Virus record (IMG/VR): IMGVR_UViG_3300031673_000180
Coordinates: 1-40,323 of that record
DNA from: a virus
Length of the DNA stretch: 40,323 nucleotides
Strand: one strand, 5' to 3'
Of this stretch, positions 1-40,323 are shown piece after piece (the first letter of the stretch is position 1; every line of letters begins with the position of its first letter). The notes below the pieces were generated by a model. That model was not told where the DNA came from and did not search any database. It saw nothing but the letters and a program-made list of their open reading frames with translations. A program made the position numbers and the translations under genes.

Positions 1-120
1 GTTGCATGGCAAAGGTACTGGCAAGGCTGGGCGGAAGATAGGTACCCGAAATATTGGCAGGAGATCCGAGAAGGTCAGAAGATACAACAATATAACAACA
101 ACACAGCTATAGGAGGGTGA
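1..120 (+). CDS. 3' end of HNH endonuclease gene (duplicate of window end)
   Basis: The frame opens at base 1 and runs to TGA at 118-120. It is the last 39 codons of the HNH nuclease gene seen whole at 39844-40314. It is present here only because the window is a circular sequence with overlapping ends, so it should not be counted as a second gene. The following gene starts 3 bases after the stop. Confidence 0.85.
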   Translation, partial: VAWQRYWQGWAEDRYPKYWQEIREGQKIQQYNNNTAIGG

Positions 121-129
121 GGGATGAAA
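1..129. repeat. Terminal overlap, left copy
   Basis: Bases 1-129 match 40195-40323 with a single difference at base 3 (T here, G at 40197), leaving 126 identical bases. The difference is synonymous (valine GTT or GTG) within the HNH gene. The best reading is the overlap left by assembly of a circular or circularly permuted genome rather than a true short terminal repeat, because a coding sequence runs straight through the junction. Confidence 0.9.
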
Positions 130-231
130 ACGAAGGAATGCCAGAACTGCAAAGAAAACAACTACCTAATTATTACCCCTGTGTGTGCCGAATGTGTAAA
201 ATTTAGCAATTGGAAGGATGTAGAGGGATGA
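124..231 (+). CDS. Small zinc-ribbon-like protein (35 aa)
   Basis: A 35-residue protein with two CxxC knuckles (Cys6/Cys9 and Cys21/Cys24), which suggests one structural zinc site. The start lies just downstream of an AGGAGG site that sits inside the end of the HNH gene, so the two are probably translationally coupled. The stop overlaps the start of the next gene (ATG at 228). Function is unknown; similar tiny zinc knuckles are common in phage early regions. Confidence 0.6.
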   Translation: MKTKECQNCKENNYLIITPVCAECVKFSNWKDVEG

Positions 232-521
232 AAATAAATAACGCAAGGGTAATAGCTCTTAACTTAATCGACATTGAACGAGATCGCCAAGACACAAAAT
301 GGGGAATACAAGACCACGCACCTCAACTATGGACCGGAATCCTCGGTGAAGAGTACGGAGAGTATTGCCAAGCTGTCAATGAAACCGTGTTCAACAACGG
401 AGAGAAAGCAAAGCTAAAAGGTGGATATGACAACATGCTCACAGAACTCACCCATGTTGCAGCAGTAGCCGTGGGAGCCATGGAAAGTCTAATGAGAGCT
501 AGGCAGAGAGGGGATATCTAA
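228..521 (+). CDS. MazG-like nucleotide pyrophosphohydrolase
   Basis: A 97-residue protein with the phage MazG-like pattern: an N-terminal ERDRQ-x-KWG segment near residues 17-26, then GEEYGEYCQAV, which carries the EExxE-type metal-binding acids. This family hydrolyses NTPs or dNTPs to monophosphate and pyrophosphate and may shape nucleotide pools during infection. I chose the ATG at 228, which follows AGAGGG and overlaps the previous stop, over an upstream in-frame TTG at 210. Family assignment is fairly sure; the substrate cannot be read from sequence. Confidence 0.7.
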   Translation: MKINNARVIALNLIDIERDRQDTKWGIQDHAPQLWTGILGEEYGEYCQAVNETVFNNGEKAKLKGGYDNMLTELTHVAAVAVGAMESLMRARQRGDI

Positions 522-522
522 A

Positions 523-639
523 ATGACAGCACAAGAAGCGATACAGGCTATCAAATCCAATTGGCCGCCAAGTAACTACACAATGTTAATAGAGGCGCTA
601 GAACTTGCAATAGTGTCTCTTGAGAAGGAGGATATCTAG
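523..639 (+). CDS. Hypothetical small protein (38 aa)
   Basis: A 38-residue mostly helical protein starting one base after the MazG-like stop and ending one base before the next ATG. Its end carries AAGGAGG, which doubles as the ribosome binding site of the next gene, so the three genes form a tight operon. No recognisable domain. Confidence 0.5.
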   Translation: MTAQEAIQAIKSNWPPSNYTMLIEALELAIVSLEKEDI

Positions 640-640
640 A

Positions 641-901
641 ATGCTAATGGATGTATTCAGTTTTGGAGTAGGGGAATTCTTCGGAACAATAATAGGTATA
701 GGCATAATGGCGTTAATGATAACCAGTAAGCAAGCTGAAGAACAAGGATATAGAATAGTTTGCCCAACATGTTACCTAGATTCAGACCATTGCCCAGGGC
801 ATTATGAGAAAACACCTAACCCATATTGTACAGTAGAAAACTGTAACGCGTCATGCCCTGGACGTAAGGATTGCGAAGATGTTTGGAGCGATAGTCTGTG
901 A
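641..901 (+). CDS. Membrane-anchored Cys-rich protein (86 aa)
   Basis: The N-terminal third holds one hydrophobic segment (about residues 10-32, with GTIIGIGIMALMI). The rest is polar with seven cysteines in CxxC, CxxxxC and CxxxxxC spacings, suggesting a metal-binding or disulfide domain next to the membrane. The ATG at 641 follows a strong GGAGG. An upstream in-frame TTG at 620 would overlap the previous gene. Function unknown. Confidence 0.55.
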   Translation: MLMDVFSFGVGEFFGTIIGIGIMALMITSKQAEEQGYRIVCPTCYLDSDHCPGHYEKTPNPYCTVENCNASCPGRKDCEDVWSDSL

Positions 902-990
902 CCGATGAAGAAATTCTACGCCGTATAACAATACTCTGGATCTACTACATTCCTGCTCCAAAGATCGGGGCAGAGGGGAAAGGGGAATAG
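898..990 (+). CDS. Possible tiny protein (30 aa, GTG start)
   Basis: A short frame from GTG at 898, overlapping the previous stop by GTGA, to TAG at 988. A GGAG lies about 10 bases upstream. It is too short to score by composition and could be chance; it is kept because it fills the operon gap with an overlap typical of these genes. Confidence 0.3.
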   Translation: MTDEEILRRITILWIYYIPAPKIGAEGKGE

Positions 991-992
991 CT

Positions 993-1391
993 TTGGTAAA
1001 AATGCAAGATAGAATATGCCCTAACTTTTGGGAAAACTGCGAAGATTGCAAACACGACTTTGATTGCAGAGCTGGCCTATACCACGGAGAGAACATATTA
1101 ATAAAAGCTGCAGAGATAAGCGAAAGAGTAACGCATGAAGAAGCAATAAAGAGTGTAAAAACACTAAAGGGTAATAAGGTGACACTAAAGGGCGATATGG
1201 TAGCGGGGTTTATGAGCCTGACGACGGATGAATTCATGAATTGGTTTTATGGGTGGAGAGTGCAGAGTTTACATCATAAGGAGCCAATACCCCTAGACGG
1301 ACCGAGCGCACCTGGTGGAGGAAGTAAGAGTAAAAAACATCAGAAGCCACAGAGAAAAGTACCTGAGTATATGAAGATGTTAGGCATGTAA
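993..1391 (+). CDS. Hypothetical protein with N-terminal Cys cluster (132 aa)
   Basis: Begins at TTG 993, seven bases after AGGGG; the alternative ATG at 1002 is too far from the site. The first 35 residues hold five cysteines (CPNFWENCEDC then C and C), a likely zinc-binding knot. The middle is helical and the last 35 residues are Gly/Ser/Lys/Pro rich, probably flexible. It ends 19 bases before a strong promoter, so it is the last gene of this unit. I do not recognise the family. Confidence 0.6.
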   Translation: MVKMQDRICPNFWENCEDCKHDFDCRAGLYHGENILIKAAEISERVTHEEAIKSVKTLKGNKVTLKGDMVAGFMSLTTDEFMNWFYGWRVQSLHHKEPIPLDGPSAPGGGSKSKKHQKPQRKVPEYMKMLGM

Positions 1392-1409
1392 ACCTAAAGC
1401 ATAACATAG

Positions 1410-1439
1410 TTGACTAGGCTTGCATAGGCATGATATAAT
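1410..1439 (+). promoter_or_regulatory. Strong promoter TTGACT-18-TATAAT with extended -10
   Basis: The -35 is TTGACT at 1410-1415, the spacer is 18 bases, and the -10 is TATAAT at 1434-1439 preceded by TGA (extended -10). It faces the small-terminase region and probably drives the packaging or late unit. A perfect 16-bp palindrome (TACCTCTTAAGAGGTA, 1439-1454) covers the predicted start site and may be an operator. Confidence 0.8.
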
Positions 1440-1573
1440 ACCTCTTAAGAGGTACGCTCAAAAAAAACAGCGCGATAACCGGATAACTAGTTGCTTGCAA
1501 CGGACCGGCGCATATAAGACACATCTATATGGGTGTGTCTTCACTTATGCCTAAAAACAATTGAGGTGAAAAC
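1439..1573 (+). promoter_or_regulatory. Structured 5' leader with start-site palindrome and three nested/long hairpins
   Basis: About 130 bases without a gene. After the start-site palindrome there is a nested element with CCGG/CCGG around GTTG-CTTG-CAAC, then a 10-bp hairpin pairing 1516-1525 with 1532-1541 around loop TATATG. That hairpin contains a U-G pair on the plus strand that would be a C-A mismatch on the other strand, so a plus-strand RNA is favoured. No U-run follows, so it is not a simple terminator. No known riboswitch consensus was recognised. Confidence 0.45.
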
Positions 1574-1900
1574 GTGGAGACCCAAAGCATAGCTCAAGAG
1601 ATCCACGATTCCGCTAAACGACTAGCTAAAGGACCGGCAGAGCTATTTGTATTAGCACGGAAAGCTGCCGAAGCTGAACGCACATATAGAAGAGAACTAT
1701 CCTTAGAGATAATGAAGCTACGCCTAGAAGGTCTGCCTGCTACCTTGATAGGAGATCTAGCCAGGGGTAATTGCTCTGACAGGAAATGGGCAAGAGATCT
1801 GGCCGAAGCAGAATGGACCGCTGGCAGGGATGGACTAAAGGCTTTGCAATCTCAAATAAGCGCATTACAAACGATATACAGACACCAAACCGAAGTATGA
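1574..1900 (+). CDS. Phage helical protein upstream of terminase (108 aa)
   Basis: Starts at GTG 1574 behind GAGGTG. The sequence is all helical, with a charged amphipathic pattern (AEAERTYRRELSLEIMKLR) and the phrase RGNCSDRKWARDLAEAEWTAARD-like that I associate with uncharacterised phage proteins near recombination or packaging genes. Possibly a DNA-associated accessory protein, but no function can be claimed. First gene behind the structured leader. Confidence 0.6.
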   Translation: METQSIAQEIHDSAKRLAKGPAELFVLARKAAEAERTYRRELSLEIMKLRLEGLPATLIGDLARGNCSDRKWARDLAEAEWTAGRDGLKALQSQISALQTIYRHQTEV

Positions 1901-1926
1901 GGACAACATATAAGGGGGCGTTGGTC

Positions 1927-2139
1927 ATGGCAGCAACTAGAACTTGCAGAGAATTCAGTATGACAATGGCATATCAAGATGTTAAAGGACAAACTAACTG
2001 CGCTACATGTGTTAAGTATTCCAGGGAATCAGAACGATGCGCTGATGAGCAGGGGGTTGTGCAGAGATATGAGGATATGCCAGCATTTGTAGAGTATGAC
2101 CGGATGATGAGGGATGCTAGATCAATATTGGTGACGTAG
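1927..2139 (+). CDS. Hypothetical Cys-containing protein (70 aa)
   Basis: I placed the start at ATG 1927, nine bases after AGGGGG; longer in-frame starts overlap the previous gene and lack a site. It has Cys6, then CATC and a later Cys in the first 45 residues, possibly a small metal site. The C-terminal half is acidic and helical. Function unknown. Confidence 0.5.
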   Translation: MAATRTCREFSMTMAYQDVKGQTNCATCVKYSRESERCADEQGVVQRYEDMPAFVEYDRMMRDARSILVT

Positions 2140-2210
2140 AAAAGACCCTCATCCGCTGAGAGCCTTAAACCTAATATAGTCTGATACAGTCTGTAAGGGA
2201 GAGAATAGAA

Positions 2211-2408
2211 ATGAAGGTAAGAATCTTAAACAGAGACATAGAGGTAACTAAGAAAAGAATCAATATTGATAACTTCAAGAGTGAAAATGTTTTAATAGGA
2301 TCTAGCTTTAATGTTAATCAATGGAAGACCAACCCTTGGAAGATCATACGAATGTGCATAATGCCTTATAAACGGCTCGACAATATGTTTATGATGGGAA
2401 AGATTTAG
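2211..2408 (+). CDS. Hypothetical small basic protein (65 aa)
   Basis: ATG 2211 follows AGGGAG at good distance. The protein is basic with aromatic and methionine-rich C-terminal residues. No recognised domain. The 71 bases before it hold no gene. Confidence 0.45.
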   Translation: MKVRILNRDIEVTKKRINIDNFKSENVLIGSSFNVNQWKTNPWKIIRMCIMPYKRLDNMFMMGKI

Positions 2409-2425
2409 TTTAGGAGGCAACCACA

Positions 2426-2563
2426 ATGGCACTAACACCAAAGCAGGAGAGATTTATAGCTGATATAAAAGATTCCGTTAGAGAAACTAGCGAAATTAAT
2501 ATAATAGTTTTAGCTTTGGGATTGATTATATTACTAGGCGAACTAACAGGAATTTTTATTTAG
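2426..2563 (+). CDS. Small membrane protein with terminase-small-like N terminus (45 aa)
   Basis: ATG 2426 lies behind AGGAGG. The first residues MALTPKQERF echo the start of the next gene, the small terminase (LTIKQEKF). The second half is a single hydrophobic segment (IIVLALGLIILLGEL). It looks like a duplicated terminase start joined to a membrane helix, or simply a convergent helix. Function unknown. Confidence 0.5.
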   Translation: MALTPKQERFIADIKDSVRETSEINIIVLALGLIILLGELTGIFI

Positions 2564-2579
2564 TAAGGAGTTGAGTGAA

Positions 2580-3125
2580 ATGGCAGGATTAACAATTAAA
2601 CAAGAGAAGTTCTGCCAAGGTTTATTCTCTGGATTAACTCAAAGAGAAGCGTATAAACAGGCATATAACTGTGAGAAGATGACAGATAAGAGTGTCGATG
2701 AGAACGCCTGTAAGCTTGCTGGTGATACCAAGATAGCATCAAGGCTCAGCTTCCTCATTGATGAGCTTAAAGGGCGCAATATGGTCACTGTAGAGCGTGT
2801 TATAGCTGAGTATGCAAAGATAGCCTTCGCTGATATAAAAGATTTTCTTCGCTTTGGCACAGAGAAAGTACAGATAGATGAAGATGAGGAAGGTAATCCT
2901 ATCTACGCCTATAAACAAATCATTGATGTGAAGCAATCCGAAGAGGTTGACGGAACCATGATCCAAGAGGTGTCTATCTCGCCTAAGGGAGTATTCTCCT
3001 TTAAGCTTCATGATAAGAAGGGATCGCTTGATATGATCGGCAAGCACCTGGGCATGTTCACCGACAAACTTGAGGTTAACGGCAACATGGTCATATTCAA
3101 GGGTGAGAAAGATTTGGAGGATTGA
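2580..3125 (+). CDS. terS: Terminase small subunit
   Basis: A 181-residue protein with the Terminase_2 family start LTIKQEKFCQGLFSGLTQREAYKQAY, which forms a helix-turn-helix-like DNA-binding unit, followed by a central oligomerisation region and an acidic tail. It recognises the packaging site and loads the large subunit. I chose ATG 2580 nine bases after AAGGAG rather than TTG 2571. It precedes the large subunit, but unusually a terminator-like hairpin and about 380 bases separate them. Confidence 0.85.
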   Translation: MAGLTIKQEKFCQGLFSGLTQREAYKQAYNCEKMTDKSVDENACKLAGDTKIASRLSFLIDELKGRNMVTVERVIAEYAKIAFADIKDFLRFGTEKVQIDEDEEGNPIYAYKQIIDVKQSEEVDGTMIQEVSISPKGVFSFKLHDKKGSLDMIGKHLGMFTDKLEVNGNMVIFKGEKDLED

Positions 3126-3130
3126 TTAGT

Positions 3131-3232
3131 ATGGGTGGATTTGAACGCCTTCATATGATTATGTCAATAGGGTCCAGTATCATAGTTGGAGCAGGGTTTG
3201 TTGCGGTGCTAGTCTTAGCTACATGTTATTGA
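3131..3232 (+). CDS. Tiny membrane protein (33 aa)
   Basis: ATG 3131 lies 5 bases after the terS stop, with GGAGG-like sequence inside the end of terS. About 20 residues (SIIVGAGFVAVLVLAT) form one transmembrane helix. No function known; the placement and ribosome site make it a likely real gene. Confidence 0.45.
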   Translation: MGGFERLHMIMSIGSSIIVGAGFVAVLVLATCY

Positions 3233-3329
3233 TTGGGTCCGATAATAGGCACTATGACAAGTAAACAATTCACTCAATCCTCATATTCAGCCATATTTAA
3301 CCCTGACAACTGATTTACATGTTTTCCAT

Positions 3330-3363
3330 ACGCTCATTCTAATTGAGAATAGGGCGTTTTCTA
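3330..3363 (+). terminator. Rho-independent terminator between terS and terL
   Basis: Stem ACGCTC-ATTCT (3330-3340) pairs with AGAAT-(A)-GGGCGT (3346-3357) around AATTG, followed by TTTTCT. The rest of the 3233-3506 gap is AT-rich with no gene. Confidence 0.7.
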
Positions 3364-3414
3364 TAAAATAGATGAACTTTGATTATCGAAGGATTGCTTC
3401 AAATAGCTATATCA

Positions 3415-3443
3415 TTCATATTCATACAAAAACATTGTATAAA
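3415..3443 (+). promoter_or_regulatory. Possible promoter for terL
   Basis: TTCATA (3415-3420), 17 bases, then TATAAA (3438-3443). The -35 is poor, but placement after the terminator and before terL makes a promoter here likely. Confidence 0.4.
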
Positions 3444-3506
3444 TATTCATCGAGTGACAGAATTAACGCCTTATGACTTTATTATTGCATAAGTGAGTGT
3501 ATAAAC

Positions 3507-4883
3507 ATGAAAACAGAGCAAATAAACCTCCCGGACATCATCGGCAAGGGATATAAATCATTTTGGATCACCAAGAAGCGTTACAGGGTCCTAAAGGGCG
3601 GCCGGGGATCAAAGAAGAGTGTAACAACAGCTTTATGGTTTATCTACAACATAATGAAGCACAGCAAAGCAAATGCTGTAGTAGTACGCAAGACGTTCAA
3701 CACACACAAGGATAGCACCTTTGCTCAACTAAAGTGGTCAGCAAAACGACTTGGAGTCTTCGACAAGTGGAAGTTTACTGAATCTCCATTAGAGTGTAAA
3801 TATATACCAACAGGACAGAAGATCCTATTTCGTGGCTTTGATGATGTTCTAAAGCTCACATCTATTACAGTTGATACAGGTGTGCTGTGTTGGGTATGGC
3901 TAGAGGAAACATTTGAGATAGATGAAGAGAAAGACTTCAACACACTCGATGAATCAATTCGTGGAGAAATGCCGGAAGGATTATGGAAGCAGCTCACATT
4001 AACCTTCAATCCATGGGTGCAGAGTCATTGGACTAAAGATAGATTCTTCGACAAGGAAGATCCCGAAGCGTTCACCAGCACAACAACATTTCGCTGCAAT
4101 GAATGGCTCGATGATGCTGACAGAAAGCTGATAGAAGATATTGAGTTTAGCAATCCTGAGCGCTACAAAGTCGTTGGGCTTGGCGAATATGGCATACCAG
4201 GCGGGCAATATTTCGATGAGTTTAGGAGTGATATCCATGTCATTGACCCTTTTGTTATCCCTGATGAGTATAGGCGTTATGTTACTATAGACTATGGTTT
4301 GGATATGCTTGCTTGCTACTGGATTGCAGTAGACTCACAACAAAAGGCATATGTGTATAAGGAGTTGTATCAATCTGGATTAATCGTCTCTGATGCAGCA
4401 AAAGCCATTAAAGATATGACAACAGAAACTATCTATGAGACTTTAGCTCCTCCGGATCTATGGAATAGTCAAAGCCAAACAGGGAAAAGCACAGCGGAAA
4501 TACTTGAGGACAATGAACTATCATTAACTAGGGCCAACAATAACCGAGTCATGGGCTGGTACAATCTGAAGGAGTGGTTAAAGCCTTATGACGATGAGCA
4601 AGGGATCAAAACAGCATCACTTATTATCACGAAAAATTGTGTTAACTTGATCAGGACATTGCCACAGCTACAGTGTGACCCAAAAGACCCCAATGATGTG
4701 GACAGCTCATCGAACCACGAACTAACCCATGGTCCGGATGCAATACGCTACTTCATTGCTGGCAGACCATGCCCAATCAAAGTTAGGCCTAAGATAGTAT
4801 ACGATCCATCACTAACAGGCAGAGCGCAACGACACCGCGACAACATGACCAAAAAGCCCAAAGGGAGGTACAACGACCTATGA
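3507..4883 (+). CDS. terL: Terminase large subunit (SPP1/PBSX type)
   Basis: A 458-residue packaging motor. The ATPase carries Walker A KGGRGSKKS (residues 30-38), Walker B with the catalytic glutamates in WVWLEE (129-134) and a coupling motif around TFNP (166-169). The nuclease begins with the metal-binding Asp262 in TIDYGLD, and a late HGPDAIRY segment matches this family. It cuts concatemers and pumps DNA through the portal. SPP1/PBSX-type terminases usually package by headful, which fits the circular assembly. It overlaps the next gene by ATGA. Confidence 0.93.
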   Translation: MKTEQINLPDIIGKGYKSFWITKKRYRVLKGGRGSKKSVTTALWFIYNIMKHSKANAVVVRKTFNTHKDSTFAQLKWSAKRLGVFDKWKFTESPLECKYIPTGQKILFRGFDDVLKLTSITVDTGVLCWVWLEETFEIDEEKDFNTLDESIRGEMPEGLWKQLTLTFNPWVQSHWTKDRFFDKEDPEAFTSTTTFRCNEWLDDADRKLIEDIEFSNPERYKVVGLGEYGIPGGQYFDEFRSDIHVIDPFVIPDEYRRYVTIDYGLDMLACYWIAVDSQQKAYVYKELYQSGLIVSDAAKAIKDMTTETIYETLAPPDLWNSQSQTGKSTAEILEDNELSLTRANNNRVMGWYNLKEWLKPYDDEQGIKTASLIITKNCVNLIRTLPQLQCDPKDPNDVDSSSNHELTHGPDAIRYFIAGRPCPIKVRPKIVYDPSLTGRAQRHRDNMTKKPKGRYNDL

Positions 4884-5077
4884 CCACAGCAATCATCTGC
4901 TTAACCTATCTAGCAACACTAACCTTCCTTTATCTGAATAACCAAAGCACCGCAAGGGAAAGACAACAGCTTTACGATCGCATTCAGGCGAGAGACTTTG
5001 TGGAGTATAAACAAATGTCAGAGCCAGTCATAACAAAGTCAAAGGAAGAGAAGGAGAATGTTTATGTCGAACTTTAA
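4880..5077 (+). CDS. Small membrane/coiled-coil protein between terL and portal
   Basis: A 65-residue protein with one N-terminal transmembrane helix (about residues 3-19) followed by a charged helix containing LYDRIQARDFVEYKQ. Similar proteins occur between terminase and portal in Gram-positive phages, but the role is not known to me. It overlaps both neighbours, so translation is coupled. Confidence 0.6.
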   Translation: MTTAIICLTYLATLTFLYLNNQSTARERQQLYDRIQARDFVEYKQMSEPVITKSKEEKENVYVEL

Positions 5078-5279
5078 ACTATACATGGGTGGATTCAGAC
5101 ATATCCAAGGCGTGGTGATTGCAGAGAGCAAAGAAGAAGCAGAAGCAAAGCTGTATGAGAAGTTGAACCTTGGATCATTGCCTTGTGAACTGGAAGAGAT
5201 TGAGTTACCTGATTATGAGATAGTGTTAAAGGGGAAGGCACCAAAGCCTGTAGTCAATATTACTAAGCCTAAAAAATAG
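5064..5279 (+). CDS. Hypothetical protein (71 aa)
   Basis: I chose ATG 5064, eight bases from GGAG; ATG 5058 would sit on the ribosome site. The protein is a small alpha/beta unit (FKLYMGGFRHIQGVVIAESKEEAEAK has the look of a ferredoxin-like or stress-response strand-helix pair) with a Lys/Pro tail. The stop codon lies inside a terminator. Confidence 0.5.
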   Translation: MSNFKLYMGGFRHIQGVVIAESKEEAEAKLYEKLNLGSLPCELEEIELPDYEIVLKGKAPKPVVNITKPKK

Positions 5280-5293
5280 GGCTTTTTTATTTT
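5265..5293 (+). terminator. Terminator overlapping a stop codon
   Basis: AAGCC (5265-5269) pairs with GGGCTT (5279-5284), followed by TTTTTT and ATTTT. The stem covers the stop of the preceding gene, so it may attenuate transcription into the portal gene. Confidence 0.6.
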
Positions 5294-5314
5294 GCATGAA
5301 ACGAGGTGAAAAAC

Positions 5315-7234
5315 TTGGCTAAAATAATCACAGACAAGCCGGAGTCTGTCAATGAGCAGGAATCAGTAACATTTATCGAAGATAGGCTCAAAGAGGCTGA
5401 GAACCTTCCCTTAGAACAGCAGTGGGCGGTGAATATCGCTTACTTAACGGGTAAACAGTGGGTAGCTTACGATAAATCAAGTCGTAAGATAGTCGAAAAG
5501 CCTAAGGAGACTTGGGAAGATAGGGTAACAGTCAATCGCATTCGCCCGATCATTCGCACAGAGCTTGCTAAGATAACAAAATCAAAACCACAGTTCAACG
5601 TTATAGCGGCCACGAACGAAGAAGATGATATAGATTCAGCCAAGGTTGGCACCCAAGCCTTAGACTTTATATGGCGTAACTCAAATATGGATGAGAAACG
5701 CTTTAAGTCGGCTTTGTGGCAAATCACAACAGGCACCGGCATAATAAAGACATACTGGAATCCTAATCTAGGTGATGAAGCGCAGCTAAATACCTTAGAT
5801 GATCAAGGCGAATTTGCGCTTGATGAACAAGGGCAAGAAGTCATGCAATCCAAGAGATTAGGTGACATAGACAATTCAGTCGTTTCGCCTTTTGATTTTG
5901 TGTTCGACCCCTCTGCGACTGAGTTTGACGAGGCTAAATGGTGCTGTGAAAAGAAGCTCAGAACAACAGATTATGTCAAAGAAAACTATGAAGTAGATGT
6001 GGCTCCCGATAATGGGCTAAGCTCGACAAACATCTTTAATGGTATGTTAGCCAACGTCAATGGCCAGGCATCAGATTACAAACCTGTTAAGGTAAAAGAT
6101 GGCGTTATAGTCAAAGAATACTGGGAGATCAAGAGTCAAAAGTATCCTAAAGGCAGACATATCACCATAGCAAATGGCAAGCTACTGCAATATGAAGATA
6201 ACCCTTATGATCGACTGCCCTACTTTTTGTTTGCTCATAACTTAGTGCCCGGCAGAGTCCACGGATCAAGCAATATCGAGGACCTTATCCCTATCCAAAA
6301 AGAGTACAACAAGACTAGGACACAGCGCAGACTCAATCAAACTCGAACAGGCAATCAAAGAATGCTAGTAGAGGCTAACTCCCTTATTGATGATCCAACG
6401 AACGAGCCTGGTGAAATAGTAGAGTACAAAATGGGCAAGAACATGCCACAGTGGGAGCAACCACCCTCAGAGCCTGGGCATATACAAGCAGAACTCGAAC
6501 TTCAACTCAGGGATTTTGAGGACGTTAGTGGCATCCATGAGGTGTCTAGTGGCACAGCAAACCCTAACGTTAAATCAGGCGTTGCACTGAGTTTTCTCGC
6601 CGAACAAGACGAAACAAAATTTGGTCCTATCATCCACAATATTGAATCAACCTACGAGAAATGGGCACAGTTCGTCTTAGTATTGATCCAACAGAACTAT
6701 ATCGAGCCACGCATGATCAAGATCGTCGGCAAAAATAATCAAGTTGAGGTTAAGGAGTTCCAAGGCTCTGATTTAAAGGGCAATACTGATGCTAAGGTTA
6801 TAGCTGGTAGCGCTATGCCTAAGTCAACAGCAGCACGACAGGACTTTGTGCTAAACCTGTGGGATCGTGGTATTCTCTCAGACCCGCAGAAAGCACTCAA
6901 ATTGCTTGAATTCGGAAACATCGAAGAAGTATTTGAAGATTTAAGCATCGATGTCAACCAAGCGAAGGCAGAGCAAAAGCAATGGTTAAAAGGTGACTTT
7001 GGCCATATGACTCGTGATTTTTACAATCATGAGGTACACATAGCTGAGCATAACAAATACCGCAAGTCGGACGATTATGAAAAGTCACAGTTTCAACAAC
7101 AAGTTGATGCTCATGTAGCAGAGCATTCCTCCTATATGCAAGAATTAGCCCAAATGCAAGCAATGGCACAAATGCCACAACAAGGTCAGCAACAGCAAGG
7201 ACAACCGCCAATGCAAGGAGGTGGACCGCAATGA
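5315..7234 (+). CDS. Portal protein (P22-like)
   Basis: About 639 residues, matching the long portal type of P22-like short-tailed phages. Supporting segments are RPIIRTELAKITKSKPQF near residue 70, the DFVFDPSATEFDEAKWC core and DISGI/HEVSSGTANPNVKSGVALSFLAEQ in the middle, typical of this family. The C terminus is Gln/Met/Gly/Pro rich and probably flexible. It forms the dodecameric ring for DNA packaging and tail attachment. I chose TTG 5315 eight bases after GAGG; GTG 5306 overlaps that site. The stop overlaps the next ATG. Confidence 0.85.
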   Translation: MAKIITDKPESVNEQESVTFIEDRLKEAENLPLEQQWAVNIAYLTGKQWVAYDKSSRKIVEKPKETWEDRVTVNRIRPIIRTELAKITKSKPQFNVIAATNEEDDIDSAKVGTQALDFIWRNSNMDEKRFKSALWQITTGTGIIKTYWNPNLGDEAQLNTLDDQGEFALDEQGQEVMQSKRLGDIDNSVVSPFDFVFDPSATEFDEAKWCCEKKLRTTDYVKENYEVDVAPDNGLSSTNIFNGMLANVNGQASDYKPVKVKDGVIVKEYWEIKSQKYPKGRHITIANGKLLQYEDNPYDRLPYFLFAHNLVPGRVHGSSNIEDLIPIQKEYNKTRTQRRLNQTRTGNQRMLVEANSLIDDPTNEPGEIVEYKMGKNMPQWEQPPSEPGHIQAELELQLRDFEDVSGIHEVSSGTANPNVKSGVALSFLAEQDETKFGPIIHNIESTYEKWAQFVLVLIQQNYIEPRMIKIVGKNNQVEVKEFQGSDLKGNTDAKVIAGSAMPKSTAARQDFVLNLWDRGILSDPQKALKLLEFGNIEEVFEDLSIDVNQAKAEQKQWLKGDFGHMTRDFYNHEVHIAEHNKYRKSDDYEKSQFQQQVDAHVAEHSSYMQELAQMQAMAQMPQQGQQQQGQPPMQGGGPQ

Positions 7235-7362
7235 AAATGACTGAGGAAGAAAAGAAAAAGAAAAAAGACGAAATGAAAGGCAAATGGGACAATGCCAAGA
7301 AAGGCGCAATGGATATGGCGAAGGAAGCAATGCCAATGATGATGGATAAGAAAATGAAGTAA
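7231..7362 (+). CDS. Small Lys/Met-rich protein (43 aa)
   Basis: Starts by ATGA overlap with the portal gene behind AAGGAGG. The first half is a charged run of Glu and Lys; the second half is rich in Met and Ala and may form an amphipathic helix. Perhaps a virion or assembly accessory, given its place between portal and scaffold; function unknown. Confidence 0.55.
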   Translation: MKMTEEEKKKKKDEMKGKWDNAKKGAMDMAKEAMPMMMDKKMK

Positions 7363-7372
7363 GCCAACTGAT

Positions 7373-7397
7373 GAGCGTAACAGCTCTTATTTTTATG
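7373..7397 (+). terminator. Weak hairpin with T-rich tail
   Basis: GAGC-GTAACA-GCTC followed by TTATTTTTAT. The stem is only 4 bp, so termination is at best partial. It lies before the scaffold gene. Confidence 0.3.
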
Positions 7398-7448
7398 TCT
7401 AAATCACGCTAGGGCAAGCGCAAAAAGCCCATATGAAAGGGGATTCTT

Positions 7449-8171
7449 ATGTCTGATGAAATTTTAAGTTCTGTAAACGCAGAGCCAGTGGCGAACGTTG
7501 AGCCACAAGTAGGAGAGCAGACCGAACAGAACACACCTGATATTAGCGCAGAAGTGGAAGTCGCTGAACCACAGCAGGAAAAACCTGTTCAGTCAAAAGA
7601 GGACAATGCACAGTACGCTTCAATCCGAAGGGAAGCTGAGAGTAAAACAAGGGATAAGGTAATCTCAGAAATGTATGGAGAATCCCACGGAATCCATACT
7701 TACTCAGATTATCAGAACGCAATCGAAGCTGAACGAGTTAGGGCAGAGGCAACAGAGAAGGGCCATGACCCGGAACTATACGCAAAAATGAGCAGTATGG
7801 AGCAAAAACTCAACAACTATGAGCGCGAAAAGATGCAGTCAGTTCAGGAGCAATCTTTAGCGTCCAAACCATTCTACAAAGAATGGGAAGGCGAAGTCAA
7901 AGAAACAGCTAAAGCCTTAAACACAGACTACGAAACAGCCTATACTATCATGTCGCAGCAGAGACTTCCGGACATTCTTGCCAAGCATGAGCAAGATCTA
8001 AAATCCGCGAAAGACACTGCAATCAAAGAGTATTTAGCCCAAAAGACAAAGCCACAGGGCACAGTCGAAAGCGGTGGGCAGAGTCCGGTGATCGAACAGT
8101 CTACACCTAAGACTTTTGCTGACGCTAAGAAAAACAGCATCGAATTATTGAGAAGTATAATGAATAAATAG
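7449..8171 (+). CDS. Capsid scaffold protein
   Basis: A 240-residue acidic, Gln/Glu/Lys-rich, low-complexity and coiled-coil protein directly before the major capsid gene, the standard place of a scaffold. The N-terminal 50 residues are Pro/Glu/Gln rich; residues 100-180 form long helices. It would direct capsid shell assembly and then leave. Identification rests on position and composition more than on a motif. Start ATG 7449 follows AAAGGGG. Confidence 0.75.
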   Translation: MSDEILSSVNAEPVANVEPQVGEQTEQNTPDISAEVEVAEPQQEKPVQSKEDNAQYASIRREAESKTRDKVISEMYGESHGIHTYSDYQNAIEAERVRAEATEKGHDPELYAKMSSMEQKLNNYEREKMQSVQEQSLASKPFYKEWEGEVKETAKALNTDYETAYTIMSQQRLPDILAKHEQDLKSAKDTAIKEYLAQKTKPQGTVESGGQSPVIEQSTPKTFADAKKNSIELLRSIMNK

Positions 8172-8183
8172 GAGTGATTTATT

Positions 8184-9356
8184 ATGGGAGCAACTTTAAC
8201 CACCCTCGATTCCATCCTCAAAAATCAATACCTTGGACCCCTACGGGAACAAGTCAACTACGATGTCGTTTTACTCGACCTACTCGATAAAGATCAAGAC
8301 AGTGTTGTCGGTAAAAACTTCACCATTCCTCTCCACGTTGGTGGAAATGAAGGCTTTGCATCAGTCGCAGAAGGTGGAACCTTGCCAACCGCAGGGGCTC
8401 AACAATACAAGGAAACCATCGTACCCATGCGTTATATCTACAGCACTATTGAGATTACCGGTCCTACGATCAAGGCTGCTAAATCCGATGCAGGAGCATT
8501 CGTTCGTGCGGTAGACTCAGAAATGAAGGGCGCTGCCAAAGACTTTAAACGCCAACTCAACCGGATGTTCTGGAATGACGGTACTGGAATTCTCACTGTT
8601 TGCGGTACGACTACTGCTTCAACTACTGTTGTCGTTGCATCAACAAAATACCTTCGTCCCGGCATGGCGATTGATGTTATTGTCTCTGCTGATGGAACAA
8701 CCGGAACTGGCGCAGTAGCTCGAAGCGTTGTTTCTGTAGCTTCTGCTACGACCTTCGTTATCTCTGGCGCGGCAATCACGACTGACGCTACATTTGCCGT
8801 GTACATCAGTGGATCTCGCAACATTGAAGTAATGGGCTTGCAAGGTATCTGCTCTGCTACTTCTACGATCCAAGGGCTGGCACCTGGTACTTACGCTTGG
8901 TGGAAAGCTACTGTGTTAGCTAACAGCGGTACACCTCGTGCAATCACCGAGAGTTTACTTCAAACCGCTTTGGATACCACAGAAACAGCGTCCGACGGTA
9001 CCGTAAAGGCCATTCTGACGACCTTTGGAGTTCGCCGGGCATATCAAGCCCTATTGACCACTAACCGCCGTTATGAGTCCACTCTCGACCTCAAGGGTGG
9101 TAAAAAAGCCCTCGACTATAACGGACTGCCACTTATCGCGGATAAGGATGCACCTACAGGGAAAGTATTCTTCCTCGACACAGATTACCTAAAAGTGTAT
9201 CAATTGTCAGATATTGACTGGATGTCTGAAGATGGAGCAATCCTGTCGCGTGTGGCGAACAAAGACTCCTATGGAGCCGTACTCTATCGCTACCTTGAGT
9301 TAGGTTGTAGTTCTAGGAATTCCCAAACGCTCTTAAGTGATATCACAGAGGGCTAA
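8184..9356 (+). CDS. Major capsid protein (HK97 fold, probable insertion domain)
   Basis: A 390-residue protein with an N-arm and E-loop region (FTIPLHVGGNEGFASVAEGG, EITGPTIKAAK) and a P-domain/A-domain C-terminal half (FGVRRAYQALL, YNGLPLIADKDAP) typical of HK97-fold capsids. Residues about 130-215 are a Thr/Ala/Val-rich beta segment, probably an inserted domain as in P22-like coats. Uses many C-ending codons, unlike its neighbours, as expected of a highly expressed gene. Start ATG 8184 follows GGAGTG. Confidence 0.85.
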   Translation: MGATLTTLDSILKNQYLGPLREQVNYDVVLLDLLDKDQDSVVGKNFTIPLHVGGNEGFASVAEGGTLPTAGAQQYKETIVPMRYIYSTIEITGPTIKAAKSDAGAFVRAVDSEMKGAAKDFKRQLNRMFWNDGTGILTVCGTTTASTTVVVASTKYLRPGMAIDVIVSADGTTGTGAVARSVVSVASATTFVISGAAITTDATFAVYISGSRNIEVMGLQGICSATSTIQGLAPGTYAWWKATVLANSGTPRAITESLLQTALDTTETASDGTVKAILTTFGVRRAYQALLTTNRRYESTLDLKGGKKALDYNGLPLIADKDAPTGKVFFLDTDYLKVYQLSDIDWMSEDGAILSRVANKDSYGAVLYRYLELGCSSRNSQTLLSDITEG

Positions 9357-9366
9357 TCTAACTAAA

Positions 9367-9397
9367 AGGGCAGGTTTAATCGCCTGCCCTATCTTTA
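9367..9397 (+). terminator. Strong terminator after the capsid gene
   Basis: Perfect 8-bp stem AGGGCAGG/CCTGCCCT (9367-9374, 9383-9390) with an 8-base loop and ATCTTTAT after it. It probably sets the capsid-to-tail transcript ratio. Confidence 0.8.
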
Positions 9398-9412
9398 TAT
9401 TGAGGTGCAAAC

Positions 9413-9724
9413 ATGGTTGTAGGTGACGTGTACGACATTGAATCAAGATTACAAGAACATGACCCTGATTTATCCCTTTCATTCAACGGAAACGGAAACT
9501 ACCAAGTTTTATATAGAAATAATCACGTTATGGAGTGGCCTCGACCACTTGACGATAGACTTATTAAACATATGCAGAGAATCGATTCATATAGGGGTTA
9601 TAACGCTGTAGCAGAGATTGACAAACACAACGACAAATTAGAGCGTACTATCGAAAAAGATAGGCTGAATCACTTAGAGGCGGTCATTAAGGATAACAAG
9701 AGACAGTTAATAAAAGAACTATAG
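9413..9724 (+). CDS. Small head-associated protein (103 aa)
   Basis: Starts at ATG 9413 behind GAGGTG. The N-terminal half is a short beta unit (LSLSFNGNGNYQVLYRNN), and the C-terminal half is a long charged helix. Small proteins of this form sit just after the capsid gene in many Gram-positive phages; a head-completion or virion role is inferred from position only. Confidence 0.55.
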   Translation: MVVGDVYDIESRLQEHDPDLSLSFNGNGNYQVLYRNNHVMEWPRPLDDRLIKHMQRIDSYRGYNAVAEIDKHNDKLERTIEKDRLNHLEAVIKDNKRQLIKEL

Positions 9725-9736
9725 GGGGGATCAAAT

Positions 9737-10123
9737 ATGGAAGCAATTCAACAAATTTCGATAGTTGGGAGTTTAGTGAACACAAATATTAAAGAAGTAT
9801 CATTAGGTAGCGTTACGGTTACAGCGGGAACAACTTTAAACTTAACACCTGTAGATGTTGCAGACTCAGATCAAATTACGTTAGGATTAACTCCTAGCAC
9901 TACACATACTCACACAGGGCTTTTTAGATTTACATCAAGTGATGGAGTCCAAGCATATACCAATTCTGATAAAACACCATTGATAAGTGCTAGTTCAGGA
10001 AATCGCATATCAGACCGACAACCTGTCTTAGGGGCAAAGGTAGTTGTTAGAATAACGAATGGGGATGCTTCGGATCGTTCTTACATTGTTTTTGTGAACA
10101 AAATCGGATTAAAACTTAGTTAG
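9737..10123 (+). CDS. Probable capsid decoration or virion beta protein (128 aa)
   Basis: A 128-residue Thr/Val/Ser-rich protein with regular beta-strand pattern and no cysteine, a composition common in decoration or head fibre proteins. It follows the capsid genes in the same direction behind AGGGGGG. No specific family recognised. Confidence 0.5.
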   Translation: MEAIQQISIVGSLVNTNIKEVSLGSVTVTAGTTLNLTPVDVADSDQITLGLTPSTTHTHTGLFRFTSSDGVQAYTNSDKTPLISASSGNRISDRQPVLGAKVVVRITNGDASDRSYIVFVNKIGLKLS

Positions 10124-10134
10124 GAGGTTAAGAT

Positions 10135-10377
10135 ATGACATTTTTAGAAGCTTTACCAAAGAATGAAGAAGGAAACATTATAGTTCCAGTGGGTGGAATG
10201 ATTGATGGTGAACCAGTAGAAGGTGAAACTAGTGAGGATTTCCTGAAACTAGCGTTTGGGGATTACGTAAATAAAGAAGTTCATCTATCTGAAAGTGATT
10301 ATCAAGCCTTGCTAACGCTTAGTAAGGGAAATTGGATTCTTAATTGGAGAATATTCCGTGAACAAGGGATAATTTAA
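10135..10377 (+). CDS. Hypothetical virion-region protein (80 aa)
   Basis: An 80-residue acidic protein starting 11 bases after the previous stop behind GGAGG. It has an N-terminal beta part and a C-terminal helix with SKGNWILNWRIFRE. Its position between decoration and connector genes suggests a head-tail role, but nothing in the sequence proves it. Confidence 0.45.
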   Translation: MTFLEALPKNEEGNIIVPVGGMIDGEPVEGETSEDFLKLAFGDYVNKEVHLSESDYQALLTLSKGNWILNWRIFREQGII

Positions 10378-10417
10378 CCTTCGCTAAAGACTGCTAAAAC
10401 GAAAGGGGGTGTCTACC

Positions 10418-11005
10418 ATGGCGAATACTCGAACTCTGCTCGACCTACAAAACCTAACGCTAAAACTCATCAACTCATTTTCAAGTGATGGAGCACCTCT
10501 GACGGTAGCCGACAACGCCGACATACTCCAGCTTGTAAATGATTATATCAATATCGCCTACTACGAATTTTCTCACCTAGACAAAATTATGACATCAAAA
10601 AACTACACAACAGCAGACGAAACGCTTCGCCCTGACGGAGTAACAAAGCAATACACACTTCCTGCTGACTACCTAGATTTTTATCGGTTAGAGTACAATA
10701 CCCTCGATCAAGAAATAACAAACTATGACATCAGGGGAAATCTGTTGCTTTCAAGGACAACAACGGACCCTCTCACGTTTTGGTATTACAGATTACCCGA
10801 CAGATTAACATTAGCCACGGATATACCCCTTATAAGGCCACAGTACCACGACTTTTTAGCCTACTTCCCTGCCGGAAAATGGCTCCACCAGAACGGCAGA
10901 CAGGCAGATGGTATTGACTTACTGATTATGTACGAGGATGCAAAAAAAGCGGTTATTCCTGTTCGGCAAAAGGGGATAAACCGTATTCGAAACGTGACGG
11001 GGTGA
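10418..11005 (+). CDS. Head-tail connector (adaptor) protein
   Basis: A 195-residue protein with a helical start (ADILQLVNDYINIAYYEFSHLDK), then TLPADYLDFYRLEY and an internal helix DFLAYFPAGKWLHQNGRQADGIDLLIMYEDAKK. This alternation fits adaptor proteins that dock under the portal ring in short-tailed phages. I chose ATG 10418, ten bases after AGGGGG, over GTG 10409 on the site itself. It overlaps nothing and leads straight into the tail gene at 11010. Confidence 0.6.
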   Translation: MANTRTLLDLQNLTLKLINSFSSDGAPLTVADNADILQLVNDYINIAYYEFSHLDKIMTSKNYTTADETLRPDGVTKQYTLPADYLDFYRLEYNTLDQEITNYDIRGNLLLSRTTTDPLTFWYYRLPDRLTLATDIPLIRPQYHDFLAYFPAGKWLHQNGRQADGIDLLIMYEDAKKAVIPVRQKGINRIRNVTG

Positions 11006-11009
11006 TAAA

Positions 11010-12278
11010 ATGCCAGATTGGTATGACACTCAATGGAAAGCGAAGAATGCACCGGCTACTGACCCTATAGGCATTTCAATAGCCAATGGCACTATAGATT
11101 TTCGTATTTCAGGAGTTAATAAAATATTTGTTAATCAAAGTTTCTATTGGGAAGAGTCGGGGCTCTATGCTGTAGATCCTGTAAATGGACTTAATGTTGT
11201 TAGGATAACTCCGAACGGCATTGATGTTGGATTAAACGGGGTAAATGGTCCATTCACTAGTACAATGACCGGAAATGGCTTAACTGTTCAAAAAACAGAT
11301 GGTTCGACTACACTGACAAATCAAATAATAATCAATTCATCGGTTGGAATAAAGATTCAGAAGAACACAGGAACGTTTGCTTCCCCTACTTGGGTTGATA
11401 AGTTTTATGTTGACCTCAACGGAGTCTTAAATCTAGTTGATATTATCGCCTCGGGTTCAATTTCGGGTTCTACGATAACTGGCGGTACTATTTCAGGTTC
11501 TATTATTACCGGGGCTGATATTACAGCGATTAATTACTTGAAAGTATCATCTACGCCTAATGGAGTTGGATATGGGAATGCTGGATTAAAATTCGGGACA
11601 GCTGCGGCCTATGTTGAATACCAAGAAGTGACTCCTGCCTCAAATAGCGACTTTAGAATTGTCGTTCCAAATGGAGTCGCAACAGTTTGTGTTCCCTTAG
11701 GTTTGCGAGTCATGGATTGGGGGGAAACTTCCTATACTCCATTACGTTGTGGTGAATTAACAGTTGCAGGCAATATCAATGCTACAGGATACACAGTTAC
11801 AGCGACAACCTTTAGTGGCAACGCGACTGGTGTAGACGCTTTGGGGGCAAACGCAGTATTAAAATCATCTGCCGGAAACTATGCATTACTGAATTCTGCC
11901 TATATGCAGGTAGTATTAGGCGGTGCTGTCAAGCATCAATTCAATGCAGATGGTACTAAGATTGGCGGGACTATCGAGATTGGCGGTAAAAACTGGGGCA
12001 TGTCGCCCGTTGATTCCCCAAGAATCTTAATTTCCGATTTAATTTTAGGCCAAAAGATAACTAGAAAAGGAACCATTATTTTGCTAGATGATAAGTTTTC
12101 TAAGGCCATAAATGGCTATGCAGTATTCCCTAGTCGCTCAGATGTAGTTATTTCTGATAAGAAAAAGGGTTCCTTCTGTGTATCAGGTATCGGGGAAGTC
12201 GATCTATATATAATCGGTAAACGTGCTGGGCAAGAAAATGTGAACTGGACAGAAATGGTATTGCCAGAAGGTGCTTAA
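11010..12278 (+). CDS. Tail fibre/appendage-like protein (422 aa)
   Basis: A 422-residue beta-rich protein. It carries repeating turns (GSISGSTITGGTISGSIITGADIT, residues about 150-173) that look like a short beta-helix or pyramid repeat of tail appendages. The last 100 residues form a separate compact domain. It probably forms a trimeric tail part for host contact. Start ATG 11010 lies 4 bases after the connector stop with GGGGTG upstream. Confidence 0.55.
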   Translation: MPDWYDTQWKAKNAPATDPIGISIANGTIDFRISGVNKIFVNQSFYWEESGLYAVDPVNGLNVVRITPNGIDVGLNGVNGPFTSTMTGNGLTVQKTDGSTTLTNQIIINSSVGIKIQKNTGTFASPTWVDKFYVDLNGVLNLVDIIASGSISGSTITGGTISGSIITGADITAINYLKVSSTPNGVGYGNAGLKFGTAAAYVEYQEVTPASNSDFRIVVPNGVATVCVPLGLRVMDWGETSYTPLRCGELTVAGNINATGYTVTATTFSGNATGVDALGANAVLKSSAGNYALLNSAYMQVVLGGAVKHQFNADGTKIGGTIEIGGKNWGMSPVDSPRILISDLILGQKITRKGTIILLDDKFSKAINGYAVFPSRSDVVISDKKKGSFCVSGIGEVDLYIIGKRAGQENVNWTEMVLPEGA

Positions 12279-12298
12279 GAAAGGAAGATTAAACAGAA

Positions 12299-12433
12299 AT
12301 GGATATCGACGCAAATATTATTATTGATAAACTATGTAATCAACTCGGGCAAATGGCTAAAGCTCTCGCCGTAAAAGAAGTTCAGATAGAATTCCTTCAA
12401 CAACAAATCTCCAAACTCAGCGAAAAAGAATAG
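12299..12433 (+). CDS. Small coiled-coil protein (44 aa)
   Basis: ATG 12299 follows AAGGAAG. The whole sequence is one amphipathic helix with QIEFLQQQISKLSEKE at the end. Similar short helical proteins follow fibre genes in Gram-positive phages; possibly a fibre-linked assembly factor. Low specificity. Confidence 0.5.
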   Translation: MDIDANIIIDKLCNQLGQMAKALAVKEVQIEFLQQQISKLSEKE

Positions 12434-12470
12434 TTGAGTTATTTTCTATGCCAGAAGGGAAGGTGATGAA

Positions 12471-14294
12471 ATGCCACTAAAACAGAGTCACAGAAGAACA
12501 AATACTACAAGAGAAATAACTTATAATGATTTTTCGGGGGGGCTGAATTATAGGGATAATGCTTCTTTAATTGCACCTAATCAAACTCCTGAGTGTCAAA
12601 ATATTCGCGTTCGTGATGGCACAATAGGCAAGCGTCCAGGATACAAACGTCTCTATGCAACTTCACTAGGTACAGGAAAAATAAACGGAATTTCACCATA
12701 CATCAAGGCAAACGGAACCAAATATAGACTTATCGCATGGGGGACAAACCTCTACACCCAATCTGGTAGCTCTCAACCTGTCTCAATTAGAAGTGGCCTA
12801 GCAAATGCTAAGGCTTCTTTTTTTATTCTGTCAGATAAAATCTATCTCAAAAACGGTACAGACTTCCTAAGTTTCGACGGAACAACTGTAGCTGATGTAA
12901 AAACAAATGCGCGAATACCTATTGTTCTAGTTGGCAGAAGTCCTAGTGGATCACCTAATGCTGGTAAAGTGTTAGAACACTTCAACCTTCTCAGCGCAGG
13001 GTTTGGCATATCCTTTAGTTCAAACGGCACAGCTACAGCCTACACGCTTCCTGAGGGGAGCCTTGACGCTACACTCATAACGGCAGTAGTCAATGGCGTA
13101 AACAAGGTGGAGACGACAGATTTCACAGTAAATAGAACAACAGGAGTAGTTACCTTTAATGTTGCGCCTACTATCGGCACAAACAATGTCACTATTACAG
13201 CCTACAAGGCATCCCTAACCCATCCTGAACACATCCTTAACTGTACCATTGCGGAGGTATACGGAGGCAAGACAAGTGCTACTGTGTTCGCGTCAGGCAA
13301 TCCTAACTTCCCAGATCAAGTATGGCACTCACGCTTGTATGGTGAAAACTATTCAGCTGATTACTGGCCTGATGATGCTTGGCAAAAGGTTCCGGGGAAC
13401 GTCGCGGGACTGAGGCATATATTTGACCTTCTCTATACCTCACATTCTAATGGGCAAGGTTACTTCTCTTATGTAGATGGCGCGACATATCCCGTCTTCC
13501 CCTATGCAGACATCAACCTAGAAAAAGGTTCAGACATACCAGGTAGTATTCAGGGAGTCAATAATACAGTCGTATGCGCTTCGTCTGTCAATGGCGTCCT
13601 GCAGGTAGCAAGCAACACAACAGTCAACAACAGACTATCTGTCAATGACGTTAGTAATCTCATCGACAAAGCAGGGGTTGAGCGCCAAGACCTTGGTTTA
13701 CTTCGACAAGCAAATTTAACAGCAGCAGTAAGTTACAACTTCGATAATTACTATGGGTTGTGTGTTAATAATGTCTGCTATGTTTGGGATTACAATTCAA
13801 ACGCTTGGCTTTATGACACAAATATTCCAGCATCATGTTTCGCTGAGATTGACGGCTCTCTTTGCTTCGGGAGTAATACGGATGGTTTGGTTTATCAGTT
13901 TGACACAGCGCTCTCTAATGACGATGGTGTAGCAATGGATGGTTGGCTAGACACCTACGAAGATAACGCAGGAACACCAACTTGGGTTAAGTTAATTAAT
14001 CGTCTCGACTTGACGGTTAAGCCATTAAGTAGCAGTTCTGTTGAGTTATCTTTTATATCTCGCCAAAGTAACAGCGTAATAGAATTAAGTATGCAAACCG
14101 GGGTATTTAGTTTCGTTAATTTCAGCTTTGTCAACTTTACATTCAATACTTCTTCTTTCCCTATAGTTAAACGAAAGCGTATGTCAAAGCGTGCGAATTA
14201 CTTCCAGATAAGATTTAGGAATAACAAATTAAATGAAGGAATGTCAGTTATTTCTTTAAAAATTGAATACGACAGAGGATCGGAGATGAGGTAA
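12471..14294 (+). CDS. Tail nozzle (beta-propeller-like) protein
   Basis: A 607-residue beta protein. The first 60 residues hold FSGGLNYRDNASLIAPNQTPECQNIRVRDGTIGKRPGYK, a pattern I associate with nozzle or stabiliser proteins of short-tailed phages. The rest has repeated propeller-like blades (for example GYFSYVDGATYPVF, YGLCVNNVCYVWD, GSLCFGSNTDGLVYQFD). It would form the tube end below the adaptor and hold DNA in. Its stop overlaps the next start by ATG. Confidence 0.72.
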   Translation: MPLKQSHRRTNTTREITYNDFSGGLNYRDNASLIAPNQTPECQNIRVRDGTIGKRPGYKRLYATSLGTGKINGISPYIKANGTKYRLIAWGTNLYTQSGSSQPVSIRSGLANAKASFFILSDKIYLKNGTDFLSFDGTTVADVKTNARIPIVLVGRSPSGSPNAGKVLEHFNLLSAGFGISFSSNGTATAYTLPEGSLDATLITAVVNGVNKVETTDFTVNRTTGVVTFNVAPTIGTNNVTITAYKASLTHPEHILNCTIAEVYGGKTSATVFASGNPNFPDQVWHSRLYGENYSADYWPDDAWQKVPGNVAGLRHIFDLLYTSHSNGQGYFSYVDGATYPVFPYADINLEKGSDIPGSIQGVNNTVVCASSVNGVLQVASNTTVNNRLSVNDVSNLIDKAGVERQDLGLLRQANLTAAVSYNFDNYYGLCVNNVCYVWDYNSNAWLYDTNIPASCFAEIDGSLCFGSNTDGLVYQFDTALSNDDGVAMDGWLDTYEDNAGTPTWVKLINRLDLTVKPLSSSSVELSFISRQSNSVIELSMQTGVFSFVNFSFVNFTFNTSSFPIVKRKRMSKRANYFQIRFRNNKLNEGMSVISLKIEYDRGSEMR

Positions 14295-16969
14295 TGCCAT
14301 TTTTAACAAAGGATACATTTACATTTGACTTCGCAATTCAAGCAGATTATCCCAATTGGACACCAACCCAAACTAAGCAAAACTTTAACGCTAGAACAGA
14401 GGAATTACGGTTAGCGTTAAATGCAGTCGTTAATATTCTCAACGCCACAACATCAGGAGCAAGCGGAGCAAAAAATCTTGCTATGACTCCTATTGCTTCT
14501 TTTGGCACTCAAGCTAATGTACAGGATGTAGTCGAAGCCCTTATTTTACGTCTACAGGCTGTCACAGCTAGTTTGAGCGGTGCAAAGTTCATCGGGGTAG
14601 AAACTATTGCAGGACTGACAGGAAACGACGTACAGACTCTGCTAGCAACACTAAAGATTGCAATTGACAATGTAGCATTAGGGGCAATACCTGATGGTTC
14701 CCTGACAGATATTAAACTATCCAATACAGCAGGGCAGATTAAGGATACCGTTGCTGCACATCAGGCTGAAACTATGTCATATGAAGGCAAGAAATTTACA
14801 ATAAATAATCCCTATAAATCGGGAGGTTCTTTAAATCTTAAAGGTCAAATGCACTGTCATACACTTAACTCTGATGGCGCTGATACTCCCACGGCGTTAG
14901 TCACAGCGTATAGAGACGCAGGGTATGCCTTTATGACAATTACAGACCATAATTTCATTACACCTGATCCCGTGGTTGCTGGCATGACTTGGCTGGGTAA
15001 TAGCGTAGAGGATACCTATTTAAGGCATGTAATAGGGTATGATGTTCTAGTTCAAGGGGTTGACCAGGACCTCAAGGGAATCATTGCTTTTTATCATAAC
15101 GCTGGTAAATTAGTTTCGATCCCTCACCCTAACTGGACAGGGGTTTATGTTTTAACCCCCGAAGAGATAAAGTATGTCAATGGATTTAATTTCATTGAGT
15201 GCTTCAATAACTTAACCGGAGGATTTAGTGAGAATCAATGGGATTATGCCCTAAGTGCAAGCCGTAAGGTGTTCGGATTAGCGACAGATGATTGCCATAG
15301 CGTTACGAATCCTGCTTGGTTTAATAAAGGTTGGGTAGTAGTTCATACTGATGTGAACGACAAGGCTTCAATTCAAGCAGCCTTAAAGAGTGGTAATTTC
15401 TACTCTAGCACAGGAAACGATATAACAACAAACTTAGTTGGCAAAATGCTCACAGCAACAAGTACAGTACTAAGTAATATTAGTTTCATAGGTAAAAATG
15501 GAACGGTTCTACAAACAAATAATAACGTCATTTCTGCATCCTACGCAATCCAAGGTGATGAAATGTATGTGAGGGTTAGGTCAGTAAAGGTTTCTGATGC
15601 CCTAGCATTTGCATGGAGTCAGCCAGTATTCATTGAATTAGTAGGGAATGATGATGTATTAGTTTTCGATAAAGATGCCAATACAAGGAAGTCAATAGAG
15701 GGTGGCGGTTTTGGGATAGACCTTGCCACATATAAAACAAATGTGAAGCAGATAGCAAATTGTGAAGCTGACGAGGGATGGGTAAATAATGCTTGGTGGG
15801 GAGCAACCGGAACATACTCAGCCGATATGGTGAACTTTAAAACAGGACTGGCATCTGCAAAATTAACAGGAATAGCAAACACAACCGGAATATCGCTTGT
15901 AAAAACCCTTGACTTAACGAAGTTTGATGATGGAAGTGATAGTTTAACAACTGATTATATAAGTTTTGTGATATATATCGATCAGGCGAATCTTGATCTA
16001 ATGCCTGTTAATGGAATAGGCCTTTCATTCCCGTGTGACGTTAAGCCGACATACACGAATTATCTGGTAAAAGGTGTTTTGAAATCCGCATTAGTGGCTG
16101 GTTATAATTTTATTAAATTAAATAAATCCTTATTCGCTGCTGTTGGTGCTGGTAGCTTTGCAACTATAAAAGGTGTTTATGTTTATATTAATGGCACTCC
16201 TACTGCCTCGGCTAGTTTCTCCGTAGATAACATTCAGCTTGTTAGGAAAGACCCTTTAGTCGATGTACCAAATCCTTTTCAAACAAAAGAGGGCGTTTAT
16301 AATCGGGCCTTTGAAGTGATTGATGGAGAATGGTTTGTCGGTGAAGAGTTTTTAGATGTAATATGCCGAAACATAAATCCTGCAAATAGTAAAATGTCCC
16401 TAAGAGGGGTTGTACCCTTTGCTGATTTCAAGAGTTCATCTGTTGTTGTCACGAGGGGGGCATATGCATTTGGGCATAGTGTGGGATTAAGTGCAACAAA
16501 TTGCATCAGGGCCTATATCGATTCAAGCACGATATATTTAGAATCTTATAGGATTGGGGTTGCGGAAATAAGCAAAACACTAATTATGTCCTCCCCTGTG
16601 GTATCTGGTGATACGGTAAGGTTTGAAATCATAAGGAAGGGTAAAAACGTAACACTCAACGTCTATAAGAACTCTGAACCCAAGCCTTATACTATTACCG
16701 CAGAAACTTCCCTCACTGAGCTTTTCTTTCTTGGCGTTCAATCGGCAGGGGTAGCACCACAAGACATAAAGCATATTGAGATTACAGGGACAGGATACGC
16801 GGATAAATCTAACGAGGCTTATATGGCAAGGACTGTGGTTCAAAAGGAAAAAGCAGGAGCATTTACAGCAATAGAGTTGAATAAAAATGAGTTTGGTGTG
16901 GATACGTTGAACCATAGGCTTTATATCAAGTACGCTAGTGGGGCTGTTAAATATTCAAGCTTGTTATAA
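14294..16969 (+). CDS. Tail spike-like protein with internal PHP phosphoesterase domain
   Basis: An 891-residue protein. Residues 1-165 are a tail-type N terminus with two GASGAKNLA/SLSGAKFIG repeats. Residues about 183-370 form a PHP domain: His187-x-His189 with Asp193-194 nearby, TITDHN (Asp218, His219), IPHP (His278) and TDDCH (Asp332, Asp333, His335), all expected metal ligands. The rest is beta-rich, probably sugar-binding (two jelly-roll-like modules). PHP domains hydrolyse phosphoesters, so it may cut a surface polymer such as teichoic acid or act on another phosphate-bearing host polymer; that is inference. Confidence 0.72.
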   Translation: MPFLTKDTFTFDFAIQADYPNWTPTQTKQNFNARTEELRLALNAVVNILNATTSGASGAKNLAMTPIASFGTQANVQDVVEALILRLQAVTASLSGAKFIGVETIAGLTGNDVQTLLATLKIAIDNVALGAIPDGSLTDIKLSNTAGQIKDTVAAHQAETMSYEGKKFTINNPYKSGGSLNLKGQMHCHTLNSDGADTPTALVTAYRDAGYAFMTITDHNFITPDPVVAGMTWLGNSVEDTYLRHVIGYDVLVQGVDQDLKGIIAFYHNAGKLVSIPHPNWTGVYVLTPEEIKYVNGFNFIECFNNLTGGFSENQWDYALSASRKVFGLATDDCHSVTNPAWFNKGWVVVHTDVNDKASIQAALKSGNFYSSTGNDITTNLVGKMLTATSTVLSNISFIGKNGTVLQTNNNVISASYAIQGDEMYVRVRSVKVSDALAFAWSQPVFIELVGNDDVLVFDKDANTRKSIEGGGFGIDLATYKTNVKQIANCEADEGWVNNAWWGATGTYSADMVNFKTGLASAKLTGIANTTGISLVKTLDLTKFDDGSDSLTTDYISFVIYIDQANLDLMPVNGIGLSFPCDVKPTYTNYLVKGVLKSALVAGYNFIKLNKSLFAAVGAGSFATIKGVYVYINGTPTASASFSVDNIQLVRKDPLVDVPNPFQTKEGVYNRAFEVIDGEWFVGEEFLDVICRNINPANSKMSLRGVVPFADFKSSSVVVTRGAYAFGHSVGLSATNCIRAYIDSSTIYLESYRIGVAEISKTLIMSSPVVSGDTVRFEIIRKGKNVTLNVYKNSEPKPYTITAETSLTELFFLGVQSAGVAPQDIKHIEITGTGYADKSNEAYMARTVVQKEKAGAFTAIELNKNEFGVDTLNHRLYIKYASGAVKYSSLL

Positions 16970-17037
16970 GTAATATCATAATATAGTTGCGCATTTGACG
17001 CATTATGTTCGTTAAAAAGTAAATAAACATCACAACA

Positions 17038-17066
17038 AGAGAGGGAATTAACCCTCTCTTTTCTTA
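17038..17066 (+). terminator. Strong terminator after the tail spike gene
   Basis: Perfect 8-bp stem AGAGAGGG/CCCTCTCT around AATTAA followed by TTTCTTAT. The 70 bases before it hold no gene. Confidence 0.8.
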
Positions 17067-17087
17067 TACTCGAAAGGAGCTGATTAA

Positions 17088-18344
17088 ATGGCAAATTATG
17101 GCTTACAAGCTGATATTAACGCAAATAAAGGCAAAAACGTCCAACTCTATGTACCCGGACAAACACAATTAGGCGCAAGCGACGTATTCCTCGGTGGAAC
17201 TGGAACTGGTGTCACTGACGCAATGCTCGGTGGCGCTAGACGAATTTATGGCAACACAGCACAAGACACATCGAATGAGTTTACAAACTATGAAACGAAT
17301 ACTAAGCCGCTAAATGACTTTAAAACGGCTCAAGCTGGCCAGCTCAAATCTCAAACTGATTTATACAACCAACAAGCGGCAGCGCAAGCCACCAAGATTC
17401 GCCAAGCAATCGCAACACAAACACAACAGGGTAATGCAACAAAGCAAGATTACACCAATCAGATGAACACGGCCATTGGAACGCTGAATACTGAGCGAGC
17501 TAAGTTACCGGGGCAGACAACAACGCTCAACGACACAGCATCTTCACAGGGTATGGAGAATGCCCAACGTGTCCGTAATTCTCTAGCTCAAATGGGGTTA
17601 CTTCAAAGTGGAGAAAGTGCATCACAACAGCTTCTGAATAATACTAATACGTCTAATCAGATTAACGCTAACAATCTCCAAGGGCAAGAGCTTGATACAC
17701 AATTTGGCAATAAAATCTCTTCTGCTCAAACTGATTTAGCTTCTAAAGTCAAGCAAATTAATAATGCAATAGCCTTGGCTCAGTCTCAGGGAGACGAGAA
17801 CGCTCTAATGGTACTGCAAGATGCTCAAGCAAAGATCGCTAATGCAGGGGCACAGGGCGCAGTAGATTATAACACGTTTGCTTATAAAGCTGGGCAAGAT
17901 GCTACGAATAATCGAATGAATCAACAACAGATTGATGCTAGGAATGTTCAGGATGCGTTAGATAATGTCTATAGGAAGAACCAGGCTGATACACAAGCTA
18001 GACAATGGCAGAGCGGTTTTGATACTAGCAATAGCCAGTTTGATCGACAATTGGCAGCAGAACAACAGAATCAAGCGGCGAATAGGGCGGCTAGTGCGGC
18101 GAAGGCGAGCGCAAAAGCAGTTACCCAATCATCCCCAACAGGAAAATCAAATCAGGATAACGCCTTGATCGAGATTGACAACCAACTTAGCCAGGGAACT
18201 TCACCCGGCAATATTGCAAACTCGATTGAACAGCAACGAGCTTCATTGGCGAAGCAGGGCATTAATGTAGATTCCCTAATAAAATCAGTATGGGCTAAAG
18301 CTGGAATAGCAACAAAACCAGAGGTTGAAGATTCTTGGAGGTGA
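17088..18344 (+). CDS. Putative ejection (internal virion) protein
   Basis: A 418-residue Gln/Ala/Asn-rich, almost wholly helical protein with no cysteine. A Gly-rich N terminus (LGASDVFLGGTGTG) is followed by long helices. Its place after tail genes, together with the giant next gene, matches ejection proteins of short-tailed phages that leave the head and form a channel across the wall. Motif evidence is weak; composition and position drive the call. Confidence 0.6.
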   Translation: MANYGLQADINANKGKNVQLYVPGQTQLGASDVFLGGTGTGVTDAMLGGARRIYGNTAQDTSNEFTNYETNTKPLNDFKTAQAGQLKSQTDLYNQQAAAQATKIRQAIATQTQQGNATKQDYTNQMNTAIGTLNTERAKLPGQTTTLNDTASSQGMENAQRVRNSLAQMGLLQSGESASQQLLNNTNTSNQINANNLQGQELDTQFGNKISSAQTDLASKVKQINNAIALAQSQGDENALMVLQDAQAKIANAGAQGAVDYNTFAYKAGQDATNNRMNQQQIDARNVQDALDNVYRKNQADTQARQWQSGFDTSNSQFDRQLAAEQQNQAANRAASAAKASAKAVTQSSPTGKSNQDNALIEIDNQLSQGTSPGNIANSIEQQRASLAKQGINVDSLIKSVWAKAGIATKPEVEDSWR

Positions 18345-18350
18345 TGATAG

Positions 18351-21300
18351 ATGGGTTTTGATTTCGGTCAAGTAAACGGAAAGCGTTTTTCTCAAAATTC
18401 TTGGGTAGCTGATGAGAACGTATGGTCAGGACCATCGGCCACGCCTATCCCAGATCTTCAACCATTGCCCATAGCTCAGCCAAGGAACTTCCTCGACAGA
18501 CTAAAGGACTTCGGTAGCGGTATCGGTAGTGGCCTTCGCAAGGTAGCTGAACCATACCGCAACGAAAGCATAAATATGTTTGATGTTGTGTTAAAGGATC
18601 CAAGCTTGAAAGAGTCTGACCGAATCAAATACCAAGCTAAGAAAGATGCCTTACTCAAGCCAGGATTTCAGCCATCTAATACGTCCGGGAATATCGGTGA
18701 TGCAGTAGGTCAATTAGTCGGTAATGCTCCTGCTTTTGCTTTTGGCGGTGCAGCTACAGAGGGAATAGCCAAAGGAGTGTTAGGTAAACTCGCCCCTAAG
18801 ATTTCACCCAAACTTCTTCCGTGGGCAGACACAGCGGTAAAAGGTGGCTTATCATTCGCAGCAGTAGCACCGAATGAGTCTAATACTCTCCAAGAAGTAC
18901 CTGAGAGAGTGGCTAAAAACTTTGCATTAGGCGCAGGAATGGGAGTAGGATTCAAGGGTGCAGGGATTGCACTTAAACCTGTTGGTAATGCCATAGGTAA
19001 AGGTGTAGATAGTGCTAGGAGCTTCTTAAAACCTTTGGGAGTACCTAGCGCACCAATTCAGCCTACGCCCCTTAGAACGCTTCCTGTGGCTTCTACACAG
19101 CCTAATAATTTAGGTGGTCCGTTGAATAGATTTGAGGTTAAGGCAGATCAACGAGTACCTGGGACAGCTATACCAAAACCTGTAGGCGAAGCACCTATAG
19201 CCGATCCTACGATTACGCCAACAACAGCACGACAACAACCCAGCATAGGCGAACCGAAGATAGTTAATGAGCGCAGATTCTCCCAAAACGTCCGTGACAG
19301 TCAAGTAGCTCCTGAAAGTGTTAAGCAAAATACCTTAGAAAACCCACTCACTTACGAACCAATCACAAACAAGGAAACACTAAATAAGGCGAATATTGAA
19401 GTTGCTACTGATGCAGTAAAGGCAAGGCAAAAGTTCAACGCACCATCGAAGGGAATTAGTGCTGATGATGTGGCATTAGGCGAATCACTCATTGTTAAAG
19501 CTATCAAAGACGGGGATACCGTAGGGGCGAATGAGTTAATTGCTGATCTAGCGGAAAAGTTGACTCAAGCAGGGCAAGCCGTCCAAGCAGCTTCTATTTT
19601 CAAGCGACTCACGCCTGAAGGGATGCTTCTCTATGCCCAAAGGACAGTTAACACCGTAAACAAAAACCTTCTAGAGCGATTAGGAAAAAAAGCTCCTAAG
19701 GTTGAATTAACTCCCGAAGATTCCAAGTTCATCATTGACACCATGACGCGAGTACAAAAACTAGCTGATGGCAGAGAAAAAGATATTGCCATGGCTCAAG
19801 TTAAAAAACTTATATCCGAAAAGATGCCAGCAACATTGGCAAATAAAGTTGCAGCATTGCAAAGAATCTCACTTCTCCTTAATCCAAAAACTATGGTCCG
19901 CAACACTCTTGGAAATACTGTGTTTGGTGTAATAGATAATATTGCAAATACAGTAGCAACCCCTATTGATATGCTCGCAAGTAAAGCATTTAAGACCCCA
20001 AGAACAACAACTCTTCCTAGTCCATTAGGGCAATTAAAAAGCATGGCACAAGGGGCTAAGATAACAGCTCAGGATGCTAAGTTGGGGATAGACACGTATA
20101 ACACAAAGACACAATATGAATTTAGTGGAACAAGGAATTTCAACAACAAAATTCTTCATAAGTTGGACAGAGCAACCATAGTAGGGTTAAAGATGGGTGA
20201 TACTCCGTTCCACAAAGCTAGTTTTGATGATAGTTTAAGGCAACAAATGAAACTTGCTAAAGTTGATAAACCAACGCTTGCCATGGAAAAACAGGCTCAG
20301 AAAACAGCAGATCAAAGAACTTATCAAGATGTCAACGCCTTAACTGATGCGTTCAAGATGATACAAAAATCACTGAACAAAATTAGTTCAGCCTTCCACC
20401 TGGGAAATGAAGATTTTGGACTTGGTAATCTTGTTGTTCCTTTCGTAAAAACTCCTGCCAATATCCTTAAACGAGCATTGGAGTATAGCCCTGTCGGAAT
20501 AACTGATGCCATCAAGGAAGCAACAAAGATCGGTAAAGGAAAGTTTGACCAGAAAGTATTTGTTGACTCGATTTCCCGGAGTGCCACAGGAACAGCCTTA
20601 ATCATGGTTGGGTATGACCTAGCCAAGCGAGGGATGATAACTGGGTCCGGGAATAAAGATAAAGATGTCGCAGCGTTCGAGCGTGGACTAGGTAAAAATG
20701 ACTATGCTTATAAGTATGGTGATAACCTTTATACCTATGATTGGATGCAGCCAGGGAGCATGGCAATCGCAATAGGGGCAGATGTATACCTTAAGGGTAA
20801 GGACCGCAAGCAAGCTGAGAACGTTGTGTTAGACGCTGCAAAAAGTGGTGGAGAGACATTGTTCAAACAATCTCTTTTGCAGGGTGTAACAAGGTTTATG
20901 AGTGGCTATAATCCAATGGATAGCATAGCAAAAACAGTCATTAACTCACCTACTCAATTCATTCCCACAGTAGCAAAACAAATCTCACAGACTCAGGACC
21001 CTACTCAGCGCACGACGTATTCACCCGACAAACTAGGAACAGCCGGTAATCTTTTAAAGGCCAGGATACCCGGCATGACTACTTCGCTTGAACCAAAGAT
21101 AAATACGTCAGGAGAAGCACAGCAAACATTTCAAGGCAAGAACACTATCAGTAACATCTTTCTTAATCCCGGCAGCGCGACAACTTACAAACCTAACGAA
21201 GTTCAAAAAGGGATACTTGATCTTTATGAAAAAACTGGCGATGTTACTATATTCCCGAGAGTCGCGCCAAAGTCATTCACTTATAAGGGGGATAGTATTA

Positions 21301-21497
21301 AACTGACACCCCAAGAAATGACAAGCTACCAACAGACACTTGGGAAGGTTACAGAAGCCAGAATGAAACCTATTCTAGCAGATAAAAAGACGGATAATGA
21401 CAAGAAGGTTGAAGAACTAAAAGCTGCCATTGATAAGGCGAATGAAGATGCAAAAATAGAGTTATTGCAAAAGAGAGGTATAGAATATAAAAAATAG
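18351..21497 (+). CDS. Large ejection protein with LPD38-like region (1048 aa)
   Basis: The largest gene. Residues about 110-225 are Gly/Ala-rich and hydrophobic (VGQLVGNAPAFAFGGAATEG, GLSFAAVAP), likely membrane-active. Residues 510-560 (KTMVRNTLGNTVFGVIDN) and 690-740 (GLGNLVVPFVKTPANILKRA) are the hallmarks I associate with the LPD38 domain of phage polyvalent proteins. The last 150 residues are charged and helical. It probably travels into the host with the DNA. Start ATG 18351 follows GGAGG; a strong terminator covers its end. Confidence 0.65.
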   Translation: MGFDFGQVNGKRFSQNSWVADENVWSGPSATPIPDLQPLPIAQPRNFLDRLKDFGSGIGSGLRKVAEPYRNESINMFDVVLKDPSLKESDRIKYQAKKDALLKPGFQPSNTSGNIGDAVGQLVGNAPAFAFGGAATEGIAKGVLGKLAPKISPKLLPWADTAVKGGLSFAAVAPNESNTLQEVPERVAKNFALGAGMGVGFKGAGIALKPVGNAIGKGVDSARSFLKPLGVPSAPIQPTPLRTLPVASTQPNNLGGPLNRFEVKADQRVPGTAIPKPVGEAPIADPTITPTTARQQPSIGEPKIVNERRFSQNVRDSQVAPESVKQNTLENPLTYEPITNKETLNKANIEVATDAVKARQKFNAPSKGISADDVALGESLIVKAIKDGDTVGANELIADLAEKLTQAGQAVQAASIFKRLTPEGMLLYAQRTVNTVNKNLLERLGKKAPKVELTPEDSKFIIDTMTRVQKLADGREKDIAMAQVKKLISEKMPATLANKVAALQRISLLLNPKTMVRNTLGNTVFGVIDNIANTVATPIDMLASKAFKTPRTTTLPSPLGQLKSMAQGAKITAQDAKLGIDTYNTKTQYEFSGTRNFNNKILHKLDRATIVGLKMGDTPFHKASFDDSLRQQMKLAKVDKPTLAMEKQAQKTADQRTYQDVNALTDAFKMIQKSLNKISSAFHLGNEDFGLGNLVVPFVKTPANILKRALEYSPVGITDAIKEATKIGKGKFDQKVFVDSISRSATGTALIMVGYDLAKRGMITGSGNKDKDVAAFERGLGKNDYAYKYGDNLYTYDWMQPGSMAIAIGADVYLKGKDRKQAENVVLDAAKSGGETLFKQSLLQGVTRFMSGYNPMDSIAKTVINSPTQFIPTVAKQISQTQDPTQRTTYSPDKLGTAGNLLKARIPGMTTSLEPKINTSGEAQQTFQGKNTISNIFLNPGSATTYKPNEVQKGILDLYEKTGDVTIFPRVAPKSFTYKGDSIKLTPQEMTSYQQTLGKVTEARMKPILADKKTDNDKKVEELKAAIDKANEDAKIELLQKRGIEYKK

Positions 21498-21526
21498 CAG
21501 GGGTTAATTCCCCTGCGTTTTCTTAT
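21497..21526 (+). terminator. Strong terminator ending the virion operon
   Basis: Stem GCAGGGG/CCCCTGC (21497-21503, 21510-21516) with a 6-base loop and GTTTTCTTA. It also contains the stop codon of the opposing gene 21504-21635. Confidence 0.8.
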
Positions 21527-21635
21527 ACTTCTTTCTCAATTGTCTATCTCCTTGCCATTGATCTAACCATGCTATGCCATACCAAACACCAAGGCAGATG
21601 AAACTCAATCCAATAAAGACAATTATATCATCCAA
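21504..21635 (-). CDS. Small membrane protein of the minus-strand trio (43 aa)
   Basis: TTG start at 21635, nine bases after GGGGAGG, overlapping the stop region of the gene before it. Residues about 4-22 (IIVFIGLSFICLGVWYGIAW) form one transmembrane helix, and the tail is basic. It ends inside the facing terminator. Function unknown; likely an accessory (moron) membrane protein. Confidence 0.5.
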   Translation of the reverse strand: MDDIIVFIGLSFICLGVWYGIAWLDQWQGDRQLRKKYKKTQGN

Positions 21636-21636
21636 C

Positions 21637-21957
21637 TCAATCAACCTCCCCTAAAACCTTAGGAGCAATGGCGGAGAAGATAATCTTCATGAACAAAGAT
21701 AGGATTGCGTAGACCACAACAACCACACAATAAGTATTAAAGAAGGTACCAGTCATATTCCACGAGTAGTATCCCCAATAAAATTGAGAAACAAACGGAA
21801 ATACCAAAGTTATAACAGCGGCCAATATTCCTTTTGTAGCGAGGGCAATAAGTATGGTCCACAAATGGATCAATAGCCCAATTCCGCCTATGATGAAATG
21901 AACAACTCCACCTAAAACATAACCAGTTCCAACCAAGTATTTTTTAACTTGAAGCAT
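21637..21957 (-). CDS. Multi-pass membrane protein (about 107 aa)
   Basis: Three to four hydrophobic helices (GYVLGGVVHFIIGGIGLLIHL, ALATKGILAAVITLVFPFVSQF, CVVVVVYAILSLFMKIIF) and few charges. It could be a superinfection-exclusion or other lysogenic-conversion protein, or an odd holin; the sequence does not decide. An ATG at 21957 or TTG at 21960 may be used, and AAAGGA lies 11-14 bases upstream. It opposes all flanking virion and lysis genes. Confidence 0.65.
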   Translation of the reverse strand: MLQVKKYLVGTGYVLGGVVHFIIGGIGLLIHLWTILIALATKGILAAVITLVFPFVSQFYWGYYSWNMTGTFFNTYCVVVVVYAILSLFMKIIFSAIAPKVLGEVD

Positions 21958-22007
21958 CAAAATAAATCAAATCCTTTCTTGCCAAAACATTCCTTTATCA
22001 TCCTTTT

Positions 22008-22112
22008 TTACTCACAATCCTTACACGCATTATTCCTACTCACTCCTGACATAAAAGCCATAAACAGTGCACCAAAACTACTTCCCAATAAAAACACTCC
22101 CACGTACGACAA
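22008..22112 (-). CDS. Tiny membrane protein (34 aa)
   Basis: TTG start at 22112, seven bases after GGGAGGA. A single hydrophobic helix (VGVFLLGSSFGALFMAFMSG) is followed by a short tail with two cysteines (CKDC). First gene of the minus-strand trio. Missed by longer gene callers because of its length and TTG start. Confidence 0.5.
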   Translation of the reverse strand: MSYVGVFLLGSSFGALFMAFMSGVSRNNACKDCE

Positions 22113-22146
22113 GTCTCATTCCTCCCAAAATTATTTCTGTTCCCAC

Positions 22147-22175
22147 ATTATAACATCTATGATAATATACTTCTA
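22147..22175 (-). promoter_or_regulatory. Extended -10 promoter for the minus-strand trio
   Basis: Reading the minus strand, TGTTATAAT (extended -10; TATAAT at 22152-22147) lies 35 bases before the first gene of the trio. The -35 region is poor, as allowed for extended -10 promoters. Confidence 0.5.
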
Positions 22176-22320
22176 CTAGGTATCGGCAAAGGTAGCTCCT
22201 TTGTGTCAACAAATGCAGTTTGTCCCTGCATGATACCTAGTATTTACCGGACAACCCATTCGACTGTGGGTGCTATGCACTCTAAGAGGAACATCTGAGA
22301 AATTGGGTGTTCCTTTCTTA
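22175..22320 (+). ncRNA. Structured leader of the lysis cassette (possible attenuator)
   Basis: A 10-bp closing stem pairs ACTAGGTATC (22175-22184) with GATACCTAGT (22232-22241). It encloses CAAAGG/CCTTTG and ACAAA/TTTGT hairpins; the second loop (TGCAG) can also pair with CTGCA just downstream. Then ACCCA/TGGGT, and a 9-bp stem 22287-22295 with 22306-22314 followed by TTTCTTA, a terminator-like end. One U-G pair in that stem would be a C-A mismatch on the minus strand. No known riboswitch consensus recognised. Confidence 0.55.
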
Positions 22321-22345
22321 TACCTATCTTTAGGAGGGTGCTACA

Positions 22346-22660
22346 TTGAAAAGAACAATCATAACGGTGACAATAATCCTCACTCTAGTCCTTTCTCTAT
22401 TTTTATTAATAGAAAATCGTAATACAAATAACGTAATTGTGACTGTAATAGTTGATGAAATGAGCCAACCTGGTGATTTCCCTATCAACATCAATACGGC
22501 ATCCGCAGAAGCTCTAGAATCCCTTCCTGGCATCGGTAAAGTGCTTGCCGATAGAATCATGAAAGATCGACCATTTAATGACATACACGCATTGGATAGG
22601 GTTAAGGGTATAGGACCAAAAACAATACAAGGGTTACAAGGAAAGGCGGTAACGAATTGA
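22346..22660 (+). CDS. ComEA-like helix-hairpin-helix DNA-binding protein with N-terminal anchor
   Basis: A 104-residue protein from TTG 22346 behind GGAGGG. Residues 5-22 are a transmembrane anchor (IITVTIILTLVLSLFLLI). Residues about 48-104 form two helix-hairpin-helix units (NINTASAEALESLPGIGKVLADRI and LDRVKGIGPKTIQGL), the ComEA DNA-binding fold. In bacteria ComEA binds incoming DNA at the surface. Here it opens the lysis cassette; it may act at the membrane on DNA, for example in exclusion or ejection. That role is inference. It overlaps the next gene. Confidence 0.75.
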   Translation: MKRTIITVTIILTLVLSLFLLIENRNTNNVIVTVIVDEMSQPGDFPININTASAEALESLPGIGKVLADRIMKDRPFNDIHALDRVKGIGPKTIQGLQGKAVTN

Positions 22661-23085
22661 CTACAGAGGTACTAGTTCAATTGGTTTTGAGTTTTGGAGT
22701 TGTTCCATCTCTCTTAGTTTACTTAGTCTATACTGACCGACAATCACGGAAAGAAGAGCGAGAAGAACGTAAATTAGAGATGGGCAGGGCGCAAGATAGA
22801 GAGCTAAGAATGATCAAGGAATCTCAGGATCGAGAAGATAAAATGCTCAAGGAATCGCAAGATAGAGAGAACAAAATATTAGAAGAAGCTAGGATTGAAA
22901 GAGAAAAGGCACAGGAACGTGAGAGAAAATTCATGGATCATATTTCAAAAGCAGATGAGAACATGAAAAACTTTTCAGTCAGCATAAAGCAAATGGGTGA
23001 CACCATGAATACCATTGATAAAAGTATGAGTTACCTACAAAGAGACGTTGAAGCATTGAGGGCTAAGAAGGAGTCTTTACTATGA
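22657..23085 (+). CDS. BhlA/UviB-like holin candidate with long coiled coil
   Basis: Starts at TTG 22657 by overlap with the previous gene. Residues 5-25 form one transmembrane helix (LVLSFGVVPSLLVYLVY), followed by more than 100 residues of charged coiled coil with repeats of ESQDREDKMLK and ESQDRENKIL. The layout resembles BhlA/UviB holin-like proteins but is longer. It lies directly before the amidase, as expected of a lysis partner. Confidence 0.55.
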   Translation: MTTEVLVQLVLSFGVVPSLLVYLVYTDRQSRKEEREERKLEMGRAQDRELRMIKESQDREDKMLKESQDRENKILEEARIEREKAQERERKFMDHISKADENMKNFSVSIKQMGDTMNTIDKSMSYLQRDVEALRAKKESLL

Positions 23086-23714
23086 ACAGAATATATATTT
23101 CCCCCTCAACTCAGCAAAACAACGCCGGAGTAGGTCCCTTCACCACAGAAGAAAATGAAATGAATCCCATAGCTGATATCCTCATCCCTCTTCTCAACAA
23201 AGATGGGCGGTTCACAGTGAAGCGAAATGACCCTTCCATGGATGATGTCTACTCCATTGCCGAGGACTCAAACAAGTTTGGTGCAGAAATCCACATTGCA
23301 ATTCATAGTAACGCAGGGGGTGGAGTTGGTACCGAAGTATTTGCCTATGGACCTAAAACAAATTCAGAGCGCCTAGCTCAATCTCTTTATAATCAGATAG
23401 CACCGCTTTCTCCTGGTGCTGATCGTGGAGTGAAGTATAACCCAAAACTCATTGAGGTAGGAAGTAATGTAAACGCTACGGCCGCGCTCATTGAAATCGC
23501 TTTCCATGATAATCTAGCTGATGCAACATGGATTGCTTATAATCACGCCATGATCGCACAGGCACTCTATAAGGGGGTTTGCGACTTCTATGGGTACAAA
23601 TACTTAGCTTTGATGGTTGCCCCTGTCATATCGCCTACTGTGACCTCTACGGTGGATAAAACTGCTCAAGTTGTTTCTCTTGCTGAACAAATAATTAAAT
23701 TAATGAAAGGATGA
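23082..23714 (+). CDS. N-acetylmuramoyl-L-alanine amidase (Amidase_3 type endolysin)
   Basis: A 210-residue endolysin that cuts the amide between MurNAc and L-alanine. The catalytic domain fills residues 3-165: TEENEM with Glu23/24, IHSNAGG with His75, and ALIEIAFHDN with Glu138. The usual first histidine of the DPGHGG motif is replaced by SPSTQ (residues 7-11), a variant I associate with some clostridial enzymes. The C-terminal 40 residues do not form an obvious wall-binding repeat. It overlaps the previous gene by 4 bases. Confidence 0.82.
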   Translation: MNRIYISPSTQQNNAGVGPFTTEENEMNPIADILIPLLNKDGRFTVKRNDPSMDDVYSIAEDSNKFGAEIHIAIHSNAGGGVGTEVFAYGPKTNSERLAQSLYNQIAPLSPGADRGVKYNPKLIEVGSNVNATAALIEIAFHDNLADATWIAYNHAMIAQALYKGVCDFYGYKYLALMVAPVISPTVTSTVDKTAQVVSLAEQIIKLMKG

Positions 23715-23719
23715 TTTAA

Positions 23720-23902
23720 ATGAATCAATCACGATGGAGATCATGGCCACTTTGGACTTCTATTTTTGCCCTAATTGTGTTTTGCCTAAAGATGTACTTC
23801 AACTATGAACTTCCTGGTGCAGACCAATTAATTAACTTAATTCTTCCTGTTGTCGTAGGTTTGGGGATTGTAAACAATCCGAGTGATTCAGAAAAATGGT
23901 AG
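23720..23902 (+). CDS. Holin (phi-LC3 family-like)
   Basis: A 60-residue protein with two hydrophobic helices (LWTSIFALIVFCLKMYF and LINLILPVVVGLGIV) and a polar C terminus with NNPSDSEKW, the form of small LC3-like holins (GIVxxP-S/T). It would form the pore that lets the amidase through. Follows the amidase by 5 bases and ends 7 bases before a strong terminator. Confidence 0.7.
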   Translation: MNQSRWRSWPLWTSIFALIVFCLKMYFNYELPGADQLINLILPVVVGLGIVNNPSDSEKW

Positions 23903-23909
23903 ATCCTTT

Positions 23910-23957
23910 GGGGGATAGCGTTTCTTAATAAGAATCGCTGTCCCCCTTTTTTTATTT
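23910..23957 (+). terminator. Strong terminator ending the lysis cassette
   Basis: Stem GGGGGATAGCG (23910-23920) pairs with CGCTGTCCCCC (23936-23946), one mismatch, followed by seven Ts. Confidence 0.9.
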
Positions 23958-23974
23958 TACTACATATGATAAAC

Positions 23975-24121
23975 TCAGTCTTATAAACATGCGAAAAAGG
24001 GTTTGCAGTAGCGTGCAGTAAACCAGAAACCCCGAAAAACACATTAGCCGAAAGGTGATGAAAACTGTTAGGCTGCACACATGGAAAAGGCTCCGCTCTA
24101 AATGGGTTGGGCCTTTTTTGT
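23975..24121 (+). ncRNA. Candidate terminated small RNA (about 145 nt)
   Basis: No gene fits this stretch. It holds GGTTT/AAACC (24000-24004, 24020-24024) and a bulged hairpin 24042-24049/24054-24060 capped by a GAAA tetraloop on the plus strand. A possible long-range pairing joins GTGCAG (24013-24018) with CTGCAC (24073-24078). It ends with AAGGCTC/GGGCCTT (24087-24093, 24109-24115) and a run of Ts. A TATGAT lies upstream as a weak -10. It follows a strong terminator, so it should be its own transcript. Confidence 0.5.
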
Positions 24122-24129
24122 CTGTTTTA

Positions 24130-24213
24130 TCATTTTATCAAACGCTTGCCTAACATTCTCCCAATTTTAACAGCAACAGCATAGATCACTAATGCCTCAA
24201 AAATAATAAGCAT
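24130..24213 (-). CDS. Tiny membrane/amphipathic protein (27 aa)
   Basis: ATG at 24213 behind an excellent GGGAGGGAGG. The sequence is one hydrophobic helix with a basic end (LIIFEALVIYAVAVK then RMLGKRLIK). It starts 2 bases after the zinc-ribbon gene ends. Probably real because of the ribosome site; function unknown. Confidence 0.45.
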   Translation of the reverse strand: MLIIFEALVIYAVAVKIGRMLGKRLIK

Positions 24214-24215
24214 AA

Positions 24216-24599
24216 CTAAACCTCCCTCCCGTTAATTGCTTTTGTCATGTAAACCGTCCCACACTCTAAACAAGTAGAGCTAACTATGTCATAGTCTTTG
24301 TTATGGTTTTCTTTCTCAGTGCGTAAGTATCGAGCTGCCTTTGTTCCAGCTCCGCATCCTGGACACTTGTCGGTTACCTCTGCCCCTTCGATGGAGATTA
24401 TAGGTAAATCTTTGTAATATTGAAGAATTCGCACGGTATAGCCAAAGACGGGCATTCGTTGAATATTTGGATACTTATTGATGATTTGAGCTATCTGGCG
24501 CATTAGATCGTTACGACTACATTTACCATGAGCGTAGATATTAATTAAGTTGTGGACTTGTTCCCGATCCTCTAGGGTTGGAAATTGAATTGCTAACAT
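24216..24599 (-). CDS. Zinc-ribbon protein in the first regulatory switch (127 aa)
   Basis: I chose ATG 24599, ten bases after AAGGAG. The N-terminal 75 residues are helical; the C-terminal part has two knuckles, CPGCG and CLECG, for one zinc ribbon. It lies downstream of the XRE repressor on the same strand. It may be a DNA- or RNA-binding accessory of the switch, but no family was recognised. Confidence 0.55.
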   Translation of the reverse strand: MLAIQFPTLEDREQVHNLINIYAHGKCSRNDLMRQIAQIINKYPNIQRMPVFGYTVRILQYYKDLPIISIEGAEVTDKCPGCGAGTKAARYLRTEKENHNKDYDIVSSTCLECGTVYMTKAINGREV

Positions 24600-24692
24600 T
24601 TGATCACGCTCCTTTTTTGATTTGTTAATATATATGACCATTCGGACATAATATGCCTAATTGGTCATGAATTGAATAAAAAAATATAGCCC

Positions 24693-24881
24693 TTAATCGG
24701 GCCATAAATAATCGACTGTTTTTTTAAGAGCTTTTGATATTCTTTTTGCAACAGCAAGCGAAAGATTGGGCTTTAAATCGTTTTCAATTAAGCTGATATG
24801 TCTCTGATTTACCTTTGACACTTTTGAAAGATCATCTTGAGTAAGGCCTCTTTGAAGCCTAACTTCTCTTACTCGATTCAT
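24693..24881 (-). CDS. XRE-family repressor (Cro/CI-type, 62 aa)
   Basis: A minimal helix-turn-helix protein: LQRGLTQDDLSKVSKVNQRHISLIENDLKPN is the classical five-helix XRE fold at residues 9-40. It has no dimerisation or peptidase domain. It is divergent from the gene at 25047, with a consensus promoter and palindromic site between, so it is likely the regulator of that switch. Confidence 0.8.
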   Translation of the reverse strand: MNRVREVRLQRGLTQDDLSKVSKVNQRHISLIENDLKPNLSLAVAKRISKALKKTVDYLWPD

Positions 24882-24972
24882 ATCATCACCACATAAATAT
24901 ATTCCACACTAAAGGACAGTTTCCTGCGTGGTGTTTATCGGAAATGTCAGTGACACAGCTTTTGGTAAATAT

Positions 24973-25017
24973 ATGTAGTTAAGATACATTGCATATCAGT
25001 ATGTACCGTGGTATAAT
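24973..25017 (+). promoter_or_regulatory. Promoter TTGCAT-17-TATAAT with overlapping operator
   Basis: The -35 TTGCAT (24989-24994), 17-base spacer and TATAAT (25012-25017) with TGG in front (extended -10) form a strong promoter for the gene at 25047. A 17-bp inverted repeat ATGTAGTTAAGATACAT (24973-24989) abuts the -35, and another ATGTA lies in the spacer. Expected target of the XRE repressor at 24693. Confidence 0.8.
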
Positions 25018-25046
25018 AAGTTAGGATCAAATTGAAGGAGGTTATT

Positions 25047-25250
25047 ATGTCAATAGCTAAAGTTACGTTGAGGTTCGATGTTCTTCCAGAAGAGAAGGAA
25101 CTCCTAGAAACTATCTGTGATTCTTTCCATATAAGCAAGATTGAGTTTTTGCGAAGGGCTATGAGCCAAGTGAAAAAAGGGGACAGGGCGAGTATGTTTT
25201 GCTCCAATAATTTAAAAATGTTCAAGAAGGAGGAAAAGGATGGAAGGTAG
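25047..25250 (+). CDS. Ribbon-helix-helix-like regulator (67 aa)
   Basis: Start ATG 25047 follows AAGGAGG. The N terminus SIAKVTLRFDVLPEEKELLETI begins with an alternating beta strand, then two helices (SKIEFLRRAMSQ), the shape of an Arc/MetJ-type DNA-binding protein. The tail is basic and polar. First gene rightward from the strong promoter, so possibly a Cro-like partner of the divergent XRE protein. Confidence 0.55.
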   Translation: MSIAKVTLRFDVLPEEKELLETICDSFHISKIEFLRRAMSQVKKGDRASMFCSNNLKMFKKEEKDGR

Positions 25251-25674
25251 AAGTTGCGGACCAATGACTAGTGGAGTTGAAGTTGCACACAATCTTAAAG
25301 GGTGCAACGAATGCAATAACCCAACAAAATACATCCTTGGCCTATGGGATGGGGAGAACGGAACCCACGGAGCAATATATGAGTGCAATAACCTTAATTG
25401 CGAATTGAAACAAAACAGACTCAAGGATACTGATTATTCCGAAGAGAATAAAAATCGTGTTACCGAGTCAAACGAAAGCAAATTGATATTCGTTCAGTTA
25501 ATCAAAGCCAAGAGAAAAGAACTAGCCATAACGATTCGCAAGATGTCCGACAGACTAGGGTTGTCTTGTTCAGATTATAGTAACTATGAAATGTGCAGAG
25601 AAGCGTTACCTGTGGAGATGGTGGATAAGATTAATTCTATCTTTAGGGAGATACAGAAGGAGGACCACAAATAA
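25240..25674 (+). CDS. Cys-rich protein with C-terminal XRE-like helix-turn-helix (144 aa)
   Basis: ATG 25240 behind AGGAGG, overlapping the previous gene. Residues 20-60 have CNECNN and CNNLNC, likely a zinc site. Residues about 85-130 (AKRKELAITIRKMSDRLGLSCSDYSNYE) resemble a helix-turn-helix of the XRE type. It may be a DNA-binding regulator; family not certain. The end EIQKE is encoded by a segment repeated at the end of the next gene. Confidence 0.5.
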   Translation: MEGRSCGPMTSGVEVAHNLKGCNECNNPTKYILGLWDGENGTHGAIYECNNLNCELKQNRLKDTDYSEENKNRVTESNESKLIFVQLIKAKRKELAITIRKMSDRLGLSCSDYSNYEMCREALPVEMVDKINSIFREIQKEDHK

Positions 25675-25675
25675 A

Positions 25676-25777
25676 ATGGCTACAACAATATTACTAGGTT
25701 TTTGCATTATGTTTTATATCTATGACACATTAAAATTATATAAACGTTTAGAGATACAGAAGGAGGGGGAGAAATGA
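25676..25777 (+). CDS. Tiny membrane protein (33 aa)
   Basis: One transmembrane helix (TILLGFCIMFYIYDTL) followed by a basic tail ending EIQKEGEK. ATG at 25676 follows AAGGAGG. Its end carries AAGGAGGGGGA, the site for the next gene, which starts by ATGA overlap. Confidence 0.45.
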   Translation: MATTILLGFCIMFYIYDTLKLYKRLEIQKEGEK

Positions 25778-26031
25778 CAAACGAGGAAAAGATTGATTTA
25801 CTAAATACCTTGCCTGTTATTAATTTTGATTGTGATGGAGATATTTGCAATTTCGTTCTTGTTCCAGTAGACAGAAAAACGATAGAAATACTAAACAAAC
25901 TAGGCCGTGACAACGAATATATCTACGCAAACATGGAGGATGGAAGGATAGACATATCTTCTACAGGTTGGCAATTTGCAGATTGGTGGGAAAGTGATAG
26001 AGGGTTTTGCTTAAAGGAGGATGGACTTTGA
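25774..26031 (+). CDS. Hypothetical protein (85 aa)
   Basis: An 85-residue acidic protein with mixed strands and helices and a Trp-rich end (GWQFADWWESDRGF). Starts by ATGA overlap. No family recognised. It sits in a row of very small genes that share gene-junction sequences. Confidence 0.5.
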   Translation: MTNEEKIDLLNTLPVINFDCDGDICNFVLVPVDRKTIEILNKLGRDNEYIYANMEDGRIDISSTGWQFADWWESDRGFCLKEDGL

Positions 26032-26255
26032 TGAATGAACTATCCAACACCATAACCCTAAAGCGCATCTACTCAACCCATTGCCAGGTATGCGGAACAC
26101 CACATGATCCCATTGCAATAGTCTATTTCATTCCCTTAGACAACAATCTCGTTTGCCTAGCGTGTGCTAATGAATCTGAATTATTATACGGAGAATCGCC
26201 AATTAAACCATATAAGCACACATATGAGCCAAGGATATATAAGGAGGGGGAATAA
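26031..26255 (+). CDS. Zinc-finger-like hypothetical protein (74 aa)
   Basis: ATG 26031, ten bases after AGGAGG. CQVCG near residue 19 and CLACAN near residue 46 form a typical two-knuckle zinc site, as in small phage HNH-like or ribbon proteins, but the catalytic His-Asn-His set is not seen. Ends YKEGE, part of a repeated cassette. Confidence 0.5.
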   Translation: MNELSNTITLKRIYSTHCQVCGTPHDPIAIVYFIPLDNNLVCLACANESELLYGESPIKPYKHTYEPRIYKEGE

Positions 26256-26258
26256 GGT

Positions 26259-26447
26259 ATGAAAAACTATTATTTCATTAGTTTCATGTATGGGGCAAGT
26301 GAAAAAACTTTAGAAAATGCAGTAATTGATGAGCACCCCTTGGAATGGCAAAAATACGCCAATAAGTCATATCCTGGGCAATACAAATTAAAGGATTGGG
26401 AAGAAATATCAAAAGAAGAGTACCAGAAGCATAAGGAGGGGGAATAA
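26259..26447 (+). CDS. Hypothetical protein (62 aa)
   Basis: A 62-residue protein with a strand-turn-helix opening (MKNYYFISFMYGASEKTLENAV) and an acidic C terminus ending HKEGE. Similar small proteins occur in phage early regions. ATG is placed by AAGGAGGGGG upstream. Confidence 0.45.
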   Translation: MKNYYFISFMYGASEKTLENAVIDEHPLEWQKYANKSYPGQYKLKDWEEISKEEYQKHKEGE

Positions 26448-26615
26448 GTGAGGATGACTATAGAGGTTAAGTTAGCAGAAGGATATTATTCAAGCGATCA
26501 CAAGACAGTAAGTATAGTTGATGCCAAAACAAAAGAAACAATTGCTGATGGCGTAGACGTAAACTATGCTAAATTAATTATCAAGGCAGTAAATGAATCT
26601 AAGGAGGGGGAATAG
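26448..26615 (+). CDS. Hypothetical protein (55 aa, GTG start)
   Basis: Start GTG 26448 directly after the previous stop, with GGAGG at good distance; ATG 26454 is too far. A small alpha/beta protein (TIEVKLAEGYY, TVSIVDAKTKETIADG). Ends SKEGE from the same repeated cassette as its two upstream neighbours. Confidence 0.4.
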   Translation: MRMTIEVKLAEGYYSSDHKTVSIVDAKTKETIADGVDVNYAKLIIKAVNESKEGE

Positions 26616-26618
26616 ATA

Positions 26619-26756
26619 ATGTGTCCAGAATGCAAAAGTGGAAATATCGGCACAATGCCTATAAAAGATTGGAGCAATCCCCATACCATCAAAGAGAAGT
26701 TAGTTGTTATAGTAAGGCATTTATGTAGAGATTGTGGGAATGTTTGGTTTATATAA
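26619..26756 (+). CDS. Small zinc-ribbon protein (45 aa)
   Basis: MCPECKSG at the start and CRDCGNVW at the end give two CxxC knuckles around a strand-rich middle, a classical zinc ribbon. Probably binds DNA, RNA or protein. ATG 26619 is preceded by AAGGAGGGGG. Confidence 0.55.
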   Translation: MCPECKSGNIGTMPIKDWSNPHTIKEKLVVIVRHLCRDCGNVWFI

Positions 26757-26768
26757 GGAGGAAACCTA

Positions 26769-26990
26769 ATGCAAAAACTAAAATGTCCATCATGCAACTC
26801 AAACCTAAAACTCAACATCGGCTACACTGGATGCGATTGGAATACTAAAAAAGGTGAGGGCCCAGGCTATGGATGGGAAGTATCGCTTGAATGCACTAAT
26901 GAAGATTGTAGGAATATGTACACCATCGGGATGATGAAGGAATGTTTTCATCTAGCGGAGATGAAGGATGAATTAAAGTGCGTTGAATAA
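26769..26990 (+). CDS. Zinc-ribbon protein (73 aa)
   Basis: CPSCNSN at residues 6-9 and CTNEDC at about 42-47 form one zinc ribbon; the sequence between is Gly-rich and polar. ATG 26769 follows TAAGGAGG. Function unknown; similar proteins are common among phage small genes. Confidence 0.55.
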   Translation: MQKLKCPSCNSNLKLNIGYTGCDWNTKKGEGPGYGWEVSLECTNEDCRNMYTIGMMKECFHLAEMKDELKCVE

Positions 26991-27001
26991 GGAGGAACGG
27001 T

Positions 27002-27115
27002 ATGTGCGTTAAAACATGTTTATGCAACCTCTTCCACAAGAAGAAAACTTGCACCGATTGCGTTTATTTTGTGGTTGGAGCCTACAGGTTGATTGTTGGT
27101 CAGATGGAGTATTAG
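27002..27115 (+). CDS. Small Cys-rich protein (37 aa)
   Basis: Six cysteines in 37 residues (CVKTCLC and CTDC among them) behind AAGGAGG. Likely another metal-binding knuckle. It is the last gene before a terminator that closes this rightward unit. Confidence 0.45.
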   Translation: MCVKTCLCNLFHKKKTCTDCVYFVVGAYRLIVGQMEY

Positions 27116-27129
27116 CCTGCGATAATTTT

Positions 27130-27160
27130 GAGAAGGTATAAAGCCTTCTCTTTTTTATTT
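27130..27160. terminator. Bidirectional terminator between convergent units
   Basis: Perfect stem GAGAAGG/CCTTCTC (27130-27136, 27144-27150) around TATAAAG, with TTTTTT to the right and AAAA to the left. It can end both the rightward small-gene unit and the leftward RacA-like/dam unit. Confidence 0.85.
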
Positions 27161-27586
27161 CCACCACTTCCACTTCCACTTCCACTTCTTCTTCTCCTGA
27201 ATCAATCGAATCGACTCCATCAACAGCTTATCGTGCCTTTCTCCCATTACGTCTATCTTATCCTCAAGCCTTGTTATCTCCTGTTGAAAGACGGACCGAA
27301 TTGCTTCTATAACCTCTAGCTGTGTTGTTGCGACACTGTGGTTTTCTTCCTGCACTACTAAGACACCATACCTTTGTTCTAGAGACTCTCTGACCTGTTC
27401 ATACTCTAATCCCTTAGTGTAACCTTCCGAGATTAACATAAGTAATCCTACAGCTTCCTGCGAGTACCTTCGGTTTCTTCCTTCCCCTTTAGCTATAAAG
27501 TGTTCCTCGAATCGATCACGATAGAAGCGACCAGTTGATTCTTTGACGTTGGCTAGTTTACAGATTTCCTTGAATGTGATATTCAT
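27155..27586 (-). CDS. RacA/MerR-like DNA-binding protein with Lys/Trp tail
   Basis: A 143-residue protein. Residues 1-55 form a MerR-type winged helix-turn-helix (ITFKEICKLANVKESTGRFY, then the NRRYSQEAV wing). Residues 80-130 are coiled coil. The end is KKWKWKWKWWK, coded by a CTTCCA-type 6-base tandem repeat. The layout resembles RacA and DUF3967 proteins of Bacillus elements, where such proteins bind DNA and may anchor it. A role in maintenance of an extrachromosomal prophage is possible but inferred. Confidence 0.65.
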   Translation of the reverse strand: MNITFKEICKLANVKESTGRFYRDRFEEHFIAKGEGRNRRYSQEAVGLLMLISEGYTKGLEYEQVRESLEQRYGVLVVQEENHSVATTQLEVIEAIRSVFQQEITRLEDKIDVMGERHDKLLMESIRLIQEKKKWKWKWKWWK

Positions 27587-27598
27587 CGTTAATCAATC

Positions 27599-27745
27599 CT
27601 ATCTATCACCGTATATCTTATCTTTCCACTTATCAACAGGGCATTCTCCACAAGTCGAATTAGGGTGAGGTCCTTGGCATTCTTCGCACACTATGACCAT
27701 CCAATCAACCAATTCTATTAATTCATCTTTACTAACTTCAATCAT
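27599..27745 (-). CDS. Small Cys-rich protein (48 aa)
   Basis: ATG at 27745 behind AAGGAG. Four cysteines (CEEC, then C and C in CGEC) give a small zinc site after an acidic helix. Sits 12 bases before the RacA-like gene on the same strand. Confidence 0.5.
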   Translation of the reverse strand: MIEVSKDELIELVDWMVIVCEECQGPHPNSTCGECPVDKWKDKIYGDR

Positions 27746-27768
27746 ATTAACACAACTCCTTTACTAAT

Positions 27769-27807
27769 TTAATTTATATTTCTTTCTCCATCGCAAAAAC
27801 TACACAT
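27769..27807 (-). CDS. Possible 12-residue peptide or truncated zinc knuckle
   Basis: ATG at 27807 behind AAAGGAG; MCSFCDGE is the usual opening of a zinc ribbon, but the frame stops after 12 codons. It may be a decayed gene or a real micropeptide. Its upstream sequence is a copy of a 23-bp repeat found before its neighbour too. Confidence 0.25.
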   Translation of the reverse strand: MCSFCDGERNIN

Positions 27808-27816
27808 CTTATCAAC

Positions 27817-27839
27817 ACTCCTTTATATTAACTAAACTA
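27817..27839 (-). repeat. 23-bp repeat carrying a ribosome site, copy 1
   Basis: An exact 23-bp direct repeat shared with 27946-27968. Read on the minus strand it contains TTTAGTTAATATAAAGGAG, so it supplies the ribosome binding site for the downstream tiny gene. Weaker copies lie before the 48-residue gene (near 27754) and before dam (near 28742). Confidence 0.8.
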
Positions 27840-27938
27840 ACAAGTACACTCGTCGCAATCCTTTAATTTGCATATAATACATAGTTGGTATTCATCCCAC
27901 TCTAGTTGTAGTTCGTTAAATCTTTCTTCATTCTCCAT
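27837..27938 (-). CDS. Small acidic Cys protein (33 aa)
   Basis: ATG at 27938 behind AAAGGAG inside the second 23-bp repeat. An acidic helix is followed by CIICK and CDECTC, a likely metal site. Lies just downstream of dam in the same leftward unit. Confidence 0.45.
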   Translation of the reverse strand: MENEERFNELQLEWDEYQLCIICKLKDCDECTC

Positions 27939-27945
27939 GCTTACA

Positions 27946-27968
27946 ACTCCTTTATATTAACTAAACTA
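27946..27968 (-). repeat. 23-bp repeat carrying a ribosome site, copy 2
   Basis: Exact copy of 27817-27839, lying between dam and the 33-residue gene. Repetition of junction sequence suggests small-gene duplication within the operon. Confidence 0.8.
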
Positions 27969-27970
27969 GG

Positions 27971-28741
27971 TTATCCACAGTTTATTATTAAAATTTCACT
28001 AGACACCTTTTCTTTTGACATTCCATACTTCCAGCTTAATTCTACTATTCTGTAGTCTTTATACATCCGTCTTACTTCATCACAATCGTTGTATGATAAT
28101 AACCAGTTACTTCTATTTTTCAATATCTCACATAATCCATAGTGGTCAAAATCCTTGTGTAGATTACCACTAACACCATACAAAGCATTTTTTATCATGT
28201 ATGGAGGGTCAATGTATGAAAATATATTTTTATGTGCGTCGAGTGACGTTTTAAAATCAGCATAGTTAACACTAAATCTTTTAATATCACTCTCCCTAAC
28301 TCTTTTTATTGATGACTCTGTAAAGCGAGCGTGGTTCGGAGACATTCCACCTGATAATGTTGACCCTGAGAATGAACACCTATTTAAGACATAAAATATT
28401 GCTCCATAATTAACTTCATCATCTTTGTATTTTTCAATAGTCCTCTGTAGTTCGTAGAATTCAATCTTACTCAAAGGGTAAAATGTTTCAACTATATCAG
28501 CTATTTTTGAGGGACGTTTTAAAATTGAATTCCAGAATGCTACCAATGGTTTAAATATATCATATCCATGGACGGTAACACCTATATTATTTAGTGCTAA
28601 TTCAACTGAACCACCTCCAAGGAAAGGTGAAACAATTTCTTTCGTGCCATCAGGGATATATTTCAGTATTGTTTTGACAGCTCTTGATTTCCCACCTGGG
28701 TATCTTAGTAGCGTACCGTTAATCTTTGTCACTTTAAACAC
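27971..28741 (-). CDS. dam: DNA adenine methyltransferase (D12 class)
   Basis: A 256-residue methylase. RYPGGK (residues 13-18) and PFLGGGSVEL (39-48) make the S-adenosylmethionine site, and DPPY (178-181) is the catalytic motif of N6-adenine methylases, in the order of the Dam/D12 class. Length matches the family. It may protect phage DNA against restriction or mark it for regulation; the target site is unknown. GTG start at 28741 with AAAGGA upstream. It heads a leftward unit below a large structured noncoding region. Confidence 0.9.
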   Translation of the reverse strand: MFKVTKINGTLLRYPGGKSRAVKTILKYIPDGTKEIVSPFLGGGSVELALNNIGVTVHGYDIFKPLVAFWNSILKRPSKIADIVETFYPLSKIEFYELQRTIEKYKDDEVNYGAIFYVLNRCSFSGSTLSGGMSPNHARFTESSIKRVRESDIKRFSVNYADFKTSLDAHKNIFSYIDPPYMIKNALYGVSGNLHKDFDHYGLCEILKNRSNWLLSYNDCDEVRRMYKDYRIVELSWKYGMSKEKVSSEILIINCG

Positions 28742-28799
28742 AATCCTTTCGTATTATCTAAACTATATAGTTATACACACAATCCCCAAGTAATCCGGT

Positions 28800-29240
28800 A
28801 AGAGGAACTTAAAGTTAGTTAGACTTTGGGCCTTCAGAGACTAAAAAACATTAAATTGTCCTGTTTCTCAATCTCTGAAAGTCGCGAAATTTATCCGTCT
28901 AAGTATCACATCAGCCGAGTAAGTCCTCGTTCTCCGTCTACTTTCGTAGAATATGTACTACACGCCAAAGTCTGCCCTGACTGTTTCTTGATGTACATAC
29001 CGCGTCCTAAAGTTAACTTGATCCCTAGGACCAGACTTCCTTACCTAATGCCGTTAAGGGCCGCCACCGCCCAACACGAAGTCATAACTATAACGAGTAA
29101 TAGCTCGTTCGTGCTGCCAGTTTGCTCATATCGGGCCGGCTACCCTAGAGAGTTTTAGGTGTTCTTCTCATCATTGCCACCAGAGGGTACAACAAAAGCT
29201 ACAAACCTCATTGGCCTGTAGCTCGAAAATTTCCTTAAAC
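28800..29240 (-). ncRNA. Large structured RNA candidate upstream of dam (about 400-450 nt)
   Basis: No credible gene fits. Helices on the minus strand pair 29222-29213 with 29207-29198, 29116-29109 with 29079-29072, and 29108-29104 with 29097-29093. Others pair 29140-29133 with 29072-29063, 29031-29026 with 29009-29004, 28950-28946 with 28941-28937 (GAAA tetraloop) and 28881-28872 with 28840-28831. At least three contain G-U pairs that become A-C mismatches on the plus strand, so the minus strand is the likely RNA. Size and phage context recall ornate phage RNAs such as ROOL or GOLLD, but I cannot match a consensus. Confidence 0.6.
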
Positions 29241-29246
29241 TTACAC

Positions 29247-29275
29247 TTGCTCAAAATTAGCCTAGAGCGTATAAT
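29247..29275 (+). promoter_or_regulatory. Promoter TTGCTC-17-TATAAT
   Basis: TTGCTC (29247-29252), exact 17-base spacer, TATAAT (29270-29275). It points rightward, against the flanking genes, towards a terminator 45 bases on. Confidence 0.65.
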
Positions 29276-29281
29276 GTGATT

Positions 29282-29355
29282 AAGAGTTTTTCCTGCTACT
29301 ACAGGTCAAACACAGAGGTCCTCGACGTTTCCAGCGTCGGGGGCTTTGTTTTTAT
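29282..29355 (+). ncRNA. Short terminated RNA candidate (about 70 nt), antisense to the upstream side of the large RNA
   Basis: From the predicted start near 29282 the RNA holds CCTG-CTACTA-CAGG, then an 8-bp stem CCTCGACG/CGTCGGGG (29320-29327, 29335-29342) with one U-G pair, followed by CTTTGTTTTTA. It has no start codon with a ribosome site. If the large minus-strand RNA starts further upstream, this RNA would be complementary to its 5' end. Confidence 0.5.
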
Positions 29356-29383
29356 TCAATTGTGAATCTTTTAATCTATTTTA

Positions 29384-29518
29384 TCATATATTAATAGGCT
29401 TGTCTAGCAAATTAAGAACGCTTGTTTCATACTCTTTTCTATATCGAGGATCAACAAAAACAAAATCATCACATACTAGCCATTTCAGATACCCCCCTAG
29501 ATCCATTTCAACAATCAT
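29384..29518 (-). CDS. Hypothetical protein (44 aa)
   Basis: ATG at 29518 behind AAAGGAAG. A 44-residue acidic protein with VDPRYRKEYE and a helical end; no family known. It lies between the ImmR-like repressor and the large RNA, on their strand. Confidence 0.45.
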   Translation of the reverse strand: MIVEMDLGGYLKWLVCDDFVFVDPRYRKEYETSVLNLLDKPINI

Positions 29519-29586
29519 GTCAAAACTTCCTTTCTGCCAAAATAAAATGTCTTATTTAATTTCTCTAAATACTAGCATATCCCTCT

Positions 29587-29614
29587 ATTACATAACAGGA
29601 CCTTAGTCCTGCAA
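29587..29614 (-). promoter_or_regulatory. Possible promoter with embedded 16-bp inverted repeat
   Basis: On the minus strand TTGCAG (29614-29609), 16 bases, TGTAAT (29592-29587). A perfect inverted repeat CAGGACTAAGGTCCTG-like (plus 29596-29611) fills the spacer. It could control the 44-residue gene and the region to its left. The remaining part of 29519-29696 shows nothing else. Confidence 0.4.
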
Positions 29615-29696
29615 TTGTGACTATATAACAACTATTAGACAAAAAAATGTGGATACTCGACTAATTCCCTAAGAATCATTCGATTACCCACAAATA

Positions 29697-30080
29697 TTAT
29701 TTAGACTTCATTTTTTTGATGCTCTCTAGGAGATCGCGGAGGAATTCGGGGTCGATTTGTTCATCGTGCAAGTCGCGGGCTAATCTGGCATAAGGTAGAT
29801 GCTCTAAGTTCCCAAAAAACTCTATCACATCGGTTGGTATGCCGACATTTTTTAAGTCAACTAGTTCGTGAAAGGTTACATCTTCGTCATTCAGTAGATA
29901 GGATGAACTTACTCCAAGGGCATCGGCCACCTTCTCTAGGGCCTTGATGCTCATGTTTGACCTTCCCAGCTCTGCATCACTAAGGTAACTGACAGACAAG
30001 CCGGATTTATTAGCAAGCTCAAGTAGTGTTATATCACGAACCTTAGTCCGAACGAATCTAATCTTATCACCATATTTCAA
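29697..30080 (-). CDS. ImmR-like XRE repressor (127 aa)
   Basis: Residues 1-62 are an XRE helix-turn-helix (TLLELANKSGLSVSYLSDAELGRSN). The rest is helical without a LexA-type peptidase. Length and layout match ImmR-type repressors, which are inactivated by a separate metalloprotease; no such ImmA gene is present here. TTG start 30080 behind GGAGG. Divergent from 30309 across operators, so it is the prime candidate for the lysogeny repressor. Confidence 0.8.
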   Translation of the reverse strand: MKYGDKIRFVRTKVRDITLLELANKSGLSVSYLSDAELGRSNMSIKALEKVADALGVSSSYLLNDEDVTFHELVDLKNVGIPTDVIEFFGNLEHLPYARLARDLHDEQIDPEFLRDLLESIKKMKSK

Positions 30081-30193
30081 TTTTCAAACCTCCATTCCTA
30101 TATATTAGATAGTATCTTTAATCCACTCTCTTATATACGTTGCCACCGTAATAAAATCCTTTATGTAAATATAGGAATTATATAAAATAGCCG

Positions 30194-30292
30194 TTGACAT
30201 TACGCATATTCCGTAATATAATAGCATTAGATAAAGTGAACAGGCGAAAACAACGCATATTTTTTTAATCAGCGATTACGGAATTATAGTAA
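30194..30292 (+). promoter_or_regulatory. Perfect-consensus promoter with 17-bp operators
   Basis: TTGACA (30194-30199), 17 bases, TATAAT (30217-30222). The spacer itself is the inverted repeat TTACGCATATTCCGTAA (30200-30216). A second copy, TTACGGAATTATAGTAA, lies at 30276-30292 just before the ribosome site, and a half copy (AACGCATATT) lies near 30252. Repressor binding at the first site would block the rightward promoter directly. Confidence 0.85.
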
Positions 30293-30308
30293 TAGGAGGT
30301 GAATATAA

Positions 30309-30506
30309 TTGTCAATTGGGAGCCAAGTCCGCAAATACAGGAAATTAAAGAGGTGGACACTTCGCGAGCTTGGAGAACGCTCTGGGCTAGCTATCGGAAC
30401 ACTATCAGATATTGAAGTGGATCGAAGGCCGGGAAGTATCAAGGCTGTAACTAAGATAGCGGAAGCATTGGGCGTAGATGTGGATTATCTGTTTAAAAAA
30501 GATTAG
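30309..30506 (+). CDS. Short XRE protein (Cro-like, 65 aa)
   Basis: A single XRE helix-turn-helix (LKRWTLRELGERSGLAIGTLSDIEVDRRPG) filling residues 12-45. TTG start 30309, nine bases after GGAGG. Rightward from the operator-bearing promoter and divergent from the ImmR-like gene, it fits a Cro role. Confidence 0.8.
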   Translation: MSIGSQVRKYRKLKRWTLRELGERSGLAIGTLSDIEVDRRPGSIKAVTKIAEALGVDVDYLFKKD

Positions 30507-30516
30507 GAGGGAGTAA

Positions 30517-30690
30517 ATGAAAGGAATAATGCCCTTACTCATGATGGCTCAAACACTTGGAGGAGTTTACAGTCTTGGTGGCAGACGTCACCGAACGCCA
30601 CATTATATTGAATACTCAGGTATACCTAGCGAAGAACAAAAACGAAAAAGCTCGGAACGTAAGGCACGGAAAAAGGCTCGTAAGAGATAA
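30517..30690 (+). CDS. Hypothetical basic protein (57 aa)
   Basis: ATG 30517 behind AGGAGGG. A short hydrophobic start (MPLLMMAQTLGGVYSLGG) then a strongly basic C terminus ending RKARKKARKR. Possibly a membrane-linked or nucleic-acid-binding peptide. No family recognised. Confidence 0.45.
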   Translation: MKGIMPLLMMAQTLGGVYSLGGRRHRTPHYIEYSGIPSEEQKRKSSERKARKKARKR

Positions 30691-30744
30691 GACTGATTAC
30701 CTACTCAATTAGTATAAGCAAATAAAGAAAGAGATGGTTCTAAA

Positions 30745-30924
30745 ATGACTAAAACAAAATGTGATGGATGCGGTACTGAAATGAACAACCGAGCTTGTGA
30801 ATGTTTCAAATGTAGACATCCAAGATGTAGCAAATGTAACGCCACTCTGATAGACGGAAAATGTATTGAAACTGAATTTCAACCGGAACACATGACGGTC
30901 AACGAGTACCTAGGGACTGAATGA
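30745..30924 (+). CDS. Double zinc-knuckle protein (59 aa)
   Basis: Eight cysteines in 40 residues with CDGCG, CECFKC, CSKC and a late Cys, enough for two zinc sites. The start ATG 30745 has a weak AGAAAGAGA-like site. Function unknown. Confidence 0.45.
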   Translation: MTKTKCDGCGTEMNNRACECFKCRHPRCSKCNATLIDGKCIETEFQPEHMTVNEYLGTE

Positions 30925-30998
30925 TTTATTAAAGGATTAAGAAAGAGAGAGTGGATTAAATGGAAAATTTCAAATCAACCACTAAAAAGGGAGAACCA

Positions 30999-31202
30999 AT
31001 GCCTAATATTTGTGAGATATGCGGTTCGTATAAAGCGGTTTCCAGAAAAGACAGGGATACAATTCAATCTGAGCAAAACAAATGTTTCGAGGAAAAACCC
31101 CTTGATCACAGAAGCAAGTACCAACCGTTCACCAACTCAAGAAGAACTATCACTTCCCATTGCAAAAACTTTTCACACATAAGAAGTTGCACATACCGAT
31201 GA
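30999..31202 (+). CDS. Hypothetical protein with CxxC start (67 aa)
   Basis: Opens MPNICEICGSYK, a zinc-knuckle start; the rest is polar and basic without a clear fold. I favour ATG 30999, five bases after GGGAG; ATG 30960 is the alternative. The C-terminal half looks unlike a folded domain, so the gene could be decayed. The 93 bases after it hold nothing clear. Confidence 0.35.
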   Translation: MPNICEICGSYKAVSRKDRDTIQSEQNKCFEEKPLDHRSKYQPFTNSRRTITSHCKNFSHIRSCTYR

Positions 31203-31295
31203 CCCACACCCAAACAATCTTTCTATACCATTTCTTCCCACTATGTATAGCTACCCAACTCTATTGTGAGTATTACGTAAGAAGAAGGAGAGAGA

Positions 31296-31517
31296 ATGGA
31301 CGACACACTAACCGAGCAACAGCGCATGGATCTTATCGACCACTTTCTAATCAACAAAGAGAAGCTTAACAACATGCTAGGCGATAACGGATTCGTTGAT
31401 TTTTCACTAAGGACCCTAATGAATGATGAGTGCCAAATATGTAAGCGCAGTAAGATCCAAGACAAAACTTGTTACGGAATAGTAGGTTCTATCCCATGTT
31501 TATTATTTAAAGAATGA
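31296..31517 (+). CDS. Hypothetical acidic protein with C-terminal Cys set (73 aa)
   Basis: ATG 31296 behind AAGGAGAG. Helical N-terminal half, then CQIC and two more Cys (CYG, CLL) for a possible metal site. No family recognised. Confidence 0.5.
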   Translation: MDDTLTEQQRMDLIDHFLINKEKLNNMLGDNGFVDFSLRTLMNDECQICKRSKIQDKTCYGIVGSIPCLLFKE

Positions 31518-31530
31518 AGGAGCGAGCGAA

Positions 31531-31920
31531 ATGCAAAAGCTAACATCCGATCAACTCATGGCCTTATCAGAACTTGGCAATCATCCACTAATCGCATTCG
31601 TTGACATTAGCTTCCACCAAAGCGGTTACACGCACATCATGGTATCGTCGCAACCTAACACAAACTTAGCAACAATCACTTATGAATTAATTAAAATCTT
31701 CCCTGATATGGAGAGAGGTTTTCCGACTGTAACACATAGTGATGATGGATCAAGTAGACGTACCTATCCAATTTCAGCAGGGATGGGATTATATTTTAAT
31801 CTCCTTATGAACTACACAATAGAAATAGCCCCCTTGCTACAGGGAGCCGAGGAATTAACACTCTCTAATATTAACACAGTCAGATGGAGTTTAGAAGACA
31901 TCATGCGTCAGGAGGGCTGA
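31531..31920 (+). CDS. Hypothetical protein (129 aa)
   Basis: A 129-residue alpha/beta protein with even composition and no motif that I recognise. ATG 31531 follows AAGGAG. It shares its end with the ribosome site of the YopX-like gene. Codon use matches its neighbours. Confidence 0.55.
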   Translation: MQKLTSDQLMALSELGNHPLIAFVDISFHQSGYTHIMVSSQPNTNLATITYELIKIFPDMERGFPTVTHSDDGSSRRTYPISAGMGLYFNLLMNYTIEIAPLLQGAEELTLSNINTVRWSLEDIMRQEG

Positions 31921-31922
31921 GG

Positions 31923-32306
31923 ATGAAAAGATTAATTAAGTTCAGGGCATGGGATAAAAGCACTAATGCAATGATTTACTTTGACCTTACTGATATTTAT
32001 AAAAAGGAATTGGCGCAAGGTCATTACCAAACTATGATTAAAGAAGTTTGTTTTGAGCATCCGGTCTATGGGGTTAATCCAGATATAATTCTCATGCAAT
32101 ACACAGGACTCCATGACTCCAAGGGAACTGAAATATATGAGGGGGATATAGTTGATTTTCCAGAAACAAAAGGTTGCTCTGTTTATTTTGAAAAGGGAGC
32201 GTTTATGATAACAAACCCGTGGGGCAATAAGTGGCTTCTAATGCAAAACGCTTTTAACTGTGAAGTAATCGGAAACATCCACGAAGGAGGTACACCCAAT
32301 GAATAA
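31923..32306 (+). CDS. YopX-family protein
   Basis: A 127-residue protein with the YopX pattern: IKFRAWDKSTNAMIYF at the start, MQYTGLHDSKGTEIYEGDIV in the middle and a C-terminal CEVIGNIHE. YopX proteins are common in Gram-positive phages and prophages; their role is not established. ATG 31923 is preceded by GGAGG, and the end overlaps the next gene. Confidence 0.85.
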   Translation: MKRLIKFRAWDKSTNAMIYFDLTDIYKKELAQGHYQTMIKEVCFEHPVYGVNPDIILMQYTGLHDSKGTEIYEGDIVDFPETKGCSVYFEKGAFMITNPWGNKWLLMQNAFNCEVIGNIHEGGTPNE

Positions 32307-32484
32307 CCTTCACCCAACATTTCAGAAAATCCTCGAAAATGCGCTTAACGTCCAAATCGAGCGCGAACATAAAAAGGTAGTACAGCCAAAACAGCGCAGC
32401 CCATGGAAGTACATGGAGGAACATGAGTCAAAGGAAGAACTGGGGATCAAGCACAATGATTATTTAATGGGAGGATGGTTTTAA
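32299..32484 (+). CDS. Hypothetical small protein (61 aa)
   Basis: A 61-residue helical polar protein starting inside the end of YopX behind GGAGG and ending with a TAATG overlap to the Gp157 gene. Its end carries GGGAGG for that gene. No family known. Confidence 0.5.
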   Translation: MNNLHPTFQKILENALNVQIEREHKKVVQPKQRSPWKYMEEHESKEELGIKHNDYLMGGWF

Positions 32485-32981
32485 TGTCCATTAAATTATA
32501 CGAATTAACCGAGGGATACAAAGCACTCTGGAATCTTGTGGACGATAACGACTCTGACCTATCCATGATTGAGACAGCACTCCAAACAGTAGAAGGCGCA
32601 ATTGAAGTGAAGGCCAACAACATCATTATCTTTCTAAAATCACTGGATGCCGATGCCAAAGCGATCAAAGAAGAAGAAGTAAGGCTGGCAACAAGGCGCA
32701 AGGCTATCGAAAATAAACATTCGAGTATTAAGCAATATCTTCAAGCGCAAATGGAGCTGGCTGGGATAGAGAAGCTGAAAGGTGCCATATCTACGCTCAG
32801 TATTCAAAATAACCCCCCATCTGTACAAATACTTGATATTGATAGTATCCCGGGAAAATATCTAACCCTCATCCCCGAACAATATGTACCTGATAAAAAA
32901 CGCATATCGGAAGCACTTAAGCAAGGAGAGGATATACCGGGCGCATCACTATCAGTTGGAAGATCGCTACGAATTAGATAG
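32484..32981 (+). CDS. Gp157-family protein
   Basis: A 165-residue protein: KLYELTEGYKALWNL at the start, a long coiled coil in the middle, then the IPGKYLTLIPEQYVPDKKRI and GEDIPGASL segments of the Gp157 family. It is usually found beside recombination genes (ERF, SSB), as here, and has been linked to phage resistance of the host and to DNA metabolism, role unclear. ATG 32484 follows GGAGG by nine bases; ATG 32475 overlaps it. Confidence 0.82.
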   Translation: MSIKLYELTEGYKALWNLVDDNDSDLSMIETALQTVEGAIEVKANNIIIFLKSLDADAKAIKEEEVRLATRRKAIENKHSSIKQYLQAQMELAGIEKLKGAISTLSIQNNPPSVQILDIDSIPGKYLTLIPEQYVPDKKRISEALKQGEDIPGASLSVGRSLRIR

Positions 32982-32989
32982 GAGGGCAT

Positions 32990-33628
32990 ATGCCTAATTT
33001 AAAAGATATGAGTGGTAAAAAATTCGGAAGATTAACCGTTGTGTCACGAGCTGAAAATTATCGAGGCGGTGCTGCAATGTGGAATTGCAGGTGCGAGTGC
33101 GGAAGAGAAAGGCCATTTATGGGCCAGTCGCTAAGAAGTGGAGCGGCTAAGAGTTGTGGATGTCTTTGCAAGGAAATTAACTTAAAGCGCATTACAAAAC
33201 ATGGTAAACATAAAACGAGGCTCTATAGAATATGGAGCGGTATGAAAAATAGGTGCTACCTAAAATCTCATGGTTCTTATATTTACTATGGAGGCCGAGG
33301 AATAAATATTTGCAAAGAGTGGACAGACAACTTTTCATTATTTTACAAATGGTCAGTGGATAACGGTTATTCTGATAATTTAACAATTGATAGAATTAAC
33401 ACTTATGGGAACTACGAACCGGATAATTGCCGTTGGATAACGATGCGAGAACAACACAACAATACACGTGCTAGCCAATACCTTGAATCAGATGGAGAGA
33501 TCCACACACTTGCTGATTGGGCAAGAATTAAAGGTTTAAGCAGAAAAACCATCCACGCAAGATTTAGGAGAGGATGGGCAACGGAACGAATATTATCTCC
33601 AATCAAACAAAAGGTAGGAATAAATTAA
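32990..33628 (+). CDS. Putative homing-type HNH endonuclease
   Basis: A 212-residue protein of the MPNLKDMSGKKFGRLTVV type. An N-terminal Zn site (CRCECG, CGCL) is followed by MKNRCY and the family stretch IDRINTYGNYEPDNCRWI, typical of phage homing nucleases. A C-terminal helix-turn-helix-like part (LADWARIKGLSRKTIHARF) would bind DNA. It lies alone between Gp157 and ERF, which suggests insertion as a selfish gene. Confidence 0.75.
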   Translation: MPNLKDMSGKKFGRLTVVSRAENYRGGAAMWNCRCECGRERPFMGQSLRSGAAKSCGCLCKEINLKRITKHGKHKTRLYRIWSGMKNRCYLKSHGSYIYYGGRGINICKEWTDNFSLFYKWSVDNGYSDNLTIDRINTYGNYEPDNCRWITMREQHNNTRASQYLESDGEIHTLADWARIKGLSRKTIHARFRRGWATERILSPIKQKVGIN

Positions 33629-33643
33629 GGAGGAATTAAACGA

Positions 33644-34249
33644 ATGAAAAAATCTGAATCAATCGCAAGCCTAGCAATGGCGTTAAGCAAATTTCAAGGC
33701 GAAGTGATTAACCCGAAGAACACAGCTAATAACCCATTTTTCAAATCTTCTTATTGCCCCCTGAACGAGGTTATTAACGCCACTAGGTCAATCTTAGCCA
33801 AACACGGTTTAAGTGTCTTACAGAGTCCTTCAGGTGACGGTGAGCATATCGTAGTAACCACATTATTGATGCATAGTTCCGGGGAATGGATAGAGGGGGA
33901 TCCCTTGGTATTAAAGGCTGATAAAGTCACGGCGCAGGGAGCTGGATCTGCAATATCGTATGGGCGTAGATATGCACTCTCTGCAATCCTGGGCATAAGT
34001 TCAGATGAGGATGATGATGCGAACATAGCGGCAGGTAATAAGGATAAAGCTGATCCACCTAAATTAGTTGAAAATGTCAACTGGGTACAATTTTGGGATG
34101 CCTGTAAAAAGCTAGGCTATACCATGGAAGAAGTACAAAAAATCGCCAACACAAAAGACTTCTCCAAGTGGACCAAAGACAAAGCAAATGCTCTGTATAA
34201 CGACCTTAAAACAATGAAACTCAGCGCAACAGTGGGAGGAACAAATTAA
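33644..34249 (+). CDS. ERF single-strand annealing protein
   Basis: A 201-residue ERF-family recombinase. Typical elements are ALSKFQGEVINPKN, NPFFKSSYCPLNEV near residue 30 and GAGSAISYGRRYALSAILGI near residue 100. ERF proteins anneal complementary strands, often to circularise a terminally redundant phage chromosome, which suits a headful phage. The C-terminal 50 residues form a separate helical region. It overlaps ssb by TAATG. Confidence 0.9.
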   Translation: MKKSESIASLAMALSKFQGEVINPKNTANNPFFKSSYCPLNEVINATRSILAKHGLSVLQSPSGDGEHIVVTTLLMHSSGEWIEGDPLVLKADKVTAQGAGSAISYGRRYALSAILGISSDEDDDANIAAGNKDKADPPKLVENVNWVQFWDACKKLGYTMEEVQKIANTKDFSKWTKDKANALYNDLKTMKLSATVGGTN

Positions 34250-34632
34250 TGAATAAGATATTACTCTCAGGCCGGGCAGTAGCGGAACCGGAACTTAAAT
34301 TCCTTACCGATGGCAAAGCAGTCTGCACATTTAAACTAGCAGTTCGCCGCGACTTCAAAAACAAAGAGGGCAATTACGAGTCAGACTTCTTCAGCTGCAT
34401 AGCTTATGGCAAGACAGGAGAGCTAATGGCCGAGTGGATCAAAAAGGGGAGCCTCTTCCCAATATGGGGTAAAAGCCAGAACAGAACCTACACCAATAAG
34501 GATGGAGTTAAAGTTTACATCAATGAGGTGGTTGTGGAAGGTTTTGACTTTCCACCGAAACAACAAGAGAACAACAGTCCAACAGGGACATACGGCAATG
34601 AAGTCAATATGGATGATGATACCCCATTCTGA
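34249..34632 (+). CDS. ssb: Single-stranded DNA-binding protein
   Basis: A 127-residue OB-fold protein: NKILLSGRAVAEPELKFL at the start, FKLAVRR, DFFSCIAYGKTGE and an end of DDDTPF, the acidic tip that recruits host repair and replication proteins. Shorter than bacterial SSB (about 170 residues), as usual for phage forms. Works with ERF and the primase-helicase. Confidence 0.92.
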   Translation: MNKILLSGRAVAEPELKFLTDGKAVCTFKLAVRRDFKNKEGNYESDFFSCIAYGKTGELMAEWIKKGSLFPIWGKSQNRTYTNKDGVKVYINEVVVEGFDFPPKQQENNSPTGTYGNEVNMDDDTPF

Positions 34633-34645
34633 TCTAACATACATG

Positions 34646-34672
34646 AGCCGGTGTTACTCCCGGCTTTCTACC
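34646..34672 (+). terminator. Terminator after ssb
   Basis: AGCCGG (34646-34651) pairs with CCGGCT (34660-34665) around an 8-base loop, followed by TTCTACC. Moderately convincing. Confidence 0.55.
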
Positions 34673-34694
34673 TTCTTCTTAGCCCAGTATGTTT

Positions 34695-34841
34695 CTAGTC
34701 CTTCGATTCATAACGCTTCAAGAATTCCTTCAAAATATTGTTTAGCTGCTGAGAGAACGATCTATCTTCCTTCTTCGCAATCTCAACAATAGCGTCATTA
34801 ACGTCCTGGTCAATCGAAATCGAGGTATGAACCTTCTTCAT
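34695..34841 (-). CDS. Ribbon-helix-helix protein 1 (Arc-like, 48 aa)
   Basis: ATG at 34841 behind AAGGAG. HTSISIDQDVNDAIVEIAKK is a beta strand plus first helix, followed by EDRSFSQQLNNILKEFL, the turn and second helix of an Arc/CopG-type DNA-binding protein. It is a clear paralogue of the genes at 34950 and 35342, which share E-K/D-RS-x-SQQ. Divergent from the second copy. Likely a repressor. Confidence 0.75.
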   Translation of the reverse strand: MKKVHTSISIDQDVNDAIVEIAKKEDRSFSQQLNNILKEFLKRYESKD

Positions 34842-34904
34842 AAAAATAATTCTCCTTTTTGCCTATATTATGTGTGCGCAGATGTATTTATATATGCCGA
34901 ACTA

Positions 34905-34913
34905 TGATATAAT
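34905..34913 (+). promoter_or_regulatory. Extended -10 promoter of the second RHH gene
   Basis: TGATATAAT (TG at 34905-34906, TATAAT at 34908-34913), with no good -35. It lies 37 bases before the gene and about 65 bases from the divergent RHH gene. Confidence 0.6.
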
Positions 34914-34949
34914 TTATTTAGAAATAGTTTTCAAGAAAGGAGTAAGCAA

Positions 34950-35078
34950 ATGGCAAAAAAGAATACCTCTGTTTCCCTAGATACTGCCCTACACGATAAG
35001 CTAGTAAAAATGGCAGAGAAGGAAGAACGCTCAGTATCCCAACAAATGGCCTATTTGATTAAAAAGGCTAATGGCTAA
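34950..35078 (+). CDS. Ribbon-helix-helix protein 2 (Arc-like, 42 aa)
   Basis: ATG 34950 follows AAAGGAG. NTSVSLDTALHDKLVKMAEK then EERSVSQQMAYLIKK: the same strand-helix-turn-helix as its two neighbours, at minimal length. The stop codon lies on the U-tract of the opposing RNA candidate, so the two transcripts meet or overlap here. Confidence 0.75.
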   Translation: MAKKNTSVSLDTALHDKLVKMAEKEERSVSQQMAYLIKKANG

Positions 35079-35246
35079 AAATAGGTTTTGGCACACTCCC
35101 ACTCTAGCAATGTTACAAGCATTGTAAGATCGAGAGTATGCCGAATGAGCCAAAGCTCCAAGTGAATTGTCCGTGCTAACGAACTGCAGCTATTGAAAGT
35201 AGCTGAGGAAAAACACCCTGTGCAACAGGTCTATTTGTTTTACCTA
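35076..35246 (-). ncRNA. Structured small RNA candidate (about 171 nt) between RHH genes
   Basis: On the minus strand, a promoter starts it near 35246. Its first bases ATAGGT (35247-35242) pair with ACCTAT (35086-35081) just before TTTTT, so the ends close and terminate. Inside are CCTGT/ACAGG, CAGCTA/TAGCTG, GTTCGT/ACGGAC, GAGC/GCTC and a 9-bp stem GGCATACTC/GAGTGTGCC with an inner hairpin. Two stems hold G-U pairs that would be C-A mismatches on the plus strand. There is no open frame. No known RNA family was recognised. Confidence 0.65.
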
Positions 35247-35251
35247 TGTTT

Positions 35252-35280
35252 ATAATACAACATTCAACAAGGGTAGTCAA
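35252..35280 (-). promoter_or_regulatory. Promoter of the small RNA: TTGACT-17-TATTAT
   Basis: On the minus strand, TTGACT (35280-35275), a 17-base spacer and TATTAT (35257-35252). It points away from the third RHH gene and abuts tandem repeats at 35281-35300. Confidence 0.75.
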
Positions 35281-35300
35281 TAGTATTCTATAGTATTCTA
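35281..35300. repeat. Tandem 10-bp repeat, likely RHH operator
   Basis: Two head-to-tail copies of TAGTATTCTA lie between the small-RNA promoter and the third RHH gene. RHH repressors often bind such direct repeats spaced by about one helical turn. It could control both directions. Confidence 0.55.
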
Positions 35301-35341
35301 TAAAAATATTTATTATGCAGTATTGGGGAGGAATTCACACC

Positions 35342-35515
35342 ATGGCTAAAGTAAAAACATCAATTTCTATAGATAAAGAACTGTTCGAGGAATTAACAGA
35401 TATGTCCGAAAAGGAAGATCGCTCATTTTCACAGCAGATTACCCACCTGGTTAAGATGGGCAGAGAAGCTGCATATAACGCAGATTTAACTAAGATACGC
35501 GCTGAATTAAAGTAG
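35342..35515 (+). CDS. Ribbon-helix-helix protein 3 (Arc-like, 57 aa)
   Basis: ATG 35342 behind GGGGAGG. KTSISIDKELFEELTDMSEK then EDRSFSQQITHLVK: third member of the trio, with a longer helical tail. It is directly upstream of the replication initiator gene, so it may control replication. ATG 35315 upstream lacks a site. Confidence 0.75.
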   Translation: MAKVKTSISIDKELFEELTDMSEKEDRSFSQQITHLVKMGREAAYNADLTKIRAELK

Positions 35516-35523
35516 GTGATTGA

Positions 35524-36174
35524 ATGGCAGGGTGGATTAAGTTACACAGAAAAATAAGAGAAGGGCCACTTTGGGAGGAAAAGCCATTCGATAAGGCCAG
35601 AGCGTGGATAGACATAATTCTTTCTGCTAACCATGAACCTAATAAGTTCCTGCTAGGAAATGAAATGGTATCAGTGGATAGGGGAAGTTTTATAACCTCC
35701 GAACACAAGCTAATGGAACGCTGGGGATGGTCAAAAAGCAAGGTAAGGGCATTTTTGAGCCTTTTAGAAAATGAATTAATGATAGTCAAAAAAACAGACC
35801 ACAAAAAAACCACCCTAGAGGTGCTAAACTACTGCATCTACCAAGATACTGAAACCACAAAAGAACCGCGAAAGAACCGCGAAAGAACCGCGAAAGAACC
35901 GCGAAAAGACCTAAACAAGAATGATAAGAATGATAAGAATGAAAATAAGTTAGTATATGCGGAAAAAGTTTACCTTTTAGAAATCGAATATCAAACACTT
36001 ATCACCAAGTATGGTGAAGCAGATACAGCAGCCATGATCGAAAAACTAAACTTTTATAAGATGGCAAACGGTAAAGAATATGACTCAGATTATGGGGCGG
36101 TCAATAGCTGGGTAGCTAAGGAAATATTAAAACAGAAAGCTACTGCAGAAAAGCCTAGACAAATAAGGATGTGA
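35524..36174 (+). CDS. Replication initiator (DnaD-like/O-like)
   Basis: A 216-residue protein. Residues 1-108 match the N-terminal winged helix of Gram-positive phage replication proteins (GWIKLHRKIREGPLWEEKP, FDKARAWIDII, WGWSKSKVRAFLSLLE). Residues about 112-130 are Lys/Arg/Pro-rich and are coded by an 11-bp iteron array; the C-terminal part is helical. It would bind the iterons and load the helicase coded next. The initiator-with-internal-origin layout is as in lambdoid phages. Confidence 0.8.
   Translation: MAGWIKLHRKIREGPLWEEKPFDKARAWIDIILSANHEPNKFLLGNEMVSVDRGSFITSEHKLMERWGWSKSKVRAFLSLLENELMIVKKTDHKKTTLEVLNYCIYQDTETTKEPRKNRERTAKEPRKDLNKNDKNDKNENKLVYAEKVYLLEIEYQTLITKYGEADTAAMIEKLNFYKMANGKEYDSDYGAVNSWVAKEILKQKATAEKPRQIRM
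35860..35942 (+). repeat. Iteron array and AT-rich repeats: probable replication origin
   Basis: Four exact head-to-tail copies of AAAGAACCGCG (35860-35903), then AAGAATGAT repeats (35917-35942) in an AT-rich stretch. The 11-bp period is one DNA turn and not a multiple of three, so it is kept for DNA binding rather than protein repeats. It lies inside the initiator gene. Confidence 0.75.
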
Positions 36175-36180
36175 TTTTAA

Positions 36181-37962
36181 ATGCAGCCTTTAGACTTCGC
36201 CAGAAGATACCTAGGAGAATTCAAGCAACACGGTAACGAGATAATCCCTACTTACTGCTTATTTTGTCACGGTGGATCACATAGGGATAAATTCTCCTTC
36301 GCCTTGAACGTTGATAACCTTACCTACAATTGCAAGCGAGGAAGTTGCGGAAAGCAAGGACACTTCTCCCAGCTATGTAAAGAGTTCGGGGAAAGTTACA
36401 CGGATACAAATTATGAAATGCGCAAGCCACTTAAAAAGTCATTTAAGAAGCCCACAGCAACAGTAGAGCCATCCAAAAAGAAGGTAGAGGACTATTTGAA
36501 ACTCAGGGGATTTACAAAGCCCACATGGGAGCGTAGGGGAGTAGGAGAAGTAAAGGGCGCGATTGCCTTTCCTTATCTAGTCGATGGGCAAGCGGTATTA
36601 ATGAAATTTAGAAAGCCGGAGAAGTACAACGGTAACGGACAAAAGGCATGGAGAGAAGATGGCGGTCAGTCGGTTTTATGGGGAATGGATCTCTGCTCAC
36701 TAGATAATCCTCTTGTCATAGTCGAAGGAGAATTTGATGCTCTGGCCTTAGACGAAGCAGGAGTGCCAAACGTGGTAAGCGTGCCAAGTGGAGCGCAAGA
36801 CCTAACTTGGATAGAAAATTGTTGGGATTGGTTAGATAAATTCAACAAGGTGATTATTTGGGGAGATAACGACGATCCCGGCCGCAAAATGGTTAGAAAT
36901 GCAATTCTCAAAATAGGTGAGTGGAAATGCTTCGTAGTGGATGCACCACACCAGGACGCAAACGTCAGCTTAGTCAAAGAGGGGAAGGAAAAAACGGCTG
37001 GGTATGTTCTGAGCGCAAAACCAATACCAGTAACCGGGTTGATTAACTTGGCAGACGTTGTACCGATTGATCTAACAAATGTGGAGAGAGCGTGTTCTGG
37101 AATACCTGGGATAGCAAAAAGTATAGGCGATTTCCTCATGGGTGAAGTAAGTATCTGGACCGGAAAGAACGGTCAAGGTAAGTCAACCTTCTTGGGGCAG
37201 ATGATGATTGAAGCAGTAAACGAAGGAAAGTCAGTATGTGCCTATAGCGGAGAGCTAAGGGCAGACCGTTTCCAGTATTGGATCAACTTACAGGCAGCCG
37301 GTCGAAACAACATAGAATACTTCTTCGACAGGGTTAAGGACAAAAAAGTAGGATTTCTTCAAAAAGAAATCAGCGAAAAAATAAAAGAATGGTATCGAGG
37401 AAAGTTCTGGCTTTATGACAACAACATGAATTCAGAGAACAGCGAAGAGACAGGAATAATTAAACTCTTCACTTATGCTGCAAGGAAGTACGACTGCAAG
37501 GTTTTTCTAGTAGATAACCTAATGACATCCAAGTTTGACGGAGGAAAGTCAGAAAGTGACTACTACCGGGCACAGTCGAATTTCGTTGGTGAACTTATGC
37601 ACTTTGCAAAAACTTACAACGTCCATGTTCATCTTGTAGCTCACCCAAAGAAAACTAGAGGGAAGCTAGAGAAGGAAGATATATCAGGGACCGGGGACAT
37701 AACAAACCGAGCAGATAATGTTTTCTCAGTTGAGAGAGTGACGGACCCAACTTTAGGATGCGACACAATAGTTAGTATTTTAAAAAACCGGAGCGAAGGG
37801 GTACAAAACGAAGAGATAGGACTTAGCTTTGATCCGGACAGCAAACGATTCTGGCAACCATCCGATGTGATGGGATTTAATAAAAAGTATGGATGGGAAA
37901 CAATTTTAGGAACAGAAGTTCAATTTCCACAAGAAGAATGTCCGTGGGATGTGGCGCAATGA
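36181..37962 (+). CDS. Primase-helicase (T7 gp4/TWINKLE type)
   Basis: A 593-residue replicative protein. An N-terminal zinc finger has Cys26, Cys29, Cys51 and Cys56. A TOPRIM fold follows with IVEGEFDALAL (Glu182, Glu184) and WGDNDDPGR (Asp229, Asp231). The RecA-type helicase has Walker A GKNGQGKST (328-336), Walker B VFLVDNL and a later VHLVAHPKK followed by DISGTGDITNRADN. It should make primers and unwind DNA. Primase activity is plausible since zinc and TOPRIM motifs are intact. Overlaps the next gene by ATGA. Confidence 0.92.
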   Translation: MQPLDFARRYLGEFKQHGNEIIPTYCLFCHGGSHRDKFSFALNVDNLTYNCKRGSCGKQGHFSQLCKEFGESYTDTNYEMRKPLKKSFKKPTATVEPSKKKVEDYLKLRGFTKPTWERRGVGEVKGAIAFPYLVDGQAVLMKFRKPEKYNGNGQKAWREDGGQSVLWGMDLCSLDNPLVIVEGEFDALALDEAGVPNVVSVPSGAQDLTWIENCWDWLDKFNKVIIWGDNDDPGRKMVRNAILKIGEWKCFVVDAPHQDANVSLVKEGKEKTAGYVLSAKPIPVTGLINLADVVPIDLTNVERACSGIPGIAKSIGDFLMGEVSIWTGKNGQGKSTFLGQMMIEAVNEGKSVCAYSGELRADRFQYWINLQAAGRNNIEYFFDRVKDKKVGFLQKEISEKIKEWYRGKFWLYDNNMNSENSEETGIIKLFTYAARKYDCKVFLVDNLMTSKFDGGKSESDYYRAQSNFVGELMHFAKTYNVHVHLVAHPKKTRGKLEKEDISGTGDITNRADNVFSVERVTDPTLGCDTIVSILKNRSEGVQNEEIGLSFDPDSKRFWQPSDVMGFNKKYGWETILGTEVQFPQEECPWDVAQ

Positions 37963-38126
37963 AACAACATGAAGAACTCTGCAAAAGAGTAATGGCTGCA
38001 ATGATTTGGATTGATTCACCTGAACGAACAAAAGAGGAAATAGATAAATGGTTCCCTAGCTTCAAAATTATGTTTGATGAACTAACTAAATTAGAAAGGG
38101 AAATGAGAAATGAAAGAAATAAGTGA
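37959..38126 (+). CDS. Hypothetical helical protein (55 aa)
   Basis: Starts by ATGA overlap with the helicase gene. A charged helical protein (EELCKRVMAAMIWID, KIMFDELTKLEREM). Its end overlaps the next tiny gene. Possibly a replication accessory; no family known. Confidence 0.5.
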   Translation: MKQHEELCKRVMAAMIWIDSPERTKEEIDKWFPSFKIMFDELTKLEREMRNERNK

Positions 38127-38214
38127 TGATGATTTTGCCAAGATTGTGAGAAAAGTAATTAGGCTAATCTCAACTAGAGATCCGCAGGAACACGCCAGGA
38201 TAGCGAAGGGTTAG
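38110..38214 (+). CDS. Tiny hypothetical protein (34 aa)
   Basis: ATG 38110 lies inside the end of the previous gene, with GAAAGGGA upstream. A 34-residue charged helix. Real by context of tight overlaps, weak otherwise. Confidence 0.35.
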   Translation: MKEISDDDFAKIVRKVIRLISTRDPQEHARIAKG

Positions 38215-38250
38215 AGACACTAAGACATCGGTAGAGAGGGAGATAAAAGC

Positions 38251-38985
38251 ATGAAGCACATCGTAATGTTCTCAGGAGGCGCAGCATCAAGCGTAGTAGC
38301 TAAGATGGTTGCAGACAAATACCCCAATGACACAATACTCCTCCATACTCCAACAGGGGCCGAGCATCCAGACGCAGATCGATTCAGGGAGCAAGTGGCG
38401 AAGTTCATAGGATTGCCAATCACTATCGAAAAAGCATCAAAAACGCTTTGGGAGTTGGTTGAAAGCAGGAAAGACGTCCCAAATAACATGTTCCCTTATT
38501 GTTCAACTGAATTAAAACTAATCACAAAAGATAGATTTGTTAAGCGATTTGAAAAGAGGGGAGAAGATTTTACTGAGTACCTTGGACTAGGAGTTGATGA
38601 GTGGAGAAGGATACAAAAGGTCTGGGTTAGACATCAAGCCGATAACCGTAAAGTTGAATTTCCCCTCATGGATGCCAAATTAACTGGTGAAGATTGCAAA
38701 AATATAATTCGTGAAGAATGGAAAATATGCTTACCTTCTCCCTATCAATATCTAAGCCATAACAACTGTATCCCATGTTATAAGGGTGGGCAATCGCACT
38801 GGTTTAAGGTATGGAAGTATTACCGGACAGAGTTTGATAGAGCAGCCAAGGCAGAACGAACAACGGCGAATAATGTATTCAAAGAATTCAGCTTAGATGA
38901 GCTTTCTGATAAATGGTCAAAGGAACCAGAACAGATGGATCTATGGGGAGATATGGAAGGAATACCATGTATGTGCTCGTTGTAA
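38251..38985 (+). CDS. PAPS-reductase-like ATP pyrophosphatase
   Basis: A 244-residue protein of the N-type ATP-PPase family: MFSGGAASS (residues 6-14) is the PP-loop that holds ATP phosphate, followed by TPTGAEHPD, and cysteines CSTELK, CIPCYKGG and a final CMCSL that suggest an iron-sulfur or zinc site. Related phage proteins are annotated as phosphoadenosine phosphosulfate reductases; they may serve in sulfur transfer or DNA or RNA modification instead. The true substrate is unknown. Confidence 0.75.
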   Translation: MKHIVMFSGGAASSVVAKMVADKYPNDTILLHTPTGAEHPDADRFREQVAKFIGLPITIEKASKTLWELVESRKDVPNNMFPYCSTELKLITKDRFVKRFEKRGEDFTEYLGLGVDEWRRIQKVWVRHQADNRKVEFPLMDAKLTGEDCKNIIREEWKICLPSPYQYLSHNNCIPCYKGGQSHWFKVWKYYRTEFDRAAKAERTTANNVFKEFSLDELSDKWSKEPEQMDLWGDMEGIPCMCSL

Positions 38986-39011
38986 AGCAACAGAGATAGG
39001 AGAGAAAAACA

Positions 39012-39233
39012 ATGGCAAAACAAATAAACACAACTCACGCCACGGCACTATGGTTTGATGGACTACTCGACCTAGAGATAGCTGAAAAGCTCAACTGCTC
39101 TTCTGGAACCATACAAAAATGGCGCAAACAAAACGATATGCCAAGCAATTATGGCATCTTCAGCCGGGACCCTAACGGATATATAGCGACTCGAAGGAAA
39201 AAGAAAGAGATAGAAAGGGGAGTGTTAGTGTGA
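39012..39233 (+). CDS. Helix-turn-helix protein (73 aa)
   Basis: ATHATALWFDGLLDLEIAEKLNCSSGTIQKWRKQN is a homeodomain-like or transposase-type helix-turn-helix at residues 8-44; the rest is basic. Similar small proteins in Gram-positive phages may act as late regulators or DNA binders. ATG 39012 behind AGGAG; the stop overlaps the next gene. Confidence 0.6.
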   Translation: MAKQINTTHATALWFDGLLDLEIAEKLNCSSGTIQKWRKQNDMPSNYGIFSRDPNGYIATRRKKKEIERGVLV

Positions 39234-39466
39234 AAGAAATCAAGTACACCGACAAATACCCAATACGCGGCTTACTGCAATGCCTAACTGAGAGATTAGT
39301 CACAATCGAAGATATTGAGCAAAAATTCAACGAGTACATGAATGAAGCTTGCCAAAAGGCGAAGGCTGAGGAAAAGCTAGAGTTACTGCATCAATTAAAA
39401 GGATACCAGAGGGCACAGGGACACGCTACAAGGCACTTAAATGATTTAGGCATAGATTCGTACTAG
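39230..39466 (+). CDS. Hypothetical protein (78 aa)
   Basis: GTG start 39230 overlapping the previous stop. Helical, charged, with TERLVTIEDIEQKFNEYM and a late QLKGYQRAQGHATRHLND. No family known. Confidence 0.5.
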   Translation: MKEIKYTDKYPIRGLLQCLTERLVTIEDIEQKFNEYMNEACQKAKAEEKLELLHQLKGYQRAQGHATRHLNDLGIDSY

Positions 39467-39488
39467 AGAGATAGAAAGAGGGCTCAGA

Positions 39489-39878
39489 ATGGTCAATAGC
39501 AGAGACAAGGGAGCAAGGGGAGAACGGGAGTTTTCTAGACTATGCAGAGTACAAGGATATAGCGTCAGAAGAGGACAACAGTTCAGCGGATTAGATGGCG
39601 AAGATTGCGTAGGTCTCCCCGGCATACACATCGAAGTTAAACGAGTTCAGGCGTTAAACATCGAGAAGGCAATGAGCCAAAGCCGGAGAGACTCAAAAGA
39701 AGAACAGATTCCAATCGTAGCACATCGAAAGAATGACTGTAAATGGTTGATAACAATGGATGCAGATAAATGGTTCGAAGTCTATCGCGAATGGGAGGCT
39801 GGAAGGGGACAACATATTGAGCCTACAACGCAAAACGAAGTGGATGCAATCAAAGAAAGCTATCTGCCACAAATTTGA
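39489..39878 (+). CDS. PDDEXK-type resolvase-like nuclease
   Basis: A 129-residue protein with the archaeal-Hjc-like pattern: RDKGARGEREFSRL (catalytic Glu in the first helix), GLDGEDCVGLPGIHIEVKR (Asp and E-V-K of the PDDEXK core). Such phage enzymes cut Holliday junctions or branched DNA before packaging. It has a short C-terminal region that overlaps the HNH gene in another frame. Confidence 0.75.
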   Translation: MVNSRDKGARGEREFSRLCRVQGYSVRRGQQFSGLDGEDCVGLPGIHIEVKRVQALNIEKAMSQSRRDSKEEQIPIVAHRKNDCKWLITMDADKWFEVYREWEAGRGQHIEPTTQNEVDAIKESYLPQI

Positions 39879-40314
39879 GGATGCAGTAGAGCGAACGAGA
39901 GAACAAACAGCGCAATACTGGAATGAGCTAGCATTACCCAAAATAAAAGCAACACAGCGAAAGCCAAAGCCCGAGAAGAAAAAGAAAAACCATCTAGCTG
40001 GATTAGCAAAAGCATATGCAGAGGTAGATGAGAGGGATGAAAGAAGATGCCAATTCCCTTCATGCTACAGCACAAATACTAATCACCATCACATATTATT
40101 CAAGTCACAAGGTGGAAAAAATGATTTAGAAAATTTAGTAACATTATGTCCAGCCCATCATGTTTTAGAAAAAGACATATCGGCGCATAGATCGGTGGCA
40201 TGGCAAAGGTACTGGCAAGGCTGGGCGGAAGATAGGTACCCGAAATATTGGCAGGAGATCCGAGAAGGTCAGAAGATACAACAATATAACAACAACACAG
40301 CTATAGGAGGGTGA
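39844..40314 (+). CDS. HNH endonuclease
   Basis: About 156 residues from ATG 39844 (in-frame ATG 39760 would overlap the resolvase gene further). A basic helical N terminus is followed by the HNH core RRCQFPSCYSTNTNHHHILF, then GGKNDLENLVTLCPAHH, with zinc cysteines and catalytic His residues. HNH proteins near the packaging genes help the terminase in many phages; here terS lies about 2.4 kb on in the circular map. The end is repeated at the window start. Confidence 0.85.
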   Translation: MQSKKAICHKFEDAVERTREQTAQYWNELALPKIKATQRKPKPEKKKKNHLAGLAKAYAEVDERDERRCQFPSCYSTNTNHHHILFKSQGGKNDLENLVTLCPAHHVLEKDISAHRSVAWQRYWQGWAEDRYPKYWQEIREGQKIQQYNNNTAIGG

Positions 40315-40323
40315 GGGATGAAA
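40195..40323. repeat. Terminal overlap, right copy
   Basis: Same sequence as 1-129 except one base (G at 40197 for T at 3). Joining the two gives a circle of about 40,194 bp in which the HNH gene runs into the zinc-ribbon gene. Confidence 0.9.

Follow-up and report, generated by a model that had tools for sequence, protein, structure and literature searches.

The window analysed here is the whole stretch of 40,323 nucleotides of the IMG/VR virus record IMGVR_UViG_3300031673_000180 (positions 1-40,323). It ends in a direct repeat of 129 bp with one mismatch (1-129 and 40195-40323) and, because the independent contig L004 bridges the junction of this repeat, the window is a complete phage genome, circular or circularly permuted. 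The phage probably belongs to the Bacillota phages and has its own lytic replication genes, a DnaD-like loader and a primase-helicase; a phosphoadenosine phosphosulfate reductase-like gene lies amid the phage replication genes (38251-38985, plus strand). There is a cI-like repressor and, opposite to it, an exact consensus promoter (TTGACA-17-TATAAT) followed by an ORF for a Cro-like helix-turn-helix (HTH) protein with 45% identity to the N-terminus of cI (30217-30497, plus strand): these two are the lytic side of the switch. No integrase was found among the scanned proteins of the complete genome.

On the minus strand, cI is followed by a small ORF, as is always the case in the related phages; its product matches no known family. 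The small ORF ends near 29389, and the next gene downstream, the DNA methyltransferase gene dam, starts at 28741 or slightly downstream, leaving about 650 bases without a gene (28742-29389). Behind dam there are three tiny ORFs with Cys-rich products, among which the ribosome-binding stretch TTTAGTTAATATAAAGGAGT recurs (27590-27960, minus strand), and then a MerR-like gene (Table 1). The C-terminus of the MerR-like protein is KKKWKWKWKWWK, for which the gene has perfect tandem copies of CCACTT, and relatives of the protein are found in phages that have a rep gene as well as on Bacillota plasmids of 5-11 kb (in Heyndrickxia, Niallia, Brevibacillus, Priestia and Thermaerobacter). In a structure model the HTH fits MerR proteins; the model has a pTM of 0.47 and no match at E <= 0.001, and a role of the protein in segregation or partition, which is probable, therefore rests on context. 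TubY, which serves partition in plasmids and phages of Bacillus and Clostridium, consists of a MerR HTH, a coiled coil and a lysine-rich amphipathic tail (PMC7762940): the MerR-like protein has the same architecture, the likeness being one of layout.

Table 1. Features at the locus, in window coordinates
Feature	Position	Strand	Basis or remark
MerR-like gene (MerR-type HTH, long helix/coiled coil, K/W-rich tail)	27155-27586	minus	PF13411
dam (D12-class N6-adenine DNA methyltransferase)	27971-28741	minus	PF02086, E = 6.6e-28
DnaA box TTATACACA, at the RNA 3' end, possible origin side	28771-28779	plus	weak
Long structured noncoding RNA, about 600 nt, candidate replication RNA/preprimer	28770-29371	minus	fold z-scores; no coding signal, family or homologue
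3' structured domain past the attenuator	28790-29195	minus	predicted fold z = -3.4, 0/100 shuffles as good
Segment gamma	29196-29207	minus	12-bp hairpin with beta (29224-29196), then UUUUGUUG; terminator-like attenuator
Segment beta CUACAGGCCAA	29211-29221	minus	pairs with alpha or gamma
Putative antisense promoter TTGCTC-17 nt-TATAAT	29247-29275	plus	-10 perfect; -35 matches 3/6
Putative antisense RNA (RNA I analogue), about 70 nt, two stem-loops	29282-29350	plus	predicted fold -29.7 kcal/mol
Segment alpha UUGACCUGUAG	29299-29309	minus	pairs with beta, 10/11
Intrinsic terminator of the antisense RNA	29315-29347	plus	15-bp stem and U tract
Putative long-RNA promoter TAGACA-17 nt-TAAAAT, TG before -10	29378-29406	minus	consensus scan, 10/12 matches
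Small conserved ORF (MIVEMDLGGYLKW..., also as MIVEMDLGGYLKWLVCDD...DPRY)	29390-29520	minus	between cI and RNA; 51-67% identity in relatives, same position
cI-like repressor	29697-30080	minus	phrog_8 and others; 50-65% identity in 16 IMG/VR loci

The gene-free region and its fold

A preliminary description of this DNA had proposed a large RNA on the minus strand within more than 400 bases without a gene, and had named a match to a protein-coding gene as evidence to the contrary. All six frames were searched and none matched any family in PHROGs or Pfam; the best six-frame codon score of 28790-29190 was -0.25, compared with -0.23 +/- 0.06 for shuffled sequence, on a scale on which most real genes of the phage reach 0 to 0.25. 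A protein-coding reading on either strand, including a plus-strand ORF of 110 amino acids, is thus ruled out.

The minus strand of 28800-29240 folds with -143.2 kcal/mol (z = -4.6, none of 200 shuffles as good) and the plus strand with z = -2.7; over 28770-29370 the minus strand reaches z = -4.2. When the entire genome was scanned in 228 windows of 400 nt, the RNA region ranked fifth: folding stability alone is a top-2% signal, neither unique nor proof. An RNA of the plus strand as the main product is ruled out, as the core folds worse on that strand and the switch score described below is ordinary there. Three helices of the preliminary description (29213-29222/29198-29207, 29109-29116/29072-29079 and 28872-28881/28831-28840) are present, with G-U pairs on the minus strand only, and so is its hairpin with a GAAA tetraloop (CUAC-GAAA-GUAG, 28949-28938). 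The most meaningful of these helices is the one at 29198-29224, because it is one arm of the switch.

On its 5' side the RNA very probably reaches to about 29371, where a start is predicted that lies opposite the end of the short antisense RNA; the promoter match upstream is insignificant when taken alone, since chance would give 3.2 sites of this quality in the region scanned. The 3' side has the weak DnaA box, and matches to TTATNCACA number four in 40 kb, with two expected. No iterons were found between 27000 and 31000, where the sole tandem repeat is the CCACTT array coding for the KW tail, and a start site for DNA polymerase I / RNase H is not recognisable in the region.

At the sensitivity available, homologue searches with the RNA region gave nothing real, neither by blastn against phages and plasmids nor against the full IMG/VR records behind 14 loci; scans of translated frames against IMG/VR and GTDB species genomes yielded none, and two exact DNA patterns searched across IMG/VR gave chance seeds only. 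Rfam likewise returned nothing relevant, RNAI included, at the gathering threshold and at E <= 10.

Antisense cassette and alpha/beta/gamma switch

The 5' 180 nt of the minus-strand RNA have the anatomy of a plasmid copy-number region, which the preliminary description did not include. The putative antisense RNA, which is complementary over its whole length to the 5' part of the long RNA, has one stem-loop at 29292-29305 (CCUG-CUACUA-CAGG) and a second one that is the terminator hairpin; a separate terminator scan placed this hairpin among the 7 plus-strand terminators of the genome. The combination of an exact TATAAT promoter with a strong terminator at most 150 nt further on occurs as a single pair in the 40 kb, both strands scanned. 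Both promoters, of the long RNA and of the antisense RNA, are weak consensus matches.

Pairing of alpha with beta and of beta with gamma is mutually exclusive. The switch score is 13.9: none of 1000 shuffles attains it, only 4 of 854 windows across the genome do, and it is high on the minus strand only. In predicted folding of the nascent chain, alpha:beta persists until gamma is made at 29198 and then gives way to beta:gamma, and when the antisense target is masked, beta:gamma alone remains. The beta:gamma hairpin together with the following UUUUGUUG was flagged as terminator-like. Plasmids that set their copy number with an antisense RNA follow this logic.

The initiator slot in related phages

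With the repressor and the MerR-like protein as queries, about 30 IMG/VR loci were gathered; no cultured members of the phage group are present in the collections searched. The gene order in these loci is constant (cI, small ORF, replication initiator, MerR-like gene): an initiator lies just upstream of the MerR-like gene in all 16 IMG/VR loci that carry this gene (in one, as the end of the gene only). The initiators are of at least four types, matching PHROGs families of replication initiation or helicase loaders, and the type is exchanged between unchanged flanks (L008, L011, L014, L018, L019/L041, L020, L023/L042, L024, L031-L046). The position between small ORF and MerR-like gene is an exchangeable slot for lysogenic maintenance. 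In L013, a locus that has only cI in common with the window, cI and its small ORF are followed by a gene for a serine integrase.

In the window, the slot is occupied by the RNA together with dam and a few tiny ORFs, with the 3' structured domain at the place of the Rep reading frame of the relatives. Initiators of the four slot types were found nowhere in the complete genome, and the frames behind the attenuator match neither Reps nor PHROGs, even when stops are read through. As no Rep frame or initiator was found and the 400 nt are structured and lack a coding signal, the best candidate for the initiator is the RNA itself. The phage's own DnaD-like loader and primase-helicase could serve the prophage instead. 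A sister phage (the contig of L003 and L018), with a primase that is 83% identical, has its own DnaD-like lytic loader and has also kept the slot Rep; therefore, lytic replication genes do not replace the function of the slot.

Several relatives have a terminator-like hairpin just before rep, and several have a strong match to an antisense promoter (ATGACA/TAGACA-17-TATACT) on the upstream side of rep, at a distance of about 40-60 nt, both from scans with loose thresholds and no shuffle control; the sites are at about 4897 in L008, 4782 in L011, 4932 in L014, 4800 in L020 and 3396 in L043. The sequences make control of the Reps of these phage-plasmids by countertranscripts probable, and the slot seems to have relied on antisense control for a long time.

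Known systems, rival explanations and meaning

Three kinds of replicon offer comparisons. ColE1 RNA II has about 550 nt, and RNA I has two or three loops (two in Vibrionales and Pasteurellales); ColE1 replicons are described only from Proteobacteria, in five orders (PMC8683028). The window resembles them in four ways: its long RNA is primer-sized (about 600 nt), a predicted antisense RNA with two loops matches the 5' end of that RNA, beta can pair with alpha or with gamma but not with both, and no Rep was found. It differs in that there is no sequence similarity, no Rfam RNAI match and no blastn match to plasmids, and is not classed as a ColE1 member; moreover, a U-rich tract follows gamma, so that termination may be the means of control. 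In pIP501 and pT181, the antisense RNA causes transcription to end within the leader of rep (PMC5703833); these plasmids share with the window an HTH regulator upstream, an antisense RNA and an antisense-induced attenuator hairpin (here predicted); unlike in these plasmids, no Rep reading frame follows the attenuator of the window.

The mycobacteriophages are the functional precedent, by analogy, for prophage origins based on RNA. According to the part of PMC7157519 cited here, most cluster A mycobacteriophages without integrase lack RepA, and a region of about 400-500 bp beside parABS that encodes a noncoding RNA is needed for stable lysogeny. Like the window, the non-RepA phages Alma, LadyBird and RedRock are temperate, have no integrase and have the noncoding RNA next to a partition gene (in the window, the probable one described above); the presence of RepA in some relatives and of the RNA in others parallels the slot (same part of PMC7157519). 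Partition is by ParABS in the mycobacteriophages and would be by the MerR/TubY-like protein in this apparent Bacillota phage. A further difference is that the antisense RNA and the switch are recognisable in the window, whereas that part of PMC7157519 describes no control mechanism for the mycobacteriophages.

We infer the following sequence of transcription, antitermination and priming. Transcription of the long RNA would begin at about 29371 and proceed on the minus strand in the direction of dam, and the antisense RNA of about 70 nt, from the opposite strand, would bind its 5' end. When the antisense RNA is absent, alpha:beta would form and transcription run on into the structured domain of 400 nt; when it is bound, alpha would be masked, and the beta:gamma pairing would give the terminator-like hairpin that halts the transcript. 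The completed structured RNA would most likely prime replication, as do ColE1 RNA II and, apparently, the noncoding RNA of the non-RepA mycobacteriophages, with the origin possibly toward the 3' end of the RNA.

The best reading is thus a candidate RNA origin that would work like ColE1 RNA II with an attenuator of the pT181/pIP501 type, related to neither by sequence. Among the identities offered in the preliminary description, which were a ROOL- or GOLLD-like RNA, a leader of dam and a plasmid-type replication RNA, the last is best supported, by the antisense RNA, the switch, the gene neighbourhood (the synteny of the slot had also not been part of that description) and the precedent. In its broad form, the claim that the region is a plasmid-type antisense-controlled module is probably correct. 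We see an even chance that the region is specifically an antisense-controlled, RNA-based origin with which a non-integrating prophage replicates outside the chromosome and sets its copy number, and the arguments for and against the RNA starting replication alone are about balanced. Points against an RNA origin are that no homologue was found, that both promoters are weak matches, that stability alone does not set the region apart, that no priming start site is recognisable, and that dam, and no obvious origin, lies downstream of the RNA.

The switch might instead control dam, the whole RNA being a very long regulated leader of the methyltransferase gene and no primer: no terminator was found between the two, both are on the same strand, and dam starts about 30 nt past the last helices. 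This is unlikely, as the slot of the relatives holds replication initiators and never dam in the loci compared, antisense attenuation is typical of plasmid replication genes, and the structured 400 nt between attenuator and dam would be unexplained. ROOL and GOLLD are usually located near tRNA islands. The window has in common with them a large structured RNA in a phage (PMC12286853), and size, fold and location would fit a stand-alone ornate RNA apart from replication; there is, however, no Rfam family for it (ROOL, GOLLD, raiA and OLE included) at threshold and nothing relevant at E <= 10, the phage has 0 tRNAs and hence no tRNA island, and the RNA is laid out like a plasmid control region. 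As the antisense cassette and the plasmid slot would also be left without explanation, we consider such an RNA very improbable.

Two further explanations retain a Rep protein, past or present. The region could be a remnant that has kept the antisense-controlled leader of a rep gene now decayed or replaced by junk, with the 400 nt as pseudogene sequence: they have the size of the smaller Rep genes of relatives (131-133 amino acids), and the attenuator-like hairpin of relatives, in the loose-threshold scan, is right before rep. The failure of any frame to match with stops read through, the codon signal equal to that of shuffled sequence and the minus-strand z-scores of -3.1 to -4.6, versus -0.9 to +0.3 for the rep genes of relatives, argue against it and make a remnant rather improbable. 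Alternatively, the RNA works together with an unrecognised Rep, for example the tiny peptide MMRRTPKTL or the product of a gene elsewhere, in which case only the leader would distinguish the system from an ordinary Rep plasmid. The slot Reps are highly varied in type and several genes of the phage have no family, but no candidate frame follows the attenuator, while in the other slots rep follows directly; the chance of a hidden Rep is slim.

Since an RNA in the initiator slot carries a copy-number switch and an antisense RNA, the phage may copy its dormant form with RNA instead of protein. The RNA-only origins known are those of the ColE1-like plasmids of Proteobacteria and of the mycobacteriophages, the latter with no control mechanism described in the part of PMC7157519 cited. 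It is a tentative proposal, with the balance tilted slightly against it, that a prophage origin outside Actinobacteria and Proteobacteria is primed by RNA without any protein, combines a ColE1-like switch with a pT181-like attenuator for its control, and has replaced the Rep gene of a module in which related phages freely swap initiators or an integrase. If true, it would provide a simple, testable origin for vectors, and the antisense switch in the RNA origin of a Bacillota phage-plasmid would link ColE1-like and mycobacteriophage origins. Other gene-poor regions with 'ornate RNA' in phages without integrase may then be replication origins too, and the initiator slot of temperate phages would accept RNA as well as protein.
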